Below are positions 1 to 64,000 of a stretch of DNA of 64,000 nucleotides, in pieces. Within the stretch, counting starts at the first letter, position 1; each line of letters begins with the position of its first letter. The stretch comes from Bacteroides zhangwenhongii (GTDB taxonomy: Bacteria; Bacteroidota; Bacteroidia; Bacteroidales; Bacteroidaceae). The notes beneath the pieces are model-generated. The model searched no databases. It was not told the DNA's origin and was given only the letters and a program-made list of their open reading frames with translations. The translations under genes were made by a program, and so were the position numbers. The DNA is taken from assembly GCF_009193325.2 (NCBI RefSeq), contig NZ_CP059856.1:3906001-3970000 (forward strand), written 5' to 3'.

Positions 1-107
1 TTGGAAGTATCGATAGAGTCCCACGGTTCTTTATCAAGGAAACCATTACAGCTGCTCAATGTCAAGCCCAACAGGAAGCAAGGAAGTATATATCTGAACT
101 TTTTCAT
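1..107 (-). CDS. SusD-like outer-membrane lipoprotein, N-terminal fragment
   Basis: Only the first 35 codons are inside the window; the gene runs off the left edge. The minus strand starts at an ATG at 107 and reads a lysine-containing start, a hydrophobic stretch and the lipobox LSSC, followed by NGFLDKEP, which is the usual start of mature SusD-family proteins. SusD proteins are surface lipoproteins that sit as a lid on the SusC barrel and bind glycan. It lies 36 bases downstream of a complete susC, the standard susC-susD order. Glycan specificity cannot be read from this fragment. Confidence 0.9.
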   Translation of the reverse strand, partial: MKKFRYILPCFLLGLTLSSCNGFLDKEPWDSIDTS

Positions 108-143
108 ATTTGTCAATCAATTAAAGGTTCTATATAAAAGTAG

Positions 144-3100
144 TTAGAAAGAAACAGATGCGCCGAACGTGATGTTACGGGATACGGGATACACGTTATT
201 GTCATTTCCCGATCCGGAAATTTCCGGATCAAGCCCCGTATAACGGGTTAATGTCAGTAGATTCTGCCCCGAAACGAAGAAGCGCACAGAAGACATCGCC
301 GCCTTCTTGCTCCATGCGGCCGGTAAGGTGTAGCCCAATGTCACATTCTTCAGACGCAAGTATTTACCGTCTTCTATAAAACGATTTGAAACACGCCCGT
401 TCTTATTCGGGTCACCGAATACAGCACGCGGCATACTGTTGCTTGTTCCTTCGCCACGCCAACGATCGAGAACGGTCGTCATCTGGTTCTGTGCTACGGA
501 CATGGCTTCCAAAGAGGCCCGGTTTGCATTGTATATCTTGTTTCCCGCCGCCCCTTGCAGGAAGATTTCCAGATCGAAACCTTTCCAGGCAAATGAATTG
601 TTCATTGAGAAAATCCATGTCGGAGTGGGACTGCCGAGATAAGTACGGTCTTTATCATTGATGATTCCGTCGTTATTCAGGTCCTTAAACTTAATATCAC
701 CGGCAGAAGTACGGTTGTAAGGGTCATTGCCTTGCGTCTGAATGGCGTAGCGGTCTACTTCCTCCTGTGTCTGGAAAATACCGTTCGTCACATACCCGTA
801 GAAAGAACTGACCGGATGGCCGACTGCATGAATATTATTATCGAAATACATCGGGACATCCCCATTCAAGCGGATAATTTCATTCTTGTTGTAAGAAGCA
901 TTGAGAGACGTATTCCACGAAAATTCACCCACCAGATTACGGGAACTGACAGAAACCTCAAATCCCTTATTCCGCATCTTACCCGCATTGATCTTAGGAA
1001 CATTGATATCCGAATACCCGGTAGAGATAGGTACTACCATATCTACCAGCATATCGTTCGTATTCTTGATATAAGCATCCAGACTAAGATTGATCCGGCC
1101 GTCAATCATTGTCAGGTCGGCACCGACATTATATTGCTCCACCTCTTCCCAGCGAACATTCGGGTTTGGCATTACCGACGGGGCAATGGCATTTACTTGC
1201 GTACCATTGAAGTTATACTGAATAGTCTGAATGGTGGAAGCATACGCATAATTGCCCACACTCGCCTGATTACCGGTCAATCCATATCCCGCACGGAGTT
1301 TCACATCGCTCAACCAGAAACTCTTTTTAAAGAAAGGTTCCTCAGAAAGTCTCCAGGCAAGAGATACGGACGGGAAATTAGACCATCGGTTCTTTTTGCT
1401 GAAACGGGAAGAACCGTCACGCCGGATCGTAGCTGTCAACAGGTATTTATTATCGTATGTATAATTGATACGCCCTAAATAAGAGAGCAATGCCCAGTCA
1501 CTTCCATTTCCGTTCACAGTCGGTTCGAGCGTACCATTATCCAATTGCTGCGCAGTAGGACTGATGAATCCCATAATGGAACCGCCCAAATACTCATACG
1601 TGTTACTCTGTGCAGAAGAACCTACCATCACAGTCAGTTGATGTTTCTCTGCAAACGTCTTATTAAAAGTCAGAGTATTGTCCCACAATAAAGTAAGGCT
1701 TTTGTTATACTTCCGGGAAGCATACGATTCCGGTTGGGAAATCGGCTGCCAGTCATACTTGGGCGACCAGCCTTTATCATCCCAAAAGAGTGCCTGTACT
1801 CCAACAATAGTTTTGAAAGTCAGCCATTCCCACGGTTTTACTTCGGCGTAGATATTACCCAATATATTGAAACCTTTAGTAGCAGTAGAGTTGGTCATCA
1901 TCTTGCCGATAGGATTAGCAATATCTCCTACATACATCGGAAGCCCTACAGGACCTGCCCAAGAACCATCGTCATTCTTGATAGCCTGTGTGGGCAGTGC
2001 CAACATGGTATTTTTAATACTATACTCGCCCTTCTTTTTAATATCATGATTCAGCGAAAGTTTGTTTCCCATCTTCAACCAATTGTTCATCTGCGTATCC
2101 ATATTGAATTGCACCGTATAGCGCTCATATTGAGTGGTACGTACGATACCTTCCTGGTTGAAATAAGCGGCAGATACATAATAAGTCGTTTTATCATTTC
2201 CACCGGAATAGTTCAGTGAATAGTTCTGGGTAGCGGCAGTCTGAAACAATTCATCTGTCCAGTTTGTCCCTCTGCCCAATGAAGCAGGATCTTCAAACAG
2301 AGGATTCTGCGGTTGACCGTTAGCTGTCATCATTTCATTATGGAGGGAAGCAAATTGAGTAGCATCCAGCAAATCAAGTGTACGGATAGCCTTTTCGATA
2401 CCGTAAGAAGCCTTAAAGTTAAAGTGAGCGGCGTCCGATTTCCCTTTCTTTGTGGTAATAATAATGACCCCGTAAGCTCCTCGCGAACCGTAAATAGCAG
2501 TAGCGGAAGCGTCTTTCAACACGTCTACCGTCTCCACATCATCCATATTAATCATGTTCAAAGGAACATCCGTCGGTACCCCGTCGATGACAAGCAACGG
2601 ATCACTATTGTTGATGGAGCCGATACCACGTATCTTCATTGACACATTATCGCCCGGCGCACCACTGGAAATTACCTGAAGCCCGGTTGCACGTCCTTGT
2701 AAAGCTGCTCCCAAACTAGGAGAGGGTTGTTTCATCAGATCTTTGGAAGAAACGGAAGAGATAGCCCCAGTCAAGTCACTCTTCTTCATCGTACCGTAAC
2801 CGATGACAACGACTTCATCGAGCACTTCGGCATCTTCTTTCAAAGTAATAGTCAGGGACGTTTTGCCATTCACCGGAACCGTCTGAGTGGCATATCCGAT
2901 AAAAGAAACGGTTAGCATACTTTTAGGGGACACTTTCAGGGAGAAGTTACCGTCTATATCGGTAATCGTACCGTTCGTCGTACTTTCTTCTACTACACTG
3001 GCACCGATCACCGGCTCACCCGCAGTATCCACTACATGTCCTTTTATTGAAATCTGTTGTGCGAATGCACTAAGAGATAGGAACAAGCCCCACATTATTA

Positions 3101-3146
3101 ATAAGAGGCGGCGTTCAAAGCCTTTCGACTTCATACTCTGTTTCAT
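144..3146 (-). CDS. SusC-like TonB-dependent outer-membrane glycan importer
   Basis: A 1000-residue SusC-family protein. After a signal peptide ending near SAFAQQ comes a carboxypeptidase-regulatory-like beta-sandwich domain (GHVVDTAGEPVIGASV), then the DEVVVIGYGTMKKSDLTG segment leading into the plug domain, and then a long beta-barrel ending in a terminal Phe (FGASVSF). Such proteins import oligosaccharides with energy from TonB. I place the start at the ATG at 3146 (MKQSMKSKG); upstream in-frame ATGs exist, but a promoter -7 box at 3222-3229 would put the transcript start close to 3213, which rules out the longest form. It is followed by susD and preceded by a membrane regulator gene in the same orientation, so this is the end of a PUL different from the one at 5806-52371. 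Confidence 0.95.
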   Translation of the reverse strand: MKQSMKSKGFERRLLLIMWGLFLSLSAFAQQISIKGHVVDTAGEPVIGASVVEESTTNGTITDIDGNFSLKVSPKSMLTVSFIGYATQTVPVNGKTSLTITLKEDAEVLDEVVVIGYGTMKKSDLTGAISSVSSKDLMKQPSPSLGAALQGRATGLQVISSGAPGDNVSMKIRGIGSINNSDPLLVIDGVPTDVPLNMINMDDVETVDVLKDASATAIYGSRGAYGVIIITTKKGKSDAAHFNFKASYGIEKAIRTLDLLDATQFASLHNEMMTANGQPQNPLFEDPASLGRGTNWTDELFQTAATQNYSLNYSGGNDKTTYYVSAAYFNQEGIVRTTQYERYTVQFNMDTQMNNWLKMGNKLSLNHDIKKKGEYSIKNTMLALPTQAIKNDDGSWAGPVGLPMYVGDIANPIGKMMTNSTATKGFNILGNIYAEVKPWEWLTFKTIVGVQALFWDDKGWSPKYDWQPISQPESYASRKYNKSLTLLWDNTLTFNKTFAEKHQLTVMVGSSAQSNTYEYLGGSIMGFISPTAQQLDNGTLEPTVNGNGSDWALLSYLGRINYTYDNKYLLTATIRRDGSSRFSKKNRWSNFPSVSLAWRLSEEPFFKKSFWLSDVKLRAGYGLTGNQASVGNYAYASTIQTIQYNFNGTQVNAIAPSVMPNPNVRWEEVEQYNVGADLTMIDGRINLSLDAYIKNTNDMLVDMVVPISTGYSDINVPKINAGKMRNKGFEVSVSSRNLVGEFSWNTSLNASYNKNEIIRLNGDVPMYFDNNIHAVGHPVSSFYGYVTNGIFQTQEEVDRYAIQTQGNDPYNRTSAGDIKFKDLNNDGIINDKDRTYLGSPTPTWIFSMNNSFAWKGFDLEIFLQGAAGNKIYNANRASLEAMSVAQNQMTTVLDRWRGEGTSNSMPRAVFGDPNKNGRVSNRFIEDGKYLRLKNVTLGYTLPAAWSKKAAMSSVRFFVSGQNLLTLTRYTGLDPEISGSGNDNNVYPVSRNITFGASVSF

Positions 3147-3221
3147 GTACATTAATTTAAAGTTAATATTAGGGTTACTTTTGTTTTTACTCTCTGTGTC
3201 ATTGCTGAAATGACTACGAAA

Positions 3222-3229
3222 CAAAAGTA
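3222..3229 (-). promoter_or_regulatory. Bacteroides -7 promoter element for susC
   Basis: On the minus strand the sequence reads TACTTTTG, a perfect match to TAnnTTTG. It predicts a transcript start near 3213 and a leader of about 70 bases before the chosen ATG at 3146. Confidence 0.6.
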
Positions 3230-3272
3230 TCTACATTTTATACTGTTCCTTAAAGCAGATAGCAAAAATATA

Positions 3273-3305
3273 GTGATTTGCATAGTAAACAACTATATAA
3301 ATCAC
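3273..3305. promoter_or_regulatory. Dyad-symmetric site upstream of the susC promoter
   Basis: GTGATTT (3273-3279) is the reverse complement of AAATCAC (3299-3305), and inside it ATAGT (3282-3286) mirrors ACTAT (3292-3296). The site is about 50 bases upstream of the susC -7 box and just beyond the stop of the regulator gene. It could be an operator for that regulator or a transcript-end hairpin of the regulator gene. It lacks a following T-run on either strand, so I lean to an operator (inference). Confidence 0.4.
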
Positions 3306-3358
3306 TAATAATCAGATTATTAAAAAATAGCACACTAACTAAAAAAGTAGTGGTTTTC

Positions 3359-5008
3359 TTACTCTTCCACCTTCCCTATTTTCATTACTTTAGCCTCAAA
3401 TTCCTCTCTTTCCCCCAAAGCTTTGTTACGGACACGTGTCCGGTAATTATAGATGGTAGTGACAGAGTAACGAAGGAATTGCGCTATTTTAGTGCTGTCC
3501 GTAATTCCCAGACGGATGAGAGCGAAGATACGCAGCTCGGTGTTCAGTTGTTCTCCCGGTTTGGGTTGCATCGGTTCGGTAAGCAAGGCATTAAATTCAT
3601 CCACAAAATTGGGGAAGAGTTGCAGGAAAGTCACGTCGAAGTTCGCATAAAACTCTTTCAGTTCTTCATCAAGGAACTGGGAAGATTTAATAGCCTTATA
3701 TAGTTCTTCCACCCTTCCGGCAGCAGCAATCTTATTCAGGGAACGGCGGTATAAATCCATCTTATCGAGATAAGTGGAGCATTGGTCCATGTATCTCCCG
3801 ATATATTCCTCCTTGATATAGTTGGCTTCCGAAAGCGTATGATTCATTTCTTTCAGTTGCGAATTGGAATCGTGAAGTTCTTCGTTCAGTTCTTGCAGGA
3901 GCGTATTGGTATCGACCACTTCGCGGCGCGCAGCAGCTACCTTTTTCATCTGTTTATAGACAAAGAAAATGGCAGCCAACAAGAAAACGGAAAGCAGACT
4001 GATACATATCAACGAGATCTTCATTTCCCGTTGCTGACGTTCCGTCTTTAATTGATAAGCCTTGTCTATAATGGGAAAGACTTGCGAAATTTCCAAAGTA
4101 CGAAGACGGGCATTACACAGGGTAGCATCTTCTAAAGAGCATTTCAGATAATTATAGGCACGGTCAATATCTCCCTCCTCGTAGACGAGCGAAGCAAGTT
4201 TACGTAAAGATACATATTCTTTTACTGCTGATTTCAAATCGGCAATGGCCGAAAGAGCCAGATAGTGTTTTTGCCCCTGCTTATCTCCTTTCAACCGATA
4301 ACCTTCGGAAACGGTATAGGCAATCATTGCCTGTGCATGGTCATCTAAAGAAGGCTTTCTGTAATATTCCATCAGCATATCAATCGCTTCATCGTATCGG
4401 GCATGAACAATACATTTATCGGCCATAACCAATGCGTGCCCCAAAGAGTCGGAAGCATTCACTTGCAAAAGAGAATCCCGATATAAATCCGTCATCCGAT
4501 AATACTCTTTCTTTGCTTTTTCCGTAACGGCATAATCACCCATCAATCCATAAATAGTACGGTATAAATGGTAATAATAGCCATAAAGATAATCAGGGAG
4601 TGTTTTCCTATCGATTTTCCCCAGTAACTCAAGGGCTTCTTTATACATTCCGGTAGTTCCCATCACTTCCGCCATATTCATAGCGGAATCATCCAGATAA
4701 TCCTGTTTATTCAGGCGGTGTGCCAATTCCTCTTTCCTCTGAGCATATACAAAGGACGAATCCAAGTTATAAGCCCGGTATTCATCGAAAAGACGTCCGC
4801 AGAATCCATACCGCTGTTCATCGGAAGCAGCCTCAGCCAATAATCTCTTTAGATCGGTGATACGCGTTTCCTTTTCCACTCCATAAGTCCGACGGTTTTT
4901 GACGAGACCGTCAATCTCACGGAGTAACGCATCCGTACTCTTGTTATCTTTTGCACAAAGCAGGCCGGGAAAGGCGATTGCCAGAAGAATCAAAATTACT
5001 TTTTTCAT
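3359..5008 (-). CDS. Membrane-bound TPR/HTH transcriptional regulator (DUF6377-like)
   Basis: A 549-residue protein with a signal peptide (residues 1-19), a helical TPR-like region to about residue 320, one transmembrane segment (LICISLLSVFLLAAIFFVYK), a coiled-coil (residues 365-400) and a C-terminal helix-turn-helix of LuxR-like type (GITDSTKIAQFLRYSVTTIY). This order is seen in Bacteroides one-component regulators with a periplasmic sensing part and a cytoplasmic DNA-binding part, often named DUF6377 proteins; that family name is from memory. It lies directly upstream of susC/susD in the same orientation, so it probably controls that pair. A -7 box at 5031-5038 gives it its own promoter. 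The signal sensed is unknown. Confidence 0.8.
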   Translation of the reverse strand: MKKVILILLAIAFPGLLCAKDNKSTDALLREIDGLVKNRRTYGVEKETRITDLKRLLAEAASDEQRYGFCGRLFDEYRAYNLDSSFVYAQRKEELAHRLNKQDYLDDSAMNMAEVMGTTGMYKEALELLGKIDRKTLPDYLYGYYYHLYRTIYGLMGDYAVTEKAKKEYYRMTDLYRDSLLQVNASDSLGHALVMADKCIVHARYDEAIDMLMEYYRKPSLDDHAQAMIAYTVSEGYRLKGDKQGQKHYLALSAIADLKSAVKEYVSLRKLASLVYEEGDIDRAYNYLKCSLEDATLCNARLRTLEISQVFPIIDKAYQLKTERQQREMKISLICISLLSVFLLAAIFFVYKQMKKVAAARREVVDTNTLLQELNEELHDSNSQLKEMNHTLSEANYIKEEYIGRYMDQCSTYLDKMDLYRRSLNKIAAAGRVEELYKAIKSSQFLDEELKEFYANFDVTFLQLFPNFVDEFNALLTEPMQPKPGEQLNTELRIFALIRLGITDSTKIAQFLRYSVTTIYNYRTRVRNKALGEREEFEAKVMKIGKVEE

Positions 5009-5030
5009 AGTGCCGTATGTATTATAGTTG

Positions 5031-5038
5031 CAAAGATA
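5031..5038 (-). promoter_or_regulatory. -7 promoter element of the membrane regulator gene
   Basis: The minus strand reads TATCTTTG, matching TAnnTTTG, 23 bases before the ATG at 5008. The predicted leader is very short. Confidence 0.55.
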
Positions 5039-5344
5039 AAAGTCTTTCAGAAACTTCCGGCTTTCAGGAGAAAATTATTGCAGGCGGGAAGAACAATCTT
5101 TATTAAAAAGAGGGAACAAAAACAGATTTATTATAAACATTATTCGGCTAATGACATAAAAAAGTACGAAGGTTTATATTCATCACTCTGGTGCGTCAAC
5201 ACTCCAACTTTCTTTCCCTTTCTTTGTTCTTTCTGCGGGAATATGCTACTTTTACATTATCTCATGAATATGAGAACTAAAGAAAGGAACAAATTATGGA
5301 AGAAGTCATATAGAAATTTATGACAAGCACCCATTAAACAACCG

Positions 5345-5564
5345 TTGTACAACTGTTATACTTCCATTGTCCCATAACCATTTGTACATTAACGTGCCGA
5401 TATTGTTAACTTCCTACGGCCGTGGTGACTTCTTCCCACAGCCGTGACGAGTTCCTACCACAGCCGTGGGAAGATCTTGTCACGGCCGTGACGAACTAAA
5501 GATACCGGTACTTTAGTGGAATTATACCGGCATCCCAACATAAGTATACCAGCTACTCTCCCCA
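5345..5564. repeat. 22-bp-phased array of short palindromes
   Basis: The word GCCGTG occurs at 5419, 5441, 5463 and 5485, exactly 22 bases apart each time. Each lies in a small palindrome: ACGGCCGT at 5416-5423, two imperfect CACAGCCGTG copies, and the perfect GTCACGGCCGTGAC at 5480-5493. The phasing continues downstream with TACCGG at 5503 and 5525 and TACCAG at 5547, again 22 bases apart. Upstream, TTGT starts at 5345 and 5367, also 22 apart, with the palindrome GTTGTACAAC at 5344-5353. No protein reads through it convincingly. A second array with the same spacing and unrelated sequence is at 25411-25530. Function unknown; it could be a row of protein-binding sites or a folded RNA. Confidence 0.7.
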
Positions 5565-5805
5565 TAAAGTCCCACTTGATTAATCTTAAAACAAGGCATT
5601 TGACAAGAAATCAAGGCTGACAATAAAAATGCATATCTTTTACTTTCAACCTATTATCAGCATCTATTGTCATGCGGTATAAAATTGGTATTCAACCACT
5701 TAAATATCATCCTGACAGATTGACAATAAAAAGAGCACAAATCGTTAAGTATAAGAACTTCCAGAGTGCATTTCAACATAAACTAACCTTTATAATTACA
5801 TAATC
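5565..5805. other. Gene-free AT-rich stretch, no recognised element
   Basis: This stretch joins the palindrome array to the end of the second PUL operon. The word GACAATAAAAA occurs twice (about 5619 and 5721). I see no convincing gene, terminator or promoter in it. Confidence 0.4.
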
Positions 5806-7674
5806 TTATTTCGAGACGCAGATCAATGGAGAATAACCGGCCTCATCTCCCTCTACAGACACCAAACGATAATATTGTGTCTTTGTATCGTCTCTGCCTG
5901 TATCTTTATAATTGTTTGCCGAAGCAGATACCACTGCAATCTCCTTCCAATTCCATAAATCCGTAGAGTGCAGAATCCGTACATTTCCCCCTGATACTGT
6001 ACTTCTCCATGATATGCTTACTTCCTGTCCCCGTGTCTCAAAACGGGCAGTAATGTCCTCCGGAGCAGATATTCGACGGGCCTTACACCACAAGGCACGA
6101 CCTATCATTGGCAAATTCCCCGACAGTCTCCCTTTATTGATTTCCAGTACCTTTTCATACCAGTCTTTTCGGATATCAGTCAGTTGCATATGGTCATCGC
6201 GTACATAATTATCCATATATTTACCTTCGTAAACGCCATTAATACGTCCCGGGAAACGTCCCTGTCCATCCCTCGTGCAAAATACGATATCAAACATTGT
6301 ATTAGCCAGTTGCTCTATTATTTCATCAATATACGGGTGACGACCACTCAAATAGATATTATAAATTACATTAGCCACCAGCGAAGCATGATTCAAGTCT
6401 TCTGCATGTTTCACCTTATCGGCTACTTTAGAATAACGCCATTGCAGACAGGTAGTACCGGATTCAGAAGTCTTAGTCCAGGAATCCTTGATAAAAAATT
6501 CCAGATTATCACGTACCACCCGGTCATATAAGTCAGCCCTTGAAGTATTTCCCAGTATCTCATGACATTGCGCCATATACGTTAATCCGTCACAAGCCAT
6601 CAGAGCCTGATTCCAGGCAATAGGTTCAATTAAAGCAGTACTGCTCCTGCGATAGAAAACCTGGTCTCCCGGATGAACAAATCTTGTCAGCCAAGTATCA
6701 TAAATCTCATCACACATACGCAGATATGTTTCCGCACGTTTTTTGTAAGTTGTACCATAATAATAACGATCGTTGGCGGCCACTCTCTGATCCCAGATAG
6801 AAGGAGTTTGCAGAATAAGTCGTGCACAATAGGCAATACGTGCCAACACGGCCCCCTGTTCCACTGCCCCGTCAATTTTCTCTTCATCCGCTCCGGTAGA
6901 CGGCCAGATATCATTCGGCTCACCCGTCCACCCCACTATACGAAAATCTCCACCGGGTTGTCCGTTACGGGTATAAAGCGCAGCATCGGCATACTCAATC
7001 ACCCGGTTCAGGAATGTCAGGTCATAAGTCAGTTCAAACAATCGTGTGCAAGCTCCCATACTCTTGCCTAAAGTACGGAATACCCACGTATTATCATATT
7101 GGGGAGTAACCGGTACTTGCAAGGCAGAATTATATATCATATACCCCTTGAAGGCATCAAGTTCTTCCTTAGTCAACATCCCTTTCGCCGACAGTACCAA
7201 TCTGCTTGCCGCCTTGATACCATCATCATAATTATAGCGTTTATAAAACCGTTCTTTGTCTTTCCCATTCGAAGACGCTGCAATTTGAAGCCGGTCATTC
7301 TCTATCTTGAACTTCCGCACATCATCATTATTATAATAAAGCAGATCACCTTTTGTCTCGTAACTACCCGTATGCTCTATTTGCAAACGGTCGCCTCCGG
7401 CCGAATATATATCCTGCCGATAGGTGAAGTCGCTGTTAAAGGTCAAATGACGTTCTTGTCCGTTTTCCAGGTCATCAGTATCTTCTTCTATCCATATACC
7501 ATCCACCGGATTCACAGCAGGAGCCACCGGTTTGACAAACAACGGTGGTTCTTCCATCTTCTCATCATCGCTACACGAACATAATAAGAATCCGCCCAGC
7601 AATATAGCTCCAAGATTGAAACACATAGTCTTACAGTTCACTCTATCAAAAAGAGAAATCGAAAATATTTTCAT
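5806..7674 (-). CDS. PUL lipoprotein with predicted (alpha/alpha)-toroid enzyme fold, unassigned
   Basis: A 622-residue lipoprotein with lipobox LLCSC near residue 35. Residues ~55-150 look like a small beta-barrel (GIWIEEDTDDLEN to ERFYKRYN). Residues ~155-530 are helical and rich in Trp, Tyr and acidic residues (DNTWVFRTLGKSMGACTRLFEL, split here only for description; NDIWPSTGADEEKIDGAVEQ), in the style of six-hairpin glycosidases and epimerases. The C-terminal ~85 residues resemble a fibronectin-III-like domain (VSISWRST, YYRLVSVEG). I do not recognise a CAZy family. The ATG at 7674 is preferred to a TTG two codons earlier. It is the last gene of the susC-led operon, 17 bases after the GH31 gene, so it probably acts at the cell surface on the same glycan. 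Confidence 0.6.
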   Translation of the reverse strand: MKIFSISLFDRVNCKTMCFNLGAILLGGFLLCSCSDDEKMEEPPLFVKPVAPAVNPVDGIWIEEDTDDLENGQERHLTFNSDFTYRQDIYSAGGDRLQIEHTGSYETKGDLLYYNNDDVRKFKIENDRLQIAASSNGKDKERFYKRYNYDDGIKAASRLVLSAKGMLTKEELDAFKGYMIYNSALQVPVTPQYDNTWVFRTLGKSMGACTRLFELTYDLTFLNRVIEYADAALYTRNGQPGGDFRIVGWTGEPNDIWPSTGADEEKIDGAVEQGAVLARIAYCARLILQTPSIWDQRVAANDRYYYGTTYKKRAETYLRMCDEIYDTWLTRFVHPGDQVFYRRSSTALIEPIAWNQALMACDGLTYMAQCHEILGNTSRADLYDRVVRDNLEFFIKDSWTKTSESGTTCLQWRYSKVADKVKHAEDLNHASLVANVIYNIYLSGRHPYIDEIIEQLANTMFDIVFCTRDGQGRFPGRINGVYEGKYMDNYVRDDHMQLTDIRKDWYEKVLEINKGRLSGNLPMIGRALWCKARRISAPEDITARFETRGQEVSISWRSTVSGGNVRILHSTDLWNWKEIAVVSASANNYKDTGRDDTKTQYYRLVSVEGDEAGYSPLICVSK

Positions 7675-7691
7675 AATCAAAATGTCTTCAT

Positions 7692-9842
7692 TCAGTTTGT
7701 CATAAATCTCCAGGTTACTTTCCCTATATTATCGGGATATCCCTTTTTCGCCCTGCCAATATTTCCTTTCAATTTACCTTCCGGAGTACGGCTGACGGTA
7801 ACAGAACGCCAAGAGTACGCCCCATTTTCATAATTAAAAGTCTCTCCATCGTCATCATACAGGCGATAGCTGCTTTCCGCCATACCATAATGACGAATCT
7901 CCAGATTTATTTTCTCACCTGCCTTAGGAGCATGTAGCTTCGGTTCCATCATAGGAATGATCGCCCCATCTTTTACATAAACCGGAATACGGTCCAAACC
8001 CGGCTTCACTGTTATCACTTCTCCATTACCGGCATATTCGCCTGTGTAAAAATCATACCAATTACCTTTCGGCAACACCACCGTACGCTGCGTCTCCCTC
8101 TCAAACATCGGGGCTACCAGCAAATATTCTCCCGCCATATACTGGTCTTTCACTTCCTTGCCCACAGCCTCCAAATAAGGATTATCCTCCAGATTCTTGT
8201 TCTTTACCTCCTCCTTATAAGTCGCTCTGCCGGACTCAAATCCGGGTTCCAAGTTCATCGCCCGGAAAGGCGGCGTCCCTTCAAAATGGTATTTGGCAAA
8301 CTCGCTGTACCAATAAGGTATCATCTGCATACGCAACAAGGCATATTCTCTGACTTGTTCCGCCACCTCAGGAAAGGTCCATGGCTTCGTCCCGCTTGCC
8401 CAAGCGTTTATCATTGCCATCGGTGAAAAAACCACTGACTGAAAACGGCGTAACCAATCCTCAGCACTTTTCGAACTACGGACCTCCGGTGTCCAAAGTA
8501 CTCCGCAAAAGCCGGAGTTGACCAACGCCGTGATAAAATCTCGATGACTGTAATAATCGTTGTAAAGTACATACGGGAATGAGTTTCCGCCACCATTAGA
8601 GGCGCGTACCAGACCGAAAGTGCGTTGATTATGCTTCTTGTAGATATCGGCAGTAATCCGTTGTACCCATAAACCATAGGTCTGACGCAGTTGTTCGGCA
8701 GACAAACCGGAAGGGAACGTAGCTACATCCGGCCATATATAACGGTCGTATCCGTCCACCTCATCTATTTTATATCCACTGACCCCAATGGTAATATGCT
8801 CCTTTTCCAGCTTGTCCGTCCAAATACGTCGTGCCTGTTCCATTCCCCAATCAGGTACAATTCCACACCACACTGTATGCGAACCGCTATATGGATACAT
8901 ATCCTCATAAATTCCCGAAGCGGGAGACACGTACGGATTTGTCCACAGATTGATGCGTACCCCTTTCTTCCGCATTCGTCCGACGAATGCTTCCGCATCC
9001 GGAAAACGCCCTTTGTCCCATTCAAACGAACAAGGGTAAGCCTTACTCTGCCAACCGGGTTCCAACCCGATGAAATCCAACGGATATCCCTTTTCTTCAA
9101 ACTCTTCCGCCTCTTTTTCCACCTGTACCGCGTCATACAGTTTCTGCGTCCGTTGCGTAAATCCCAGTCCCCAACGGGGAGGTAATGTTCCACCGCCACA
9201 TAACAGATTATAGCGACGTATCACATCCAGCGGAGTAGGTCCGGCAAACAGGTAAACCTCTACCCCCTCTGCCGGTATCAGAATCTCAACCGCATCGGAA
9301 TATTGTTGCGAACTCCAGCTTTTATCCGTATTACGGTCTTTGGCAACCGGTTTTTCCGGACTGTCCTTGCGAGCAGCCGAACCGGCATAGACCGTCAGAT
9401 AGCGAGCGGAATTAATAAATACACCATACCCCGCACTAGACACATAGAAAGGCACAGGTGCATGAGTCCGTCCCGTATCTTTTCCACCATAGTGGTCGAC
9501 GTGCAAATTCAGAATCTTCCCTCTTTGGTGCACCGTCTGAAAATTCAGCCCGAAACCATACAATTGCTCTTCCTTACGAAGCGGTAACCGTAACATCGTC
9601 TTACCGGCTTCAATCCGGCTGACAACCCCGCTCGCCATAGCAGGTAATCCAACCTCCGGAAGTAGCTTGAAACCTTCTTTCAAAGGAGCGGCCCCCGAAA
9701 CTCCCAACAATGAATACGCTTCCGGCTTGCCGACCATTCCTTTCCATACGCCCGGCTCCACCTGCTTCCACTGAATCTGTCCACTTGCCGTATATAAAGC
9801 CAGCCAACAGGCCACAATACTTATTAGTCTTTTTATTTTCAT
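7692..9842 (-). CDS. Glycoside hydrolase family 31 enzyme
   Basis: A 716-residue secreted GH31 protein. The signal peptide ends near ALYTASG. An N-terminal beta-sandwich precedes the TIM barrel; the barrel holds GFGLNFQTVHQRGK, PLDFIGLEPGWQ, the nucleophile motif GYKIDEVDGYD, and RASNGGGNS with YNDYYSHRDF near the acid/base region. The C-terminus has the typical beta domains (YDDDGETFNYENG). GH31 includes alpha-glucosidases, alpha-xylosidases and alpha-galactosidases; the aglycone-side loops do not let me choose. No lipobox is seen, so it is probably periplasmic. It follows the clan GH-D enzyme in the operon. Confidence 0.88.
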   Translation of the reverse strand: MKIKRLISIVACWLALYTASGQIQWKQVEPGVWKGMVGKPEAYSLLGVSGAAPLKEGFKLLPEVGLPAMASGVVSRIEAGKTMLRLPLRKEEQLYGFGLNFQTVHQRGKILNLHVDHYGGKDTGRTHAPVPFYVSSAGYGVFINSARYLTVYAGSAARKDSPEKPVAKDRNTDKSWSSQQYSDAVEILIPAEGVEVYLFAGPTPLDVIRRYNLLCGGGTLPPRWGLGFTQRTQKLYDAVQVEKEAEEFEEKGYPLDFIGLEPGWQSKAYPCSFEWDKGRFPDAEAFVGRMRKKGVRINLWTNPYVSPASGIYEDMYPYSGSHTVWCGIVPDWGMEQARRIWTDKLEKEHITIGVSGYKIDEVDGYDRYIWPDVATFPSGLSAEQLRQTYGLWVQRITADIYKKHNQRTFGLVRASNGGGNSFPYVLYNDYYSHRDFITALVNSGFCGVLWTPEVRSSKSAEDWLRRFQSVVFSPMAMINAWASGTKPWTFPEVAEQVREYALLRMQMIPYWYSEFAKYHFEGTPPFRAMNLEPGFESGRATYKEEVKNKNLEDNPYLEAVGKEVKDQYMAGEYLLVAPMFERETQRTVVLPKGNWYDFYTGEYAGNGEVITVKPGLDRIPVYVKDGAIIPMMEPKLHAPKAGEKINLEIRHYGMAESSYRLYDDDGETFNYENGAYSWRSVTVSRTPEGKLKGNIGRAKKGYPDNIGKVTWRFMTN

Positions 9843-9901
9843 TCTATTTCCAAGATTAAATTACTCCATTTCTCAACTGCTATTATTCTGTTCTCCAACT
9901 G

Positions 9902-12001
9902 TCAACGTACAGTGAAATCCAGCAATAATATTTCTTTCGGGCGGAGTGTCAACGAAAGGACATCACCATAATGATACTGTTTCTGAACACCCTCCGACTT
10001 ATTCTCCAATACGGAAGTAACCCGATACACTTTCTTCGAATCCGGTATCAAGCCCATCTTACGATCCAAAGTTATCTTATATTCACGTTGTTCAGCCGAA
10101 GGATTATGAATGGAGATATATCCTTGTTTATCATTCCAGGCTGTATAACCGTAAACTTCATTCCTCTTCGGATTTCCTCCGTGCATCCGCACTCTTTTGA
10201 ATGTAGGGAATGCCTGATAAGTCCATTTCAATCCTTCCGCCAATACATCCCAATCGGTAGCCGACAGACTGTCCGTTTTGAGGTAAAGTTCGACGAATCC
10301 CGTACCACGGCTCAGGTTCATAAAGAGATAATCTTTAAAGCTCTTGCGGTCCTCATTGGCAGTCACCTTTTTCGGTTCATGGTTGAAGATAGAGTTCATC
10401 GGGAATTTGGTGTTCTCCTGTTCCCAAATCTGATGATACACATGATCACGATACACCAACTCTCCCGTACGGTCTTTTCCTTTCGCTGCGTCTCCAGCAT
10501 TAATCAGCCATACTACATCCACATAGGACAGCCACCACGGACTTAAATAGGCTGCATTGGTGATAGCGATAAAAATATCAGGATTCACTTTGTGCAGACC
10601 ATCAAAAATTTTCATCAGGCGTTCTGTTCCGGCCACTAAATAATAGCTTTTCAGCTCATCATATTTCGGGTCATTAAGACGTTCATCACTAGTAGAAAAG
10701 CCATCCAGACCAAGCTGCGGCATTGCCGGTGTGCCCCGTCCCTGCAGTTCAAAATCACGGATATTCAAGTGACCGAACAAACCGTCGAACTTGAAATAAG
10801 AGACTCCATGCCGTGCCAAGTCAATCACACGGTCTTCCAACTTGCCCATATATTTCTCTCCGGTCATGGACATACCATAGGAAAGAGCTTCAAAACCATA
10901 TCCCCTCATCCTGTCCACCATCGGACGCGCACCGAAAATAGACGCCGGACTCAACCAGATTCCTAATGTGGAACCTGCTTTCAGCACCTCCTTCCGGCTG
11001 TCCTTAAAGTAAGGAGCAAACTTATTATTAATCTTCCAAACCGTATCCGCCCACGTCACACTCTTACCTTTGTCTTGCCATCCGTCATCAATCACGTATG
11101 CATTGAGCGGACGACATCCCCGACGAACTACCAATTCGTCATGTACTTTTCGAAGGCTCTTGGCAAATGTCTCTTTAGATACCCGCCCCCCATAGTCGAA
11201 CCAACTGTTATATTGTACCTGCAAGCGGGCAGGACGACGACGAATACGGTCAATGTAGCAAAAGAACGTATCATCAATAAAGTTCTTATCATCCGCCATC
11301 CCTACCACGCTCCGGTAAGTGGTGTAGCGCTCATTAGGCAACAGTTCCCTGCCACGGAGATAACCACAAGTAATCGTGTTACCTTCTTCCACCGTATTGA
11401 AAGCACCTGGAAATTCCATTCCCCAGAATGTAGCCGTTGCCGTTGTATATACCGGCTGTCCCAGCCCCGGTTTCCATCCACCGGATTTCCGCGCTGTTAT
11501 CAATTTCAACTTATAGTTCTGAAATGCGTCCTCAAAAGCAATGGACTCCACATCTATCTTTTCCAGCGTCACTTTCTTTCCGGAAGTTATTTCCAAATAC
11601 TTGTGTCCGTAGAAATTGTCTTCTGCCAGTTCGTAACAAACATCAACAGTGAGCTTATGTGTCTTATTCTTCAAACGAAAACGATAGCTTTTGATAGAAG
11701 AAGAAAACTTCTTATCCACCGACTCCACCACAAAATCCTTTGCAGTCAGTATTCTGTCTGTTCCCTCCTTATCAGTCCCTTCAGAGATGCGCAGAGCAAA
11801 CTCCTGACAAGAAACCGGAACCAAATTGGTCCCGGCTTGCTTGTTGACTATTTGTTGAGTCGACAGAACTCCATCCTTGACGGCAAGTGTCCGCGACATA
11901 TAAGGATTCTCCAATACATACACTTTCTCAACGGCATGAACAAACCCCACAGAGAGAAAAATTGCCAGCAAGAATCCTTTTACAAATATTCCTTTCCTCA
12001 T
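9902..12001 (-). CDS. Clan GH-D enzyme, alpha-galactosidase-like (GH36/GH27 type)
   Basis: A 699-residue secreted protein. An N-terminal beta-sandwich (residues ~25-260) leads into a TIM barrel with YNSWFDYGG, NAYVIDDGWQDKG and YFKFDGLFGH, where the Asp of KFDG fits the nucleophile of clan GH-D retaining alpha-galactosidases. A possible acid/base Asp lies in the LINAGDAAKGKDR region, but the usual GH27/GH36 acid/base motif is not clear. Close homologues are often labelled alpha-galactosidase or, misleadingly, enterotoxin. Activity on alpha-Gal or alpha-GalNAc is likely but unproven. It starts 5 bases after the stop of the LamG-like gene, so translation is probably coupled. Confidence 0.75.
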   Translation of the reverse strand: MRKGIFVKGFLLAIFLSVGFVHAVEKVYVLENPYMSRTLAVKDGVLSTQQIVNKQAGTNLVPVSCQEFALRISEGTDKEGTDRILTAKDFVVESVDKKFSSSIKSYRFRLKNKTHKLTVDVCYELAEDNFYGHKYLEITSGKKVTLEKIDVESIAFEDAFQNYKLKLITARKSGGWKPGLGQPVYTTATATFWGMEFPGAFNTVEEGNTITCGYLRGRELLPNERYTTYRSVVGMADDKNFIDDTFFCYIDRIRRRPARLQVQYNSWFDYGGRVSKETFAKSLRKVHDELVVRRGCRPLNAYVIDDGWQDKGKSVTWADTVWKINNKFAPYFKDSRKEVLKAGSTLGIWLSPASIFGARPMVDRMRGYGFEALSYGMSMTGEKYMGKLEDRVIDLARHGVSYFKFDGLFGHLNIRDFELQGRGTPAMPQLGLDGFSTSDERLNDPKYDELKSYYLVAGTERLMKIFDGLHKVNPDIFIAITNAAYLSPWWLSYVDVVWLINAGDAAKGKDRTGELVYRDHVYHQIWEQENTKFPMNSIFNHEPKKVTANEDRKSFKDYLFMNLSRGTGFVELYLKTDSLSATDWDVLAEGLKWTYQAFPTFKRVRMHGGNPKRNEVYGYTAWNDKQGYISIHNPSAEQREYKITLDRKMGLIPDSKKVYRVTSVLENKSEGVQKQYHYGDVLSLTLRPKEILLLDFTVR

Positions 12002-12006
12002 ACTAC

Positions 12007-12777
12007 TTATTTACCGATAGCTGTTGCCCAATTATTTGAGAAGCGGAAACTTCCGACAGCTCCATCACAACCTCTACGATAGCGGTAATAGATACCCTTG
12101 ATAGCATTCTTAATTTCTCCCGGTTCACCTTTCGCTACCAGTTCCGGAGTAGGCTCTTCCGCTGTCAACTGAGGATCAATAAACAAAGACATCTCTTGTT
12201 TGGCAATATCCATCTTCAACACCAACAGATGAGTTTTGTTAAAATCGTACGATTTAGATTCTGCACCAAGCTTGCGTGCACCTACACCAAATATAAGTTT
12301 ACGATCTTCACCACGCTTCACATATACCTTACCACGCGTTGCATTACCAGTATGGCTGACATTCATTCCGACCAGTTCAGCGAAACCACCACCTGTTTTC
12401 TTCAAGTTGACAAGGAAAGCCAGGTAATAAGCTCCTTTACGGAATTCATTCTTGTTGTCCGACAATGAATAAACACTGACACAACTACCTTTGATATCGT
12501 TAGGAAAACCTCCCAGACTAATGGCAGCTCCTCCTTCGGGATAACCATCATAAGTAAGTCCGTTCACAATTACCGGACTTGGTATTTCCGGTACTCTTTT
12601 CTGGTCGAACGCCCCGTTCCACGTATTGATACGGATCGCTTCCGTTGCTTCCTGATAAATGCCCTTTTCCAGTTTATCGCCCGGCTTGTAGTCCTTTAAA
12701 AACTCATTTCTCAATACTTGTGCATTGGCTGCCAATGCTGCCACAGCGAATGCGGCTAATAATACTACTTTTTTCAT
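12007..12777 (-). CDS. Secreted LamG/concanavalin-like beta-sandwich protein
   Basis: A 256-residue protein with a classical signal peptide (AAFAVAALAANAQ). The mature part is beta-rich: GGAAISLGGFPND, YYLAFLVNLKKTGGGF, RGKVYVKRGEDRKLIFGVG and HLLVLKMDIAKQEMSLFIDP. The last two blocks follow the rhythm of LamG/concanavalin-like domains in Bacteroidota and Planctomycetes secreted proteins. I do not see catalytic residues of a lyase or glucanase. Its place between the surface glycan-binding lipoproteins and the enzymes suggests glycan binding, but it lacks a lipobox. The name is a fold-level guess. Confidence 0.55.
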   Translation of the reverse strand: MKKVVLLAAFAVAALAANAQVLRNEFLKDYKPGDKLEKGIYQEATEAIRINTWNGAFDQKRVPEIPSPVIVNGLTYDGYPEGGAAISLGGFPNDIKGSCVSVYSLSDNKNEFRKGAYYLAFLVNLKKTGGGFAELVGMNVSHTGNATRGKVYVKRGEDRKLIFGVGARKLGAESKSYDFNKTHLLVLKMDIAKQEMSLFIDPQLTAEEPTPELVAKGEPGEIKNAIKGIYYRYRRGCDGAVGSFRFSNNWATAIGK

Positions 12778-12795
12778 GGTTGTTATAATTTAAAA

Positions 12796-14670
12796 TTATC
12801 GTATCACTTTATCTATATTCTCAAGAATATTTTTGGGGAAATAGACATTGACCGTCCAAGATGAATTTTGTACACCTTCTTGTGTGTAGTCAGCATCCAC
12901 TGAAACCAACTCTACAAATCCAATACCTAATACTTCACTCACATCACCACTTAATGTTCCAGTTCTAAGTATTATTGCACTAATTTGCCCTAATTTCGTA
13001 CCTTCATATTTACCATTCCCAGAAGTACCCTCATTATAAGCATCATCATTCAATTTATAACGAATAACGGAAGACTCCCTAGAATTAGAATCGTAGCCTA
13101 TCTCTTTCATTTTATTCCAACTAATAAGAGTATTCTCCACATTTTCTTCACTATTTCCTTTAATAAAATCAATAACACCCTGTTCCAAACCATCTATCGA
13201 AGTATTAAAACCTATTCTACGAAATTTAATAGGTAAACCTGATCGATCGGAAGAATATAACGATGACATTTGTATATAAGCCTCTTTGCTAGATTCTTTC
13301 CATTTATTCGTCAATGATAAAAGAAGTTGCTCATTCTGTACTTCTTTATAATTTTCTATCGTATATTCTTTTCCTGTTGTTACACTAAAATAATTTCTTT
13401 CCGTTTCATTCGAATACAATTTTACATTCTTCCAGATATAATTAACGAGTTCTTTGATTCCAAAATCACTCCTAATCACTTCCTTTTTGTTCTCCTGCCA
13501 GTACACAATAGTAATTGTATTATTGCTACTTGCTTCAACCGTACTTGGAAGTGAACAAATCAACTTCATTTTATCATCAGATAAAGTACTAGTGATTTCT
13601 GTTTCATTAAACAGGACTTTCTCTACCTTATCCAAATTATCTCCTGTTATTTCAAATGTAGAAGTTCCAAGCATTACACTAGCTGGGCACTCTACATTTT
13701 CCGGTTTAACTTTTTTTGCAGCAAACTCATCAGCAGAATCGCTTTTTCTCCCTTCTAGTATATTATCTTTCTCTCCATAGCGATATATCAAAGTGATCTT
13801 CACAGCTTCTTCTTCCTCATAATAAGGAACAGTAACTTTTAATACTGTGTTGTTTGAGCTTTCTTTATCAATAGTGGCTTCAGTCGTACCAAAAAGCACC
13901 TTTTCTACCAAATTCAGATCTGTTCCCTCTAATGAGACTGACTCAAAGAAATCTGCCTCAAGGGAGGACACGTTTTCCAACTGAGGAGCACGCGGAGTTA
14001 CCGTGAAATTTTTCTCTGTATCCTTTTTTACTAGTTGACCATCCCCATCTGTATACTCCAAAAACAAATTTACAGACTCTCCTATTGCTACCTCATAATA
14101 AGGAACTTCTACTTTCAGCTCTGTTCCCGAAGCGCCTTCAACAGCTCTGGTAGCCTCATCCTCTCCTATAATTTTTGCTTCAACATTACCGAAGAAAACC
14201 TTTTCCACTATATCCAGATTTTCACCTTCCAGCGTAATAATATCCAAATAACTAACATTATCCTGTGGCACTGTAATCAAAGAAGGTGCTTGAAATACTT
14301 CATCCACCACAAATTCACTGACCGTTTCGGCAGTCCCATACGGAGTAGTTACTTTAATCTTGCCCCCTGTCACCTCTTCCGTAGTCATCACTTTTATCTC
14401 TGTATCCGTAGCCTCACCGACAAGCGTTACCTCCTTTCCGCCTATTGTTACTTCACTCACTTCTTTCAAATCGGTACCGGTTATTGTAATTGTTACACCA
14501 GGCACCCCATGAGGTGGAACAAAGTTAGTTATAGTAGGTGCAACTGGAACCGGTTCTTCCGGTGCTCCGTCTTCCTTGTCATCACTACATGACACTGCGA
14601 ACATCAATACACTGATAATAATTGAAGTCCATTTGCTTATTTCTTTTATTATATCTTTCATTGTTGTCAT
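12796..14670 (-). CDS. TIG/IPT-repeat surface glycan-binding lipoprotein (second of two)
   Basis: A 624-residue lipoprotein with lipobox AVSCSDD. It carries about four TIG/IPT beta-sandwich repeats, recognisable by FVPPHGVPGVTITITGTDL, EVTIGGKEV, LITVPQDNVSYLDIITLEG, DKVEKVLF and similar blocks to about residue 395. A distinct C-terminal domain (~residues 400-624) shares its general design with the neighbouring TIG protein (KGEYT/ITGLSYT, FVELVSVDADYT versus FVKLISVSRTSA). Such SusE-position proteins hold the ligand-binding domain at the C-terminus, with the TIG repeats as a stalk. It looks richer in A and T than its neighbours. Binding specificity is unknown. Confidence 0.8.
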   Translation of the reverse strand: MTTMKDIIKEISKWTSIIISVLMFAVSCSDDKEDGAPEEPVPVAPTITNFVPPHGVPGVTITITGTDLKEVSEVTIGGKEVTLVGEATDTEIKVMTTEEVTGGKIKVTTPYGTAETVSEFVVDEVFQAPSLITVPQDNVSYLDIITLEGENLDIVEKVFFGNVEAKIIGEDEATRAVEGASGTELKVEVPYYEVAIGESVNLFLEYTDGDGQLVKKDTEKNFTVTPRAPQLENVSSLEADFFESVSLEGTDLNLVEKVLFGTTEATIDKESSNNTVLKVTVPYYEEEEAVKITLIYRYGEKDNILEGRKSDSADEFAAKKVKPENVECPASVMLGTSTFEITGDNLDKVEKVLFNETEITSTLSDDKMKLICSLPSTVEASSNNTITIVYWQENKKEVIRSDFGIKELVNYIWKNVKLYSNETERNYFSVTTGKEYTIENYKEVQNEQLLLSLTNKWKESSKEAYIQMSSLYSSDRSGLPIKFRRIGFNTSIDGLEQGVIDFIKGNSEENVENTLISWNKMKEIGYDSNSRESSVIRYKLNDDAYNEGTSGNGKYEGTKLGQISAIILRTGTLSGDVSEVLGIGFVELVSVDADYTQEGVQNSSWTVNVYFPKNILENIDKVIR

Positions 14671-14720
14671 TTTCTTATCTTTAAAAACTCATTTTTCAGA
14701 TCCCATCCTTCCAGAAATCA

Positions 14721-16214
14721 TTATTTTTTCTCGAAATAGAAGTCAATTGTCATCGTACCATTTGCATCGGCAGCGGAAGTCCTGCTCACACTTATCAACT
14801 TCACAAAACCTATCTGAAGAACTTCCTTATAGTTCTTGTCCGTAACCATCAACAAATTAATACCACCAATCGTAATACCTTCATCATTACTTTCGTTATA
14901 TGGCAAACCACCAGTTCCACCACTCATATCATCTTCCAGCTTATAACGAATAACCTGTTTCATTGGGCTATATAACAAACCTGCTTCAGCTGCCTTCTCT
15001 GCATCAAAATACTCCAACGTACCCTCATTGATCATTTTAATGAATTTGGCATCTGCTTCATTGCTCTCTTTGAGCTTACGGAATCGCAGTGGCACCCCGT
15101 TTGCTCCCGAAATCTGATTTCCATTACAAGTCCATCGTTTATCCAACAAACCACCATCTTTCGGATAAAGTGAACCAAAGTTCAAGCCGTTAGCACCAGG
15201 ATATAATGCTAGATGAATCTTGCCTGCATTCGCTTCAAATTCACAAGGTGTATATGACAAACCTGTAATTCCACTAAAGAAATTCACATTCGGGTGTGTA
15301 GGTCCATACAACGTTATCCTCTTCCATACATAACAAGGAGATTCTTTCAGAGCGATATTACCAACTGATGTCTGCATCTTTCCACCAAAATAAACAAATT
15401 CAATCTTGGCATTATCATTTACTTCAAAATCAGTCGGTACCAAACAAGTTAATTTTTCCGATGTAGCTAGCTCAACAGCCAATTCACGACCTTCCAACAA
15501 AACTTTCTCAACCACATTCAAATTACTACCTATAATATCAAATGTAGCTCCAATAAATGCCTTTTCGGAAATTGAAGTAACAGACGGAGCAGTTGCATCC
15601 AATGTGAATGCATTTTCAATCACCAATTCCGTCGGATCTACGCCATAATTATACTTCAGCACAAGATCTACCGCTCCATCAGACTCATAATAAGGAACAA
15701 TAATCTCTATCTTTTCATCCGACTGTAGCTCAAAATCACTTTTCAAAACAGACGCCTTTGTCCCAAAGCTGATTTCATTTACCAACTCCAGATTCTTACC
15801 TTTAATCACCATTGCAGCGAAGACTCCCGTTTCCTTAGACCATTCCGTCACTTCCGGTCTAAGATACTCAATCACAAAATCTTCTTCAGCGATAGCTGTT
15901 CCATAAGGACTGGTTACTTCTATCTTACCAGAAAGATTATCTTTAGTAATCTCCGCCATTACCAATGTGCGGTTCACACGAGTGACATTTGCTTCAACTC
16001 CACCGATTTTAATGGAAGTAACATCTCTCAAATGAGTACCCGTAATGCTGACCATCGTTCCAATTTGTCCGATTTTAGGAGTAAACCCTGTAATTTCGGG
16101 TGGGGTGGTATCCAAAGGATCTACGTTCAAGGTTTCATGGCAAGCCGTAACAAGCACTAATACGCTCGCTATAACAGAAAGCCACCCTATTATTATTTTA
16201 TTTATATTCATCAT
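14721..16214 (-). CDS. TIG/IPT-repeat surface glycan-binding lipoprotein (first of two)
   Basis: A 497-residue lipoprotein with lipobox VTAC after the ATG at 16214 (MMNINKIIIG); a longer reading would need a TTG start. Three TIG-like repeats follow (PKIGQIGTMVSITGTHLRDV, KGKNLELVNEISFGTK, IIGSNLNVVEKVLLEGRELA), then a C-terminal domain of about 210 residues. The position directly after susD is where PULs place SusE-like surface glycan-binding proteins. The first repeat resembles that of the next gene, which suggests the two arose by duplication and then diverged. It probably recruits the glycan to the SusC/SusD complex. Confidence 0.8.
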   Translation of the reverse strand: MMNINKIIIGWLSVIASVLVLVTACHETLNVDPLDTTPPEITGFTPKIGQIGTMVSITGTHLRDVTSIKIGGVEANVTRVNRTLVMAEITKDNLSGKIEVTSPYGTAIAEEDFVIEYLRPEVTEWSKETGVFAAMVIKGKNLELVNEISFGTKASVLKSDFELQSDEKIEIIVPYYESDGAVDLVLKYNYGVDPTELVIENAFTLDATAPSVTSISEKAFIGATFDIIGSNLNVVEKVLLEGRELAVELATSEKLTCLVPTDFEVNDNAKIEFVYFGGKMQTSVGNIALKESPCYVWKRITLYGPTHPNVNFFSGITGLSYTPCEFEANAGKIHLALYPGANGLNFGSLYPKDGGLLDKRWTCNGNQISGANGVPLRFRKLKESNEADAKFIKMINEGTLEYFDAEKAAEAGLLYSPMKQVIRYKLEDDMSGGTGGLPYNESNDEGITIGGINLLMVTDKNYKEVLQIGFVKLISVSRTSAADANGTMTIDFYFEKK

Positions 16215-16246
16215 GTCTTTCAAGTCTTTTAATTTACACAACTGCT

Positions 16247-17788
16247 TTAATAACCGACATTCTGTGTCGCATTCGGAGCCGAAATCATCACATTATAAGG
16301 AATGGGCAACAGCAACTGCCAGTTCTCCAATTTAGGATTCGGTACATACGTATTATATTTTTCATTGCCATAATAGTCGCTCTTACTACCACTACTTTGA
16401 TTTCTTACCTTTTCCGTACGTAAATGGTTTTCCATTACTTCGATAAACTGGTTCGTACGCACCAAATCAAAAAATCTTTGGTTCTCCATAGCAAATTCCA
16501 GTCTTCTTTCTCTCGCCATCGCCGCACGATACTCCACACGGTTGGCAGGGGTTATCGCATCCAGTCCGGCACGCTCACGGATATCATTCAAATACCCGTT
16601 CGCTATATCCGTCGGTCCGTTCAGTTCATTCTCAATCTCTCCCAACATCAACAACACATCGGCAAAACGAAGAATCGGCCAGTCATTTTCCGCATCATAA
16701 CGTACAGTCACCTGAGAATAATATTTCCTTACCCAGCCTACATGCTGAAGAACTCCCAGTTTGCTCGTCCAGGTTTCACTCAAAACCACTTCCATACGTT
16801 GGTCACCTGTCTCCGATTTATACGCATCAATCAAATCTTCTGTCGGACAATTATAACTACTTCCACTCCCATAGATTACCGCGTCTTCACTAGACGATGG
16901 AGCGAAATAATTGGCAAACGGAGATCCCAAGCCCTTACCACCGGCAAGATAACGGCATACGAATATCATCTCTTTATTCATCTCATTGGCCGTACTGAAC
17001 AGATTTGCATAAGCACTGCCCGTCAGTCCGCTATCAAGCAACAGTCCATATCCGCTATTCTCCTTCACATCTTCCAACAATGTCTTTGCCTGTTCGAGCA
17101 TCTTTGTGATTTTCCCATTATTGGAAAGTGTCAGATATACCTTAGCCAGCAACGTTTTCGCTGCCCACTGGTCGGCACGTCCCAAATTTTCATCATCATA
17201 CTTTTCCGGTAGCTCTTTAGCTGCAAACTTCAAGTCTTCCTCAATAAAAGCATATATCTCATCTCTCGAACTACGTTCCGCCTGCTTGGCAACCTCCGGA
17301 GAAATCCGCTCACTCACCAAAAATACAGGACCATAAAGACGGACCAAATTGAAGTAGTGATAAGCCCGGATGAAACGTGCTTCCGCTTCAAACTGTATTC
17401 TCATCTGAGGATCGTCCGCACCGTCCAAATGCTGCAACACAGCATTGCAATTGGCTATATTGTGATACACCGCTTCCCAATAAGCGTTGTTCAACGCATT
17501 GGACGTTTCCACCTTATAAATATCCAGGTGAGTAATCTCCAAATCCGTACTACCCGTAGGAGCCTGATTACGGTTGCGCGAGTTGTCCGAACGCACCTCT
17601 GTTACAAAAAACTCCCTATCCAACGCATCTTGAATACCATTGTAACAAGCAATTACAGCCGAGTTCAATGCTGTGGTGCTATTATAGAAACCATCGCTAT
17701 CCATTTTATCATACGACTCCCTATCCAGAAAGCTGTCACATCCCCAAAAGACCAACAGAATTGGTAAATATCTAAATACTCTTTTCAT
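16247..17788 (-). CDS. SusD-like outer-membrane glycan-binding lipoprotein
   Basis: A 513-residue SusD-family lipoprotein: signal peptide, lipobox VFWGC, then DSFLDRESYDKMDSDGFY, TPR-like helices (RFIRAYHYFNLVRLYGPVFL is the SusD signature) and the C-terminal RagB/SusD part (WPILRFADVLLMLGEIENEL, RRLEFAMENQRFFDLVR). It forms the lid of the SusC transporter encoded immediately upstream (11 bases apart). The sugar bound cannot be deduced from sequence. Confidence 0.95.
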   Translation of the reverse strand: MKRVFRYLPILLVFWGCDSFLDRESYDKMDSDGFYNSTTALNSAVIACYNGIQDALDREFFVTEVRSDNSRNRNQAPTGSTDLEITHLDIYKVETSNALNNAYWEAVYHNIANCNAVLQHLDGADDPQMRIQFEAEARFIRAYHYFNLVRLYGPVFLVSERISPEVAKQAERSSRDEIYAFIEEDLKFAAKELPEKYDDENLGRADQWAAKTLLAKVYLTLSNNGKITKMLEQAKTLLEDVKENSGYGLLLDSGLTGSAYANLFSTANEMNKEMIFVCRYLAGGKGLGSPFANYFAPSSSEDAVIYGSGSSYNCPTEDLIDAYKSETGDQRMEVVLSETWTSKLGVLQHVGWVRKYYSQVTVRYDAENDWPILRFADVLLMLGEIENELNGPTDIANGYLNDIRERAGLDAITPANRVEYRAAMARERRLEFAMENQRFFDLVRTNQFIEVMENHLRTEKVRNQSSGSKSDYYGNEKYNTYVPNPKLENWQLLLPIPYNVMISAPNATQNVGY

Positions 17789-17799
17789 CGCTTGCCATT

Positions 17800-20700
17800 T
17801 TAAAAGTTAATGTTAAGTCCTACATTATACGTTCTCATAATTGGGAACGCTCCTGCCTGTGCACTATTCTTCACCATTGCGGCACGACTTCCGGAACGTG
17901 CTTCCGGGTTTACCCCCCGATAGTTGCTTGACATCAGATAAAGCAGATTCTGCCCCGTAGCATACACACGCAACCCAGAAAGTCCCATTTTGCGCAACAT
18001 CTTTTTCGGAAAAGTATATCCGACAGTCACATCACGCAATGCCATAAACCCGGCATCTTCAATCAGATAATCAGTAAGGAAGTGAGAGATACCGAAATCA
18101 CGGTACGGCACTTTCCCATTTCCCGGATGTTCCTCACTCAACCATCTTCCGGACATATACTTTGGTGAACGGTCATTAAATTCATTATAATTTCCGTTGG
18201 CGTTGAACACCTTTCCGCCCACTTGTCCTTGAATGACAAATGACAAATCAAAATCTTTATATTTCAAAGAGTTAGTCATCCCCCAAATAAAATCAGGATA
18301 AGGAGAGCCTAAAGGCACGCGATCGTCATCATTGATTACACCATCTCCATTAGTATTGGCTACGCGCAATCCTCCCGGACGGTCAGACACATGATGCGGG
18401 TTGTTGTTTATTTCTTCCTGCGTCTTCCATACACCAACCGTTTTGTATCCATAAAACTGAATCAACGGTTCACCCACTCTCGCAATATAATACTGTTTGT
18501 AGTTCCCCGCAGTAATCTGTTCTGCCGGTCCGCCTAAATCGAGTAAACGGTTGCGCGTCACAGATACATTAAATGAAGTATTCCATTTGAATTTACGACC
18601 GTTGAAATTATATGTAGTCAGCTCCACTTCAAAACCCTTGTTTCTCAATTTTCCTTCATTAGTCCATGCCTTATTGTATCCGGAAACACTGTTAACCGTT
18701 TTCTCGTAAAGCAAACTTTTAGTAATCGCATAATAATAATCGAATGTAATACCAATACGATTTTTGAAAAGCGCAATATCCAATCCGAGATTGTATTCTC
18801 CGGTCTGCTCCCATTGCAATGCTGAATTACCTAATGTTTTAGAATTATTGGCAAAGCCCACTATGACGGAACCACTTCCGGCACCCAGCACATAAGGAGC
18901 AGGATCGAGCAGATTGGTATTCGCATAATTAACGATGGCATTCGTTCCTGTGATACCGTAACTACCTCTAATCTTCAACTGATTCAGCCAAGGAACGTTT
19001 GCCTTGATGAAAGGCTCTTCTGAAACCCGCCAGCCACCTGATACGGAAGGGAACCATCCCCAGCGATTATCTTTACCGAACTTTGAACTACCATCCGTAC
19101 GAATAGTAGCCGAGAACAGATAACGGTCTTTCAACGCATAGTTTATACGGCCGAAATAAGATACCATCGCATCATCACTTTTCCATGTTCCGGTACGTAA
19201 AGAAGTACCTTCATACTGATCTATTCGTCCGGCAGCACTCAATGAATAGATATCATCCGTCATAAAATCAAACCCGAGAATACCTGCCTTTGTGGTCGTA
19301 TTCAGATAGACAGAAGCACCCAACAAAGCATCAATAGAATGTATCTTCTTAATTTTTGTGCTATAATTCAACGTATTTTCCGAAGATAAACGAACAGTCT
19401 TATTATTGGAATAATATCCACGACTAGGATCCGAATCATTCACCGCACCTTCTTTCCGGTAAACAGTCGACTCAGAATAATTCAAATTGTAACTATTGGA
19501 AGAACGGAATTTTAATCCTTTCAGCAACTTAATCTCAATATATCCCTGCAACTGCATACGATATTGCTCGGACGGTTGTGAGATACTTTCCAATGTGCCA
19601 AGGGGATTATTGTTGTTCGAGTTCCAAGGAGTAGCCCTCAAATCCGTAACCTCTTCTCCTGTCTGCGGATTGATGCCGGAATAAAGCATATTGCTAAAAT
19701 GCGCACCTTTAGTATACTCGCCTACCTTTCTACCGGTAAGTGCCGCCGTGTATTCGTTGTGGCGTGCAGGCATCCACGATGGAGTACGCACAAATCCCAT
19801 ATAATTAGCTCCCGGACGTTCCGACTCCGTGTAAGTAGGGGCTATATTCACTCCTACCGTTACTCGCTTGGAAAGATCAGCATCAATACGCGCCCTGAAG
19901 TTATAACGTTGAAAGTAGTTCTTTTTCAACATACCTTTATCATCCGTATAAGCTCCGGACACGAAATATCGCAACCCTTTAGCTCCGCCACTAACGGAAA
20001 AATCGGCACTGAAAAAGAACGGATTACTGCGGAATGCTTCATCCTGCCAGTTTACATCACTGTTCTCCGCAATAATATACTGAGCAATGTCACCGGAAGA
20101 AAGAGATTGTCCGGTCAACTCATAATCTGCTATCCGTTGCTGTATATACTCTTTTGCATCCAACATCGGATAACGTTTGTATTCTTCCCTCATACCCCAT
20201 TTCAATTTCAAGGAGTATTTGGGTTTGTTTGCCGTACCGCTCTTAGTAGTAATCATAATAACGCCATTTGCCGCACGCGAACCATAGATAGCAGCAGAAG
20301 CTGCATCCTTCAGAATCTCAATACTCCTTACATCACTCGGATTGATAGCGTCAATGCCGTCATCCATCGGGAAACCGTCTACGACAACCAACGGAGCACT
20401 GCTTGCACTAAATGAAGAAGTACCACGCACCATAATATCCGGTTCCGCTCCTACTTCTGAAGTAAGATTCAGAATCTGAACACCGGCAGCTTTACCCATC
20501 AGCGCCTGGTCCAAACGGGAGACGGGCATATCTTCAATGCCTTCCGTATTTACTTTAGTAATACCTCCGGTCAAATGGGATTTTTGTTGTACGCCATAAC
20601 CCACAACGACTACCTCGTCGAGTTGTTGCAAGTCCTCATGCAACACCACGCGAATATTCTTTTTATTCTTCACAGAAACCGTTTGTGTTGAAAACCCAAC

Positions 20701-20961
20701 ATAAGAAAACTTCAAAGTAGTCTTATTAGCAGGCATACTGATGGAAAAATGACCATCTATGTCGGTGACAGCACCGGAAGAAGCACCGACCACAAAAACC
20801 GATACGCCGACTAACGGATCGTTATTGCTATCGACAACCGTACCCTTCACCGTCACCGATTGCTGAACACCTTCACTTCCCGGCGAAGAAGCTAAGGCGG
20901 AAGTTCCAAATATAAATACCATTAATATAGTACTTATTAGAAAGATAGGAATTCTTTTCAT
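17800..20961 (-). CDS. SusC-like TonB-dependent outer-membrane glycan importer
   Basis: A 1053-residue SusC-family transporter. It has a signal peptide (IFGTSALASS), a carboxypeptidase-regulatory-like domain (VKGTVVDSNNDPLVGVSVF), the DEVVVVGYGVQQKSHLTGG segment, a plug domain, and a barrel ending NVGLNINF. The ATG at 20961 is chosen because the longer reading starts at TTG and lacks a clean signal peptide. It is the first gene of an eight-gene minus-strand operon and lies back to back with the hybrid regulator gene at 21260, which is the usual regulator for such operons. Confidence 0.95.
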   Translation of the reverse strand: MKRIPIFLISTILMVFIFGTSALASSPGSEGVQQSVTVKGTVVDSNNDPLVGVSVFVVGASSGAVTDIDGHFSISMPANKTTLKFSYVGFSTQTVSVKNKKNIRVVLHEDLQQLDEVVVVGYGVQQKSHLTGGITKVNTEGIEDMPVSRLDQALMGKAAGVQILNLTSEVGAEPDIMVRGTSSFSASSAPLVVVDGFPMDDGIDAINPSDVRSIEILKDAASAAIYGSRAANGVIMITTKSGTANKPKYSLKLKWGMREEYKRYPMLDAKEYIQQRIADYELTGQSLSSGDIAQYIIAENSDVNWQDEAFRSNPFFFSADFSVSGGAKGLRYFVSGAYTDDKGMLKKNYFQRYNFRARIDADLSKRVTVGVNIAPTYTESERPGANYMGFVRTPSWMPARHNEYTAALTGRKVGEYTKGAHFSNMLYSGINPQTGEEVTDLRATPWNSNNNNPLGTLESISQPSEQYRMQLQGYIEIKLLKGLKFRSSNSYNLNYSESTVYRKEGAVNDSDPSRGYYSNNKTVRLSSENTLNYSTKIKKIHSIDALLGASVYLNTTTKAGILGFDFMTDDIYSLSAAGRIDQYEGTSLRTGTWKSDDAMVSYFGRINYALKDRYLFSATIRTDGSSKFGKDNRWGWFPSVSGGWRVSEEPFIKANVPWLNQLKIRGSYGITGTNAIVNYANTNLLDPAPYVLGAGSGSVIVGFANNSKTLGNSALQWEQTGEYNLGLDIALFKNRIGITFDYYYAITKSLLYEKTVNSVSGYNKAWTNEGKLRNKGFEVELTTYNFNGRKFKWNTSFNVSVTRNRLLDLGGPAEQITAGNYKQYYIARVGEPLIQFYGYKTVGVWKTQEEINNNPHHVSDRPGGLRVANTNGDGVINDDDRVPLGSPYPDFIWGMTNSLKYKDFDLSFVIQGQVGGKVFNANGNYNEFNDRSPKYMSGRWLSEEHPGNGKVPYRDFGISHFLTDYLIEDAGFMALRDVTVGYTFPKKMLRKMGLSGLRVYATGQNLLYLMSSNYRGVNPEARSGSRAAMVKNSAQAGAFPIMRTYNVGLNINF

Positions 20962-21048
20962 ATTACAATGTTTTTCATATAAATGTTTGCGGAGAATCAA
21001 ATCAATCCCTTCTTGGCCAGAGAAAGTTTTGCTTCATTCTTCCAGTTA

Positions 21049-21056
21049 CAAAAATA
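21049..21056 (-). promoter_or_regulatory. -7 promoter element of the susC-led operon
   Basis: The minus strand reads TATTTTTG, matching TAnnTTTG, about 88 bases before the susC ATG at 20961. No good -33 box is visible, which fits a promoter that needs an activator. Confidence 0.5.
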
Positions 21057-21214
21057 GGGAATAGTCCATTGACGTGATTTATAGAATCTTCCAAAGAGTT
21101 GTAGAGAAGGTTCCACGCTTGCAATATTCCTCCCAATTCTTGTAAAAATAGCCCAGAGATGGGTATACAGCGTAAAATAAGCCTATTAGCAAAGACTATT
21201 CCCCATTTTTTTAT

Positions 21215-21222
21215 TATTTTTG
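21215..21222 (+). promoter_or_regulatory. -7 promoter element of the hybrid regulator gene
   Basis: TATTTTTG matches TAnnTTTG and lies 37 bases before the regulator ATG at 21260. The region between this and the opposing susC promoter (21057-21214) should hold the regulator's own binding sites, but I found no clear direct repeats. Confidence 0.5.
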
Positions 21223-21259
21223 CTTCATCGTAATTAGGCACCCCAAATATAATTCATTT

Positions 21260-24200
21260 ATGAAAAAGCTACTATGTATTTTAGTCGTTTCTATACTTTC
21301 GCAAGTCATTTTTGCGGCTCCAAGATATCATTTCTCCAATTTATCCGTCAAAGACGGGCTATCGCAGTTGAACGTCACCTGCATATACCAAGACAAACAG
21401 GGATATATGTGGTTCGGCACACGCAACGGGCTGAATAAATTCAATGGGAACTCTTTCGAGATCTTCTGGAATCACGCCGACGACCCTCATAGTATCAGCA
21501 GTAACACTATTGCCTGCATCACCGAAGATGCAGAAGCCAACTTATGGATCGGTACGGAAAACGGCTTAAACAAACTCGATAAAAGCAGGAATAGTTTCAA
21601 ACGGTACTACCTTACGCACAAGGCCGGTTCAATGAACAATAAAATCCTATCGCTTTACCTTGATAAAGAGAATATATTATGGGTAGGAACTCTTTCAGGT
21701 CTCTTCATATACGAACCCGAATCGGACAATCTGAAAGCGGTTCCCATTAAAGAGTTGGTTGATAATTCCATCAGTGCCATTCTGGAAAAGGACAACGAAC
21801 TGTATCTCGCTTCCAGCAGAAACGGACTCCTGATTTACGATAAACAGAAAAAACGGGTAGCCCGTTCTTTCCGGACGGATTCCAAAATCCTGCCCATCAG
21901 TTCCAATTACCTCAAGGATATCTATATCGACAAGAAAGATAATATATGGCTGGGGACTTATAAGGACGGTGTATGCGTCATTAAACACGATTTGTCGGAA
22001 ATAGTGCATTATAATACCTCAAACGGATTATCCAACAATAATATCCGTTGTATCAAAGAATCTCCTTCGGGCGAAATGTGGATAGGGACTTTCGACGGAC
22101 TCAACATCGTCAATCCGGTGACAAGCCGAATCTTGACATACAAATATGGCGAACAGGGAACACTGACCCATCACTCTGTGTATAGTATCCTTTTCGACAG
22201 AATGCAGACCATCTGGATCGGGACTTATGCCGGAGGAGCCGACTATTACAATCCTTACGGACATCTGTTTGACTTTTATAATCCGGGAGTTGCCTTAAAT
22301 ACCAATCCTGGTATCTTAGGTCCATCCATTGAATACAACGGAACACTGTATATCAGCTCCGAAGGTGGCGGTTTAATTGCTTTCGATCTGGAACAACAGA
22401 CTTTCCAGCAATATAAGTTACCACAACATACCGGAACTTCCCCCCAAAGTATATTCAAAACCATCTATTTGGACGGAAACCGTATCTTATGTGGAACCGG
22501 TCAGGGAGAAGTGTACGAATTCAACCTGCATTCCCAGCAATTCTCCTTATTTTATCAGACAACAGACCGCAGGCCTATCTATCACATCAGCCGAAGCCGG
22601 TCGGGACATATTATTATCGGTGGTATCAGCATGGGCGAGGGGCTTGTATTTCTCTCCAATGACGGAACACATACCATACAAACCGAGTTTCCGGTCAAAG
22701 GTAAGGGCAACGTCCATTTTTCACACGTGATCTGCGTCTGCGAAGTGGATAACGATGTTTACCTTATCGGAACGAAAAGCGACGGGCTATTCTGCTATGA
22801 CAAAATCAACCGTACGCTCATTGCTTACGACCGCACAAACGGACTGGCAGCAACATCTATCAGCAGCATTCTGAAAGACCGTTCGGGAAGGATTTGGATT
22901 AGCAGCGTCGACGGAGGACTAAGCGAGCTCTCTCTTTCCACCGGGAAATTCACTACCTACAACGAAAATAACGGCCTGTTGAACAACCAGGTGTGCAAAG
23001 TGGTGGAAGGAAATGACAATACATTGTGGCTCACTACCTTGAATGGGATTTCTAACCTTGATCTCCGTACGCGGAACATCATCAATTACGGACAGGAAAG
23101 CGGCATACAGGTACAGGAATTCTCACCTTGCGCAGGTATCCGCCTTTCGGACAACCGGATATTCTTTGCAGGCAACAATGGTTTTACGCTCTTCAATCCA
23201 AGTGATATAATCACTAACCCTAATATTCCCCCCATCATTCTGGATAAACTGTACATCAACAACACTTTGATACAACCGAACGATAAGGCGGGTATTCTCA
23301 AAGAAAGTATTTCCACCCAGAAAAAGATTGTACTGAAATATAATCAGACGAATATAATGATTGAATATTGTGCGCTGAATTATATCTTTAACAATAAAAA
23401 CCAATATGCTTATAAGCTGGATGGATTCGATTCCGATTGGAATGAAGTAGGAAGCCGCCGTACTGCCTATTACACCAACATTCCGGCAGGCACTTATCAT
23501 TTCGTGGTGAAAGGCTCCAATAATGACGGTATCTGGAATGAACAAGGAACAGCTCTGGAGATTATCGTCCTGCCGCCATTATGGAAAACTTGGTGGGCTT
23601 ATTTGTTTTACAGCACTATTGCCATCGCCTTGATTGCCTTTATCATCCGCTACTTTACCGAGAAAAGACGTTTACAGAATAATATCCGATTGAAACAAAT
23701 GGAAGCGGAAGTACACGAGGAATATTACCAGGAACGTAATCGTCTTTTCACCAACTTTTCTCATGAGCTTCGCACACCGCTGACATTGATTATCGCTCCT
23801 CTGGAAGAATTTGTCAAACGTACGGATCTGGCTGAAGATATCCATTATAAGATTCAGTTGATGCTACGCAATGCCCAACGCCTGTTGCGCATTGTCAATA
23901 ATCTGATGGACTTGCAGAAGAATGAAAGCGGAACAATGAAACTGCAAGTTTCGGAGAATGACATCGTTAAGTTCACCCATGAAGCAGTAGCTTCCTTCCA
24001 GGATCTGGCATTATATCGGAACATCCATCTGAAATTCAAGCATTCCGTTGACCGGCAACCGCTGTGGTTCGACTGGAATATGTTGGAGAAAGTGTATTTC
24101 AACTTCCTCTCCAACGCTTTCAAGAATGTGCCGGACGGCGGCTCCGTACTGGTAGAGATGGACATAAAACCTCTTTCCGAACTGAGTATTTTTGTACCCG

Positions 24201-25333
24201 CCAAGTTGAATAGATATAAGAATGATGAAATAAGATATCTCACCGTATCTATTCAAGATAACGGTGTAGGCATCGCTCCCGATGAATTGGAAAAGATTTT
24301 CCGTCCTTTCTACCAAGTAGCGCAGAACGAACATTCCAAATCGGGAACAGGCATCGGACTGAGCTTGAGCAAAGCGATCATAGAAATGCATCATGGAATA
24401 GTATGGGCGGAAAACGCAATCGGTTCAGGAGCGATTTTCAGGTTTGTTCTACCCATTGATAAGAGCTGTTTTGCTCCCGAAGCAATTGTAGAATCCACTG
24501 ATAATGCGTCTGTATCATTCAATGTGGAACTTCCTGACACAGCTTTCGAACCAGAGAATTCGGGAAAGAAGCAATCGACTATTCTTGTGGTAGAAGATAA
24601 TCGCGACCTGAACAATTACATCTGTTCCTGCCTCGCGGATAAATACAATGTAGTGGGTGTCACCAACGGTGAGGACGCCCTTTCCAAAGCCGTCAACCTG
24701 CTTCCTAACCTGATCATCACCGACTTGATGATGCCCAAGATGAATGGCATCGAACTTATCCAAAGACTGAAGAAAGATATGAATACCAGTCATATTCCTA
24801 TTATTATGGTAACTGCCAAAACCGGTACGGATGATATCAAGGAAGGGTATGCCGCAGGAGCTGATGAGTACATCACAAAGCCTTTTGATGCCTCTATTCT
24901 GAAAATAAGAGTGGATAATCTTATTCAAAGTCGCGAGAAGTTGAAAGACCTTTACAGCAAGAACTTCTCCCTCGAATCGCTGGGCGTAGATGTAACTTCC
25001 GTCGACGAGAAATTCATGCAAAAGTTATATGCCACTCTGCAACAGAACATTTCCAATTCCGATCTGAATCTTGATGCGTTCTGTAAAGAGCTTGGACTGA
25101 GTAAATCAAACCTTTATCGCAAAATCAAGCAGATCACCGGTTACTCACCAAATGAGTTCATCCGCAATTTCCGACTGGAAACTGCCGCGAAAATGCTAAA
25201 AGAGACCGATATGACGATTACGGAAGTATATTGCGCCGTTGGCTATAATAGCTTGGCGTATTTCTCGAATTGTTTCAAGGCGTTGTACGGAATGTCACCT
25301 ACTGAGTTCAAGAATAAGCAGGAAGGGAAATAA
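21260..25333 (+). CDS. Hybrid two-component system regulator (sensor-kinase-receiver-AraC)
   Basis: A 1357-residue single-chain regulator. It has a signal peptide, a periplasmic two-propeller sensor made of Reg_prop repeats (YMWFGTRNGLNKF, NLWIGTENGLNKL, RIWISSVDGGLSEL), a Y_Y_Y domain (YAYKLDGFDSDWNEVGSRR), a transmembrane segment at ~780-805, a histidine kinase with phospho-acceptor His835 in FSHELRTP, an ATPase domain (NFLSNAFKNVP, DNGVGIAP, GTGIGLSLSKA), a receiver with Asp1155 in ITDLMMPKMNG, and a C-terminal AraC-type DNA-binding domain (LGLSKSNLYRKIKQITGYSP). All catalytic motifs are intact. It is divergent from susC and is expected to activate both this operon and the enzyme operons at 31207-52371. 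The ligand would be an oligosaccharide of the target glycan. Confidence 0.95.
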   Translation: MKKLLCILVVSILSQVIFAAPRYHFSNLSVKDGLSQLNVTCIYQDKQGYMWFGTRNGLNKFNGNSFEIFWNHADDPHSISSNTIACITEDAEANLWIGTENGLNKLDKSRNSFKRYYLTHKAGSMNNKILSLYLDKENILWVGTLSGLFIYEPESDNLKAVPIKELVDNSISAILEKDNELYLASSRNGLLIYDKQKKRVARSFRTDSKILPISSNYLKDIYIDKKDNIWLGTYKDGVCVIKHDLSEIVHYNTSNGLSNNNIRCIKESPSGEMWIGTFDGLNIVNPVTSRILTYKYGEQGTLTHHSVYSILFDRMQTIWIGTYAGGADYYNPYGHLFDFYNPGVALNTNPGILGPSIEYNGTLYISSEGGGLIAFDLEQQTFQQYKLPQHTGTSPQSIFKTIYLDGNRILCGTGQGEVYEFNLHSQQFSLFYQTTDRRPIYHISRSRSGHIIIGGISMGEGLVFLSNDGTHTIQTEFPVKGKGNVHFSHVICVCEVDNDVYLIGTKSDGLFCYDKINRTLIAYDRTNGLAATSISSILKDRSGRIWISSVDGGLSELSLSTGKFTTYNENNGLLNNQVCKVVEGNDNTLWLTTLNGISNLDLRTRNIINYGQESGIQVQEFSPCAGIRLSDNRIFFAGNNGFTLFNPSDIITNPNIPPIILDKLYINNTLIQPNDKAGILKESISTQKKIVLKYNQTNIMIEYCALNYIFNNKNQYAYKLDGFDSDWNEVGSRRTAYYTNIPAGTYHFVVKGSNNDGIWNEQGTALEIIVLPPLWKTWWAYLFYSTIAIALIAFIIRYFTEKRRLQNNIRLKQMEAEVHEEYYQERNRLFTNFSHELRTPLTLIIAPLEEFVKRTDLAEDIHYKIQLMLRNAQRLLRIVNNLMDLQKNESGTMKLQVSENDIVKFTHEAVASFQDLALYRNIHLKFKHSVDRQPLWFDWNMLEKVYFNFLSNAFKNVPDGGSVLVEMDIKPLSELSIFVPAKLNRYKNDEIRYLTVSIQDNGVGIAPDELEKIFRPFYQVAQNEHSKSGTGIGLSLSKAIIEMHHGIVWAENAIGSGAIFRFVLPIDKSCFAPEAIVESTDNASVSFNVELPDTAFEPENSGKKQSTILVVEDNRDLNNYICSCLADKYNVVGVTNGEDALSKAVNLLPNLIITDLMMPKMNGIELIQRLKKDMNTSHIPIIMVTAKTGTDDIKEGYAAGADEYITKPFDASILKIRVDNLIQSREKLKDLYSKNFSLESLGVDVTSVDEKFMQKLYATLQQNISNSDLNLDAFCKELGLSKSNLYRKIKQITGYSPNEFIRNFRLETAAKMLKETDMTITEVYCAVGYNSLAYFSNCFKALYGMSPTEFKNKQEGK

Positions 25334-25410
25334 ATTCATAACCGGTATGGAAATGAACTAATCTTAGTTTTCCTAAAACCTAATTGGTAGTATGCAATGA
25401 TTTAATACTC

Positions 25411-25530
25411 GTTATACATAACTTTATTCGTCTGACTATAGTTGAACTTTCGTCTGACAACGGTTATTCTTTCGTCTAACTATAGTCAGACGAAAAAGAA
25501 ACCGTTGTCAGACGAATAAAATCATGCATC
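25411..25530. repeat. 22-bp-phased array with interleaved inverted repeats
   Basis: TTCGTCT starts at 25427, 25449 and 25471, exactly 22 bases apart. The 17-base arm A (25427-25443) is a perfect reverse complement of 25478-25494, and arm B (25449-25465) is a perfect reverse complement of 25500-25516. The order A-B-A'-B' is the topology of a pseudoknot rather than a simple hairpin. Small palindromes flank it at the same phase: GTTATACATAAC at 25411-25422 and ATGCAT at 25524-25529. It lies between two convergent transcripts (regulator gene ending 25333, pseudogene ending 25584). It may act as a two-way transcript end or as a protein-binding array. Confidence 0.75.
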
Positions 25531-25583
25531 ATCAACCATAAATTCATGAAGCATTAAAAATAATCTTATAACATTACTACTCT

Positions 25584-26828
25584 CTATTCTTTCATCATGA
25601 TTACATTATCCGGAACAGAAAAGCCAATAGGTTGACGCTCAGCATCAGTGATAGATTCGTCACCTTCAGTCTCATACCAAATACCAAGTGCCTCATTCAG
25701 CTTCCAATGGATCTTTGTAGGAGATAATAGATGGATATACCCGCCACTAATACCCTTGCCGCCAAAATGTTTTTTACGTTGGTCATAAAACCAGACACTT
25801 ACATAATTGGGATCAATCTCATTTAAAGTATACGAATGATTAGAAGCCCATATATACAGATTATCAGGACGAGGTTCTTTCGAAGAATCCCAGTACACAG
25901 GAAGTTCACCCCAATAATTTTCTATTATTTTTCCTTTTACGGAAAGATAATAGCCGCCATAAAGTCCGTTATATATGTCAGACCTCCCGATTTTCTGCCC
26001 TTTTTGTAATCTTATCTTAAAAATAGTATCGCTATTTTAATAAACCCAAGTACCGACATAAGCATCCAGATTCTTTGTTGGAGATACGCTTTTTTGTGGT
26101 TGCGACTTCTCCTCGCATTTTTCCATCATTTCGTAATAAGTTTCCTCATAGCAATGGTCTCTCTTACTACCACTACGAGCCATCAGTTCTTTCGTATTCT
26201 CATCAATGGGGGTTATCTTGCCCACAATCTTACCGTCCCGATACTTCCAGCCGTTTATCATACTACCGTTCAACTTAAAGAACATCACTCTGCCGTCAAA
26301 TTTCTTGTCGCGATAAAGGTAAGTATTACGATTTATCCGCTTCTTTTTCAGATACTTGTAGGAACCGACAAATATCGAAACAAAGCTGCGCACCTGTCCG
26401 GTCTCCAAGTTCTTCAAGATAACCAGATGAGTCGAGTTGCGAAGTTTATTCTTCGCATGCAATTCGTCAAAATGAAGGCGGGTCTCCTCATCAACAATCA
26501 TATGCCGGGCCTGAGTCAGGATAGGCATCTGAACTACCTCATAACGTCCACGGTTACTCTCGGTGGCATGCGACCACTTGGGTTTAATGAATGCAGGCAT
26601 ATCATCATTGCCGCCGAAACGTGTATTGAAACAAACCACCGAATCATAATGCGACTCATACCATTGCCGGGCTACGGAAACGGTCAACTGCTTGTTATGT
26701 TTACGGGATTCACGATGATCTACCGACCGAACTCCCCACTTCTCTCCACCATAGCAGACAGACAAGCTGCCGATGCCCAACAATGCCAATGATGCAAACA
26801 ATAAATATTTGCGCTTACTTACTTTCAT
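25584..26828 (-). pseudogene. N-domain gene fused to lipocalin-like copy 1, broken by a nonsense codon
   Basis: One reading frame of 415 codons interrupted by TAA at 26037-26039. The first part (263 residues) has a signal peptide (LALLGIGSLSVCYGG) and a conserved secreted N-domain (WYESHYDSVVCFN, IVDEETRLHFDEL, FFKLNGSMINGWKYRDGKIVG) also seen in the gene at 27549-28881. Near 26097 it switches to the lipocalin-like sequence (KSVSPTKNLDAYVGTWVY), then the stop. Copy 3 of the lipocalin gene has CAA where this copy has TAA, so a single C-to-T change created the stop. The remaining codons (25584-26036) match copy 3 almost exactly, which suggests the stop is recent. A 263-residue truncated product may still be secreted. 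Confidence 0.75.
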
Positions 26829-26861
26829 AAGTTACCAAATTTATAAATTAAACTTTAGATT

Positions 26862-26931
26862 GGCTCTCCGCTAAGAATGATAACTGATCGCACAATAATG
26901 CAACAAGATATCAATACTATAGCGAAGAGCC
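26862..26931. repeat. Long-loop inverted repeat upstream of the broken fusion gene
   Basis: GGCTCTCCGCT (26862-26872) is a 10/11 match to the reverse complement of AGCGAAGAGCC (26921-26931). A related pair occurs at about 29721 and 29780-29790. It lies between the stop of lipocalin copy 2 and the start of the fusion pseudogene and may be a transcript-end structure, though no T-run follows. Confidence 0.35.
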
Positions 26932-27670
26932 AAGGTACTTCGAAGGATTTTTATGATATTGATACTCTCTATTCTTTCATCATGATTACATCATCCGGAA
27001 CAGAAAAGCCAATAGGCTGACGCTCAGCATCAGTGATAGATTCGTCACCTTCAGTCTCATACCAAATACCAAGTGCCTCATTCAGCTTCCAATGAATCTT
27101 TGTAGGAGATAATAGATGGATATACCCGCCACTAATACCCTTGCCGCCAAAATGTTTTTTACGTTGGTCATAAAACCAGACACTTACATAATTGGGATCA
27201 ATCTCATTTAAAGTATACGAATGATTAGAAGCCCATATATACAGATTATCAGGACGAGGTTCTTTCGAAAAATCCCAGTACACAGGAAGTTCACCCCAAT
27301 AATTTTCTATTATTTTTCCTTTTACGGAAAGATAATAGCCACCATGAAGTCCGTTGTATATTGCAGACCTACCGACTTCTTGTCCTTTTTGTAATCTTAC
27401 CTTAAAAATAGTATCGTTATTTTGATAAACCCAAGTACCGACATAAGCATCCAGATTCTTTGTTGGAAGTACGCTTTTTTGTCCCATAAGGCTACCAGTC
27501 GTAACAACTAACAGTAATAAAATAATTTTTATTGTTTTCATAATACATTTATTTACAGTCTTTATCAATCAATTTATTGTTCTCATCCAAATCTTTGGCA
27601 ATCCAGTTCTCGAAATTATCATCAATATGTTCATCTTGCATGGGACGAAACATTACAGATAGCCCTGCCT
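26890..27670. repeat. Segmental duplication, copy 2
   Basis: This block of about 780 bases is nearly identical to 29749-30529. It covers 79 bases of noncoding DNA, the whole lipocalin-like gene and the last ~40 codons of the JAMM-like gene. The shared noncoding flank shows that DNA, not only protein, was duplicated. Confidence 0.75.
26969..27541 (-). CDS. Secreted lipocalin-like protein, copy 2
   Basis: A 190-residue protein with a signal peptide (ILLLLVVTTGSLMGQ) and a beta-rich mature part: DAYVGTWVYQNNDTIFKVRL, GGYYLSVKGKIIENYWGE, YVSVWFYDQRKKHFGGKG, IHWKLNEALGIWYETEG. The GTWxY start and alternating strands suggest a lipocalin-like or DUF6705-like barrel; the family name is a guess. The ATG at 27541 is chosen because it opens the signal peptide and lies 7 bases after the JAMM-like stop, as in copy 3. 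It differs from copies 1 and 3 at several residues (for example PDDV versus PDNV, NNDTIFKV versus SDTIFKI), so it is the older branch. A partner, inhibitor or immunity role for the neighbouring secreted protein is inference only. Confidence 0.7.
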   Translation of the reverse strand: MKTIKIILLLLVVTTGSLMGQKSVLPTKNLDAYVGTWVYQNNDTIFKVRLQKGQEVGRSAIYNGLHGGYYLSVKGKIIENYWGELPVYWDFSKEPRPDNLYIWASNHSYTLNEIDPNYVSVWFYDQRKKHFGGKGISGGYIHLLSPTKIHWKLNEALGIWYETEGDESITDAERQPIGFSVPDDVIMMKE

Positions 27671-28881
27671 TATGCTTCGTAAAGAAAGACATAACTTGCT
27701 GTATTTTAATCTCAAATCCAGAGACTATTTCTCCATTATCAATTCTAGTATTCCACTCATCATCAAACTCCTTATTACGAACTTTTTCTGCAAAAGTAGT
27801 GAAATCTTTAGGAGAAGAAATCATGATACTCAAACAGCCATAATAAGAAACTACTCCATAAGTAAAATCATCTGATTTGATATGCCCCTGTTGATAACGA
27901 AGAGATAAGGCTTTCAGGTCACCCAAAGAAGGAATCGTTGCCCCTCCTCCAGGATGAGAATGATACCATTCTTTAAATTCATGACCTGCCACCTGAGCAT
28001 TGGTATATTTCACACTTCCCATATCAGTGAATGTGGGATGTATTATTACACCTTTAGATGTATAAATAAAACCTTGTTCCGTGTTACCTGCTTTATGCGG
28101 ATACGTTTTCTTATAAATTTCATTGATTCGAGATACTAATCCGGTATCTAAAGATAATTCTTGAGCTCTATCACAAGGTTTGGGAATAGAATCATTATGA
28201 CCTGAACAATTGATTTTACCACAAATAGGACATGTTACATCCGGCTCAACTCCGCCTCCGAATTCCTCATCCTCTACCCAAACATCCTCACAAACCTGTG
28301 TGTAAATAGGTTTATCTACCTTTTGACAAGTAACCACCGTCTCAACTCCCCAAAGCCCGAACTCCTCATCGTAGTAAGGCTGTGCCTCTTCCTCACATTC
28401 CTCTACCTCTTCATAGTAGGTTTCCGTATAGCACTGCTCTTCCCAATAACCACCACTACGAGTCATCAGAATCTTCGCATCCTCGTCAATTGGCATTATT
28501 TTGCCCACAATCTTACCGTCACGATACTTCCAGCCGTTTATCATACTACCGTTCAGCTTGAAGAACAAGACTTTGCCATCGAAATCCTTCTCACGATAAA
28601 GATAAGTATTACGGCTCATACGCTTCGTCTTCTTCAGATAATCATAGGAACCCACAAAAACAGAAATGAAACTACGCACATGACCGGTCTTCAAGTCCTT
28701 CATGATGACCAAATGAGTAGAGTTGCGAAGTTTCTTCTGCGCACGCAACTCGTCAAAATGAAGACGGGTCTCCTCGTCAACAATCATGCGCCCAGTCCTC
28801 TCCGTCATAGCAGGCATAGAAGCCAATGCTTAGCAACGCCAATAATGCAAACAGTAAATGTTTGCGCTTACTTTTTCTCAT
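27549..28881 (-). pseudogene. Secreted N-domain/JAMM-like peptidase gene with an out-of-frame deletion
   Basis: From the ATG at 28881 the frame gives a signal peptide (MRKSKRKHLLFALLALLSIG) but stops at 28777-28779. Compared with the gene at 26037-26828, about 240 bases after the signal peptide are missing and the frame is shifted near 28790. The other frame then continues to 27549 with the conserved N-domain (IVDEETRLHFDEL), an acidic Cys-rich linker (CYTETYYEEVEECEEE, CPICGKINCSGHN) and a C-terminal domain with YHSHPGGGATIPSLGD, an HxHPx7SxxD pattern of JAMM/MPN+ metalloproteases. The C-terminal half is intact, so the lesion affects export. It sits directly upstream of lipocalin copy 2. A processing or toxin-like role is speculative. 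Confidence 0.7.
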
Positions 28882-28938
28882 AAGCATTTGATTTTTTAGT
28901 AAAACAATTATTTCTTTCTTGAATAATTACTCTAAAAA

Positions 28939-28987
28939 AGGATGTTGCAAAGACTTAATATTAGTCCAGCTTCTTTGGGAACATCCT
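28939..28987 (-). terminator. Imperfect hairpin after the small AT-rich gene pair
   Basis: AGGATGTT (28939-28946) pairs with AACATCCT (28980-28987), with CAAAG/CTTTG adding to the stem. On the minus strand it lies just past the stop of the gene at 29003 and is followed by a T-run, so it could end that transcript. Confidence 0.45.
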
Positions 28988-29002
28988 CTTAAACATTAGC
29001 GT

Positions 29003-29383
29003 TTATCTTTTCACAAAATCCATATAGACTGATTTCAGTCGCCATTTACTTCTCTTTTTCTTGAAAAATGCCCTAACATAAACAGTAGAATACCGATTGG
29101 AGGAAAAATTCTTGGCGACCAACTTAGCTGTTCTTTTCCTTATATTCATTTCATGAATCTCTAAAATAAAACAACAATACGTTGTAACTATATCTGCCTT
29201 ATCCAAAATACGAGATTCCAAACAAGAAAGGTCCTTGGTAAAACGATTTCCAACAAGATATTTTATCTCCATATTATCCATAAACTCGTTTATTATTTGG
29301 CACTTACAAGATTTTGTATCTTGTGAAAAAGAATCTATGTTTATAGATACCAAAAAGATGATAAACAAAAAAAGAGAATTCAT
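29003..29383 (-). CDS. Small secreted protein of unknown function
   Basis: A 126-residue protein with a signal peptide (MNSLFLFIIFLVSINIDSFS) followed by QDTKSCKCQIINEFMDN and a basic, strand-rich part (RTAKLVAKNFSSNRYSTVYV). The ATG at 29383 is chosen because it opens the signal peptide and comes 2 bases after the stop of the upstream membrane protein gene, so the two are an operon. I recognise no family. The base composition is clearly more AT-rich than the PUL genes. Together with its partner it interrupts the repeated cassettes, which suggests a separate insertion. Confidence 0.55.
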   Translation of the reverse strand: MNSLFLFIIFLVSINIDSFSQDTKSCKCQIINEFMDNMEIKYLVGNRFTKDLSCLESRILDKADIVTTYCCFILEIHEMNIRKRTAKLVAKNFSSNRYSTVYVRAFFKKKRSKWRLKSVYMDFVKR

Positions 29384-29385
29384 AA

Positions 29386-29703
29386 TTATTTCCTTAATGA
29401 TATTATTATTTCCGACAACAAACAAATAGCTATAAACCAAACGGCAATCCCTGACAATATACTGACTGCCCATCTAAAACATTTAGTACGTAATGATAGC
29501 ATCTTTCTTACAAGAAAGTACCATATACAAAATATAATGTATGACAGACACAATAAATTCATTAAAATAAACTCTGACAGAATAGAATTCTTTAAAATAT
29601 TACGACCAATACTTGGAATAATCAATTCTACCATAAAAATACAAAAAACAATCAACCCTATAGTTGATAATATACACAAGATTAATAGTTTAGCAATTTT
29701 CAT
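29386..29703 (-). CDS. Small membrane protein of unknown function
   Basis: A 105-residue very hydrophobic protein with about four predicted membrane segments (LLILCILSTIGLIVFCIFMV, FILMNLLCLSYIIFCIWYFL, WAVSILSGIAVWFIAICLL) and a basic loop (VRKMLSLRTKCFRW). It pairs with the small secreted protein 2 bases downstream. AT-rich composition sets it apart from neighbours. No family recognised; an immunity or anchoring role for the cassette is possible but not shown. Confidence 0.55.
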   Translation of the reverse strand: MKIAKLLILCILSTIGLIVFCIFMVELIIPSIGRNILKNSILSEFILMNLLCLSYIIFCIWYFLVRKMLSLRTKCFRWAVSILSGIAVWFIAICLLSEIIISLRK

Positions 29704-29827
29704 ACTACTTTAAGATTTTAGGCTCTCCGCCACAAATAATATCCAATTGCACAATAATGCAACAAGATATCAATACTATAGCGAAGAGCCAAGGTACTTC
29801 GAAGGATTTTTATGATATTGATACTCT

Positions 29828-30400
29828 CTATTCTTTCATCATGATTACATTATCCGGAACAGAAAAGCCAATAGGTTGACGCTCAGCATCAGTGATAGAT
29901 TCGTCACCTTCAGTCTCATACCAAATACCAAGTGCCTCATTCAGCTTCCAATGGATCTTTGTAGGAGATAATAGATGGATATACCCGCCACTAATACCCT
30001 TGCCGCCAAAATGTTTTTTACGTTGGTCATAAAACCAGACACTTACATAATTGGGATCAATCTCATTTAAAGTATACGAATGATTAGAAGCCCATATATA
30101 CAGATTATCAGGACGAGGTTCTTTCGAAGAATCCCAGTACACAGGAAGTTCACCCCAATAATTTTCTATTATTTTTCCTTTTACGGAAAGATAATAGCCG
30201 CCATAAAGTCCGTTATATATGTCAGACCTCCCGATTTTCTGCCCTTTTTGTAATCTTATCTTAAAAATAGTATCGCTATTTTGATAAACCCAAGTACCGA
30301 CATAAGCATCCAGATTCTTTGTTGGAGATACGCTTTTTTGTCCCATAAGGCTACCAGTCGTAACAACTAACAGTAATAAAATAATTTTTATTGTTTTCAT
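29828..30400 (-). CDS. Secreted lipocalin-like protein, copy 3
   Basis: A 190-residue signal-peptide protein, an intact paralogue of the one at 26969-27541, with DAYVGTWVYQNSDTIFKIRL and the same barrel-like pattern. Over its C-terminal ~105 residues it is identical to the broken copy 1 at 25584-25898, while copy 2 differs, so copies 1 and 3 were recently duplicated or gene-converted. It starts 7 bases after the stop of a JAMM-like remnant, the same arrangement as copy 2. Function unknown. Confidence 0.7.
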   Translation of the reverse strand: MKTIKIILLLLVVTTGSLMGQKSVSPTKNLDAYVGTWVYQNSDTIFKIRLQKGQKIGRSDIYNGLYGGYYLSVKGKIIENYWGELPVYWDSSKEPRPDNLYIWASNHSYTLNEIDPNYVSVWFYDQRKKHFGGKGISGGYIHLLSPTKIHWKLNEALGIWYETEGDESITDAERQPIGFSVPDNVIMMKE

Positions 30401-30407
30401 AATACAT

Positions 30408-30526
30408 TTATTTACAGTCTTTATCAATCAATTCATTGTTCTCATTCAAATCTTTGGCAATCCAGTTCTCGAAATTATTATCAATATGTTCATCTTGCAT
30501 GGGACGAAACATTACAGATAGTCCGC
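30408..30526 (-). pseudogene. C-terminal remnant of a JAMM-like gene
   Basis: About 38 codons ending at TAA 30408-30410 read GLSVMFRPMQDEHID and ENWIAKDLNENN, matching the C-terminus of the JAMM-like gene at 27549. The rest of the gene is absent. Its upper end overlaps, in another frame, the 3' end of the truncated gene at 30512-30946. Confidence 0.7.
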
Positions 30527-30946
30527 CTTTATACATTCAAGGTCACTTTTTATAATAGTTTTCTTAGTAACCTCGGGAAGCCGATCGAAGTTTTCGGACA
30601 TAGCATGTATCACCGAATCATATTTCCCATATCTGACAAAACGCATTTCAGAAATGGGAAGATGAGAAAAAACAACTTCATAAAGTGAATCTGTTTTCCG
30701 GAAATGGTCGTAATAGGCAGCATTCGGAATGATTTCTTCTTTACTTTGATGATACTGCATATTGGCAATCAGGAAACATGCCGCCTCAAATTCCTGCATA
30801 TCCTTCTGCCTGAAATGATTGAGTACGCGTTCCAACTCATTACGATTATCACCGGACAACGCCAATACTTCTTCTACTTCTCTCGGATAGGGACGGCAGG
30901 ACATGACAATTATCAGTATACCCGCCAAAAAGAGTGTCTGTTTCAT
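30512..30946 (-). pseudogene. Truncated lipoprotein resembling the N-terminus of transglutaminase-like proteins
   Basis: A 144-residue reading frame with a lipoprotein signal (LAGILIIVMSC) and RPYPREVEEVLALSGDNRNE, DMQEFEAACFLIANMQYH. From memory these blocks are the N-terminal part of much longer Bacteroides lipoproteins with a transglutaminase-like domain. The frame ends in IKADYL, whose last codons lie in the JAMM-like remnant, so the original 3' part was lost by recombination with the cassette array. The ATG at 30946 is chosen for the signal peptide; a -7 box at 30989-30996 supports it. Confidence 0.6.
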
Positions 30947-30988
30947 GCTTTCAAGTATTAAATACAAGGTTCTAATTGTTGATTGCAC

Positions 30989-30996
30989 GAAAGTAT
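30989..30996 (-). promoter_or_regulatory. -7 promoter element at the head of the cassette region
   Basis: The minus strand reads TACTTTCG, one mismatch from TAnnTTTG, 42 bases before the ATG at 30946. It is the best promoter candidate upstream of the cassette genes. Confidence 0.4.
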
Positions 30997-31143
30997 GTGA
31001 CTTATAGAACAATGAATTACAGATATAAGCCAGATAATTGTAAAAATATGTTTTGATTGAATTTTACAATTAAAGGATGTCATATCTTTAAATGAACTTT
31101 ACAATCTACATTGAAAGATAAAGCATAGATAATAGATATAAGT

Positions 31144-31179
31144 AAAAGGCTGCAAACTCTATCAAGTTTGCAGCCTTTT
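31144..31179. terminator. Bidirectional intrinsic terminator
   Basis: A perfect 15-base stem (31144-31158 with 31165-31179) and 6-base loop, GC-rich in the middle, with A-rich and T-rich ends so it can act on both strands. It lies just after the stop of the GH95 gene and would end the GH89-GH2-GH95 transcript. Confidence 0.85.
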
Positions 31180-31206
31180 ACACATCAAACAATACTGCCT
31201 ACATTT

Positions 31207-33630
31207 CTATAAATTCCGAATGTCATAAGTCCCGCCCGCTTTTGTGGCAAAACTGATGAGATGTTCTCCCAGAACCTTTACTTTCACTTTCCGTCCGTCT
31301 TCCGCATTGACTGCTACCGTTCCTGCATGGTTACATTTCAAAATACATTCGCCGCCACTTCTTGATAAAATCTGCATACGGGTGATTTGCTTGTTGCTCC
31401 ACTTCACGGAACAAACAAAGTTCCCACGAGCCACCAGCCCCTTATAAGAGCCGCTTGACCATGCATCCGGCAAGGCCGGAAGAGGTTCGATATATCCTTC
31501 GTGACTTTGAAGAAGCATTTCCGCCACTCCGGCTGTTGCCCCGAAATTACCATCTATCTGGAAAGGCGGATGCACATCCCATAAATTCTCCAGTATGCCG
31601 GTTTTCAACAATTGCTGATACAATTTAAAAGCCCTGTTTCCATCCTTCGTACGAGCCCATAGGTTCAACCGGTGTGCCATTGCCCAACCTGTCGATTTAT
31701 CTCCACGATTGTCCAACGTGACAATGGAAGCCTTCATCCATTCAAGAGTAGTACCATTGATAAGAGTTCCCGGATAGAGTGCACATAAGTGGGAGATATG
31801 ACGATGATGTGGGTCGCCGATATCACTGTACTTCTTTTCTTCCCGATATTCCTTGATTTGTCCGGATTCTCCAATATGGATAGCATCCAATTTGCCGATT
31901 TGCTCCTTGACAAGCCGGAGAAACGGGTCTTTGATTTTCAAGATATGTGCAGCCTTCAACACATCATTATGATTCTCGTAAATCATGCTTTGGTCGAACG
32001 TGCATCCTTTAGTCTGATAATATTCTCCCTGATGACGCTGTTCGGGCGAAGCGGACGGCTCTGCCAGTAAAAAGCCGTCGGGTGAAAGCCTCAACGTCTT
32101 GCTCAAGAATTTCGACATCCCCAAAATGGCGGGATAAGTATGTTCACGCAGGATTTTCTCGTCGCGCGTAAAGTCATAATAATCCCAAAACAGTTTCGTG
32201 GTGAATCCGCCCGTTCCCGGTCCGGAGTGTCCGCCGGGACCGGGGATGGCGAACGCATTGGCTCCCGTACCGATAGTCCATCCGTTCTCTTCCGGATCGG
32301 CAGCCAAAGCAGAAGGGTTATACTTCTTAAGATAGGCAATGGCCTTTTGATTCGCCTCCTTGCGGAACGCCTCGTTATAATCCACATATGACTCGAACAG
32401 TTCCGCAAGGTTTGTATTGAATACCGGCCAATAGTTCATCTGAATGTTGATATTATGCCAATACCCTCCTGACCATGGCGAATAATCGTACTGACTCCAT
32501 ACTCCTTGCAAATTAGGTGGTAACGCCCCCTTCCGCGAGGAAGCAATCAGCAGATAGCGTCCATACTGGAAAAGCAACTCTTCCAGATACCTTTTCTCCT
32601 TGCCATTCTTATAATCCAGCAACAACCGGTCGGTGGGAATATTCGACTGTTTATTTGTCAGAGACAGCTCGACGCGGCCATACAACTCTCTATAATCCTT
32701 CAGATGCTCCATCCTTAACGCAGCTTCTCCCTTTTGTATAGCTTGTGCGATGCGCCGGGTCACAGCTGCATGAGGATGTTCATTGCCAGTAAACTTATTT
32801 TCCGGTGCAAGCGTGAACAAGGTCTCGTTCAACTGGTAAGAAGTCCCGGCAGCAATCAGCAGAACGACACTATCCGCATTGTTCACCTGAATCATCCCGT
32901 GGTCTCCGTCTGCATCATTAAAAGCACTCATCATACCACCACTTGGCAACACCTTGATTTGGGCTTCGTACGGAAGACGGAAGAACTGGACTTCCCCAGT
33001 CATGGTAATCAAATCGCCTTGCGCAGACACACGTCCCGTCCGCCCGTTCTTCTCGTCATTATATTCACGCAAATAGGGAAGAACCGGCCGAAGAAGAAAA
33101 GTCACCTTTCCTGGTTTGTCCGCTTTCAGTTTGACAACAATGACATTACTGGGATAATTGGCGAAATACTCCCGCATATAATTTACACCATCGTACTCGT
33201 AACTGACCGTAGAGATAGCATCGTCAAGAGACAGCACACGACGATAGTTCATGGGAACCTGATGATGGATATCCAGGTAAATATCCGCAAAACTGGTAAG
33301 GCCTCCCCTGTTATAAGGCCCTTTGTTTCCAAGTGTTTTCTCGGTCAGTTGGATGCGTTCAGTATCCGTACGTCCGAAAACCGACGCTCCCATATATCCG
33401 TTTCCGATAGGTAGACTCCAACGCTCCCAATCTTCATCGTAAGGAAAGCCCCTGCTCTTAACACGACTCACAGAACCACTGTTAGGCGCAGGTTCATTAT
33501 ACCATAATACACTTTTCTTACTTTGGTTAGTCTCCACATCGGCAACTCTTTTCGAAGAGTTCTGCGCATATAGAGTGACACCTGCATAATTCATAAAGAA
33601 TATGCTTATGAATACAATCAATCTCTTCAT
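31207..33630 (-). CDS. Glycoside hydrolase family 95 (alpha-L-fucosidase/galactosidase type)
   Basis: An 807-residue secreted protein with a signal peptide ending near VTLYAQ. An N-terminal beta-sandwich domain (LPIGNGYMGASVFG) precedes the (alpha/alpha)6 barrel with NINIQMNYWP, EPSASPEQ (acid Glu) and PPFQIDGNFGATAG (Asp of the Asn-activated base system), all typical of inverting GH95 enzymes. At the site that reads HxNxN in known fucosidases this protein has W391-H392-N393-I394-N395, so the first His is replaced by Trp. The substrate may be alpha-1,2-L-fucose or a related L-sugar. It is the last gene of the minus-strand operon with GH2 and GH89. Confidence 0.88.
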   Translation of the reverse strand: MKRLIVFISIFFMNYAGVTLYAQNSSKRVADVETNQSKKSVLWYNEPAPNSGSVSRVKSRGFPYDEDWERWSLPIGNGYMGASVFGRTDTERIQLTEKTLGNKGPYNRGGLTSFADIYLDIHHQVPMNYRRVLSLDDAISTVSYEYDGVNYMREYFANYPSNVIVVKLKADKPGKVTFLLRPVLPYLREYNDEKNGRTGRVSAQGDLITMTGEVQFFRLPYEAQIKVLPSGGMMSAFNDADGDHGMIQVNNADSVVLLIAAGTSYQLNETLFTLAPENKFTGNEHPHAAVTRRIAQAIQKGEAALRMEHLKDYRELYGRVELSLTNKQSNIPTDRLLLDYKNGKEKRYLEELLFQYGRYLLIASSRKGALPPNLQGVWSQYDYSPWSGGYWHNINIQMNYWPVFNTNLAELFESYVDYNEAFRKEANQKAIAYLKKYNPSALAADPEENGWTIGTGANAFAIPGPGGHSGPGTGGFTTKLFWDYYDFTRDEKILREHTYPAILGMSKFLSKTLRLSPDGFLLAEPSASPEQRHQGEYYQTKGCTFDQSMIYENHNDVLKAAHILKIKDPFLRLVKEQIGKLDAIHIGESGQIKEYREEKKYSDIGDPHHRHISHLCALYPGTLINGTTLEWMKASIVTLDNRGDKSTGWAMAHRLNLWARTKDGNRAFKLYQQLLKTGILENLWDVHPPFQIDGNFGATAGVAEMLLQSHEGYIEPLPALPDAWSSGSYKGLVARGNFVCSVKWSNKQITRMQILSRSGGECILKCNHAGTVAVNAEDGRKVKVKVLGEHLISFATKAGGTYDIRNL

Positions 33631-33652
33631 TATCCTTTTTTATAGACATTAT

Positions 33653-36268
33653 TTAATACAAAGACAATACAACTTTCTGTTTCGGCAGTCCTTTCGCTTT
33701 TACTGTCAGCACCACTTTACCTGTGCCCTGATAAGCACTGCGAAGAACCACTAATGCCATTCCGTTATAAGCATTCCGTTCCAATGATTGGAAAGAAGTC
33801 AGGTCCGTAGCGTCACCATTATCCGTAGCGACAATTTCTGCCGGACCGGAGACAGAAAACTTCAAATGGTTATTTGCACGGGGAACCATACGGCCTTTAG
33901 CGTCTACAACTGTCACACGAATAAATGATAAGTCGGAACCGTCCGCTTTCAATGCGTTTTTTTCCGGAGTGACTTGTATTCTTGCCGGTTTCCCGGTTGT
34001 TTCCACCGTTTCCTCCGCCCACCTTTTCCCGTTTTTATAGGCCACCGCTTTCAGTACACCGGGCTCATAGCGCACATCCATCCATCTCAAACGATCGTAA
34101 GCATGCGATTTCTCTTTCCGTCCCAAAGACTTTCCATTCAGGAAAAGTTCCACAGTATCTCCAGAAGTATAAACATATACAGGAGTTATTTCACCGATAC
34201 GATTCTCCCAATTCCAATGGGGCAGGATATGTACCGTAGGCACATCCGGACGCCAATAACTTTTATAACAGTAGTAACGGTCCTTCGGGAAACCACACAA
34301 GTCGACAATACCAAAATAAGAACTACGGGAAGGTGACTTGATTTTGCCTAATGCCTCCAATTCCTTTTTAGCTTTCTCCCGGTCTTTCGGATCGCTGAAG
34401 TTCAAAAGATTAGTCAGATCTTTATTGTAGGGCGTAGGCTCTCCCAGATAGTCGAATCCTGTCCACACAAACTCTCCGCTCATTGAAGGATATTTTTCAA
34501 GCATGACAAATTCATCTTCGGGCATACATCCCCACCCTACGGTTTTCATATCATAAGAAGAAAGCTGGAAATTCGCACGGTTATCACTGGCCCGTGTATT
34601 CACAGGAAAGAAATACTCTCCACGCGAGCTGGTGGCGGAAGAAGTCTCGCTGGCATGGTAACGACGTGTCGGATTTTGTTTCAAAAAATCGCCATACACT
34701 TTCTGATGATAGTTCTGTCCGAAAACATCCACATGATTCACAATTTCACGATACGCAATATCTCCTCGGTTGCAGCCATAGGAAGTAGGACGTGTAGGAT
34801 CTTCGTCATGGCTATATGCAGTAAGCTTATGAGCTATTTCCACTCCCGTGTCAGTCGATTGGTCAGGAACCTCATTTCCCAAACTCCACATAATAACGGA
34901 AGGATGATTACGGTAATGCCTTACCAGAGAACGCATATCCGCTTCACTCCAATCATCAAACAATACACTATAATCATTTTTACGCTTGCCTTTCCGCCAG
35001 GCATCTGCCAATTCCAACTGCATAAGGAATCCCATGCGGTCACACAAAGCGACAAGTTCCGGTGCAGGCGGATTGTGGGATGTACGGATAGCGTTCGCCC
35101 CCATTTCTTTCATAATCCGCAACTGCCGCTCAGCCGCAACGATATTGAACGCAGCCCCCAAAGCCCCTAAGTCATGGTGCATACATACTCCTTTTATGGG
35201 AACTTTTCTGCCATTCAACATAAACCCGTTTTCTAAAGTAAACTCCGCATTCCGAATCCCAAAAGAAGTCTCATACCTGTCGATCTCTTTTCCACCGACC
35301 ATAATACGACTGACTGCCACATAACAATCCGGTGCATCAATATCCCATAATTGTGGGTTCTTCACACAGAAGCGTGCAGCAGTCGTTATCTTACTCTTTT
35401 TCCTGACAATTATCTCTTCATTCCGAAAATCAGCGACTTCTTTTCCGACAGGTATTCCATCCTTATCCTGCAAATATACACTGGTTTGCACTGCAACACG
35501 AACATCCTTATTTGTATGATTCTCCATGCGAACCGACATTTCCATTGTAGCCTTTTCCTTAGTTACATTCACATTGCGCACAAAAGTTCCCCATTGTGAC
35601 ACATGTACCGGAGAAGTCTTTACCAACCATACATTCCGATAAATTCCCCCACCGGGATACCAGCGGGAGGCATCATTCGGATTATCCAGACGAATAGCTA
35701 ATACATTCCGTTGACCGGCTTTCAGATAAGGAGTCAAATCCAAACGGAATGAGGTATATCCGTAAGGCCACCCACCTACATAATTACCATTACACCAGAC
35801 AGATGCATAGGACATGGCTCCATCTATGTCCAGATAAATCTGTTTTCCCTTATCTTCCTGCGGCAAATCAATCGTTTTGCGATACCAACGTATTCCCCAA
35901 TAAGGAAGTTTCCCGGTCGCTCCGTCATAATCAATATTAAAAGGTCCTTCGATAGCCCAGTCATGCGGTAAATTCAATTGTCTCCAATTGCTGTCATCAA
36001 AATCCGGTTTCACGTATGCTATCTCATTGCCCGGATTTCCTTTCGGACGTATATGCTTCTTCCCGAAAAGAATGAAATCATTGGCACAAGGAAGCAAGTA
36101 AGGCTTCAGACGAGTATAATGCAAAGCGGAATCTACTTCTTGAGGGTCATGCTCCTGATAGCGCCAATCACGATTTATATTAATACGCTCACGTACAGGC
36201 AATTCACCGGCATAGCTTATCTGCCACTCTATGAGCAGCAAGCTGATAAAAAATAATATATTCTTCAT
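33653..36268 (-). CDS. Glycoside hydrolase family 2, beta-galactosidase-like
   Basis: An 871-residue secreted GH2 protein: jelly-roll domain (LPHDWAIEGPFNIDYDGATG, WYPGGGIYRNVWL), Ig-like domain, TIM barrel with GVCMHHDLGALG, RTSHNPPAPEL, acid/base Glu in WSLGNEVPDQ and the likely nucleophile Glu in HASETSSATSSRG, and a long C-terminal beta region with an Ig-like fold (ALKADGSDLSFIRVTVVDA). The RTSHNPP motif is common in beta-galactosidases, but GH2 also holds beta-glucuronidases and beta-mannosidases; I favour beta-galactosidase. It lies 22 bases upstream of the GH95 gene. Confidence 0.85.
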   Translation of the reverse strand: MKNILFFISLLLIEWQISYAGELPVRERININRDWRYQEHDPQEVDSALHYTRLKPYLLPCANDFILFGKKHIRPKGNPGNEIAYVKPDFDDSNWRQLNLPHDWAIEGPFNIDYDGATGKLPYWGIRWYRKTIDLPQEDKGKQIYLDIDGAMSYASVWCNGNYVGGWPYGYTSFRLDLTPYLKAGQRNVLAIRLDNPNDASRWYPGGGIYRNVWLVKTSPVHVSQWGTFVRNVNVTKEKATMEMSVRMENHTNKDVRVAVQTSVYLQDKDGIPVGKEVADFRNEEIIVRKKSKITTAARFCVKNPQLWDIDAPDCYVAVSRIMVGGKEIDRYETSFGIRNAEFTLENGFMLNGRKVPIKGVCMHHDLGALGAAFNIVAAERQLRIMKEMGANAIRTSHNPPAPELVALCDRMGFLMQLELADAWRKGKRKNDYSVLFDDWSEADMRSLVRHYRNHPSVIMWSLGNEVPDQSTDTGVEIAHKLTAYSHDEDPTRPTSYGCNRGDIAYREIVNHVDVFGQNYHQKVYGDFLKQNPTRRYHASETSSATSSRGEYFFPVNTRASDNRANFQLSSYDMKTVGWGCMPEDEFVMLEKYPSMSGEFVWTGFDYLGEPTPYNKDLTNLLNFSDPKDREKAKKELEALGKIKSPSRSSYFGIVDLCGFPKDRYYCYKSYWRPDVPTVHILPHWNWENRIGEITPVYVYTSGDTVELFLNGKSLGRKEKSHAYDRLRWMDVRYEPGVLKAVAYKNGKRWAEETVETTGKPARIQVTPEKNALKADGSDLSFIRVTVVDAKGRMVPRANNHLKFSVSGPAEIVATDNGDATDLTSFQSLERNAYNGMALVVLRSAYQGTGKVVLTVKAKGLPKQKVVLSLY

Positions 36269-36398
36269 AGATAAAAATATTTAATTGCTAACATGGTATA
36301 AAACGCCCTGCGCCATCGGGCGAATGTCATTCACTTAGATGGCGCAGAGTCAACTTCAACTTTCTTATGTCAAAAACGATAGATTCAAGTATCCTGAA

Positions 36399-38735
36399 TC
36401 AGTCTTCTCCCAGATTCTCAAACGACTTGCCATCTTTTATCTTATCGGCAGCCATTTCCTTAGAGTAATAGTCTTTAGAAATTTCCAAATATTTCTTAAA
36501 GAGACGTTTTACCGTTTCAATCTCATCGCCCTCAGTAATCGGGGTACGTGCTTTGTTGTATGTAGAGACGAAACTCATCTCCCAGTCTCCCATCTTATTG
36601 TAGAGCTCATTTGCGCGGAAAGCTTCACGACCGTAAGCTAACGGCAAACCTTCCTCCTTATATTCCTCGCCACGGTCAAGATAGCCCAACATCTCATCGT
36701 AGAACATTTTCCAGCGTTTCAGATAGAAGTTCTCAATCAGCCCGCTCCATTCACGCCAAGAGTAGTCGAAAATACGGGGATCACCGTCACCACCCCAGAT
36801 AGTAACCAATGAAGTGGCGTCCTTCTCAAACAGATTCTTTTCTTCTTCCGTAGTTCCCCAACTGCGGGCATCAGTCAGCCATTTATCGAAATTGAACTCT
36901 TCACGGGTACGGAGCAACACATCCGTATCGTGCATCAGTTCGAGGAAACGGTTACTATGCAACAGGAAGCCTTTACGGTCTTTCTTACGGAAAGCACCCG
37001 CAGCGCGTTTGTGCATCACCTGTCCCAGATTAGTCAATATCTGGCGTTGCAAATCGACGAGATCGAAACGGTAAGGTTTGGAAGCTCCCATTTTATCTGC
37101 TTCCTCCAGAAGTAATTTCTGGGCTTTCCATAACAATAGTGGTGAATAAGGAATGCCCAATCCTTTATTCGGTCCCGACTTCTTGACATTCAATGCCGGA
37201 CGGGCTGCAATAATCGAACTGCGCTCCGTTCCATTCGTTCCTTTCTTATAAGGGCCTTCGAGCAAGTATCGCCATGCCTGTGCCGTCTTTTCGGAAGGCG
37301 CTCCGTAACGGCGTGCCGCATATCCCGCCAACCACTCTTCAATATTGACTTCCCCTGCATGAAGCGGCATTTCAAACGCCAACTCATAGAAAACCGGATT
37401 CTGAATGATAGACTCCATAAACAAACCCGAACCACATACATTGTCCCATTTGCTACGGGAAGTGGCATATTGATTGGAAGCTATCAAGCGCAAATCACCG
37501 TGCATATTGATACGTCCGCCAAAATTATGAAGATTGCCCGCCACGACCGGATATCCCCAGACAGGAGCATTCTTGTTATCCTTCTCCTCCTTATGTGTCT
37601 TATTACAACGTCCGCCGTTCAAGTCCAAGATGAGCAAATCCGATTTGGGAACAGCTTTCACTATCGGCTCACGTAAACTCCATGACTGCATTGCCCACAA
37701 AGCATTTGGGTCGAATGACTTGAAAAGCTGATGAATCGCTTTTCCAACCGCACCTAGATATTCAGGAGTATCAACAGGTGGTTTACCTTCGTGGAAAGGG
37801 TCGGCTGCATAAACACCATGTGCTCCGAAGAGTTTTTTCTCCTCTTCCATGAAGTCACGTCCGAAAGATTGGAACAAAGGATCGGTCGGATCGAGTTGGG
37901 CAGCTCCCTGAAAACCGCACCAGCCTCCGCGTTTACTGATCTTCGCTTTCGGAAATTTCTGTCGCATCTCGCGGGGAACATAGCCGGAGAAACCTTGCTG
38001 AATGGGTTGCATGCCCAATTCTAACTGGCGCTTAATTACCTTTTGTCCCAATTCGACATGAGATTGTATCCATGACAACGGAAGCGGACCGCCATAGCTT
38101 TGTATATTCTGCATCCACTGCCATGCGGAATGGGCCGGTCCTGCCAGACAGGCACGGGCTTCTTTGTCTGTAAATCCGTATTTCATCAATGTATTATACC
38201 ATACAGCCTCCAGTCCGATAGGCGCAAGCGGCATATTGATGGAGTTCATCGCCATATAGTCCAATTCGCGTTCCCAACGTTTCCAATCCCACCAAGGCGC
38301 GGTGTAACTGAATGTACAGTAGTTCATGTAAACACGGTACTTTCCATTAATCACGTGCATCCCTTTTTGAGATTCCACAGGAGCGGGAAGTTTTTTAGGC
38401 AGATTCAACTGATCGCCAAACCAAGAAACATGCGCGCCACAGGTGTATTTCAAATACTGGTTGTACGCTGTAGCCAGAGAAACAGGATTGTTTCCGCGAA
38501 GGATAACCTTTCCTTTTTTTCCACCGATTTCGTACACATCCTGTCCGTCCGTACCCGCAGGAATCTGCTCCAACACAAACTGTTTGCCATAGCCCGGAGT
38601 TACCCGTTCTATCAAATCGTAAACGGCACGGATACCGGTATCTTCTTTCTTGAACGCCGTGCTCAGGAAGAAAAGGCCGATAACCAATAAATAGCGGTAA
38701 ATAGGCAGTACCGCACTGCTTACAGTAGTTCTCAT
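36399..38735 (-). CDS. Glycoside hydrolase family 89, alpha-N-acetylglucosaminidase
   Basis: A 778-residue protein of the NAGLU/GH89 family: N-terminal small domain, TIM barrel (YRVYMNYCTFSYTAPWWDW, MAMNSINMPLAPIGLEAVWY, GPAHSAWQWMQN, LGMQPIQQGFSGYVP, YAADPFHEG, LWAMQSW, LNGGRCNKTH), then the all-helical C-terminal domain. The catalytic region around NLHNFGGRINMHGD and SGLFMES is preserved. GH89 enzymes release terminal alpha-linked GlcNAc, as in heparan fragments or gastric-type mucin glycans. The ATG at 38735 is preferred to an upstream start lacking a signal peptide. It is first in the minus-strand GH89-GH2-GH95 operon and divergent from the GH29 operon. Confidence 0.92.
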   Translation of the reverse strand: MRTTVSSAVLPIYRYLLVIGLFFLSTAFKKEDTGIRAVYDLIERVTPGYGKQFVLEQIPAGTDGQDVYEIGGKKGKVILRGNNPVSLATAYNQYLKYTCGAHVSWFGDQLNLPKKLPAPVESQKGMHVINGKYRVYMNYCTFSYTAPWWDWKRWERELDYMAMNSINMPLAPIGLEAVWYNTLMKYGFTDKEARACLAGPAHSAWQWMQNIQSYGGPLPLSWIQSHVELGQKVIKRQLELGMQPIQQGFSGYVPREMRQKFPKAKISKRGGWCGFQGAAQLDPTDPLFQSFGRDFMEEEKKLFGAHGVYAADPFHEGKPPVDTPEYLGAVGKAIHQLFKSFDPNALWAMQSWSLREPIVKAVPKSDLLILDLNGGRCNKTHKEEKDNKNAPVWGYPVVAGNLHNFGGRINMHGDLRLIASNQYATSRSKWDNVCGSGLFMESIIQNPVFYELAFEMPLHAGEVNIEEWLAGYAARRYGAPSEKTAQAWRYLLEGPYKKGTNGTERSSIIAARPALNVKKSGPNKGLGIPYSPLLLWKAQKLLLEEADKMGASKPYRFDLVDLQRQILTNLGQVMHKRAAGAFRKKDRKGFLLHSNRFLELMHDTDVLLRTREEFNFDKWLTDARSWGTTEEEKNLFEKDATSLVTIWGGDGDPRIFDYSWREWSGLIENFYLKRWKMFYDEMLGYLDRGEEYKEEGLPLAYGREAFRANELYNKMGDWEMSFVSTYNKARTPITEGDEIETVKRLFKKYLEISKDYYSKEMAADKIKDGKSFENLGED

Positions 38736-39066
38736 GGTCAAATTATTATTTTGGGAGCTAAAGTACGGCACATTCTCCAAACAAGATTGCAGATATCTGC
38801 CAGATTCTTATAAAAAACAACTCATCCGCACACTGACACATATTTATAATCATTACATCATTTTCTTGTACCGAAGAGTGTTTTTCCGCTCTATTTCCAC
38901 CCGGCTTGTAAAATTACACCATTTATTTGCAAAATAAAGTATTTTCGATGAAATGGCAGTTTTTATAAGTATTAGACTTACCTTTATAATCCATTTTCGT
39001 AAAGATGTCGTAGTTTTGACGCAGAAAATTAATCTAAATTTAAACAACGAATAACATTCACACACC
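38736..39066. promoter_or_regulatory. Divergent promoter region between the two enzyme operons
   Basis: About 330 bases with no gene. On the plus strand a -7 box (TAGTTTTG, 39011-39018) precedes the GH29 gene. On the minus strand TACTTTAG at about 38760 is a weaker candidate for the GH89 operon. The hybrid regulator at 21260 probably binds here to switch on both arms (inference), but I could not identify a site shared with the susC promoter. Confidence 0.5.
39011..39018 (+). promoter_or_regulatory. -7 promoter element of the plus-strand enzyme operon
   Basis: TAGTTTTG matches TAnnTTTG and lies 48 bases before the GH29 ATG at 39067. Confidence 0.55.
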
Positions 39067-40500
39067 ATGAAAAAAGTTTTATCAATAGTTTTATTATTAC
39101 TATTAACAGTAAACGTATTCGCCCAACCGCAACAAAAGAAGTTGAGCCATGACGAGAAAATGGCTTGGTGGCGCGAAGCCAAGTTCGGAATGTTCATACA
39201 TTGGGGACCTTATTGTCTTTACGGCGGAGTTTATAACGGGTTCAATCAGCGCCGCGGAGGAGCCGAATGGATTATGAACCGCTGCAAGATACCCGTACGC
39301 GAATACCGTGCCAAAGCAAGTACTTTCAACCCGACCAAGTTCGATGCCGAAGAAATGGTGCTCACCGCCAAGAATACGGGAATGAAATATATCATCTTCA
39401 CGACGAAACATCACGATGGGTTCGCCATGTTCAAAAGTAAGGCCAGTAACTTTAATATCGTAGATTACACTCCTTTCAAACGGGACATTGTAGACGAATT
39501 GGCAAAAGCCTGCCGCAAGCATGGTTTGAAACTGGGATTCTACTACTCACAAACTCAAGACTGGTGTAATCCCGGTGGAGGTACTATCCGCAAAGAGATG
39601 AGAGAGGGATGGGCCAATCCGGATTCGGTTGCCATCGACCAGTTTACCAAAGCCAATCTCGGCGGCTGGGATTGCCTGCAACGTTCCGCTTCCATAGAGG
39701 ATTATTTCAAAAATGTAGCCTTGCCTCAAATCAAAGAGTTACTTACCAATTACGGTGATGTAGCCGTTATGTGGTGGGACACTCCGCACCGCATCTCCAA
39801 AGAAGTCGCACAAAAGATTACCGACGAGCTGGCAAAATATCCGCAGGTCATCACTAACGACCGTCTGAAACGTCCTGATTTCCCGGGTGATTACAAAACT
39901 CCGGAAGGACGGATACCGAAGGCCAAAGACATTGAACGTGTAGACTGGGAGACTTGCATGAATATCGGTACTTCCTGGGGATATAAAAGTTGGGAGAACA
40001 AATGGAAAGATGCAGAAACCGTTATCCGCAACCTGAATACAATCGCCGCTCGCGGAGGCAACTATCTGCTTAATGTAGGTCCCGACCCTACCGGCACCAT
40101 TCCCGCTCCCGCTCTAAATTGTCTGAAACAAGTAGGTGACTGGATGAAAGTGAACAGTGAAGCTATTTACGGTACACAACGTAGCGAAGTGTTCCCTAAA
40201 TGGGGAGAATGCATCCGCAAAGATGAGAAGAAGAATTCCGTATATTATCTGTCCGTATTCAAATGGCCAAAGGACGGCAAACTGATTTTTGAGACTCCGT
40301 ATAAAGTGAAGAAAGCAACACTGCTTGCTGACCAGTCAACACTGAAATTCAGCAAGACGGATAAGGGTGTCGCAATCAACGTGCCTTCTCAAGCTCCGGA
40401 CAAGATTGCTACTATCATCAAACTGGAACTCGGTGTGAAACTACCTCCGGTTCAACTAATCTCAAACACAGCGAAAGCCTTCGAAATCTTAGATGAATAA
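39067..40500 (+). CDS. Glycoside hydrolase family 29, alpha-L-fucosidase
   Basis: A 477-residue secreted GH29 enzyme: signal peptide (LLLLLTVNVFAQ), TIM barrel with FGMFIHWGPYCLYGG, KYIIFTTKHHDGFAMF, GFYYSQTQDW, nucleophile Asp238 in VMWWDTP and WETCMNIGTSWGY near the acid/base, then RGGNYLLNVGPDPTG and a C-terminal beta domain. GH29 is a retaining exo-acting family. The family has broad and alpha-1,3/4-specific subgroups, and I cannot assign one with confidence. First gene of a seven-gene plus-strand operon, 42 bases before the GH95 gene. Confidence 0.93.
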   Translation: MKKVLSIVLLLLLTVNVFAQPQQKKLSHDEKMAWWREAKFGMFIHWGPYCLYGGVYNGFNQRRGGAEWIMNRCKIPVREYRAKASTFNPTKFDAEEMVLTAKNTGMKYIIFTTKHHDGFAMFKSKASNFNIVDYTPFKRDIVDELAKACRKHGLKLGFYYSQTQDWCNPGGGTIRKEMREGWANPDSVAIDQFTKANLGGWDCLQRSASIEDYFKNVALPQIKELLTNYGDVAVMWWDTPHRISKEVAQKITDELAKYPQVITNDRLKRPDFPGDYKTPEGRIPKAKDIERVDWETCMNIGTSWGYKSWENKWKDAETVIRNLNTIAARGGNYLLNVGPDPTGTIPAPALNCLKQVGDWMKVNSEAIYGTQRSEVFPKWGECIRKDEKKNSVYYLSVFKWPKDGKLIFETPYKVKKATLLADQSTLKFSKTDKGVAINVPSQAPDKIATIIKLELGVKLPPVQLISNTAKAFEILDE

Positions 40501-40542
40501 ATAGTGAATAGTGGACAAGTAAAGAAATTGTAGACGAAAAAT

Positions 40543-42915
40543 ATGAAGGTAAAAAGTCTATTGTTTTCAGGATGGATGTTCTTTTCCGCAGTCGCTGGCT
40601 TCGGGAAAGACTACAAACTCTGGTATGACGCACCGGCTACCGTGTGGGAAGAGGCACTTCCTCTCGGTAACGGTCGCATCGGAGCTATGGTTTACGGCAA
40701 CCCGCTACACGAGATATATCAACTGAACGAAGAAACATTATGGTCGGGATATCCTCAGGATTGCGACAACCCGAAAGCTGCGGAAGTCTTGCCTTCGGTT
40801 CGCGAAGCGGTGAATCAGGGTGATTACGTCCGGGCAAGTGCGCTTTGGAAAGCAAATGCGCAGGGCCCTTATACGGCTCGTTACTTGCCAATGGCGAACT
40901 TAATGCTATCCCAACCCGCACAAAAACAGCCAAAAAACATATATAGAGATCTGAATATCTCAAATGCCACCGCCACGGTGAAATATGAAGTGGACGGAGT
41001 GAGATTCCGCCGCACTTCCTTTATCTCATACCCCGACCAGGTAATGGTTGTCAAACTGGAAGCCGACAAAAAGCAATCCGTTTCTTTGGACGTGCAACTG
41101 AACAGCCTGTTACATTACCAGGTCAGAGCAACCGACCGGAATATACTTTTGCTGGACGGAAAGGCTCCCAGTTATGTAGCAAACCGTGACTACGACCCCC
41201 GACAAGTCATTTATCACAATCAATTAGGTTTAAAGTTTAAAGTGCAAGTCAAATTGTTGCCGAAAGGAGGTACTTATGCATCCAATGATTCTATCCTCTC
41301 TATACGAAATGCGGATGAGGTAGTACTACTCCTATCGGCAGCGACCGACTTTCATCAGCCGAAGATTGAACTTAGTGACTCTAAACGGAGTTATGAGGAA
41401 CTGATGGACCGGCATACAGCAGACTACCGCCAACTTTTTGACCGCGTAGAACTATCGCTTGGCAAGGGTACGCCTAAAAAGGAAAAGTTACCTACCAACC
41501 TGCGAGTAAAACAATTCAGTTCAGCCCCTTCCGACAACGGATTACTGGAACTTTATTATCAGTACGGACGTTACCTGATGATTGCTTCTTCCCGTCCCGG
41601 CGGACTCCCCGCCAACTTACAAGGAATCTGGAATCCGCTTGTACAGCCGCCTTGGGGGTCGAACTATACTACGAACATCAATACCGAAATGAATTATTGG
41701 CTGACGGAGACAGCTAACTTGCCGGAATGTTTTCTGCCTCTTTCCGATTTCATCCAACGGCTTGCCGTGAACGGTGCCCGGACTGCCAGAATCAACTACG
41801 GAATGGAACGTGGCTGGTTGGCCCATCACAATTCGGATGCATGGGCGCAGACAGCCCCTACCGGAGGATATGAAACCGACCCGAAAGGTTCACCGCGATG
41901 GTCGTGCTGGCCTATGGCAGGTGTATGGCTCTGTCAACATTTATGGGAGCATTATGCCTTCGGAGGTGACCGGACTTATTTATCACAAACCGCTTATCCG
42001 ATTATGAAAGGAGCGGCAGAGTTTCTGTTGCAATGGCTGCAAAAAGACCCGCAAACCGGAAAATGGATAACCAATCCTTCCACTTCTCCTGAAAACCGAT
42101 TCCGCTATACAGACAAGAACGGAGTAACACAAGACGCCGAACTAAGCCGTTCTTCCGGCATGGATCTCGGTCTTACCTGGGATTTGCTGACCAACTGTAT
42201 TGAGGCTTCCCGCATTCTGAATACGGACATTGCTTTCCGGAAACAATTGGAAGAAGTACGTGCCGATCTCCAGCCGTTACATATCGGTTCCAAAGGACAG
42301 TTATTGGAATGGGAAAAAGAGTTTGAGGAAATAGATCCTCAACATCGGCACGTATCCCACCTGTTCGCTCTCCATCCGGGAAAACAGATTATCCCTGAAA
42401 AGGATATTGAACTGGCTGATGCCTGCCGCCGTACACTCCAACTACGCGGAGACGGCGGAACAGGATGGGCTATGGCATGGAAAATCAATTTTTGGGCACG
42501 CTTGCATGACGGTAATCATGCATTGCTTATGCTACAAAACGGACTTAAATATGTAGACGCCACCCAAGTCAGTATCAAAGGAGGCGGCACATACGCCAAC
42601 TTATTCGACGCTCACCCACCCTTCCAAATTGACGGTAATTTCGGTGCTACCGCCGGCATTACAGAAATGCTCCTGCAAAGCCACGCAGGATACATCCACC
42701 TATTGCCGGCATTACCTGACAACTGGCAGGAAGGCAGTATCCGTGGTATCCGTGCCAGAGGTGGTTTTACAATCGACATGGAATGGAAAAAAGGAAAAAT
42801 CAGCCGGTTATCCGTCACTTCAAATCTGGGAGGCACCTGCCGTATCCGGGAGGGATTCTCCAAAGAAGAACAGGTGATAGAGACTAAAAAAGGAGAAACC
42901 TATTCATTGAAATAA
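40543..42915 (+). CDS. Glycoside hydrolase family 95, possible alpha-L-galactosidase subgroup
   Basis: A 790-residue secreted GH95 protein: signal peptide, N-terminal beta domain (EEALPLGNGRIGAMVYGN, NEETLWSGYP), (alpha/alpha)6 barrel with ASSRPGGLPANLQGIWN, TTNINTEMNYW, the acid Glu in NPSTSPENRF and HPPFQIDGNFGATAG, and a C-terminal beta domain. At the HxNxN site of known alpha-L-fucosidases it has Thr376-Thr377-Asn378-Ile379-Asn380. From memory, a GH95 enzyme from a B. ovatus xylan PUL with Thr at this position cleaves alpha-L-galactose. So alpha-L-galactosidase is as likely as fucosidase. It is a distant paralogue of the GH95 at 31207. Confidence 0.88.
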   Translation: MKVKSLLFSGWMFFSAVAGFGKDYKLWYDAPATVWEEALPLGNGRIGAMVYGNPLHEIYQLNEETLWSGYPQDCDNPKAAEVLPSVREAVNQGDYVRASALWKANAQGPYTARYLPMANLMLSQPAQKQPKNIYRDLNISNATATVKYEVDGVRFRRTSFISYPDQVMVVKLEADKKQSVSLDVQLNSLLHYQVRATDRNILLLDGKAPSYVANRDYDPRQVIYHNQLGLKFKVQVKLLPKGGTYASNDSILSIRNADEVVLLLSAATDFHQPKIELSDSKRSYEELMDRHTADYRQLFDRVELSLGKGTPKKEKLPTNLRVKQFSSAPSDNGLLELYYQYGRYLMIASSRPGGLPANLQGIWNPLVQPPWGSNYTTNINTEMNYWLTETANLPECFLPLSDFIQRLAVNGARTARINYGMERGWLAHHNSDAWAQTAPTGGYETDPKGSPRWSCWPMAGVWLCQHLWEHYAFGGDRTYLSQTAYPIMKGAAEFLLQWLQKDPQTGKWITNPSTSPENRFRYTDKNGVTQDAELSRSSGMDLGLTWDLLTNCIEASRILNTDIAFRKQLEEVRADLQPLHIGSKGQLLEWEKEFEEIDPQHRHVSHLFALHPGKQIIPEKDIELADACRRTLQLRGDGGTGWAMAWKINFWARLHDGNHALLMLQNGLKYVDATQVSIKGGGTYANLFDAHPPFQIDGNFGATAGITEMLLQSHAGYIHLLPALPDNWQEGSIRGIRARGGFTIDMEWKKGKISRLSVTSNLGGTCRIREGFSKEEQVIETKKGETYSLK

Positions 42916-42927
42916 AAAATGTATGCT

Positions 42928-44820
42928 ATGAAAAGTTATCATAAATCCATCGCATTTGCTTGTTGCCTCGCTATCAGCAACATCACTTTCAACGTTCAAG
43001 CACAGAATGGTGATGAACAAGGACTTGAGGTGCCTGCCAATACACAGCTTCCCCAAGATAAAGAGGCGATTGTAAAAGCAGGCAACGGATGGTGGAAAGA
43101 ATCACGTAAGAATTACGACAACCGTATGGCATGGTACAATGAAGCAAAATTCGGTTGCTTCATCCATTGGGGAGTGTATTCCGTCCCGGCAGGTATTTGG
43201 AAAGGTAAAGAGCTGGGAGGATATACCGAACACCTGATGCGTAAAGGCCGCATTCCTCTGGAACAATACAAAAAAGAACTGGTTGTTCCTTTTAATCCCA
43301 CCGAGTTCGATGCGGAAGAATGGGTACGTCATGCGGTAGAAGCAGGAATGAAGTATTTCATCATCACAGCCAAACATCACGATGGTTTCGCCATGTATCT
43401 GTCCGATGCCTATCCTTACGATATGCGGATGACACGGTATGGCAAAGATCCGATGGAAGCATTGCGGAAAGCGGCACGGAAATACGGAATCAAGTTCGGT
43501 TTCTATTATTCGCACGCTTTCGATTGGGAACATCCGGACGCTCCGGGCAATGATTGGGATTATGATAACCCGGGCGGAGACAAGTTGCTGGGCGGAGCTA
43601 ACTGGTGGAAAGGGGAACGCCGCAATTTTCTACCTAGAGCAGAAAAATACGTGAACGAAAAGTCAATACCTCAGATACAGGAGCTTGTCAAGAAGTATGA
43701 TCCGGATATCCTCTGGTTCGATACCCCTAGCAAACTTCCGCTTTATCTGAATATCCGTATTCTGGAAGCAATTCGGGAGGTTGACCGGGAAAATAAAATT
43801 GTAGTCAACGGACGATTAGTGAGATTCGGCTCACAGAATATGGGTGATTATCGCAATACGGGCGACCGGTCTGCCTTTTTCTTCCCCACCAAAGGAGCTT
43901 GGGAATCCATTCCCACTACCAACGAATCATACGGATATAGCCGGGTAGATACTGTTCGCAAATCCGTACCTTTCTTCGTTCAGTTGTTAGCTAGCGCCGC
44001 TTCCAAAGGTGGGAATATTCTGATGAACGTCGGTCCGATGGGGAACGGACAATGGGATTCAAAAGACATAGAGGTATTTCAAGGAATCGGAAAGTGGTTG
44101 AAAGTAAATGGAGAAAGTATCTATGGCACCCGGCGGACTAACCTGCCTATACAACCTTGGGGAGTAACGACTTTAAAAGGAGATACTCTATATGTTCACG
44201 TCTATCGCTGGCCTGCTGACAGCAAACTGATTATCGGCGGATTACGTTCCGACATTAGAAAAGGATGGTTTCTCGCAGATAAAAAGGCTTCTGTCCAGTT
44301 CAAACGTCTGAATACGGATGACTACGAACTGACAGTTCCCGCCAAAGCCCCGGATAGTATAAATTCAGTCATTGCTTTGGTATTGGGCAAACAGAAACTT
44401 CCCAACCCGATCCGCCTGCTTGACGCCGGACAAACAAATGTACTCTATACGTTCGATGCAGAGTTACAAGGAAGAGGGCTCGGTTATGGCGATGGCAAGC
44501 CCAATCGCAACTATGTCAAAAACTGGAAGAATGAGAGTCAAAGTATGAAATGGAGACTCCGTCTCAATGAGCCGGCGGAATACACTCTTTATCTGGATTA
44601 TAACACAGCCGGAAAAGATGATAAGGGAACAGTGATTGTGGAAATCAACGGAAAAATATTTGAAGCAAACTATCCTCCTTATCACGAGAGGAAGGGAAGC
44701 AGCAGTATCCGGATCGGCAAAATAAGCTTACCCGAAGGAGCATTTGAATGCAACCTGAAAGGCAAACAATATCAAGGAAATCAATACATGAACCCTATTG
44801 CAGTCCGTCTGGAGAAATGA
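42928..44820 (+). CDS. Glycoside hydrolase family 29, alpha-L-fucosidase with extra C-terminal domain
   Basis: A 630-residue secreted GH29 enzyme with FGCFIHWGVYSVPAGIW, KYFIITAKHHDGFAMY, GFYYSHAFDWEHP, nucleophile Asp265 in ILWFDTPSKLP, and SKGGNILMNVGPMGNG. After the catalytic and beta domains it carries ~130 additional residues (about 500-630) forming a beta-sandwich (YTLYLDYNTAGKDDKGTVIV, ISLPEGAFECNLKG) that resembles a carbohydrate-binding module. The start at 42928 opens the signal peptide; an ATG at 42919 is also possible. It differs strongly from the GH29 at 39067, so two fucosyl linkages or contexts are likely. Confidence 0.9.
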   Translation: MKSYHKSIAFACCLAISNITFNVQAQNGDEQGLEVPANTQLPQDKEAIVKAGNGWWKESRKNYDNRMAWYNEAKFGCFIHWGVYSVPAGIWKGKELGGYTEHLMRKGRIPLEQYKKELVVPFNPTEFDAEEWVRHAVEAGMKYFIITAKHHDGFAMYLSDAYPYDMRMTRYGKDPMEALRKAARKYGIKFGFYYSHAFDWEHPDAPGNDWDYDNPGGDKLLGGANWWKGERRNFLPRAEKYVNEKSIPQIQELVKKYDPDILWFDTPSKLPLYLNIRILEAIREVDRENKIVVNGRLVRFGSQNMGDYRNTGDRSAFFFPTKGAWESIPTTNESYGYSRVDTVRKSVPFFVQLLASAASKGGNILMNVGPMGNGQWDSKDIEVFQGIGKWLKVNGESIYGTRRTNLPIQPWGVTTLKGDTLYVHVYRWPADSKLIIGGLRSDIRKGWFLADKKASVQFKRLNTDDYELTVPAKAPDSINSVIALVLGKQKLPNPIRLLDAGQTNVLYTFDAELQGRGLGYGDGKPNRNYVKNWKNESQSMKWRLRLNEPAEYTLYLDYNTAGKDDKGTVIVEINGKIFEANYPPYHERKGSSSIRIGKISLPEGAFECNLKGKQYQGNQYMNPIAVRLEK

Positions 44821-44854
44821 AACCGGAAAATACTCAGACTAAATACATAAATAT

Positions 44855-46120
44855 ATGAAAAGAAGAATACAACGCATATCACATACTCTCGCCTTGGGAT
44901 TGTGGATCGGATTAGCCTCTTCCTGCACTCCCAAACTCGGGAACACGCTGGTAGAAGATAATATGATGTTCGCACAATTGCAACTACGTGTTGCTTTTGA
45001 CGAGATAGACTATGCCCGTACCAACGAAACACCCGAGAGCCGCAAGAAACGGGAAAAGAACGGTTGGGGAGAACTTACCAATCCCCGCAATTCCGAACCG
45101 GACGGTACCTTACATCTGGTTCCTTCCAAAGACTGGACCAGTGGCTTCTTTCCGGGAGAACTGTGGTATGTCTACGAATACACTCAGAACAATTTCTGGA
45201 AAAAGAAAGCGCAGCAACACACCGATATGCTGGAACAGGAAAAAATGAATGGAAAGACACATGATATGGGTTTCAAAATGTATTGCAGTTATGGCAACGG
45301 ATACCGGCTGACTCAGGATGAACGGTATAAAGAAATCTTGTTGCAGTCAGCACGTACATTGGCAGGTCGCTACAAGCCGCAGGCGGGTATTATCCGTTCG
45401 TGGGACCACAATCAAAAGAAATGGCAGTGTCCGGTCATTATCGACAATATGATGAATCTTGAACTCCTGTTCTGGGCTACCCGTGAAAGCAATGATTCCA
45501 CCTTCTACCATATCGCCGTCAACCATGCACGGACAACTTTAAAGAATCATTTCCGCCCCGACAACAGTTGCTATCATGTGATCGATTATGACACCATCAC
45601 CGGAAAAGTATTGAAAAAGAATACGCATCAGGGACTATCACATGAATCGGCTTGGTCGCGCGGACAGGCATGGGCATTGTACGGCTATACCATGTGTTAT
45701 CGGGAAACGAAAATACCGGAGTTCCTGCAACAGGCAAAGAAGGTGGAAGAATTTCTGTTCAATCACCCCCATATGCCGACAGACTATGTCCCCTACTGGG
45801 ATTTTGACGCTCCGGAGATTCCGAACGAGCCTCGTGACGCTTCGGCAGCGGCGATAATTGCCTCAGCACTCTACGAACTCAGCTTATATGATCCTGAAAA
45901 TGCCGAACGTGACAAAGAACGGGCGGATAAAATACTAGAGAACCTGTCCAAGAATTATCGGGCTACTATGGGGCATGACAATGGTTTCCTGTTACTTCAC
46001 AGTACAGGTACCAAACCGACAAATGTGGAAGTGGACGTACCTATCGTCTATGCCGATTATTACTTTATCGAAGCTTTGCTAAGAAAAGACAGATTGGAGA
46101 AAACCGGAAAATTATTCTAA
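44855..46120 (+). CDS. Glycoside hydrolase family 88, unsaturated glucuronyl hydrolase
   Basis: A 421-residue lipoprotein (lipobox ASSC) with an (alpha/alpha)6 fold. The paired acidic residues expected for GH88 are present: Asp137 in KTHDMGF and Asp197 in VIIDNMMNLELLFWA, 60 residues apart as in the family. SAWSRGQAWALYGYTMCYRE and VPYWDFDAPEIPNEPRDASA are also family hallmarks. These enzymes hydrate the 4,5-double bond of uronates left by polysaccharide lyases. Its presence together with the lyase at 48620 argues for a uronic-acid-containing target. It lies 34 bases after the GH29 gene and 15 bases before the GH2 gene. Confidence 0.93.
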   Translation: MKRRIQRISHTLALGLWIGLASSCTPKLGNTLVEDNMMFAQLQLRVAFDEIDYARTNETPESRKKREKNGWGELTNPRNSEPDGTLHLVPSKDWTSGFFPGELWYVYEYTQNNFWKKKAQQHTDMLEQEKMNGKTHDMGFKMYCSYGNGYRLTQDERYKEILLQSARTLAGRYKPQAGIIRSWDHNQKKWQCPVIIDNMMNLELLFWATRESNDSTFYHIAVNHARTTLKNHFRPDNSCYHVIDYDTITGKVLKKNTHQGLSHESAWSRGQAWALYGYTMCYRETKIPEFLQQAKKVEEFLFNHPHMPTDYVPYWDFDAPEIPNEPRDASAAAIIASALYELSLYDPENAERDKERADKILENLSKNYRATMGHDNGFLLLHSTGTKPTNVEVDVPIVYADYYFIEALLRKDRLEKTGKLF

Positions 46121-46135
46121 AAGAGAAACTGAAAG

Positions 46136-48607
46136 ATGAAACGACTTATTTATACAATATGTTTATTGGTAGCCTGTCTGTCAACGGCAGGGGCTAAAGT
46201 ACTCACTGAACATAAAACCCGTCTCACCGACAACTGGCTCTATCTTCGGGGAGATATCGGAAATATTTGGGAAGCGGTACGCCCAGCCAGTCCGGGAACT
46301 TCGGAAAGTGTACCTTTATGGACACCCGTCACATTGCCACATTGCTTCAACGCGACAGATGCAGTAGACCCGGACTTGAACTATTATCAAGGTCCCGGAT
46401 GGTATAAGACATTGCTGGATATCAATAATCCTTATCCCAACGGACGAATTCTACTTGATTTTGAAGGTGCGGGGCAAAAGACGGAAGTATATATTTACAC
46501 CACTCTCGTTGCCACACATACAGGTGGCTACGATGAATGGACAGCAGATATAACGGAAGCCGTACAAGCTTTTGCCGCTACTCCCGAATGTGCCAAGAGA
46601 TTCGATGGCAAGATTCCTCTTTCCATCCGATGCGACAATAGCCGTGACGCGGAAATGATCCCCTCCGATCTATCAGACTTCAATGTGTACGGCGGATTAT
46701 ACCGCTACCTTAATCTGGTATATGTGCCGGAAGTTTCCATAGAACGGATACAGATAGATGCGAACCCGGATAAGGAACTGAAAAAGGGAACACTTTCTGT
46801 CCATGCTTTCTTTTACAATCCGGCAGACGTGCGAAAAGCCACCGCCAACATTATTATCAAAGACCCTTCCGGCAAAGTGATACTCAGCGAAGAAAAAGAA
46901 GTATTGCCACTTGGGAAAGCAGCTTTACTGGCAACCACTGTCCGGAAGCCGGAGTTATGGTCGGACGAACATCCGCAGCTTTACACTTGCGAAGTACGGC
47001 TGAAACACAATAATCAGGAACAGAAAGCGGTTGAACGCTTCGGTTTCCGCCGATTTGAGTTTATTGAAAAAGGCCCTTTCATGCTCAATGGTTCACGACT
47101 GTTGTTACGTGGTACTCACCGTCACGAAGACCATGCGGGCGTAGGAGCCGCCATGACGGAGAGCCAAATGCGACAAGAAATGACCCTAATGAAACAGATG
47201 GGTGTCAACTTCATCCGTCTGGGACATTACCAGCAATCCGGCATTATCCTTTCTCTATGCGATGAATTGGGTATTCTTGTATGGGAAGAAATCCCCTGGT
47301 GCCGTGGTGGATTGGGTGGTGAGCGCTATCAGGCGCAAGCCAAACGAATGTTGGAGAGTATGATTCATACGCATTATAATCATCCGGCAATCATCATCTG
47401 GGGCTTGGGTAATGAAAATGACTGGCCCAATGACTTTCCGGAATTTGATAAGGGAAAGATACGGACTTTCATGAAAGAGCTTCACGACCTCGCGCATCAA
47501 CTGGATGACAACCGTGTAACTGCCATCCGCCGATGTGATTTCTGCAAAGATATCGTAGATGTCTATTCTCCTTCTATCTGGGCAGGATGGTACAGAGGTA
47601 TATTTACTGATTATAAAAACGCCTCATACCATGAGATGCAGCAGGTGAAACACTTCTTTCATGCCGAATGGGGAGGAGACTGCCATGCACGCCGCCATGC
47701 AGAAGACCCCTTCATCAATCTGGATAAGATAGAAGCCGGTAAGGGTACGGACGAACGGGCAGGAGACGCTTCCTTATACGGTGGAAGCGCACGTGCCTCC
47801 AAAGACGGTGATTGGTCGGAAAGCTATATGGTACGCCTCATCGACTGGCATTTGAAAGAACAGGAGACAATGGATTGGCTGACAGGTTCCGCTTATTGGC
47901 CGTTCAAAGATTTCTCTACACCGGTACGCCCCGAGAATCCCGTTCCTTATGTCAACCAGAAAGGAGTAGTGGAAAGAGACTTGACTCCCAAAGAAACGTA
48001 TTACGTCTTCCAGTCTTATTGGACCAAAAAACCGATGATACACATCTATGGACATACATGGCCTGTCCGCTGGGGAAAAGCAGACGAACAGAAAGAAATA
48101 CTGGTATACTCCAACTGCCCTCAAGTGGAACTGTTGGTCAATGGTGTATCACAAGGTATGAAGAAACGCAACAGCCAGGATTATCCGGCAGCGGGACTGC
48201 ATTGGAAGTGTCGGTTACAAGCCGGAGAGAATACGGTTATCGCACGCTCTAAAGGAAAAGAGGAAGTGGCAGATACCCTACGCTTTGTATACGAGACCCG
48301 CACATGGGGCACTCCGGCACGCTTGCAAACAAAAGTAACGTCCTGCGGAACCGACCTTTCTTTGGTGGAAGTACAAATCGTAGACACACAAGGAATCCCC
48401 TGCCTGAACGCGAAAAACTTCATAGAGTTCGGACTGACGGGAGATGGAAAACTGATCGAAAATCAAGGAACTTCCATCGGTTCGCGAAAAGTACAGGCTT
48501 ATAATGGCCGTGCCGCTATTCGGGTAAATAAACGGAACGGAGAATCTATTGTATCTGTCCGTTGTGATATTCCACAAATTAAAACTACATTTATTTCAAT
48601 CAAATAA
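46136..48607 (+). CDS. Glycoside hydrolase family 2 enzyme
   Basis: An 823-residue secreted GH2 protein: signal peptide, jelly-roll domain (LPHCFNATDAVDPDLNYYQG, SDFNVYGGLYRYLNLVYVPE), Ig-like domain, TIM barrel with RGTHRHEDHAGVGAAMTESQ, FIRLGHYQQSG, acid/base Glu in WGLGNENDWP and the likely nucleophile Glu in FFHAEWGGDCH, and a C-terminal Ig-like part. The barrel motifs differ from the GH2 at 33653 (RLGHYQQS instead of RTSHNPP), so the two have different specificities. A beta-galactosidase is likely; a beta-glucuronidase cannot be excluded. Confidence 0.85.
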   Translation: MKRLIYTICLLVACLSTAGAKVLTEHKTRLTDNWLYLRGDIGNIWEAVRPASPGTSESVPLWTPVTLPHCFNATDAVDPDLNYYQGPGWYKTLLDINNPYPNGRILLDFEGAGQKTEVYIYTTLVATHTGGYDEWTADITEAVQAFAATPECAKRFDGKIPLSIRCDNSRDAEMIPSDLSDFNVYGGLYRYLNLVYVPEVSIERIQIDANPDKELKKGTLSVHAFFYNPADVRKATANIIIKDPSGKVILSEEKEVLPLGKAALLATTVRKPELWSDEHPQLYTCEVRLKHNNQEQKAVERFGFRRFEFIEKGPFMLNGSRLLLRGTHRHEDHAGVGAAMTESQMRQEMTLMKQMGVNFIRLGHYQQSGIILSLCDELGILVWEEIPWCRGGLGGERYQAQAKRMLESMIHTHYNHPAIIIWGLGNENDWPNDFPEFDKGKIRTFMKELHDLAHQLDDNRVTAIRRCDFCKDIVDVYSPSIWAGWYRGIFTDYKNASYHEMQQVKHFFHAEWGGDCHARRHAEDPFINLDKIEAGKGTDERAGDASLYGGSARASKDGDWSESYMVRLIDWHLKEQETMDWLTGSAYWPFKDFSTPVRPENPVPYVNQKGVVERDLTPKETYYVFQSYWTKKPMIHIYGHTWPVRWGKADEQKEILVYSNCPQVELLVNGVSQGMKKRNSQDYPAAGLHWKCRLQAGENTVIARSKGKEEVADTLRFVYETRTWGTPARLQTKVTSCGTDLSLVEVQIVDTQGIPCLNAKNFIEFGLTGDGKLIENQGTSIGSRKVQAYNGRAAIRVNKRNGESIVSVRCDIPQIKTTFISIK

Positions 48608-48619
48608 ACAGATAAAACC

Positions 48620-49831
48620 ATGAAAAACTCTATAAGATTGTTGATTGCTGTCTTTTTCCTGCTCTCCGGAGCAGGAAAAACGACTGCACAAGTTCCTGCC
48701 ACCAGAGTCTATGACGGAGAGAAGCTGGCCAAAGTAAAGGCACGTATGCAAGAAAAAGAGTACGCACCTGCCATTGCAAGATTAATGAGTGATGCAGACA
48801 AGGCATTGAAAAACAAACCCGTCTCTGTAATGGATAAAGATATGGTTCCCGGTAGCGGAGACAAACACGACTACATGAGTATGGGGCCTTACTGGTGGCC
48901 TGATCCCACTAAGCCCGACGGCCTTCCCTATATCAGGAAAGACGGTGTCCGGAATCCCAATGCAACCAGCGACCGCACCAATATCGGCAAGACGATAAGT
49001 AACATCCTTACATTGGGTACTGCCTACTATTTCTCCGGCAACGAGAAATACGCTGCCAAAGCTGCAGAATTCACCCGTGTCTGGTTTCTGAATCCCGCAA
49101 CCCGCATGAACCCCAATATGAACTACGGACAGATGATTCCGGGACGCAACGGAGGCAAAGGAAGAGGTTTCGGCATGATTGATGCTTATGCGTTCATTGA
49201 AGTATTGGATGTAGTAGAGATGATGAGTACTTCCACTTCCTTCACAAAAGCAGACCGCGAAGGACTTAAAAACTGGTTCAAGGAATATCTGAAATGGATA
49301 CAGACCAGTTCCGTAGCCAACGAAGAACGAACTGCAAAAAACAACCACGGATTGGCTTTCGACGTACAGCAGACAGTATATGCGCTCTTTACCGGAGATT
49401 CCGCACTGGCACGGAAAACAATCAGCGAATTTGCAGAGAAACGTTTATTCCCGCAAATTGAACCGGACGGCAAGCAGCCCCGTGAATTGGCACGTACCAC
49501 AGGATTCGGTTATACCAACTTCAACTTGATTCACATGATGGATATGTGTGCTGTCTGCCGGAATTTGGACATTGATATATACAACAGTACTTCCAAAGAC
49601 GGACGAAACATAACAAAAGCCCTGGAGTATATGGCTTCCTTCGTAGGCAAACCACAAAGTGAATTTCCGTATCAACAGATTAAAGGTTGGGACAAAGAGC
49701 AACAGACAAGTTGCTGGATACTGCGTCGGGCTTCTTTCTATGACAAAAAATCCGGCTGGGAGGCAATTAGCGAAAAGTATATGAATACTCCCAAAACGGA
49801 TAGAAGATACTTATTATATAGCTTAGAATAA
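48620..49831 (+). CDS. Alginate-lyase-fold polysaccharide lyase (PL38-like)
   Basis: A 403-residue secreted protein of the alginate_lyase (alpha/alpha)-toroid family (PF05426). Motifs include HDYMSMGPYWWPDP, PNATSDRTNIGK, RNGGKGRGFGMIDAYAFIEV, TAKNNHGLAFDVQQ (Asn/His pair of the active site) and PDGKQPRELARTTGFGYTNF (Arg/Tyr region). The family includes PL5 and, by recollection, PL38 enzymes on alginate or glucuronan; PL38 is my best guess. It would cut next to a uronic acid by beta-elimination, and the GH88 encoded two genes upstream would remove the unsaturated residue. Confidence 0.8.
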   Translation: MKNSIRLLIAVFFLLSGAGKTTAQVPATRVYDGEKLAKVKARMQEKEYAPAIARLMSDADKALKNKPVSVMDKDMVPGSGDKHDYMSMGPYWWPDPTKPDGLPYIRKDGVRNPNATSDRTNIGKTISNILTLGTAYYFSGNEKYAAKAAEFTRVWFLNPATRMNPNMNYGQMIPGRNGGKGRGFGMIDAYAFIEVLDVVEMMSTSTSFTKADREGLKNWFKEYLKWIQTSSVANEERTAKNNHGLAFDVQQTVYALFTGDSALARKTISEFAEKRLFPQIEPDGKQPRELARTTGFGYTNFNLIHMMDMCAVCRNLDIDIYNSTSKDGRNITKALEYMASFVGKPQSEFPYQQIKGWDKEQQTSCWILRRASFYDKKSGWEAISEKYMNTPKTDRRYLLYSLE

Positions 49832-49845
49832 ATATATTGAACGGT

Positions 49846-52371
49846 ATGAAAAGCAAATTACTCTTGATAATTCTAGGTATAGTTCTTTGTGTTCACACAG
49901 AGGCAAAGACAGATCCTAAAACGGCCCCTAAGATAAAAGTAGCCTGTGTAGGAAACAGTATCACTGCCGGAGCCGGCATTAAAAACCGGGATAAAGACAG
50001 TTATCCCATGATACTTGGACAGATGTTGGGCAAGGAATATGAGGTACGCAATTTCGGTGTCAGCGGTCGTACAATGATTCAAAAAAGCAATTCATACATG
50101 AAAGAGAAGGCTTATAAGCAGGCACTCGACTTCCGGCCGGACATCCTTATTATAAAGTTGGGGACAAACGACACTAATCCGATATTCTGGAAATATAAAA
50201 ATGAATATCCTAAAGATATGCAGACAATGATCCGCTCTTTCAAGCAAGTGTCTCCTGCCGTGAAAATATATCTTTGCTATCCGGTAACCATCAATGGCAA
50301 AAAATTCAGTGAGCGCGACAAAGTGATTACGACAGAAGTGATTCCCATGATTAATGAGGTGGCTAAAGAAGTGAATGCTCAGGTAATAGACTTGCACACG
50401 GTCACTGCCAATATGCCGGAGAATTTTGTGGATAACCTGCATCCTAATGAACAAGGCGCCCATATTCTCGCGAAAACGATTTATAAGGCGCTGACAGGTA
50501 AAGAAAGTACCCACGAGATACAACCTTTTCCGGGCTTGAAAGGAAAATGGAAAGGATACGAACGTTACGATTTCACCTATAAGAACAAAGCAGCTACCGT
50601 AGTCTGTCCCCAAAAGGCATTGGAGGGTAATCCCTGGATATGGAGACCGGCATTCTTCGGTGTATTCGCTTACGCAGACGAAGCGTTGTTGAAAGAAGGA
50701 TTCCATGTAGTCTATTACGATCTGACTCATGAATACGGCTGTCCGAAATCTATCAAAACAGGAACGGACTTCTACAACAACATGGTGTCACAATATGAAC
50801 TATCTCCCAAAGTTGTACTGGAAGGACTGAGTCGGGGAGGATACTATGCTCTGCAATGGGGAATCGCCCATCCGGACAAAGTAGCCTGTATGTATCTTGA
50901 CAATCCGGTATGTGATATGTTCAGCTGGCCGGGGAAAAAAAGAGAAAAACATTGGAAGGACTTCTTGAAGCATTGGGAACTGACAGATGCCACTCCCGAA
51001 ACTTTCAAAGAAAATCCGATATTCCATCTGCAAGCATTAGCCCAGCACAAAGTACCCATCCTTGCCGTATGCGGAGACAGTGATACCGTAGTTCCTTTTG
51101 CCGAAAATATGAAATTGGTAAGGGATACCTATGTTGAATTAGGAGGCCCGGTAGAAGTCATTATCAAACCGGGAGCGGAGCATCATCCTCACAGTCTTGA
51201 GAATCCGGAACCTATCGTCGATTTTATTCTTCGACACCAACCCGCATATAAGGAAAAGCAATATTATAATATTCGAGGTAGCCTGACGAACTCTTTTATC
51301 CGTTTTGAAAAAGAGAAGAAAGGACGTGTTGCCTTTTTCGGAGGATCTATTACCGAAATGCGCGGTTGGAGAAATATGATTCAGGAACAACTGAAGCAAC
51401 GGTTTCCTTTTACCGAATTTGACTTTATTGATGCCGGTATTCCTTCTACCGGAACAACCCCGCACGCTTTCCGATTAGACAATGATATACTGGCAAAAGG
51501 AAATATCGACTTGTTATTTATTGAGGGAGCAGTCAATGACCATACCAACGGTTTCCCTCCGTTGGAACAAGTACGTGGCATGGAAGGAGTAATACGCCAC
51601 ACTTTGACAGCCAATCCATACACAGATATTATCATGTTGCATTTTGTATATGAGCCCTTCTTAGAAATGTTCCCCAAAGGACAAGTTCCGGATGTTATCC
51701 TAAACCATGAACGGGTAGCAAATCATTATCTGATTCCTTCTATTAATTGTGCCCGAGAAATTTCGGAAAGAATAGAAAAGCAGGAGTTCTCTTGGAAAGA
51801 TTTTGGCGGCGTACATCCTAAATGGTTTGGACATAAATTCTATGCAGCCGACATACAGGCACTCTGGGATAAAATGTGGTCACTTCCCCAAAATATCACA
51901 CGCAAAGAACATGAGATACCTGCAAGATCTCTAGATAAATACAGTTATGCTAATGGAAAATTCATCGACCTGAAAGAAGCTCGGATTAAAAACGATTGGA
52001 CTATTGTCCCTTCTTGGCAACCCAAAGAAAAGACAAACACACGAAAAGGGTTCGTAAATGTTCCAATGCTTTATGCAGACTCTCCGGGAGCTACTTTCAC
52101 CTATTCTTTCAAAGGAAAGGCTGTAGGCTTGTTCATGGCTTGCGGACCATATTCGGGAATTATCGAATATAGCATTGACGGTAAAGAATTCCATGAGTTA
52201 GATACATTCACCAAATGGAGTAAAAGCCTTTATCTTCCATGGCTATACGTATTGGCCTCCGAATTGGACAATAAGAAAACACATACATTGACGATACGGG
52301 TATCTAAAAAGAAAAACCCTAAAAGTAAAGGTACGGAATGCGTCATCCGTAACATAGTGATTAATGAATAA
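49846..52371 (+). CDS. Three-domain esterase: SGNH, alpha/beta-hydrolase, SGNH
   Basis: An 841-residue secreted protein with three serine-hydrolase domains on one chain. Domain 1 (~25-220) is an SGNH esterase: Ser38 in GNSITAG, KLGTNDTN, and DNLHPNEQGAH. Domain 2 (~225-470) is an alpha/beta-hydrolase: Ser329 in LEGLSRGGYYAL, acid Asp in CGDSDTVVPF, His in GAEHHPHSLE. Domain 3 (~490-690) is a second SGNH-like domain: Ser501 in FGGSITEM, EGAVNDHTNG, and GGVHPKWFGH; the usual Asp three residues before His is Gly here. A C-terminal beta-sandwich follows. The ATG at 49846 replaces an upstream TTG. It probably removes acyl groups so the glycosidases can act. Confidence 0.85.
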   Translation: MKSKLLLIILGIVLCVHTEAKTDPKTAPKIKVACVGNSITAGAGIKNRDKDSYPMILGQMLGKEYEVRNFGVSGRTMIQKSNSYMKEKAYKQALDFRPDILIIKLGTNDTNPIFWKYKNEYPKDMQTMIRSFKQVSPAVKIYLCYPVTINGKKFSERDKVITTEVIPMINEVAKEVNAQVIDLHTVTANMPENFVDNLHPNEQGAHILAKTIYKALTGKESTHEIQPFPGLKGKWKGYERYDFTYKNKAATVVCPQKALEGNPWIWRPAFFGVFAYADEALLKEGFHVVYYDLTHEYGCPKSIKTGTDFYNNMVSQYELSPKVVLEGLSRGGYYALQWGIAHPDKVACMYLDNPVCDMFSWPGKKREKHWKDFLKHWELTDATPETFKENPIFHLQALAQHKVPILAVCGDSDTVVPFAENMKLVRDTYVELGGPVEVIIKPGAEHHPHSLENPEPIVDFILRHQPAYKEKQYYNIRGSLTNSFIRFEKEKKGRVAFFGGSITEMRGWRNMIQEQLKQRFPFTEFDFIDAGIPSTGTTPHAFRLDNDILAKGNIDLLFIEGAVNDHTNGFPPLEQVRGMEGVIRHTLTANPYTDIIMLHFVYEPFLEMFPKGQVPDVILNHERVANHYLIPSINCAREISERIEKQEFSWKDFGGVHPKWFGHKFYAADIQALWDKMWSLPQNITRKEHEIPARSLDKYSYANGKFIDLKEARIKNDWTIVPSWQPKEKTNTRKGFVNVPMLYADSPGATFTYSFKGKAVGLFMACGPYSGIIEYSIDGKEFHELDTFTKWSKSLYLPWLYVLASELDNKKTHTLTIRVSKKKNPKSKGTECVIRNIVINE

Positions 52372-52451
52372 CCGTCAACTATATGTCTTCCTGTATGAAT
52401 TGATTTAAATCAAAATCGTTTCACACGAACTCATCCTGACCAATTTTGTTT

Positions 52452-52459
52452 TACCTTTG
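52452..52459 (+). promoter_or_regulatory. -7 promoter element of the MFS gene
   Basis: TACCTTTG matches TAnnTTTG, 53 bases before the ATG at 52512. This separates the MFS gene from the PUL operon. Confidence 0.6.
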
Positions 52460-52511
52460 CACCCGCAAAAAAATAAAGGTAAAAAGTAACAGGTATTAGG
52501 TAGGGTTTCGT

Positions 52512-53654
52512 ATGAAGAAGAGTCTTATTGCATTGGCGTTCGGCACACTGGGATTGGGTATTGCCGAATTTGTAATGATGGGAATATTGCCCGACGTGGC
52601 AAAAGATCTAGGTATCAGTATCCCGACTGCGGGACATTTCATTTCGGCATACGCTTTGGGCGTATGTGTTGGCGCACCTGTATTGACATTGGCCCGTAAA
52701 TACCCGTTGAAACACATTCTGTTAGTACTGGTTACCTTGATTATGATAGGTAATATCTGCGCGGCAATGGCCCCCAATTATTGGGTATTGCTAATTGCCC
52801 GTTTCATCTCCGGGCTTCCTCATGGTGCTTATTTCGGAGTAGGTTCTATCGTCGCGGAAAGACTGGCCGATAAAGGAAAAGGTTCGGAAGCCGTTTCGAT
52901 CATGATTGCCGGAATGACCATTGCCAATCTTTTCGGTGTACCCTTGGGAACTTCTCTAAGTACCATGCTCTCCTGGCGTATCACTTTCCTGTTGGTAGGA
53001 ATCTGGGGAATCGTTATCCTATATTATATCTGGCGCTGGGTTCCCCACGTAGAAGGACTGGAAGATACAGGTTTCAAAGGACAATTCCGTTTCCTGAAAA
53101 CTCCTGCTCCATGGTTAATTCTCGGCGCTACGGCATTAGGCAACGGAGGTGTATTCTGTTGGTACAGCTATATCAACCCAATGCTGACAAATATTTCCGG
53201 TTTCTCAGTCGAAAGTATTACCCCTTTGATGATTCTTGCCGGATTCGGTATGGTAATGGGCAATCTGATTAGCGGACGACTCTCCGACCGTTACACACCC
53301 GGAAAAGTAGGAACTGCCGCACAGGCACTTATCTGCATCATGCTGTTGCTCATATTCTTCCTCTCACCCTACAAATGGGCGGCAGCCCTGTTGATGTGTC
53401 TTTGCACGGCAGGACTATTCGCCGTATCCAGCCCGGAACAGGTATTAATCATCCGTGTAGCCAAAGGCGGTGAGATGTTGGGAGCAGCCTGCGTACAGGT
53501 TGCTTTTAATCTGGGAAACGCCATTGGCGCATACGCAGGCGGACTTGCCGTCAGCGGAGGATACCGCTACCCTGCCCTGACAGGTGTACCGTTTGCCCTG
53601 ATCGGATTCACTTTGTTCTTGATTTTTTATAAGAAATACCAAGCAAAATACTAA
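52512..53654 (+). CDS. Major facilitator superfamily transporter (AraJ/DHA1-like)
   Basis: A 380-residue, 12-helix MFS protein. The start GIAEFVMMGILPDVAKDLGI, the GFVG-like motif region PHGAYFGVGSIVA and GRLSDRYTPGK are typical of the AraJ/YdhP group of arabinose- or drug-efflux permeases. The substrate is unknown. It has its own promoter and sits just outside the PUL enzymes, so a role in glycan use is not implied. Confidence 0.85.
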   Translation: MKKSLIALAFGTLGLGIAEFVMMGILPDVAKDLGISIPTAGHFISAYALGVCVGAPVLTLARKYPLKHILLVLVTLIMIGNICAAMAPNYWVLLIARFISGLPHGAYFGVGSIVAERLADKGKGSEAVSIMIAGMTIANLFGVPLGTSLSTMLSWRITFLLVGIWGIVILYYIWRWVPHVEGLEDTGFKGQFRFLKTPAPWLILGATALGNGGVFCWYSYINPMLTNISGFSVESITPLMILAGFGMVMGNLISGRLSDRYTPGKVGTAAQALICIMLLLIFFLSPYKWAAALLMCLCTAGLFAVSSPEQVLIIRVAKGGEMLGAACVQVAFNLGNAIGAYAGGLAVSGGYRYPALTGVPFALIGFTLFLIFYKKYQAKY

Positions 53655-53671
53655 AACTCTACCAAAATACC

Positions 53672-53679
53672 TATCTTTG
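53672..53679 (+). promoter_or_regulatory. -7 promoter element of ychF
   Basis: TATCTTTG matches TAnnTTTG, 42 bases before the ychF ATG at 53721. Confidence 0.6.
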
Positions 53680-53720
53680 CAGTCTGATTATCGATAACTA
53701 AATAAAAAAGAAATAGATAA

Positions 53721-54824
53721 ATGGCATTGCAATGTGGTATTGTAGGACTACCGAACGTGGGTAAGTCGACACTTTTCAACTGTTTGTCGAACGCAAAAGC
53801 ACAGGCGGCAAACTTTCCTTTCTGTACAATTGAACCGAATGTAGGTGTTATCACCGTTCCCGATGAACGTCTGAACGCATTGGCAGAGTTGGTACATCCG
53901 GGACGTATCGTCCCTACCACGGTAGAAATCGTAGACATCGCCGGACTGGTGAAAGGCGCAAGCAAAGGTGAAGGACTGGGAAATAAGTTCCTCGCCAATA
54001 TTCGTGAGACAGATGCGATCATCCATGTACTCCGTTGTTTCGACGATGATAACGTAACGCACGTAGATGGAAGTGTGAATCCTGTCCGCGACAAAGAAAT
54101 TATCGACTACGAATTGCAGCTGAAGGATCTCGAAACCATCGAAAGCCGTATCCAGAAAGTACAGAAACAGGCACAGACCGGTGGAGACAAAGCAGCCAAA
54201 CAAGCTTACGATGTGTTAGTCCAATACAAAGAGGCATTGGAGCAAGGCAAATCCGCACGTACAGTGACTTTTGAAACAAAAGATGAGCAGAAAATTGCTC
54301 ATGAGCTATTCCTATTGACCAGCAAGCCGGTGATGTACGTCTGCAACGTAGACGAGGCCAGTGCCGTAAACGGCAATAAATACGTAGATATGGTGCGCGA
54401 AGCCGTAAAAGACGAGAATGCCGAGATTTTGGTTGTTGCAGCCAAAACGGAAGCAGATATCGCTGAACTGGAAACGTATGAAGACCGGCAGATGTTCCTT
54501 GCCGAAGTAGGACTGGAAGAATCGGGTGTGGCACGCCTCATCAAATCAGCCTACAAGCTGTTGAATCTGGAAACTTTCTTCACAGCCGGAGAAATGGAAG
54601 TGAAAGCCTGGACTTATCACAAAGGATGGAAAGCTCCTCAATGTGCTGGTGTTATCCACACCGATTTTGAAAAAGGATTTATCCGTGCAGAAGTCATCAA
54701 ATACGATGATTATATCCAGTACGGTTCGGAAGCGGCTGTGAAAGAGGCAGGCAAACTAGGTGTGGAAGGCAAAGAATATATCGTACAGGACGGTGACATC
54801 ATGCATTTCCGTTTCAACGTATAA
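53721..54824 (+). CDS. ychF: Ribosome-associated ATPase YchF (Obg-like)
   Basis: A 367-residue protein of normal YchF length with the G-domain (GLPNVGKSTLFNCL, DIAGLVKGASKGEGLGN), a coiled-coil insert (residues ~130-175) and a C-terminal TGS domain (GVIHTDFEKGFIRAE, YIVQDGDIMHFRFNV). The nucleotide-specificity motif reads CNVDE rather than NKxD, as expected for this ATP-preferring family member. It is a conserved housekeeping gene linked to translation and stress. Confidence 0.97.
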   Translation: MALQCGIVGLPNVGKSTLFNCLSNAKAQAANFPFCTIEPNVGVITVPDERLNALAELVHPGRIVPTTVEIVDIAGLVKGASKGEGLGNKFLANIRETDAIIHVLRCFDDDNVTHVDGSVNPVRDKEIIDYELQLKDLETIESRIQKVQKQAQTGGDKAAKQAYDVLVQYKEALEQGKSARTVTFETKDEQKIAHELFLLTSKPVMYVCNVDEASAVNGNKYVDMVREAVKDENAEILVVAAKTEADIAELETYEDRQMFLAEVGLEESGVARLIKSAYKLLNLETFFTAGEMEVKAWTYHKGWKAPQCAGVIHTDFEKGFIRAEVIKYDDYIQYGSEAAVKEAGKLGVEGKEYIVQDGDIMHFRFNV

Positions 54825-54887
54825 CAATAAATCAAGAATGAAGAACTTTTCCCAGTCTTCATTCTAAATTCTTAATTCTTCATTAAA

Positions 54888-55799
54888 ATGAAATATCTCA
54901 TTGCAGGAACCGGAGGGGTAGGCGGCAGTATCGCAGGATTTTTGTCGCTGGCAGGCAAGGATGTTACTTGTATTGCACGTGGAGCCCATTTACAGGCAAT
55001 ACAGACGAACGGACTGAAACTGAAGTCGGATCTTAAAGGAGAACATACACTCCATATTCCGGCAACCACCGCAGAAGAGTTCGATGGAAAAGCAGATGTG
55101 ATATTCGTATGCGTAAAGGGTTATTCGGTCGATTCCATCGTAGAACTCATTAAAAGAGCCGCCCACAAAGATACGGTTGTCATTCCTATACTGAATGTGT
55201 ACGGTACAGGGCCGCGCATACAGAAACTTGTTCCGGAAGTTAAGGTTCTGGATGGTTGTATCTACATTGTAGGCTTCGTATCCGGCACAGGAGAGATCAC
55301 CCAAATGGGGAAAATCTTCCGGCTGGTATATGGCGCTCATCGTGGAACAACTGTAAAACCCGGCTTATTGGAAGCCATCCAACAGGATTTGCAAGAAGCG
55401 GGTATCAAAGTAGATTTGTCATCCGATATCAATCGGGATACATTCATTAAGTGGTCGTTCATCTCCGCAATGGCTGTAACGGGCGCTTACTACGATGTCC
55501 CGATGGGTGAGGTTCAGAAACCGGGAAAAGTGCGGGACACCTTTATCGGGCTTTCCACAGAAAGCGCTGCTTTAGGAAAGAAACTGGGTGTTGAATTTCC
55601 GGAAGATCCCGTTGCCTACAATCTGAAAGTCATTGATAAACTTGATCCCGAAAGCACTGCTTCCATGCAAAAAGACTTGGCACGCGGACACGAATCCGAA
55701 ATACAAGGACTGCTTTTCGATATGATCACAGCGGCAGAAGAACAAGGTATCGACATACCGACGTACCGAATGGTTGCGGAAAAATTTACCAAACACTAA
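54888..55799 (+). CDS. panE: Ketopantoate reductase-family protein (ApbA/PanE)
   Basis: A 303-residue protein with an N-terminal NAD(P)-binding motif GTGGVGGSIAG, VIFVCVKGYSVD, and the C-terminal ketopantoate reductase domain (KWSFISAMAVTGAYYDVPMG, LARGHESEIQGLLFDM). The family reduces 2-dehydropantoate to pantoate in coenzyme A synthesis; several Bacteroides carry paralogues, so the symbol is tentative. It lies 63 bases after ychF. Confidence 0.85.
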   Translation: MKYLIAGTGGVGGSIAGFLSLAGKDVTCIARGAHLQAIQTNGLKLKSDLKGEHTLHIPATTAEEFDGKADVIFVCVKGYSVDSIVELIKRAAHKDTVVIPILNVYGTGPRIQKLVPEVKVLDGCIYIVGFVSGTGEITQMGKIFRLVYGAHRGTTVKPGLLEAIQQDLQEAGIKVDLSSDINRDTFIKWSFISAMAVTGAYYDVPMGEVQKPGKVRDTFIGLSTESAALGKKLGVEFPEDPVAYNLKVIDKLDPESTASMQKDLARGHESEIQGLLFDMITAAEEQGIDIPTYRMVAEKFTKH

Positions 55800-55826
55800 T
55801 CATTAACCCATTAATAACTATATAAC

Positions 55827-56660
55827 ATGAATACCATGCTATTATCCATCAACTGGAATCCCAATCCCGAACTATTCAACCTGTTCGGCATTTCTATCCG
55901 TTATTACGGATTATTGTGGGCAGTAGGAATATTCTTTGCATACGTTATTGTTCACTACCAGTACCGGGATAAGAAGATAGAAGAGAAGAAGTTTGATCCG
56001 CTTTTCTTTTACTGTTTCTTTGGTATTCTTATCGGTGCCCGTCTGGGACACTGTTTATTCTATGATCCGGGATACTATCTGTCCCATTTTTGGGAAATGA
56101 TTCTTCCCATCAAGTTTATGCCGGATGGAAACTGGAAATTTACCGGATACGAAGGGCTGGCCAGTCACGGAGGCACACTGGGACTGATAGTGGCACTATG
56201 GCTGTATTGCCGTAAGACAAAACTCCACTATATGGATGTATTGGATATGATTGCCGTAGCTACACCGATCACAGCCTGTTTCATCCGCCTTGCCAACTTG
56301 ATGAACTCTGAAATCATCGGTAAACCGACCGATGTACCTTGGGCATTCGTTTTTGAACGTGTAGATATGCAGCCTCGCCATCCGGGACAGCTTTATGAGG
56401 CCATCGCCTACCTCATCCTGTTCTTCATCATGATTTATCTGTATAAGAATTACAGCAAGAAACTGCATCGCGGATTCTTCTTCGGACTCTGCCTGACGTA
56501 TATCTTCACCTTCCGCTTCTTCATCGAGTTCCTGAAAGAGAACCAGGAAGCGTTCGAGGACCAAATGATGTTTAATATGGGACAATGGCTAAGTATTCCA
56601 TTTGTCATAATAGGCGTTTATTTCATGTTCTTCTATGATAAAAAGAAGAAAGTAGCTTGA
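55827..56660 (+). CDS. lgt: Prolipoprotein diacylglyceryl transferase
   Basis: A 277-residue inner-membrane protein with seven or so membrane segments. Family motifs are clear: [40 protein letters not shown], the Lgt signature [17 protein letters not shown] and RHPGQLYEA. It attaches diacylglycerol to the lipobox Cys of prolipoproteins, which many proteins in this window need. It follows panE by 27 bases and is convergent with mutS, with an IS element between. Confidence 0.97.
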
Positions 56661-56689
56661 TGTTAAAACGCAGGATTAACGCAAATTAT
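56661..56689. repeat. Left arm of an inverted repeat split by the IS
   Basis: Immediately after the lgt stop, 56661-56689 is the reverse complement of 58461-58488 with one extra base (28 of 29 match). Without the IS the arms would be about 50 bases apart and form a strong hairpin between convergent genes. Confidence 0.75.
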
Positions 56690-56749
56690 CGCAAATATGT
56701 GTTTGTTTTATAACCATATGTAGGGATATTCCTAAAATAATAAAATTAA

Positions 56750-56785
56750 AGGCAACTACTTCATTGCGAATTAGTTGCCTTTTTT
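56750..56785 (+). terminator. Intrinsic terminator inside the left end of the IS
   Basis: AGGCAACTA (56750-56758) pairs with TAGTTGCCT (56772-56780) and is followed by T-run 56781-56785. It would block transcripts from lgt before they reach the transposase gene. Confidence 0.75.
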
Positions 56786-56854
56786 GTATCTTTAAGCACT
56801 CCCCCCAAAAAACGGTTTGACGGCCAAAACGGGGGTAATTAAATATAAAAACAC

Positions 56855-58213
56855 ATGGTAAAGATACAAAAAATTTCAGAAATCGAACCTAGTTTAGGTT
56901 TTACCGAGTTCGATATACTAAAAAAATATCGTCAAAGTTTTGCAACGAGTGAATTAGGTCGGCTCCATTCTCTGTTTCCTTTCTCGGCACTGGCCCGCCA
57001 AATGCATTTGAAGTCTTCCGCTTTGGGGCGTAAAAGTTATTTTTCTCCTGAAGGTAAAATAGCCTTGATGGTCTTGAAGTCCTATACCAACTTCTCCGAT
57101 TCACAACTGATCGAACATTTAAACGGTAATATTCATTACCAGATATTCTGTGGTGTTCAGATTGATCCTCTTCATCCACTGACCAATTCAAAAATCGTCA
57201 GTGCAATCCGTCAGGAACTGGCGGACCATCTTGATATTGAGTCCCTCCAGCTTATTCTGGCTGAGCACTGGAAACCTTACCTTGAAAACCTTCATGTCTG
57301 TATGACCGATGCCACCTGTTATGAAAGTCATCTGCGCTTTCCTACCGATGTCAAACTTTTATGGGAAGGTATTGCATGGCTTCACCGTCATCTGTGCAAA
57401 CATTGCCGTACATTGCACATACAACGTCCCCGTAACAAGTATCTTGATGTAAGCCGCGCCTACCTTGCTTATAGCAAACTTCGTAAACGCAGGAAATCAC
57501 AGACCCGTATGATTAAACGCAGGTTACTTCAGTTGTTGGAAAAGTTACTTGAGCAGCTGAGGCTGCTTCATTCCTCCTACAGGGACAGGCTTACACTATC
57601 CTCCGATTACCAAAGACGTTTCTCGGTCATACAGAGGGTCCTTGAGCAAGGGAAGTATTTATTTGCAGGTAAAAAAGTGTCCGACCGTATTGTAAGTATC
57701 GACCGTCATTACCTTCGTCCCATTATCAGAGGCAAGGAAAACAAATCCGTTGAATTCGGCGCCAAAGTCAACAATATACAGATAGATGGGATCTCCTTCA
57801 TAGAACATATCTCCTTTAAGGCTTTCAACGAAGGAATACGTTTGAAGGACTGTATTCGTCTGCAACAACAACTGACCGGGGTTAGAGTGAAGGCGCTTGC
57901 AGCGGATTCAATCTATGCTAATAATGCCAACCGGAAATTTTGTACAAGATATCACATCAGTACTTCCTTTAAGCGTAAGGGCAGAGCTGCCAAAGACGAG
58001 CCGCTTCGTAAGATCTTACGGTCGGAACTCGGCCGTGAAAGAGCCACCCGCCTGGAAGGAAGCTTTGGAACACAGAAACAACATTACTCACTGGCCAGGA
58101 TAAAAGCCAGAAACAGGAAAACGGAAATGCTTTGGATTTTCTTTGGAATACATACGGCCAATGCGGTATGTATGATAGAAAAGGTTGAAAAGAAAATAAG
58201 AAAGGCAGCATAA
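56855..58213 (+). CDS. DDE transposase
   Basis: A 452-residue transposase. Residues ~30-130 form the DUF772-like N-terminal part (SYFSPEGKIALMVLKSYTNF). The DDE catalytic core has Asp in CMTDATCYESH, Asp in LAADSIYANN and Glu in TRLEGSFGTQKQHYSL; the E-SFG-K-Y spacing is typical of IS5/IS1182-related enzymes. A helical insert (~190-255) separates the first two blocks. It starts 133 bases inside the IS left end. Confidence 0.88.
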   Translation: MVKIQKISEIEPSLGFTEFDILKKYRQSFATSELGRLHSLFPFSALARQMHLKSSALGRKSYFSPEGKIALMVLKSYTNFSDSQLIEHLNGNIHYQIFCGVQIDPLHPLTNSKIVSAIRQELADHLDIESLQLILAEHWKPYLENLHVCMTDATCYESHLRFPTDVKLLWEGIAWLHRHLCKHCRTLHIQRPRNKYLDVSRAYLAYSKLRKRRKSQTRMIKRRLLQLLEKLLEQLRLLHSSYRDRLTLSSDYQRRFSVIQRVLEQGKYLFAGKKVSDRIVSIDRHYLRPIIRGKENKSVEFGAKVNNIQIDGISFIEHISFKAFNEGIRLKDCIRLQQQLTGVRVKALAADSIYANNANRKFCTRYHISTSFKRKGRAAKDEPLRKILRSELGRERATRLEGSFGTQKQHYSLARIKARNRKTEMLWIFFGIHTANAVCMIEKVEKKIRKAA

Positions 58214-58363
58214 TCTGACTAAAATGAGAGGTAAACAGGAGAGGTTTTAACTTCCCCTAAAAAAGACATGTACATAATGCAAGGTTGGAAGAGAAAACAT
58301 AAGAATATGTAAATAATATTCTATAAAAAAGGATAAAGGAATGGGGAGTTGACCGAAAAAATT

Positions 58364-58399
58364 AAGAGAAAAGCTCACGTAAAGTAAAACTTTTCTCTT
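58364..58399. terminator. Hairpin inside the right end of the IS
   Basis: AAGAGAAAAG (58364-58373) pairs perfectly with CTTTTCTCTT (58390-58399). It lies between the transposase stop and the right terminal repeat and could stop transcripts from either side. The 150 bases between the transposase stop and this hairpin hold nothing else I recognise. Confidence 0.55.
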
Positions 58400-58460
58400 G
58401 ATTTATGAGAAAGAGGAACATTTACTGAATATCCCTATGTATATGCTTTAATAATCTGTA

Positions 58461-58488
58461 ATAATTTGCGTTAATCTGCGTTTTAACA
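58461..58488. repeat. Right arm of the inverted repeat split by the IS
   Basis: Reverse complement of 56661-56689 apart from one base. It lies just past the mutS stop on the minus strand, so the original hairpin served as a two-way transcript end for lgt and mutS (inference). Confidence 0.75.
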
Positions 58489-58515
58489 CGTCTTTTTACA
58501 TTATCAATCGATTGC

Positions 58516-61134
58516 TTATTTCCCTCTGACTATCTTCTTGATATCATTCAACTTATTCAGTGCCTCGATCGGAGTGAGATTGTTTACATCCAAATTCAAT
58601 ATTTCATCACGAATCTGGCAAAGGATAGGATCATCCAACTGAAAGAAACTCAATTGCATCCCTCCACGATTCTCGCTCACCTCTGCCAATGGCTTACCGG
58701 AGATACCCTGTTGGCGATTATCAGATTCAAGCTGTTTCAAGATCTCATTTGCACGCTTCACAATGCTCTTCGGCATACCTGCCATCTTCGCTACATGAAT
58801 ACCGAAAGAATGCTCACTACCACCGCGCTCCAGTTTACGAAGGAAGATGACCTTATTATCCACCTCTTTCACCGATACATTATAATTCTTGATACGATTG
58901 AAAGATTTCTCCATTTCATTCAACTCATGATAGTGAGTGGCAAATAATGTGCGCGCTTTCGCCTTCGGGTGTTCATGGATATATTCCACAATCGCCCAAG
59001 CGATAGAAATACCATCGTATGTAGAAGTACCGCGCCCTAATTCATCAAACAACACAAGACTTCGGGAAGAAACATTATTCAAGATATCCGCCGCTTCATT
59101 CATCTCCACCATAAAGGTAGACTCACCGACAGAAATATTATCGCTTGCCCCCACACGGGTAAATATCTTATCCACCAATCCGATATGAGCACTTTCCGCA
59201 GGAACGAACGAACCGATCTGTGCAAGGAGAGTAATCAACGCCGTCTGACGCAAAAGAGCGGACTTACCGGCCATATTAGGACCTGTGATAATAATAATCT
59301 GCTGAGTAGTACTGTCCAGCATTACATCATTCGCAATATACTTCTCACCGATAGGGAGCTGTTTCTCAATCACAGGGTGACGTCCCTGACGGATATCCAA
59401 GACATCACTATCTTCAATAATAGGACGAATATAATGATTCTCCCGAGCTACATTAGCAAATGACAACAGACAGTCCAAGCGAGCTATCTGATTCGCGTTA
59501 ATCTGTATCTGAGGAATAAACTCCATCAATGCCTGCACCAGATCCGTATATAGCCGCGTCTCCAAAACCAGAATCTTATCTTCCGCCCCCAGAATCTTTT
59601 CCTCATATTCCTTCAGCTCCTGTGTGATATAACGCTCCGCATTAACCAATGTCTGTTTACGAATCCATTCTGCCGGAACTTTATCTTTATGGACATTACG
59701 AACCTCGATATAATATCCGAATACATTATTATAAGCCACTTTCAAGCTTGGAATACCCGTCAGCTCACTTTCACGCTGTTGTATCTGGAGTAAATAATCC
59801 TTCCCCGAATACGAAATCCGGCGCAATTCATCCAAGTCCGCATTCACACCGTCTTGAATCACCCCACCTTTATTGACAGCCAATGGCGGATCATTCTTTA
59901 TCTCTTTGGCAATCCGGTCACGAATAGTGACACAAAGATTCAACTGTTCCCCTATCTGATTCAGACTTGCATTATCCGCTTGAATACATGCCAGTTTAAT
60001 GGGTTCGATGGCCTGCAATGCCACTTTCAGTTGAACAACTTCGCGCGGTGACACACGCCCTACAGCCACTTTGGAAATAATACGTTCCAAATCCCCTATC
60101 AGATGTAACTGTTCTTCGATGACAGCTTTAAAATCCGGTTGGCGGAAAAAATATTCCACCACATTCAATCGTTCATCAATCGGTTTCTTATCCTTCAACG
60201 GGAAGACCATCCAACGTTTCAGCAAACGTGCTCCCATCGGGCTGATCGTTCTGTCAATCACATTGAGCAGACTGCTTCCGCCATCATTCATATTGCCGAT
60301 CAGCTCCAGACTACGTACCGTAAACTTATCCAGGCGGACATATTTATCTTCTTCAATACGAGACAATGAAGTAATATGCCCGATTTGCGTATGTTGCGTC
60401 ATCGTCAGATATTGCAGGATAGCACCGGAAGCAATGATACCGTTCTTCAGATGCTCCACTCCGAACCCTTTCAGGTTCTTCGTTTCAAAATGTTTCAGAA
60501 GTTTTTCGCGGGCCGTTGTTTCCGTAAATACCCAATCATCCAGTTCGAATGTAAAGAACTTACTGCCAAAATTACCCTCAAACATCAGCCGCTTGCCCCT
60601 TTCAAAAAGAATCTCTTTCGGACCGAAGTTATTCAACAGTTTATCTACATAATCAAAAGGTCCCTCTGCAGTTAGGAATTCACCGGTAGAAATATCAAGA
60701 AAGGCAACCCCACAGGAAGCCTTGCCGAAATGAACGGCAGCCAGAAAGTTGTTCTCTTTATAATTCAGTACATTATCATTGATAGAAACGCCGGGAGTCA
60801 CCAATTCGGTTATACCTCGCTTCACCAACTTTTTTGTCATTTTCGGATCTTCCAACTGATCACAGATAGCGACCCGCTTTCCGGCACGAACCAGTTTAGG
60901 AAGATACGTATCGAGAGCATGATGGGGAAAACCCGCCATCTCAATGGTTTTACCTTTTCCGTTTGCACGTTTTGTCAATGTGATTCCCAGAATCTCGGAG
61001 GCAACAATGGCATCTGTGGAATATGTTTCATAAAAGTCGCCGCAACGAAACAGCATCACTGCATCCGGATGTTGTGCCTTCAAATCCAGAAACTGTTTCA
61101 TCATCGGGGTAAGGACGATCTCTTCTTCGTTCAC
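58516..61134 (-). CDS. mutS: DNA mismatch repair protein MutS
   Basis: An 872-residue MutS of normal length. The mismatch-reading Phe-x-Glu lies in [10 protein letters not shown]. The ATPase has Walker [32 protein letters not shown] and [12 protein letters not shown]. The start is the GTG at 61134, because it follows an AGGAGA ribosome site by a few bases and gives the conserved N-terminus [14 protein letters not shown]; an upstream ATG would add 33 unconserved residues across the promoter. A mutS -7 box is at 61185-61192. Confidence 0.97.
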
Positions 61135-61176
61135 GGTTCTCTCCTTTTCTTTTTTATTTAGGGTAAACAATTGCAA

Positions 61177-61192
61177 TATCTTTGCAAAGATA
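61177..61192. promoter_or_regulatory. Overlapping back-to-back -7 boxes upstream of mutS
   Basis: 61177-61192 is a perfect 16-base palindrome made of TATCTTTG and its reverse complement. The minus-strand box fits mutS (leader about 40 bases). The plus-strand box would drive a transcript toward the candidate small RNA region, but no gene for it is evident. Confidence 0.55.
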
Positions 61193-61363
61193 ACGGTTTT
61201 CCGGCAGAGAATCAACGGTATCCCCCGTTTCAATTTTCAAAATAAGTGTTGCATACTTTTAAAAAGAGAGGATGTTTTTCTTAACAAACAGGAAGATAAT
61301 ATTAAAACGTGTTATAAAACATACTATTTTTCTTGGATAATTTGCTAATATCACAGAAGTCCG

Positions 61364-61371
61364 TACCTTTG
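61364..61371 (+). promoter_or_regulatory. Promoter of the candidate small RNA
   Basis: TACCTTTG (61364-61371) matches the -7 consensus and TTTGC at 61341-61345 fits a -33 box at the expected spacing. No coding start follows. Confidence 0.6.
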
Positions 61372-61375
61372 CAAT

Positions 61376-61440
61376 GTGTTTTTCATAGTATTAGATTTAA
61401 GGTTAACAAAGGTTGGGTCAAGGCGTTGACCCTTTTTTTA
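61376..61440 (+). ncRNA. Candidate small RNA of about 65 bases
   Basis: A complete promoter (-33 at 61341, -7 at 61364) is followed within 70 bases by a perfect intrinsic terminator: GGGTCAA (61415-61421), 4-base loop, TTGACCC (61426-61432) and seven Ts. No credible ORF lies between. The body contains TAGTATTAGATTTAAGGTTA, a word I associate with recurrent Bacteroides intergenic transcripts, from memory only. It is convergent with the EamA gene ending at 61456. Confidence 0.6.
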
Positions 61441-61455
61441 TGTCCGTACGGCTCA

Positions 61456-62337
61456 TTAACGCCCTTTTCTTTCCGCCAAATACACCCCACAGACAATACA
61501 GCCTGCACCTATTAATGCAAACAGAGTGATTTGTTCCTGCAAAATCATCATGGAAGCTACCATTGTCACCAACGGATTGAGATAGATATAATTGGAAGCT
61601 CTAACAGTTCCCAACTGTTTTAAGACCACATTCCAGAGGACATAACATATCAAGGAAGCCAGAACAGCCAGAAACAAAAGATTGGATAATACAATCGGTT
61701 TTAAAAGTATATCAAGATCCGGTTGTAACGGATGAAGAAGAAAGGCGGGAAGTATGGTCAATACTCCATAAAAAAATATCTTGCGGGTGATAAATACAGT
61801 GGGGTAACGCCCCGTCATTTTCCGTATAATCAAGCTATAAAATGCCCACGAAAGAGCGGCAAGTAAAGTAAGCAAATCACCTACAGGAGAGATTTTCAGT
61901 ATTACACTCCCATTAAAGACCACTAATCCTACTCCTGCCAAAGCTAATAGTGAGCCGCCAATCAGCCCTTTCGTAGCTTTTTCACTTTTATAAAAGAGTA
62001 AAGAAAGAATAGTCGTCAACAAAGGAGCCGTGCAGATAAGGAAAGACACATTGGAAGCCTGCGTGATTCCTAATGCCGTATTTTCAGTAAAGAAATAAAG
62101 TGACCCGCCAAAAATACCACCTGCCATCAGCCAAAATTCATCTTTCCAACGATTGGCAAACAAACGCTTGGGAGAAATTATCCAAATACCTGCGTAAGCA
62201 ATCAAAAAGCGATAGAAAAAGATTTCCTGCGGAGTCAGCCCATAACCAATCAATACTTTGGTCGCTATAAAAGTCAATCCCCAAATTGATACAGTCAATA
62301 TTGCAATCAAATGATAATACCCATGCTTCAATTCCAT
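61456..62337 (-). CDS. EamA/DMT-family membrane transporter
   Basis: A 293-residue protein with ten predicted membrane segments in two EamA repeats (SIWGLTFIATKVLIGYGLTP in the first; FFYGVLTILPAFLLHP and YIYLNPLVTMVASMMILQEQ in the second). Family members export metabolites such as amino acids or their breakdown products; the substrate here is unknown. A -7 box at 62367-62374 gives a leader of about 25 bases. Confidence 0.9.
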   Translation of the reverse strand: MELKHGYYHLIAILTVSIWGLTFIATKVLIGYGLTPQEIFFYRFLIAYAGIWIISPKRLFANRWKDEFWLMAGGIFGGSLYFFTENTALGITQASNVSFLICTAPLLTTILSLLFYKSEKATKGLIGGSLLALAGVGLVVFNGSVILKISPVGDLLTLLAALSWAFYSLIIRKMTGRYPTVFITRKIFFYGVLTILPAFLLHPLQPDLDILLKPIVLSNLLFLAVLASLICYVLWNVVLKQLGTVRASNYIYLNPLVTMVASMMILQEQITLFALIGAGCIVCGVYLAERKGR

Positions 62338-62366
62338 AGTGATGGTAATGTTTTTTTAATAGAGTG

Positions 62367-62374
62367 CAAAGATA
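62367..62374 (-). promoter_or_regulatory. -7 promoter element of the EamA gene
   Basis: The minus strand reads TATCTTTG, 30 bases before the ATG at 62337. Confidence 0.55.
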
Positions 62375-62396
62375 GCGAGAAGTTATGGAATGTTTG

Positions 62397-62428
62397 TTTG
62401 GAGAAGTAACAAAAAGCCCGTACCTTTG
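62397..62428 (+). promoter_or_regulatory. Promoter of the AAA-ATPase-like gene
   Basis: TTTG at 62397-62400, a 20-base spacer and TACCTTTG at 62421-62428 form a complete Bacteroides-type promoter 40 bases before the ATG at 62468. Confidence 0.65.
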
Positions 62429-62467
62429 TTTATGTTCAAAGAAAGCTCCTAAAATAAGGAATAAGTT

Positions 62468-64000
62468 ATGGAAAAATATACAGCACCGGACAGAAAACGT
62501 ATCCCCTATGGCATGATGAACTTTGCAGTAATCCGCCGCGACGACTGTTATTATGTAGACAAAACCCGGTTTATACCCATGATAGAAGAGGCGGACAAGT
62601 TTTTCTTCTTTATTCGCCCGCGCCGTTTCGGCAAAAGTCTCACAGTAAGTATGTTGCAGCACTATTATGATATACTTGCCAAGGATAAATTCGAAGTGCT
62701 GTTTGGCGACCTTTACATCGGAAAGCATCCTACGCGCGACCGGAACAGCTATCTGGTACTATACCTCAACTTCTCCGGAATAGTAGGCGAACTGCACAAC
62801 TACCGCAAGGGACTGGACGCGCATTGCCAAACAATGTTCGACTACTTCTGTGACATTTACGCCGACTATCTTCCCAAAGGCATCAAGGAAGAACTCGACA
62901 AAAAAGAAGGAGCTGTCGAACAATTTGAATACCTGTTCACAGAATGTAATAAGACCAACCAACGTATTTACCTCTTTATTGACGAATACGATCATTTCAC
63001 CAATGCCATTCTCTCTGATATAGAGAGCCTGCACCGTTATACGGACGAAACGCATGGCGAAGGTTATCTGCGTGCCTTCTTCAATAAAATTAAAGCCGGA
63101 ACCTATTCCAGCATCGAACGTTGTTTCATTACCGGCGTAAGTCCCGTGACAATGGACGACCTTACAAGCGGTTTCAACATCGGAACCAACTACTCGCTCA
63201 CACCGGAATTTAACGAGATGATAGGTTTCACGGAAGAAGAAGTCCGCCAAATGCTTACCTATTATTCCACCACCAGTCCATTCAGTCACAGTGTAAACGA
63301 ACTGATAGAAATAATGAAACCTTGGTATGACAACTACTGCTTTGCAGAAGAATGTTACGGTGAAACCACTATGTACAACTCCAACATGGTACTCTACTTC
63401 GTCAAGAATTATATTCAACGAGGCAAAGCCCCCCGGGATATGGTAGAAGACAATATCCGTATCGACTACGAAAAATTACGTATGCTCATTCGGAAGGACA
63501 AAGAGTTTGCACACGATGCCTCCATCATACAAACATTGGTGAGCGAAGGCTACGTCACCGGAGAACTGAAAAAAGGTTTTCCTGCCATCAATATCACCAA
63601 TCCTGACAACTTTGTGAGTCTGCTTTACTATTTCGGTATGCTCACCATTAGCGGCACGTATAAAGGAAAAACCAAACTCACCATCCCCAATCAGGTAGTC
63701 CGCGAACAAATCTACACCTATCTGCTAAGTACCTATAACGAAGCCGAACTTAATTTCAGTAGTTACGAGAAGAACGAACTTGCCAGTGCCCTTGCCTACG
63801 ATGGCTCTTGGAAAGCTTACTTCGACTATATTGCCAACTGTCTAAAACGCTACACTTCCCAGCGCGACAAGCAGAAAGGTGAATTTTTTGTCCATGGCTT
63901 CACACTTGCCATGACAGCACAAAACCGTTTCTACCGTCCCATTTCCGAACAGGACACACAGGCAGGCTATGTCGACATTTTCCTTTGTCCGCTACTGGAT
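62468..64000 (+). CDS. AAA-ATPase-like protein (PF09820 type), incomplete at window end
   Basis: 511 codons are visible and the frame is still open at 64000. The N-terminus IPYGMMNFAVIRRDDCYYVD, the Walker-A-like RPRRFGKSLTVSML and the Walker-B-like LFIDEYDHFTNAI are hallmarks of the AAA-ATPase_like family, which is usually followed by a PD-(D/E)XK nuclease-like C-terminal domain (PF08011); only the start of that part would be inside the window. These genes occur in many copies in Bacteroides. Their role is not established; a mobile or defence link has been suggested. Confidence 0.85.
   Translation, partial: MEKYTAPDRKRIPYGMMNFAVIRRDDCYYVDKTRFIPMIEEADKFFFFIRPRRFGKSLTVSMLQHYYDILAKDKFEVLFGDLYIGKHPTRDRNSYLVLYLNFSGIVGELHNYRKGLDAHCQTMFDYFCDIYADYLPKGIKEELDKKEGAVEQFEYLFTECNKTNQRIYLFIDEYDHFTNAILSDIESLHRYTDETHGEGYLRAFFNKIKAGTYSSIERCFITGVSPVTMDDLTSGFNIGTNYSLTPEFNEMIGFTEEEVRQMLTYYSTTSPFSHSVNELIEIMKPWYDNYCFAEECYGETTMYNSNMVLYFVKNYIQRGKAPRDMVEDNIRIDYEKLRMLIRKDKEFAHDASIIQTLVSEGYVTGELKKGFPAINITNPDNFVSLLYYFGMLTISGTYKGKTKLTIPNQVVREQIYTYLLSTYNEAELNFSSYEKNELASALAYDGSWKAYFDYIANCLKRYTSQRDKQKGEFFVHGFTLAMTAQNRFYRPISEQDTQAGYVDIFLCPLLD

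Follow-up and report, generated by a model that had tools for sequence, protein, structure and literature searches.

A 22-bp-step dyad array in Bacteroides zhangwenhongii, a predicted binding array of an HU-family protein with a winged helix

Introduction

What is the role of a short run of evenly spaced dyads lying between two convergent genes of Bacteroides zhangwenhongii? The array occupies positions 25427-25516 of the window, i.e., of the whole stretch of 64,000 nucleotides analyzed here (NZ_CP059856.1, positions 3,906,001 to 3,970,000), and the genome to which the window belongs is designated G000 below. An earlier note on this DNA had described two such arrays of different sequence, had proposed from them a class of elements set by geometry and had linked this class to PUL regulators. 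Short arrays with a two-turn step are a feature of plasmid iterons and partition sites (R6K, pPS10, F, ParR/TubR-type centromeres), where they are read by an adjacently encoded DNA-binding protein that often controls its own gene. The literature searched, in which subscription journals and bioRxiv preprints were few, contained no description of 22-bp dyad arrays in Bacteroides, which is not proof of their absence.

The Array and Its Surroundings

The array is built of five half-sites (Table 1), with 22 bp between those on the same strand and a single change from TTCGTCTGAC in the third. Its four dyad centres (25438.5, 25460.5, 25482.5, and 25504.5) all keep the 22-bp step and give a span of 88 bp, the cores at 25460.5 and 25504.5 being weak palindromes when taken alone. 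The two 17-base inverted repeats reported earlier are exact and interleaved, repeat A (25427-25443, TTCGTCTGACTATAGTT) being the reverse complement of 25478-25494 and repeat B (25449-25465, TTCGTCTGACAACGGTT) that of 25500-25516, and TTCGTCT does start at 25427, 25449, and 25471. Because the third TTCGTCT also makes a near-perfect palindrome of 68 bp (arms 25449-25482 and 25483-25516, 88% complementary), the A-B-A'-B' arrangement is one of several possible pairings. The flanking palindromes were placed correctly, with centres at 25416.5 for GTTATACATAAC and 25526.5 for ATGCAT, but the former is self-complementary at 10 of 12 positions only; TATGCATAA-like flanks similar to it are present in other copies. 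The array is not a chance product: the central palindrome pattern, with up to three mismatches allowed, occurs once in the window and in none of 100 shuffles, and RNA folding of a 131-nt stretch gave values 8.2 (plus strand) and 10.7 (minus strand) standard deviations below those of 200 shuffles.

Table 1. Window coordinates of the array, its parts, its neighbours and the related features.
Feature	Position	Strand	Description
Array	25427..25516	.	Five 10-bp half-sites TTCGTCTGAC, 22-bp step, read from sequence
Forward half-sites	25427-25436, 25449-25458, 25471-25480	+	TTCGTCTGAC; third copy TTCGTCTAAC
Reversed half-sites	25485-25494, 25507-25516		Reverse complement of TTCGTCTGAC
Pivot palindrome	25471-25494		Third and fourth half-sites face each other
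Left flank palindrome GTTATACATAAC	25411..25422	.	Imperfect; one 22-bp step ahead of the first dyad centre
Right flank ATGCAT	25524..25529	.	One step past the last dyad centre
Left neighbour, hybrid two-component regulator	21260..25333	+	Convergent with right neighbour
Right neighbour, short DUF6705 protein	25584..25898	-	Convergent with left neighbour
Stretch common with the B. finegoldii copy	25361..25563	+	Identical at 179/203 bases
End motif AAATGAACTAAT	25351..25362	+	Left end; inverted-end motif of two G021 copies
Second window array	5410..5490	.	CACGGCCGTG-type units, 22-bp step

Neither neighbouring gene, the two-component regulator or the DUF6705 gene, shows evidence of taking part. 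Two DUF6705 proteins are encoded near each other (25584-25898 and 26969-27568), the match of the first being confined to the profile's second half. Six Rfam matches were obtained in 25300-25650, every one of them under the gathering score; the sole match at gathering level in the window is FopS (61376-61442, plus strand, 78.1 bits), a Bacteroidetes family of paralogous sRNAs.

A Class of Arrays Set by Geometry

The array at 5345-5564 is, as had been claimed, unrelated in sequence to the one described above, the 22-bp step being common to both. Its CACGGCCGTG-type units (Table 1) represent a second dispersed family, with 6 loci in G000 and members in 3 of 41 genomes, and they are related to an array upstream of the HU-wHTH gene G000:C1:3672499 (see below for this family). 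Some arrays are composite: past the CACGGCCGTG array, a TACCGG / GCCGGTACTT motif keeps the 22-bp step in the window (5500-5565) and in L090 (3136-3246), one base out of register with the CACGGCCGTG array at both loci.

The proposal of a sequence-diverse class set by geometry is borne out by a dyad scan blind to sequence and by a periodicity scan. Across 864 kb of G000, dyad centres lie 11 bp apart at 12 places and 22 bp apart at 7, as compared with a mean of 0.78 for other distances and with 1 (11 bp) and 0 (22 bp) in three shuffled copies summed, i.e., dyads at 22-bp spacing are enriched over shuffles regardless of their sequence. Direct periodicity outside ORFs, scanned in samples of six Bacteroides genomes, was most often of period 22 (20 of 49 loci), with periods 23 and 21 at 5 loci each, whereas two genomes of other families had 6 loci and 100 kb of E. 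coli had 1, none of them of period 22. Because no other period is as frequent among non-coding tandem repeats in the sampled Bacteroides, a class defined by geometry can be said to exist. A further scan used offsets picked near 11 and 22 and hence favours these, a choice of which the periodicity scan is free; in the two other-family genomes it gave 2 and 5 loci near these offsets versus 3 and 4, and 1 and 3, at control offsets, none of the loci being an array by eye. The array families appear mutually unrelated in sequence.

The suggested association with convergent genes also stood: with ORFs called crudely, 17 of 33 arrays outside ORFs lie between convergent genes, compared with 63 of 333 gaps of at least 150 bp (p = 8e-5). 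Two period-21 simple-repeat loci among 36 were excluded from this count, as well as from the promoter-motif, array-matching, and covariation counts given below. Another class of hairpins consists of 7-nt simple repeats (GAGAATG, AGTTGAT) with a period of about 21, found at window positions 54836-54884, L089 4633-4716, and L140 5838-5966, and seems to have no relation to the dyad arrays. In a TATGAGAAAT family, present at L129, L134, L140, L144, and L153, spacings of about 21 bp mix with others of about 32 bp, and 23-bp TTCCCA..TGGGAA arrays often lie nearby.

The link to PUL regulators did not hold, as 65 flanking proteins gave no common neighbour. The commonest families among them were the TonB plug (4), two carboxypeptidase-regulatory domains (3 each), the OMP barrel (2), and HU-HIG (2), and the PUL regulators beside arrays are incidental. 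What the earlier note had missed is that both window arrays belong to dispersed families and that their recurrent partner is a HU-wHTH gene.

Association With HU-wHTH Genes

HU-wHTH stands here for HU-HIG proteins (Pfam PF18291, by which membership was assigned) with a C-terminal winged helix. New HU/IHF clades were reportedly named in a 2017 paper. The Pfam entry, as shown, gives no DNA target for HU-HIG, and no targets for these proteins were found in the same searched literature, with its few subscription journals and preprints, although this again does not prove absence; in the accessible parts of that literature, the term HU-HIG yielded one mention of such a protein in a table and otherwise unrelated papers. 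An AlphaFold model contains an HU-like part and a C-terminal winged helix (mean pLDDT 87.3), and the relative placement of the two domains is uncertain because pTM is 0.52. The best PDB matches in a fold search were three chains of 4fmr, a Bacteroides vulgatus DNA-binding protein, and HU and IHF chains as well as winged helices such as TubR and AspA were matched below the 0.001 level; a sequence search for solved relatives gave nothing significant. All six proteins tried match NCBIfam HU_rel, three of them above the cut-off.

One HU-HIG gene is preceded by an array of the CACTnnAGTG family, and this array aligns without indels in 11 genomes (alignment made without L283). HU-HIG matches number 26 in G000 and 34 in another genome, G021, and 19 and 24 of these, respectively, were counted, the remainder being classical HU-sized, second genes, or others; the G000 gene at 2447847, whose frame is cut, was left out of the upstream count, though a 22-bp array stands above it. 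The 43 counted genes comprise 22 with a winged helix, 19 with a glycine-rich tail bearing EAPDP, and 2 of a 165-aa type. At a score below -5, an array of period 21-23 is present within 300 bp upstream of 20 of the 22 HU-wHTH genes. Control ORFs, each with 100 bp or more of gap upstream, show one in 8 of 431 cases, and at a score below -6 the respective numbers are 18 of 22 and 6 of 431. The -5 cut-off was chosen after a first look at -6.5 and 600 bp, in which 8 of 208 control ORFs had an array, two of those 8 being themselves HU-HIG genes. At the same -5 level, the array was found upstream of 1 of 19 glycine-tail genes and of both genes of the 165-aa type. The 22 HU-wHTH genes are not independent, because L325 is almost a duplicate of L326 and many of the genes are orthologous between G000 and G021; the array counted for G021 L323 is doubtful, being unlike that of its orthologue, and one of the two genes that miss the cut-off, L324, shows four rows by eye. 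To the best of the literature searched, both the arrays and the contrast between winged-helix and glycine-tail members of HU-HIG are new observations.

The step itself tracks the protein lineage, being 21 in all three MEEMPD proteins, 23 in both proteins of the 165-aa type, and 22 in most others. Tandem repeats of period 20 lie upstream of 4 of the 19 glycine-tail genes (G000 837404 and 1336320; G021 L331 and 427949) and perhaps represent another ruler length.

A further sample consisted of 13 HU genes of about 198-217 aa from records of a plasmid collection, their winged helix being judged by similarity to the queries. These records are contigs of B. finegoldii, Phocaeicola massiliensis, and Parabacteroides distasonis that are labelled as plasmids but are chromosome-like, together with a plasmid of Bacteroides sp. 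CACC 737; the sample leaves out H18, H23/H28, H24, H25, H26, and H31, H11 is identical with L199, and H22, H33, and H34 repeat sampled places. The best of the periods tried (18 to 26) was 21 or 22 in 13 of 13, and 11 of 13 scored below -5, including 9 of 9 Phocaeicola and Parabacteroides genes; the two above -5 are the B. finegoldii gene L341 and the plasmid gene L348.

Array sequence and protein sequence vary together. Among 23 proteins, protein identity correlates with array similarity (Spearman 0.43, and 0.44 within genomes; 0 of 2000 permutations), with simple orthology contributing to the correlation between genomes. Four related G000 paralogues that start with YDLYETP or YDLFETP have arrays with the common frame TTCGTnnnAC, in which nnn is CTG, ATG, TTG, or TCC. 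Of 11 arrays in a G000 sample that have no HU-HIG gene immediately adjacent, 5 could be matched with a collected HU array and the other 6 could not; three of the latter are of a TAAAGC type, a family also found about 530 bp upstream of two glycine-tail genes. Comparison of these sequences thus shows an upstream array of 21-22 bp step, usually of four units, at most of the HU-wHTH genes examined, and an array sequence that follows the lineage of the protein.

The Cognate Gene of the Window Array

The cognate HU-wHTH gene of the window array is G000:C1:2201749-2202363 on the minus strand, with its home array at 2202460-2202555. The exact central palindrome is found in 12 of 158 genomes of the genus, and all 9 genomes that encode the cognate protein (at least 73% identity) are among these 12, as compared with 3 of the 149 others (p = 1.6e-12). 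In these three genomes (G009, G043, and G145), no protein of at least 73% identity was found, some first-look candidates there being unscored. In 9 of 9 genomes with the protein, an array of the window family lies 87-98 bp upstream of its gene. The window array is, judged by its sequence, a scattered copy of the array belonging to this gene.

TAnnTTTG is the Bacteroides -7 promoter motif. Among 24 HU genes of G000 and G021, 19 have it within a 75-bp interval around the start of the array, versus 16 of 215 background intervals, and therefore the home array probably begins just downstream of a promoter, a position that suggests self-repression. Among arrays away from HU genes, the promoter motif reads into the array in 3 of 32, and these scattered arrays must act otherwise than by self-repression, if at all.

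Dispersed Copies and Mobility

A search with 25380-25560 gave 15 matches in G000, which represent 8 distinct loci, and members of the window array family were matched in 5 of 41 genomes. Among named genomes, a scan returned 28 stretches, mostly from Bacteroides (B. xylanisolvens, B. acidifaciens, B. congonensis, B. finegoldii, and others), and the few from unrelated bacteria (Streptococcus, Paenibacillus) are taken as chance. The 41 Bacteroidales arrays of the family, from which four pattern matches that are not arrays (L096, L107, L113, and L120) are excluded, span exactly 88 bp in 32 cases, 110 bp in 2, 66 bp in 3, and 44 bp in 4, and they sit in divergent and tandem gaps as well as in convergent ones. 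Phage records gave no match to the window array.

The copy in B. finegoldii is shared with the window well beyond the array (Table 1) and has another annotated neighbour, a TonB-type gene on one side; the core changes between the two copies fall in mirrored pairs (units 1 and 3; units 2 and 4). In two G021 copies, inverted AATGAACTAAT ends lie 242 bp apart, and the window shows the left end AAATGAACTAAT only, the right end not being seen there. The stretch shared with B. finegoldii, 25361-25563, probably makes up most of a MITE-like element. The two G021 copies, L002 and L006, belong to one element and carry the segment running from half-site 2 to half-site 5 in opposite orientations. No target-site duplication was clear by eye, and a search of 6 genomes with the end motif returned only the two G021 pairs and no autonomous copy or parent transposon. 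Mobilization by a RAYT of the REP/BIME kind was considered and rejected: PF01797 has no match in G000, G021, and G051, and 4 of the 14 genomes searched have one.

Comparison With Known Systems

One of the nearest parallels is PG0121, an HU-type protein of a Bacteroidales species that, according to the accessible part of its account, binds an upstream inverted-repeat region in preference to a control 77-mer and affects transcription of the operon. It is described there as HU-like, resembling E. coli HU, and as having a single repeat region, whereas a four-unit 22-bp array or a set of paralogues with private sequences does not appear in that part. BrickBuilt of P. gingivalis, as presented in the portion of the source available, is also a dispersed intergenic element with inverted ends and a unit of about the same length (23 nt), and some of its copies lie near DNA-binding genes, e.g., PF00216 beside BrickBuilt_14 (PMC4596501). 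It is, however, a single direct-repeat family in which an element contains 1 to 22.8 copies (PMC4596501), whereas the arrays described here form many unrelated dyad families, mostly of four units, the step being 22 in the window. REP/BIME elements are, in the available part of their description, short intergenic palindromes in several copies, and TTCGTC contains the CGTC tag of one REP superfamily, but their units of 20-40 bp, often in dimers, follow no fixed 22-bp array (PMC3733652). With iterons and partition sites, the arrays share a two-turn step and, as predicted here, reading by the product of an adjacent gene, and both TubR and AspA appear in the fold search; they differ in that many private arrays are present in one chromosome and in that the units are dyads instead of plain direct repeats. 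Replication or partition genes were not seen beside the arrays checked.

DNA Site, RNA Structure or Mobile Element

An RNA role would place long hairpins in the HU-wHTH mRNA leader and, at other loci, in 3' regions, where they would control translation, decay, or termination. The folds are indeed long and stable, the home arrays fall between the promoter-like motif and the start codon, arrays are enriched between convergent genes, and two-sided changes affect 11 of 44 pairs on the whole-array axis versus 0-4 on the other axes tried. The mispairs speak differently. In 35 HU-gene arrays, taken in mRNA sense on the best axis, G-U and A-C mispairs are about equal (109 versus 122), and in the orthologous array set they number 14 and 46, opposite to the expectation for RNA. 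As G-U mispairs are not in excess over A-C mispairs, selected RNA pairing is disfavoured, and a pseudoknot or other RNA role is not supported in the HU-gene leaders. Across the dyads of the orthologous set, 85% of cells are paired for the half-sites but only 5% for the two central bases, and the centres of the dyads do not covary; conserved half-sites with free central bases fit a dimeric protein site, and this pattern, together with the lack of a G-U bias, points to recognition of DNA. Conservation of the orthologous arrays is barely above that of their flanks (0.80 versus 0.77 and 0.75), and the whole-array covariation could result from copying between arms, from a symmetric higher-order complex, or from cruciform extrusion. 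A simple scan of 25300-25700 gave no intrinsic terminator and no U-tract, and under looser settings the gap yielded a single weak hairpin on the minus strand (-9.2 kcal/mol), not placed within the array. Terminator-like hairpins are present in 10 of 17 convergent gaps with arrays versus 30 of 46 without (gaps of at least 150 bp), which does not speak for a terminator role. Moreover, copies occur in divergent and tandem gaps too, and hairpins do not need a fixed 22-bp step. We regard the RNA reading as quite improbable.

The arrays could also be no more than portions of MITE- or REP-like mobile palindromes that some transposase, or replication, has spread, with the copies near HU-wHTH genes representing insertions or captured ends and not binding sites. 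The presence of several loci per genome, the inverted ends (242 bp apart) and the inverted middle segment seen in two G021 copies, the different gene beside the B. finegoldii copy, and the precedent of BrickBuilt, a MITE with 23-nt repeats in the accessible part of its account (PMC4596501), all agree with this. It leaves unexplained, however, the step common to unrelated sequences, the contrast between 20 of 22 HU-wHTH and 1 of 19 glycine-tail genes, and the tracking of the protein by array similarity, while PF01797 was not found in G000, G021, and G051 and the end motif led to no autonomous copy in 6 genomes. As a full account we consider it unlikely; it is partly complementary to binding, since mobility of the copies and binding at the home site are compatible. 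Descent from plasmid replication, with the arrays as relics or decoys of iterons that likewise have a step of about 22 bp, is very improbable. Several Bacteroides Rep_3 genes do adjoin perfect or near-perfect 22-bp direct repeats (L240-L244 and others), but these are plain direct repeats while the array units are dyads, three arrays compared with 72,556 plasmid records matched only chromosome-like B. finegoldii records, Rep_3 (PF01051) has no match in G000 or G021, and the association with HU-wHTH genes is much stronger.

Proposed Role and Outlook

The explanation we prefer is that the window array is a predicted binding array for one member of the HU-wHTH family, and we regard this as probable. 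The winged helix would read the half-sites, and HU-fold dimers would occupy neighbouring dyads side by side, the step corresponding to the spacing of adjacent dimers. Just past the home promoter, a filled array would block or bend the DNA, and the protein would thereby limit its own synthesis; we lean slightly toward this picture of the home site. At the scattered copies, carried by the MITE-like element, the same complex might form a local barrier or anchor, which is a more doubtful suggestion. The covariation on the whole-array axis (11 of 44 pairs) counts against the proposal, as it is not predicted by simple operator binding. So do the three genomes in which the array was found but the protein was not, the two HU-wHTH genes that miss the cut-off, the six G000 arrays that match no collected HU array, the rarity of the promoter motif at scattered arrays, and the small margin of conservation over the flanks.

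A broader view, which we put forward tentatively and which may well prove wrong, is that gut Bacteroidales possess a chromatin with private codes: about ten or more HU-wHTH paralogues per genome would each read their own array of 22-bp step, mostly of four dyads, at their own promoter and at several scattered, movable sites. If true, specificity would diverge with the winged helix while the HU body sets the step, and new wiring would arise when an array-bearing element moves. By the usual account, HU hardly discriminates between sequences; were each paralogue to have a private array, a single cell would contain many versions of an architectural protein addressed by sequence. Such a system would provide targets for a large family of unexplained DNA-binding proteins of Bacteroidales, would account for part of the intergenic repeats in this order, and would offer a natural set of protein-array pairs from which to learn how the sequence of a protein determines that of its site while the spacing stays constant.
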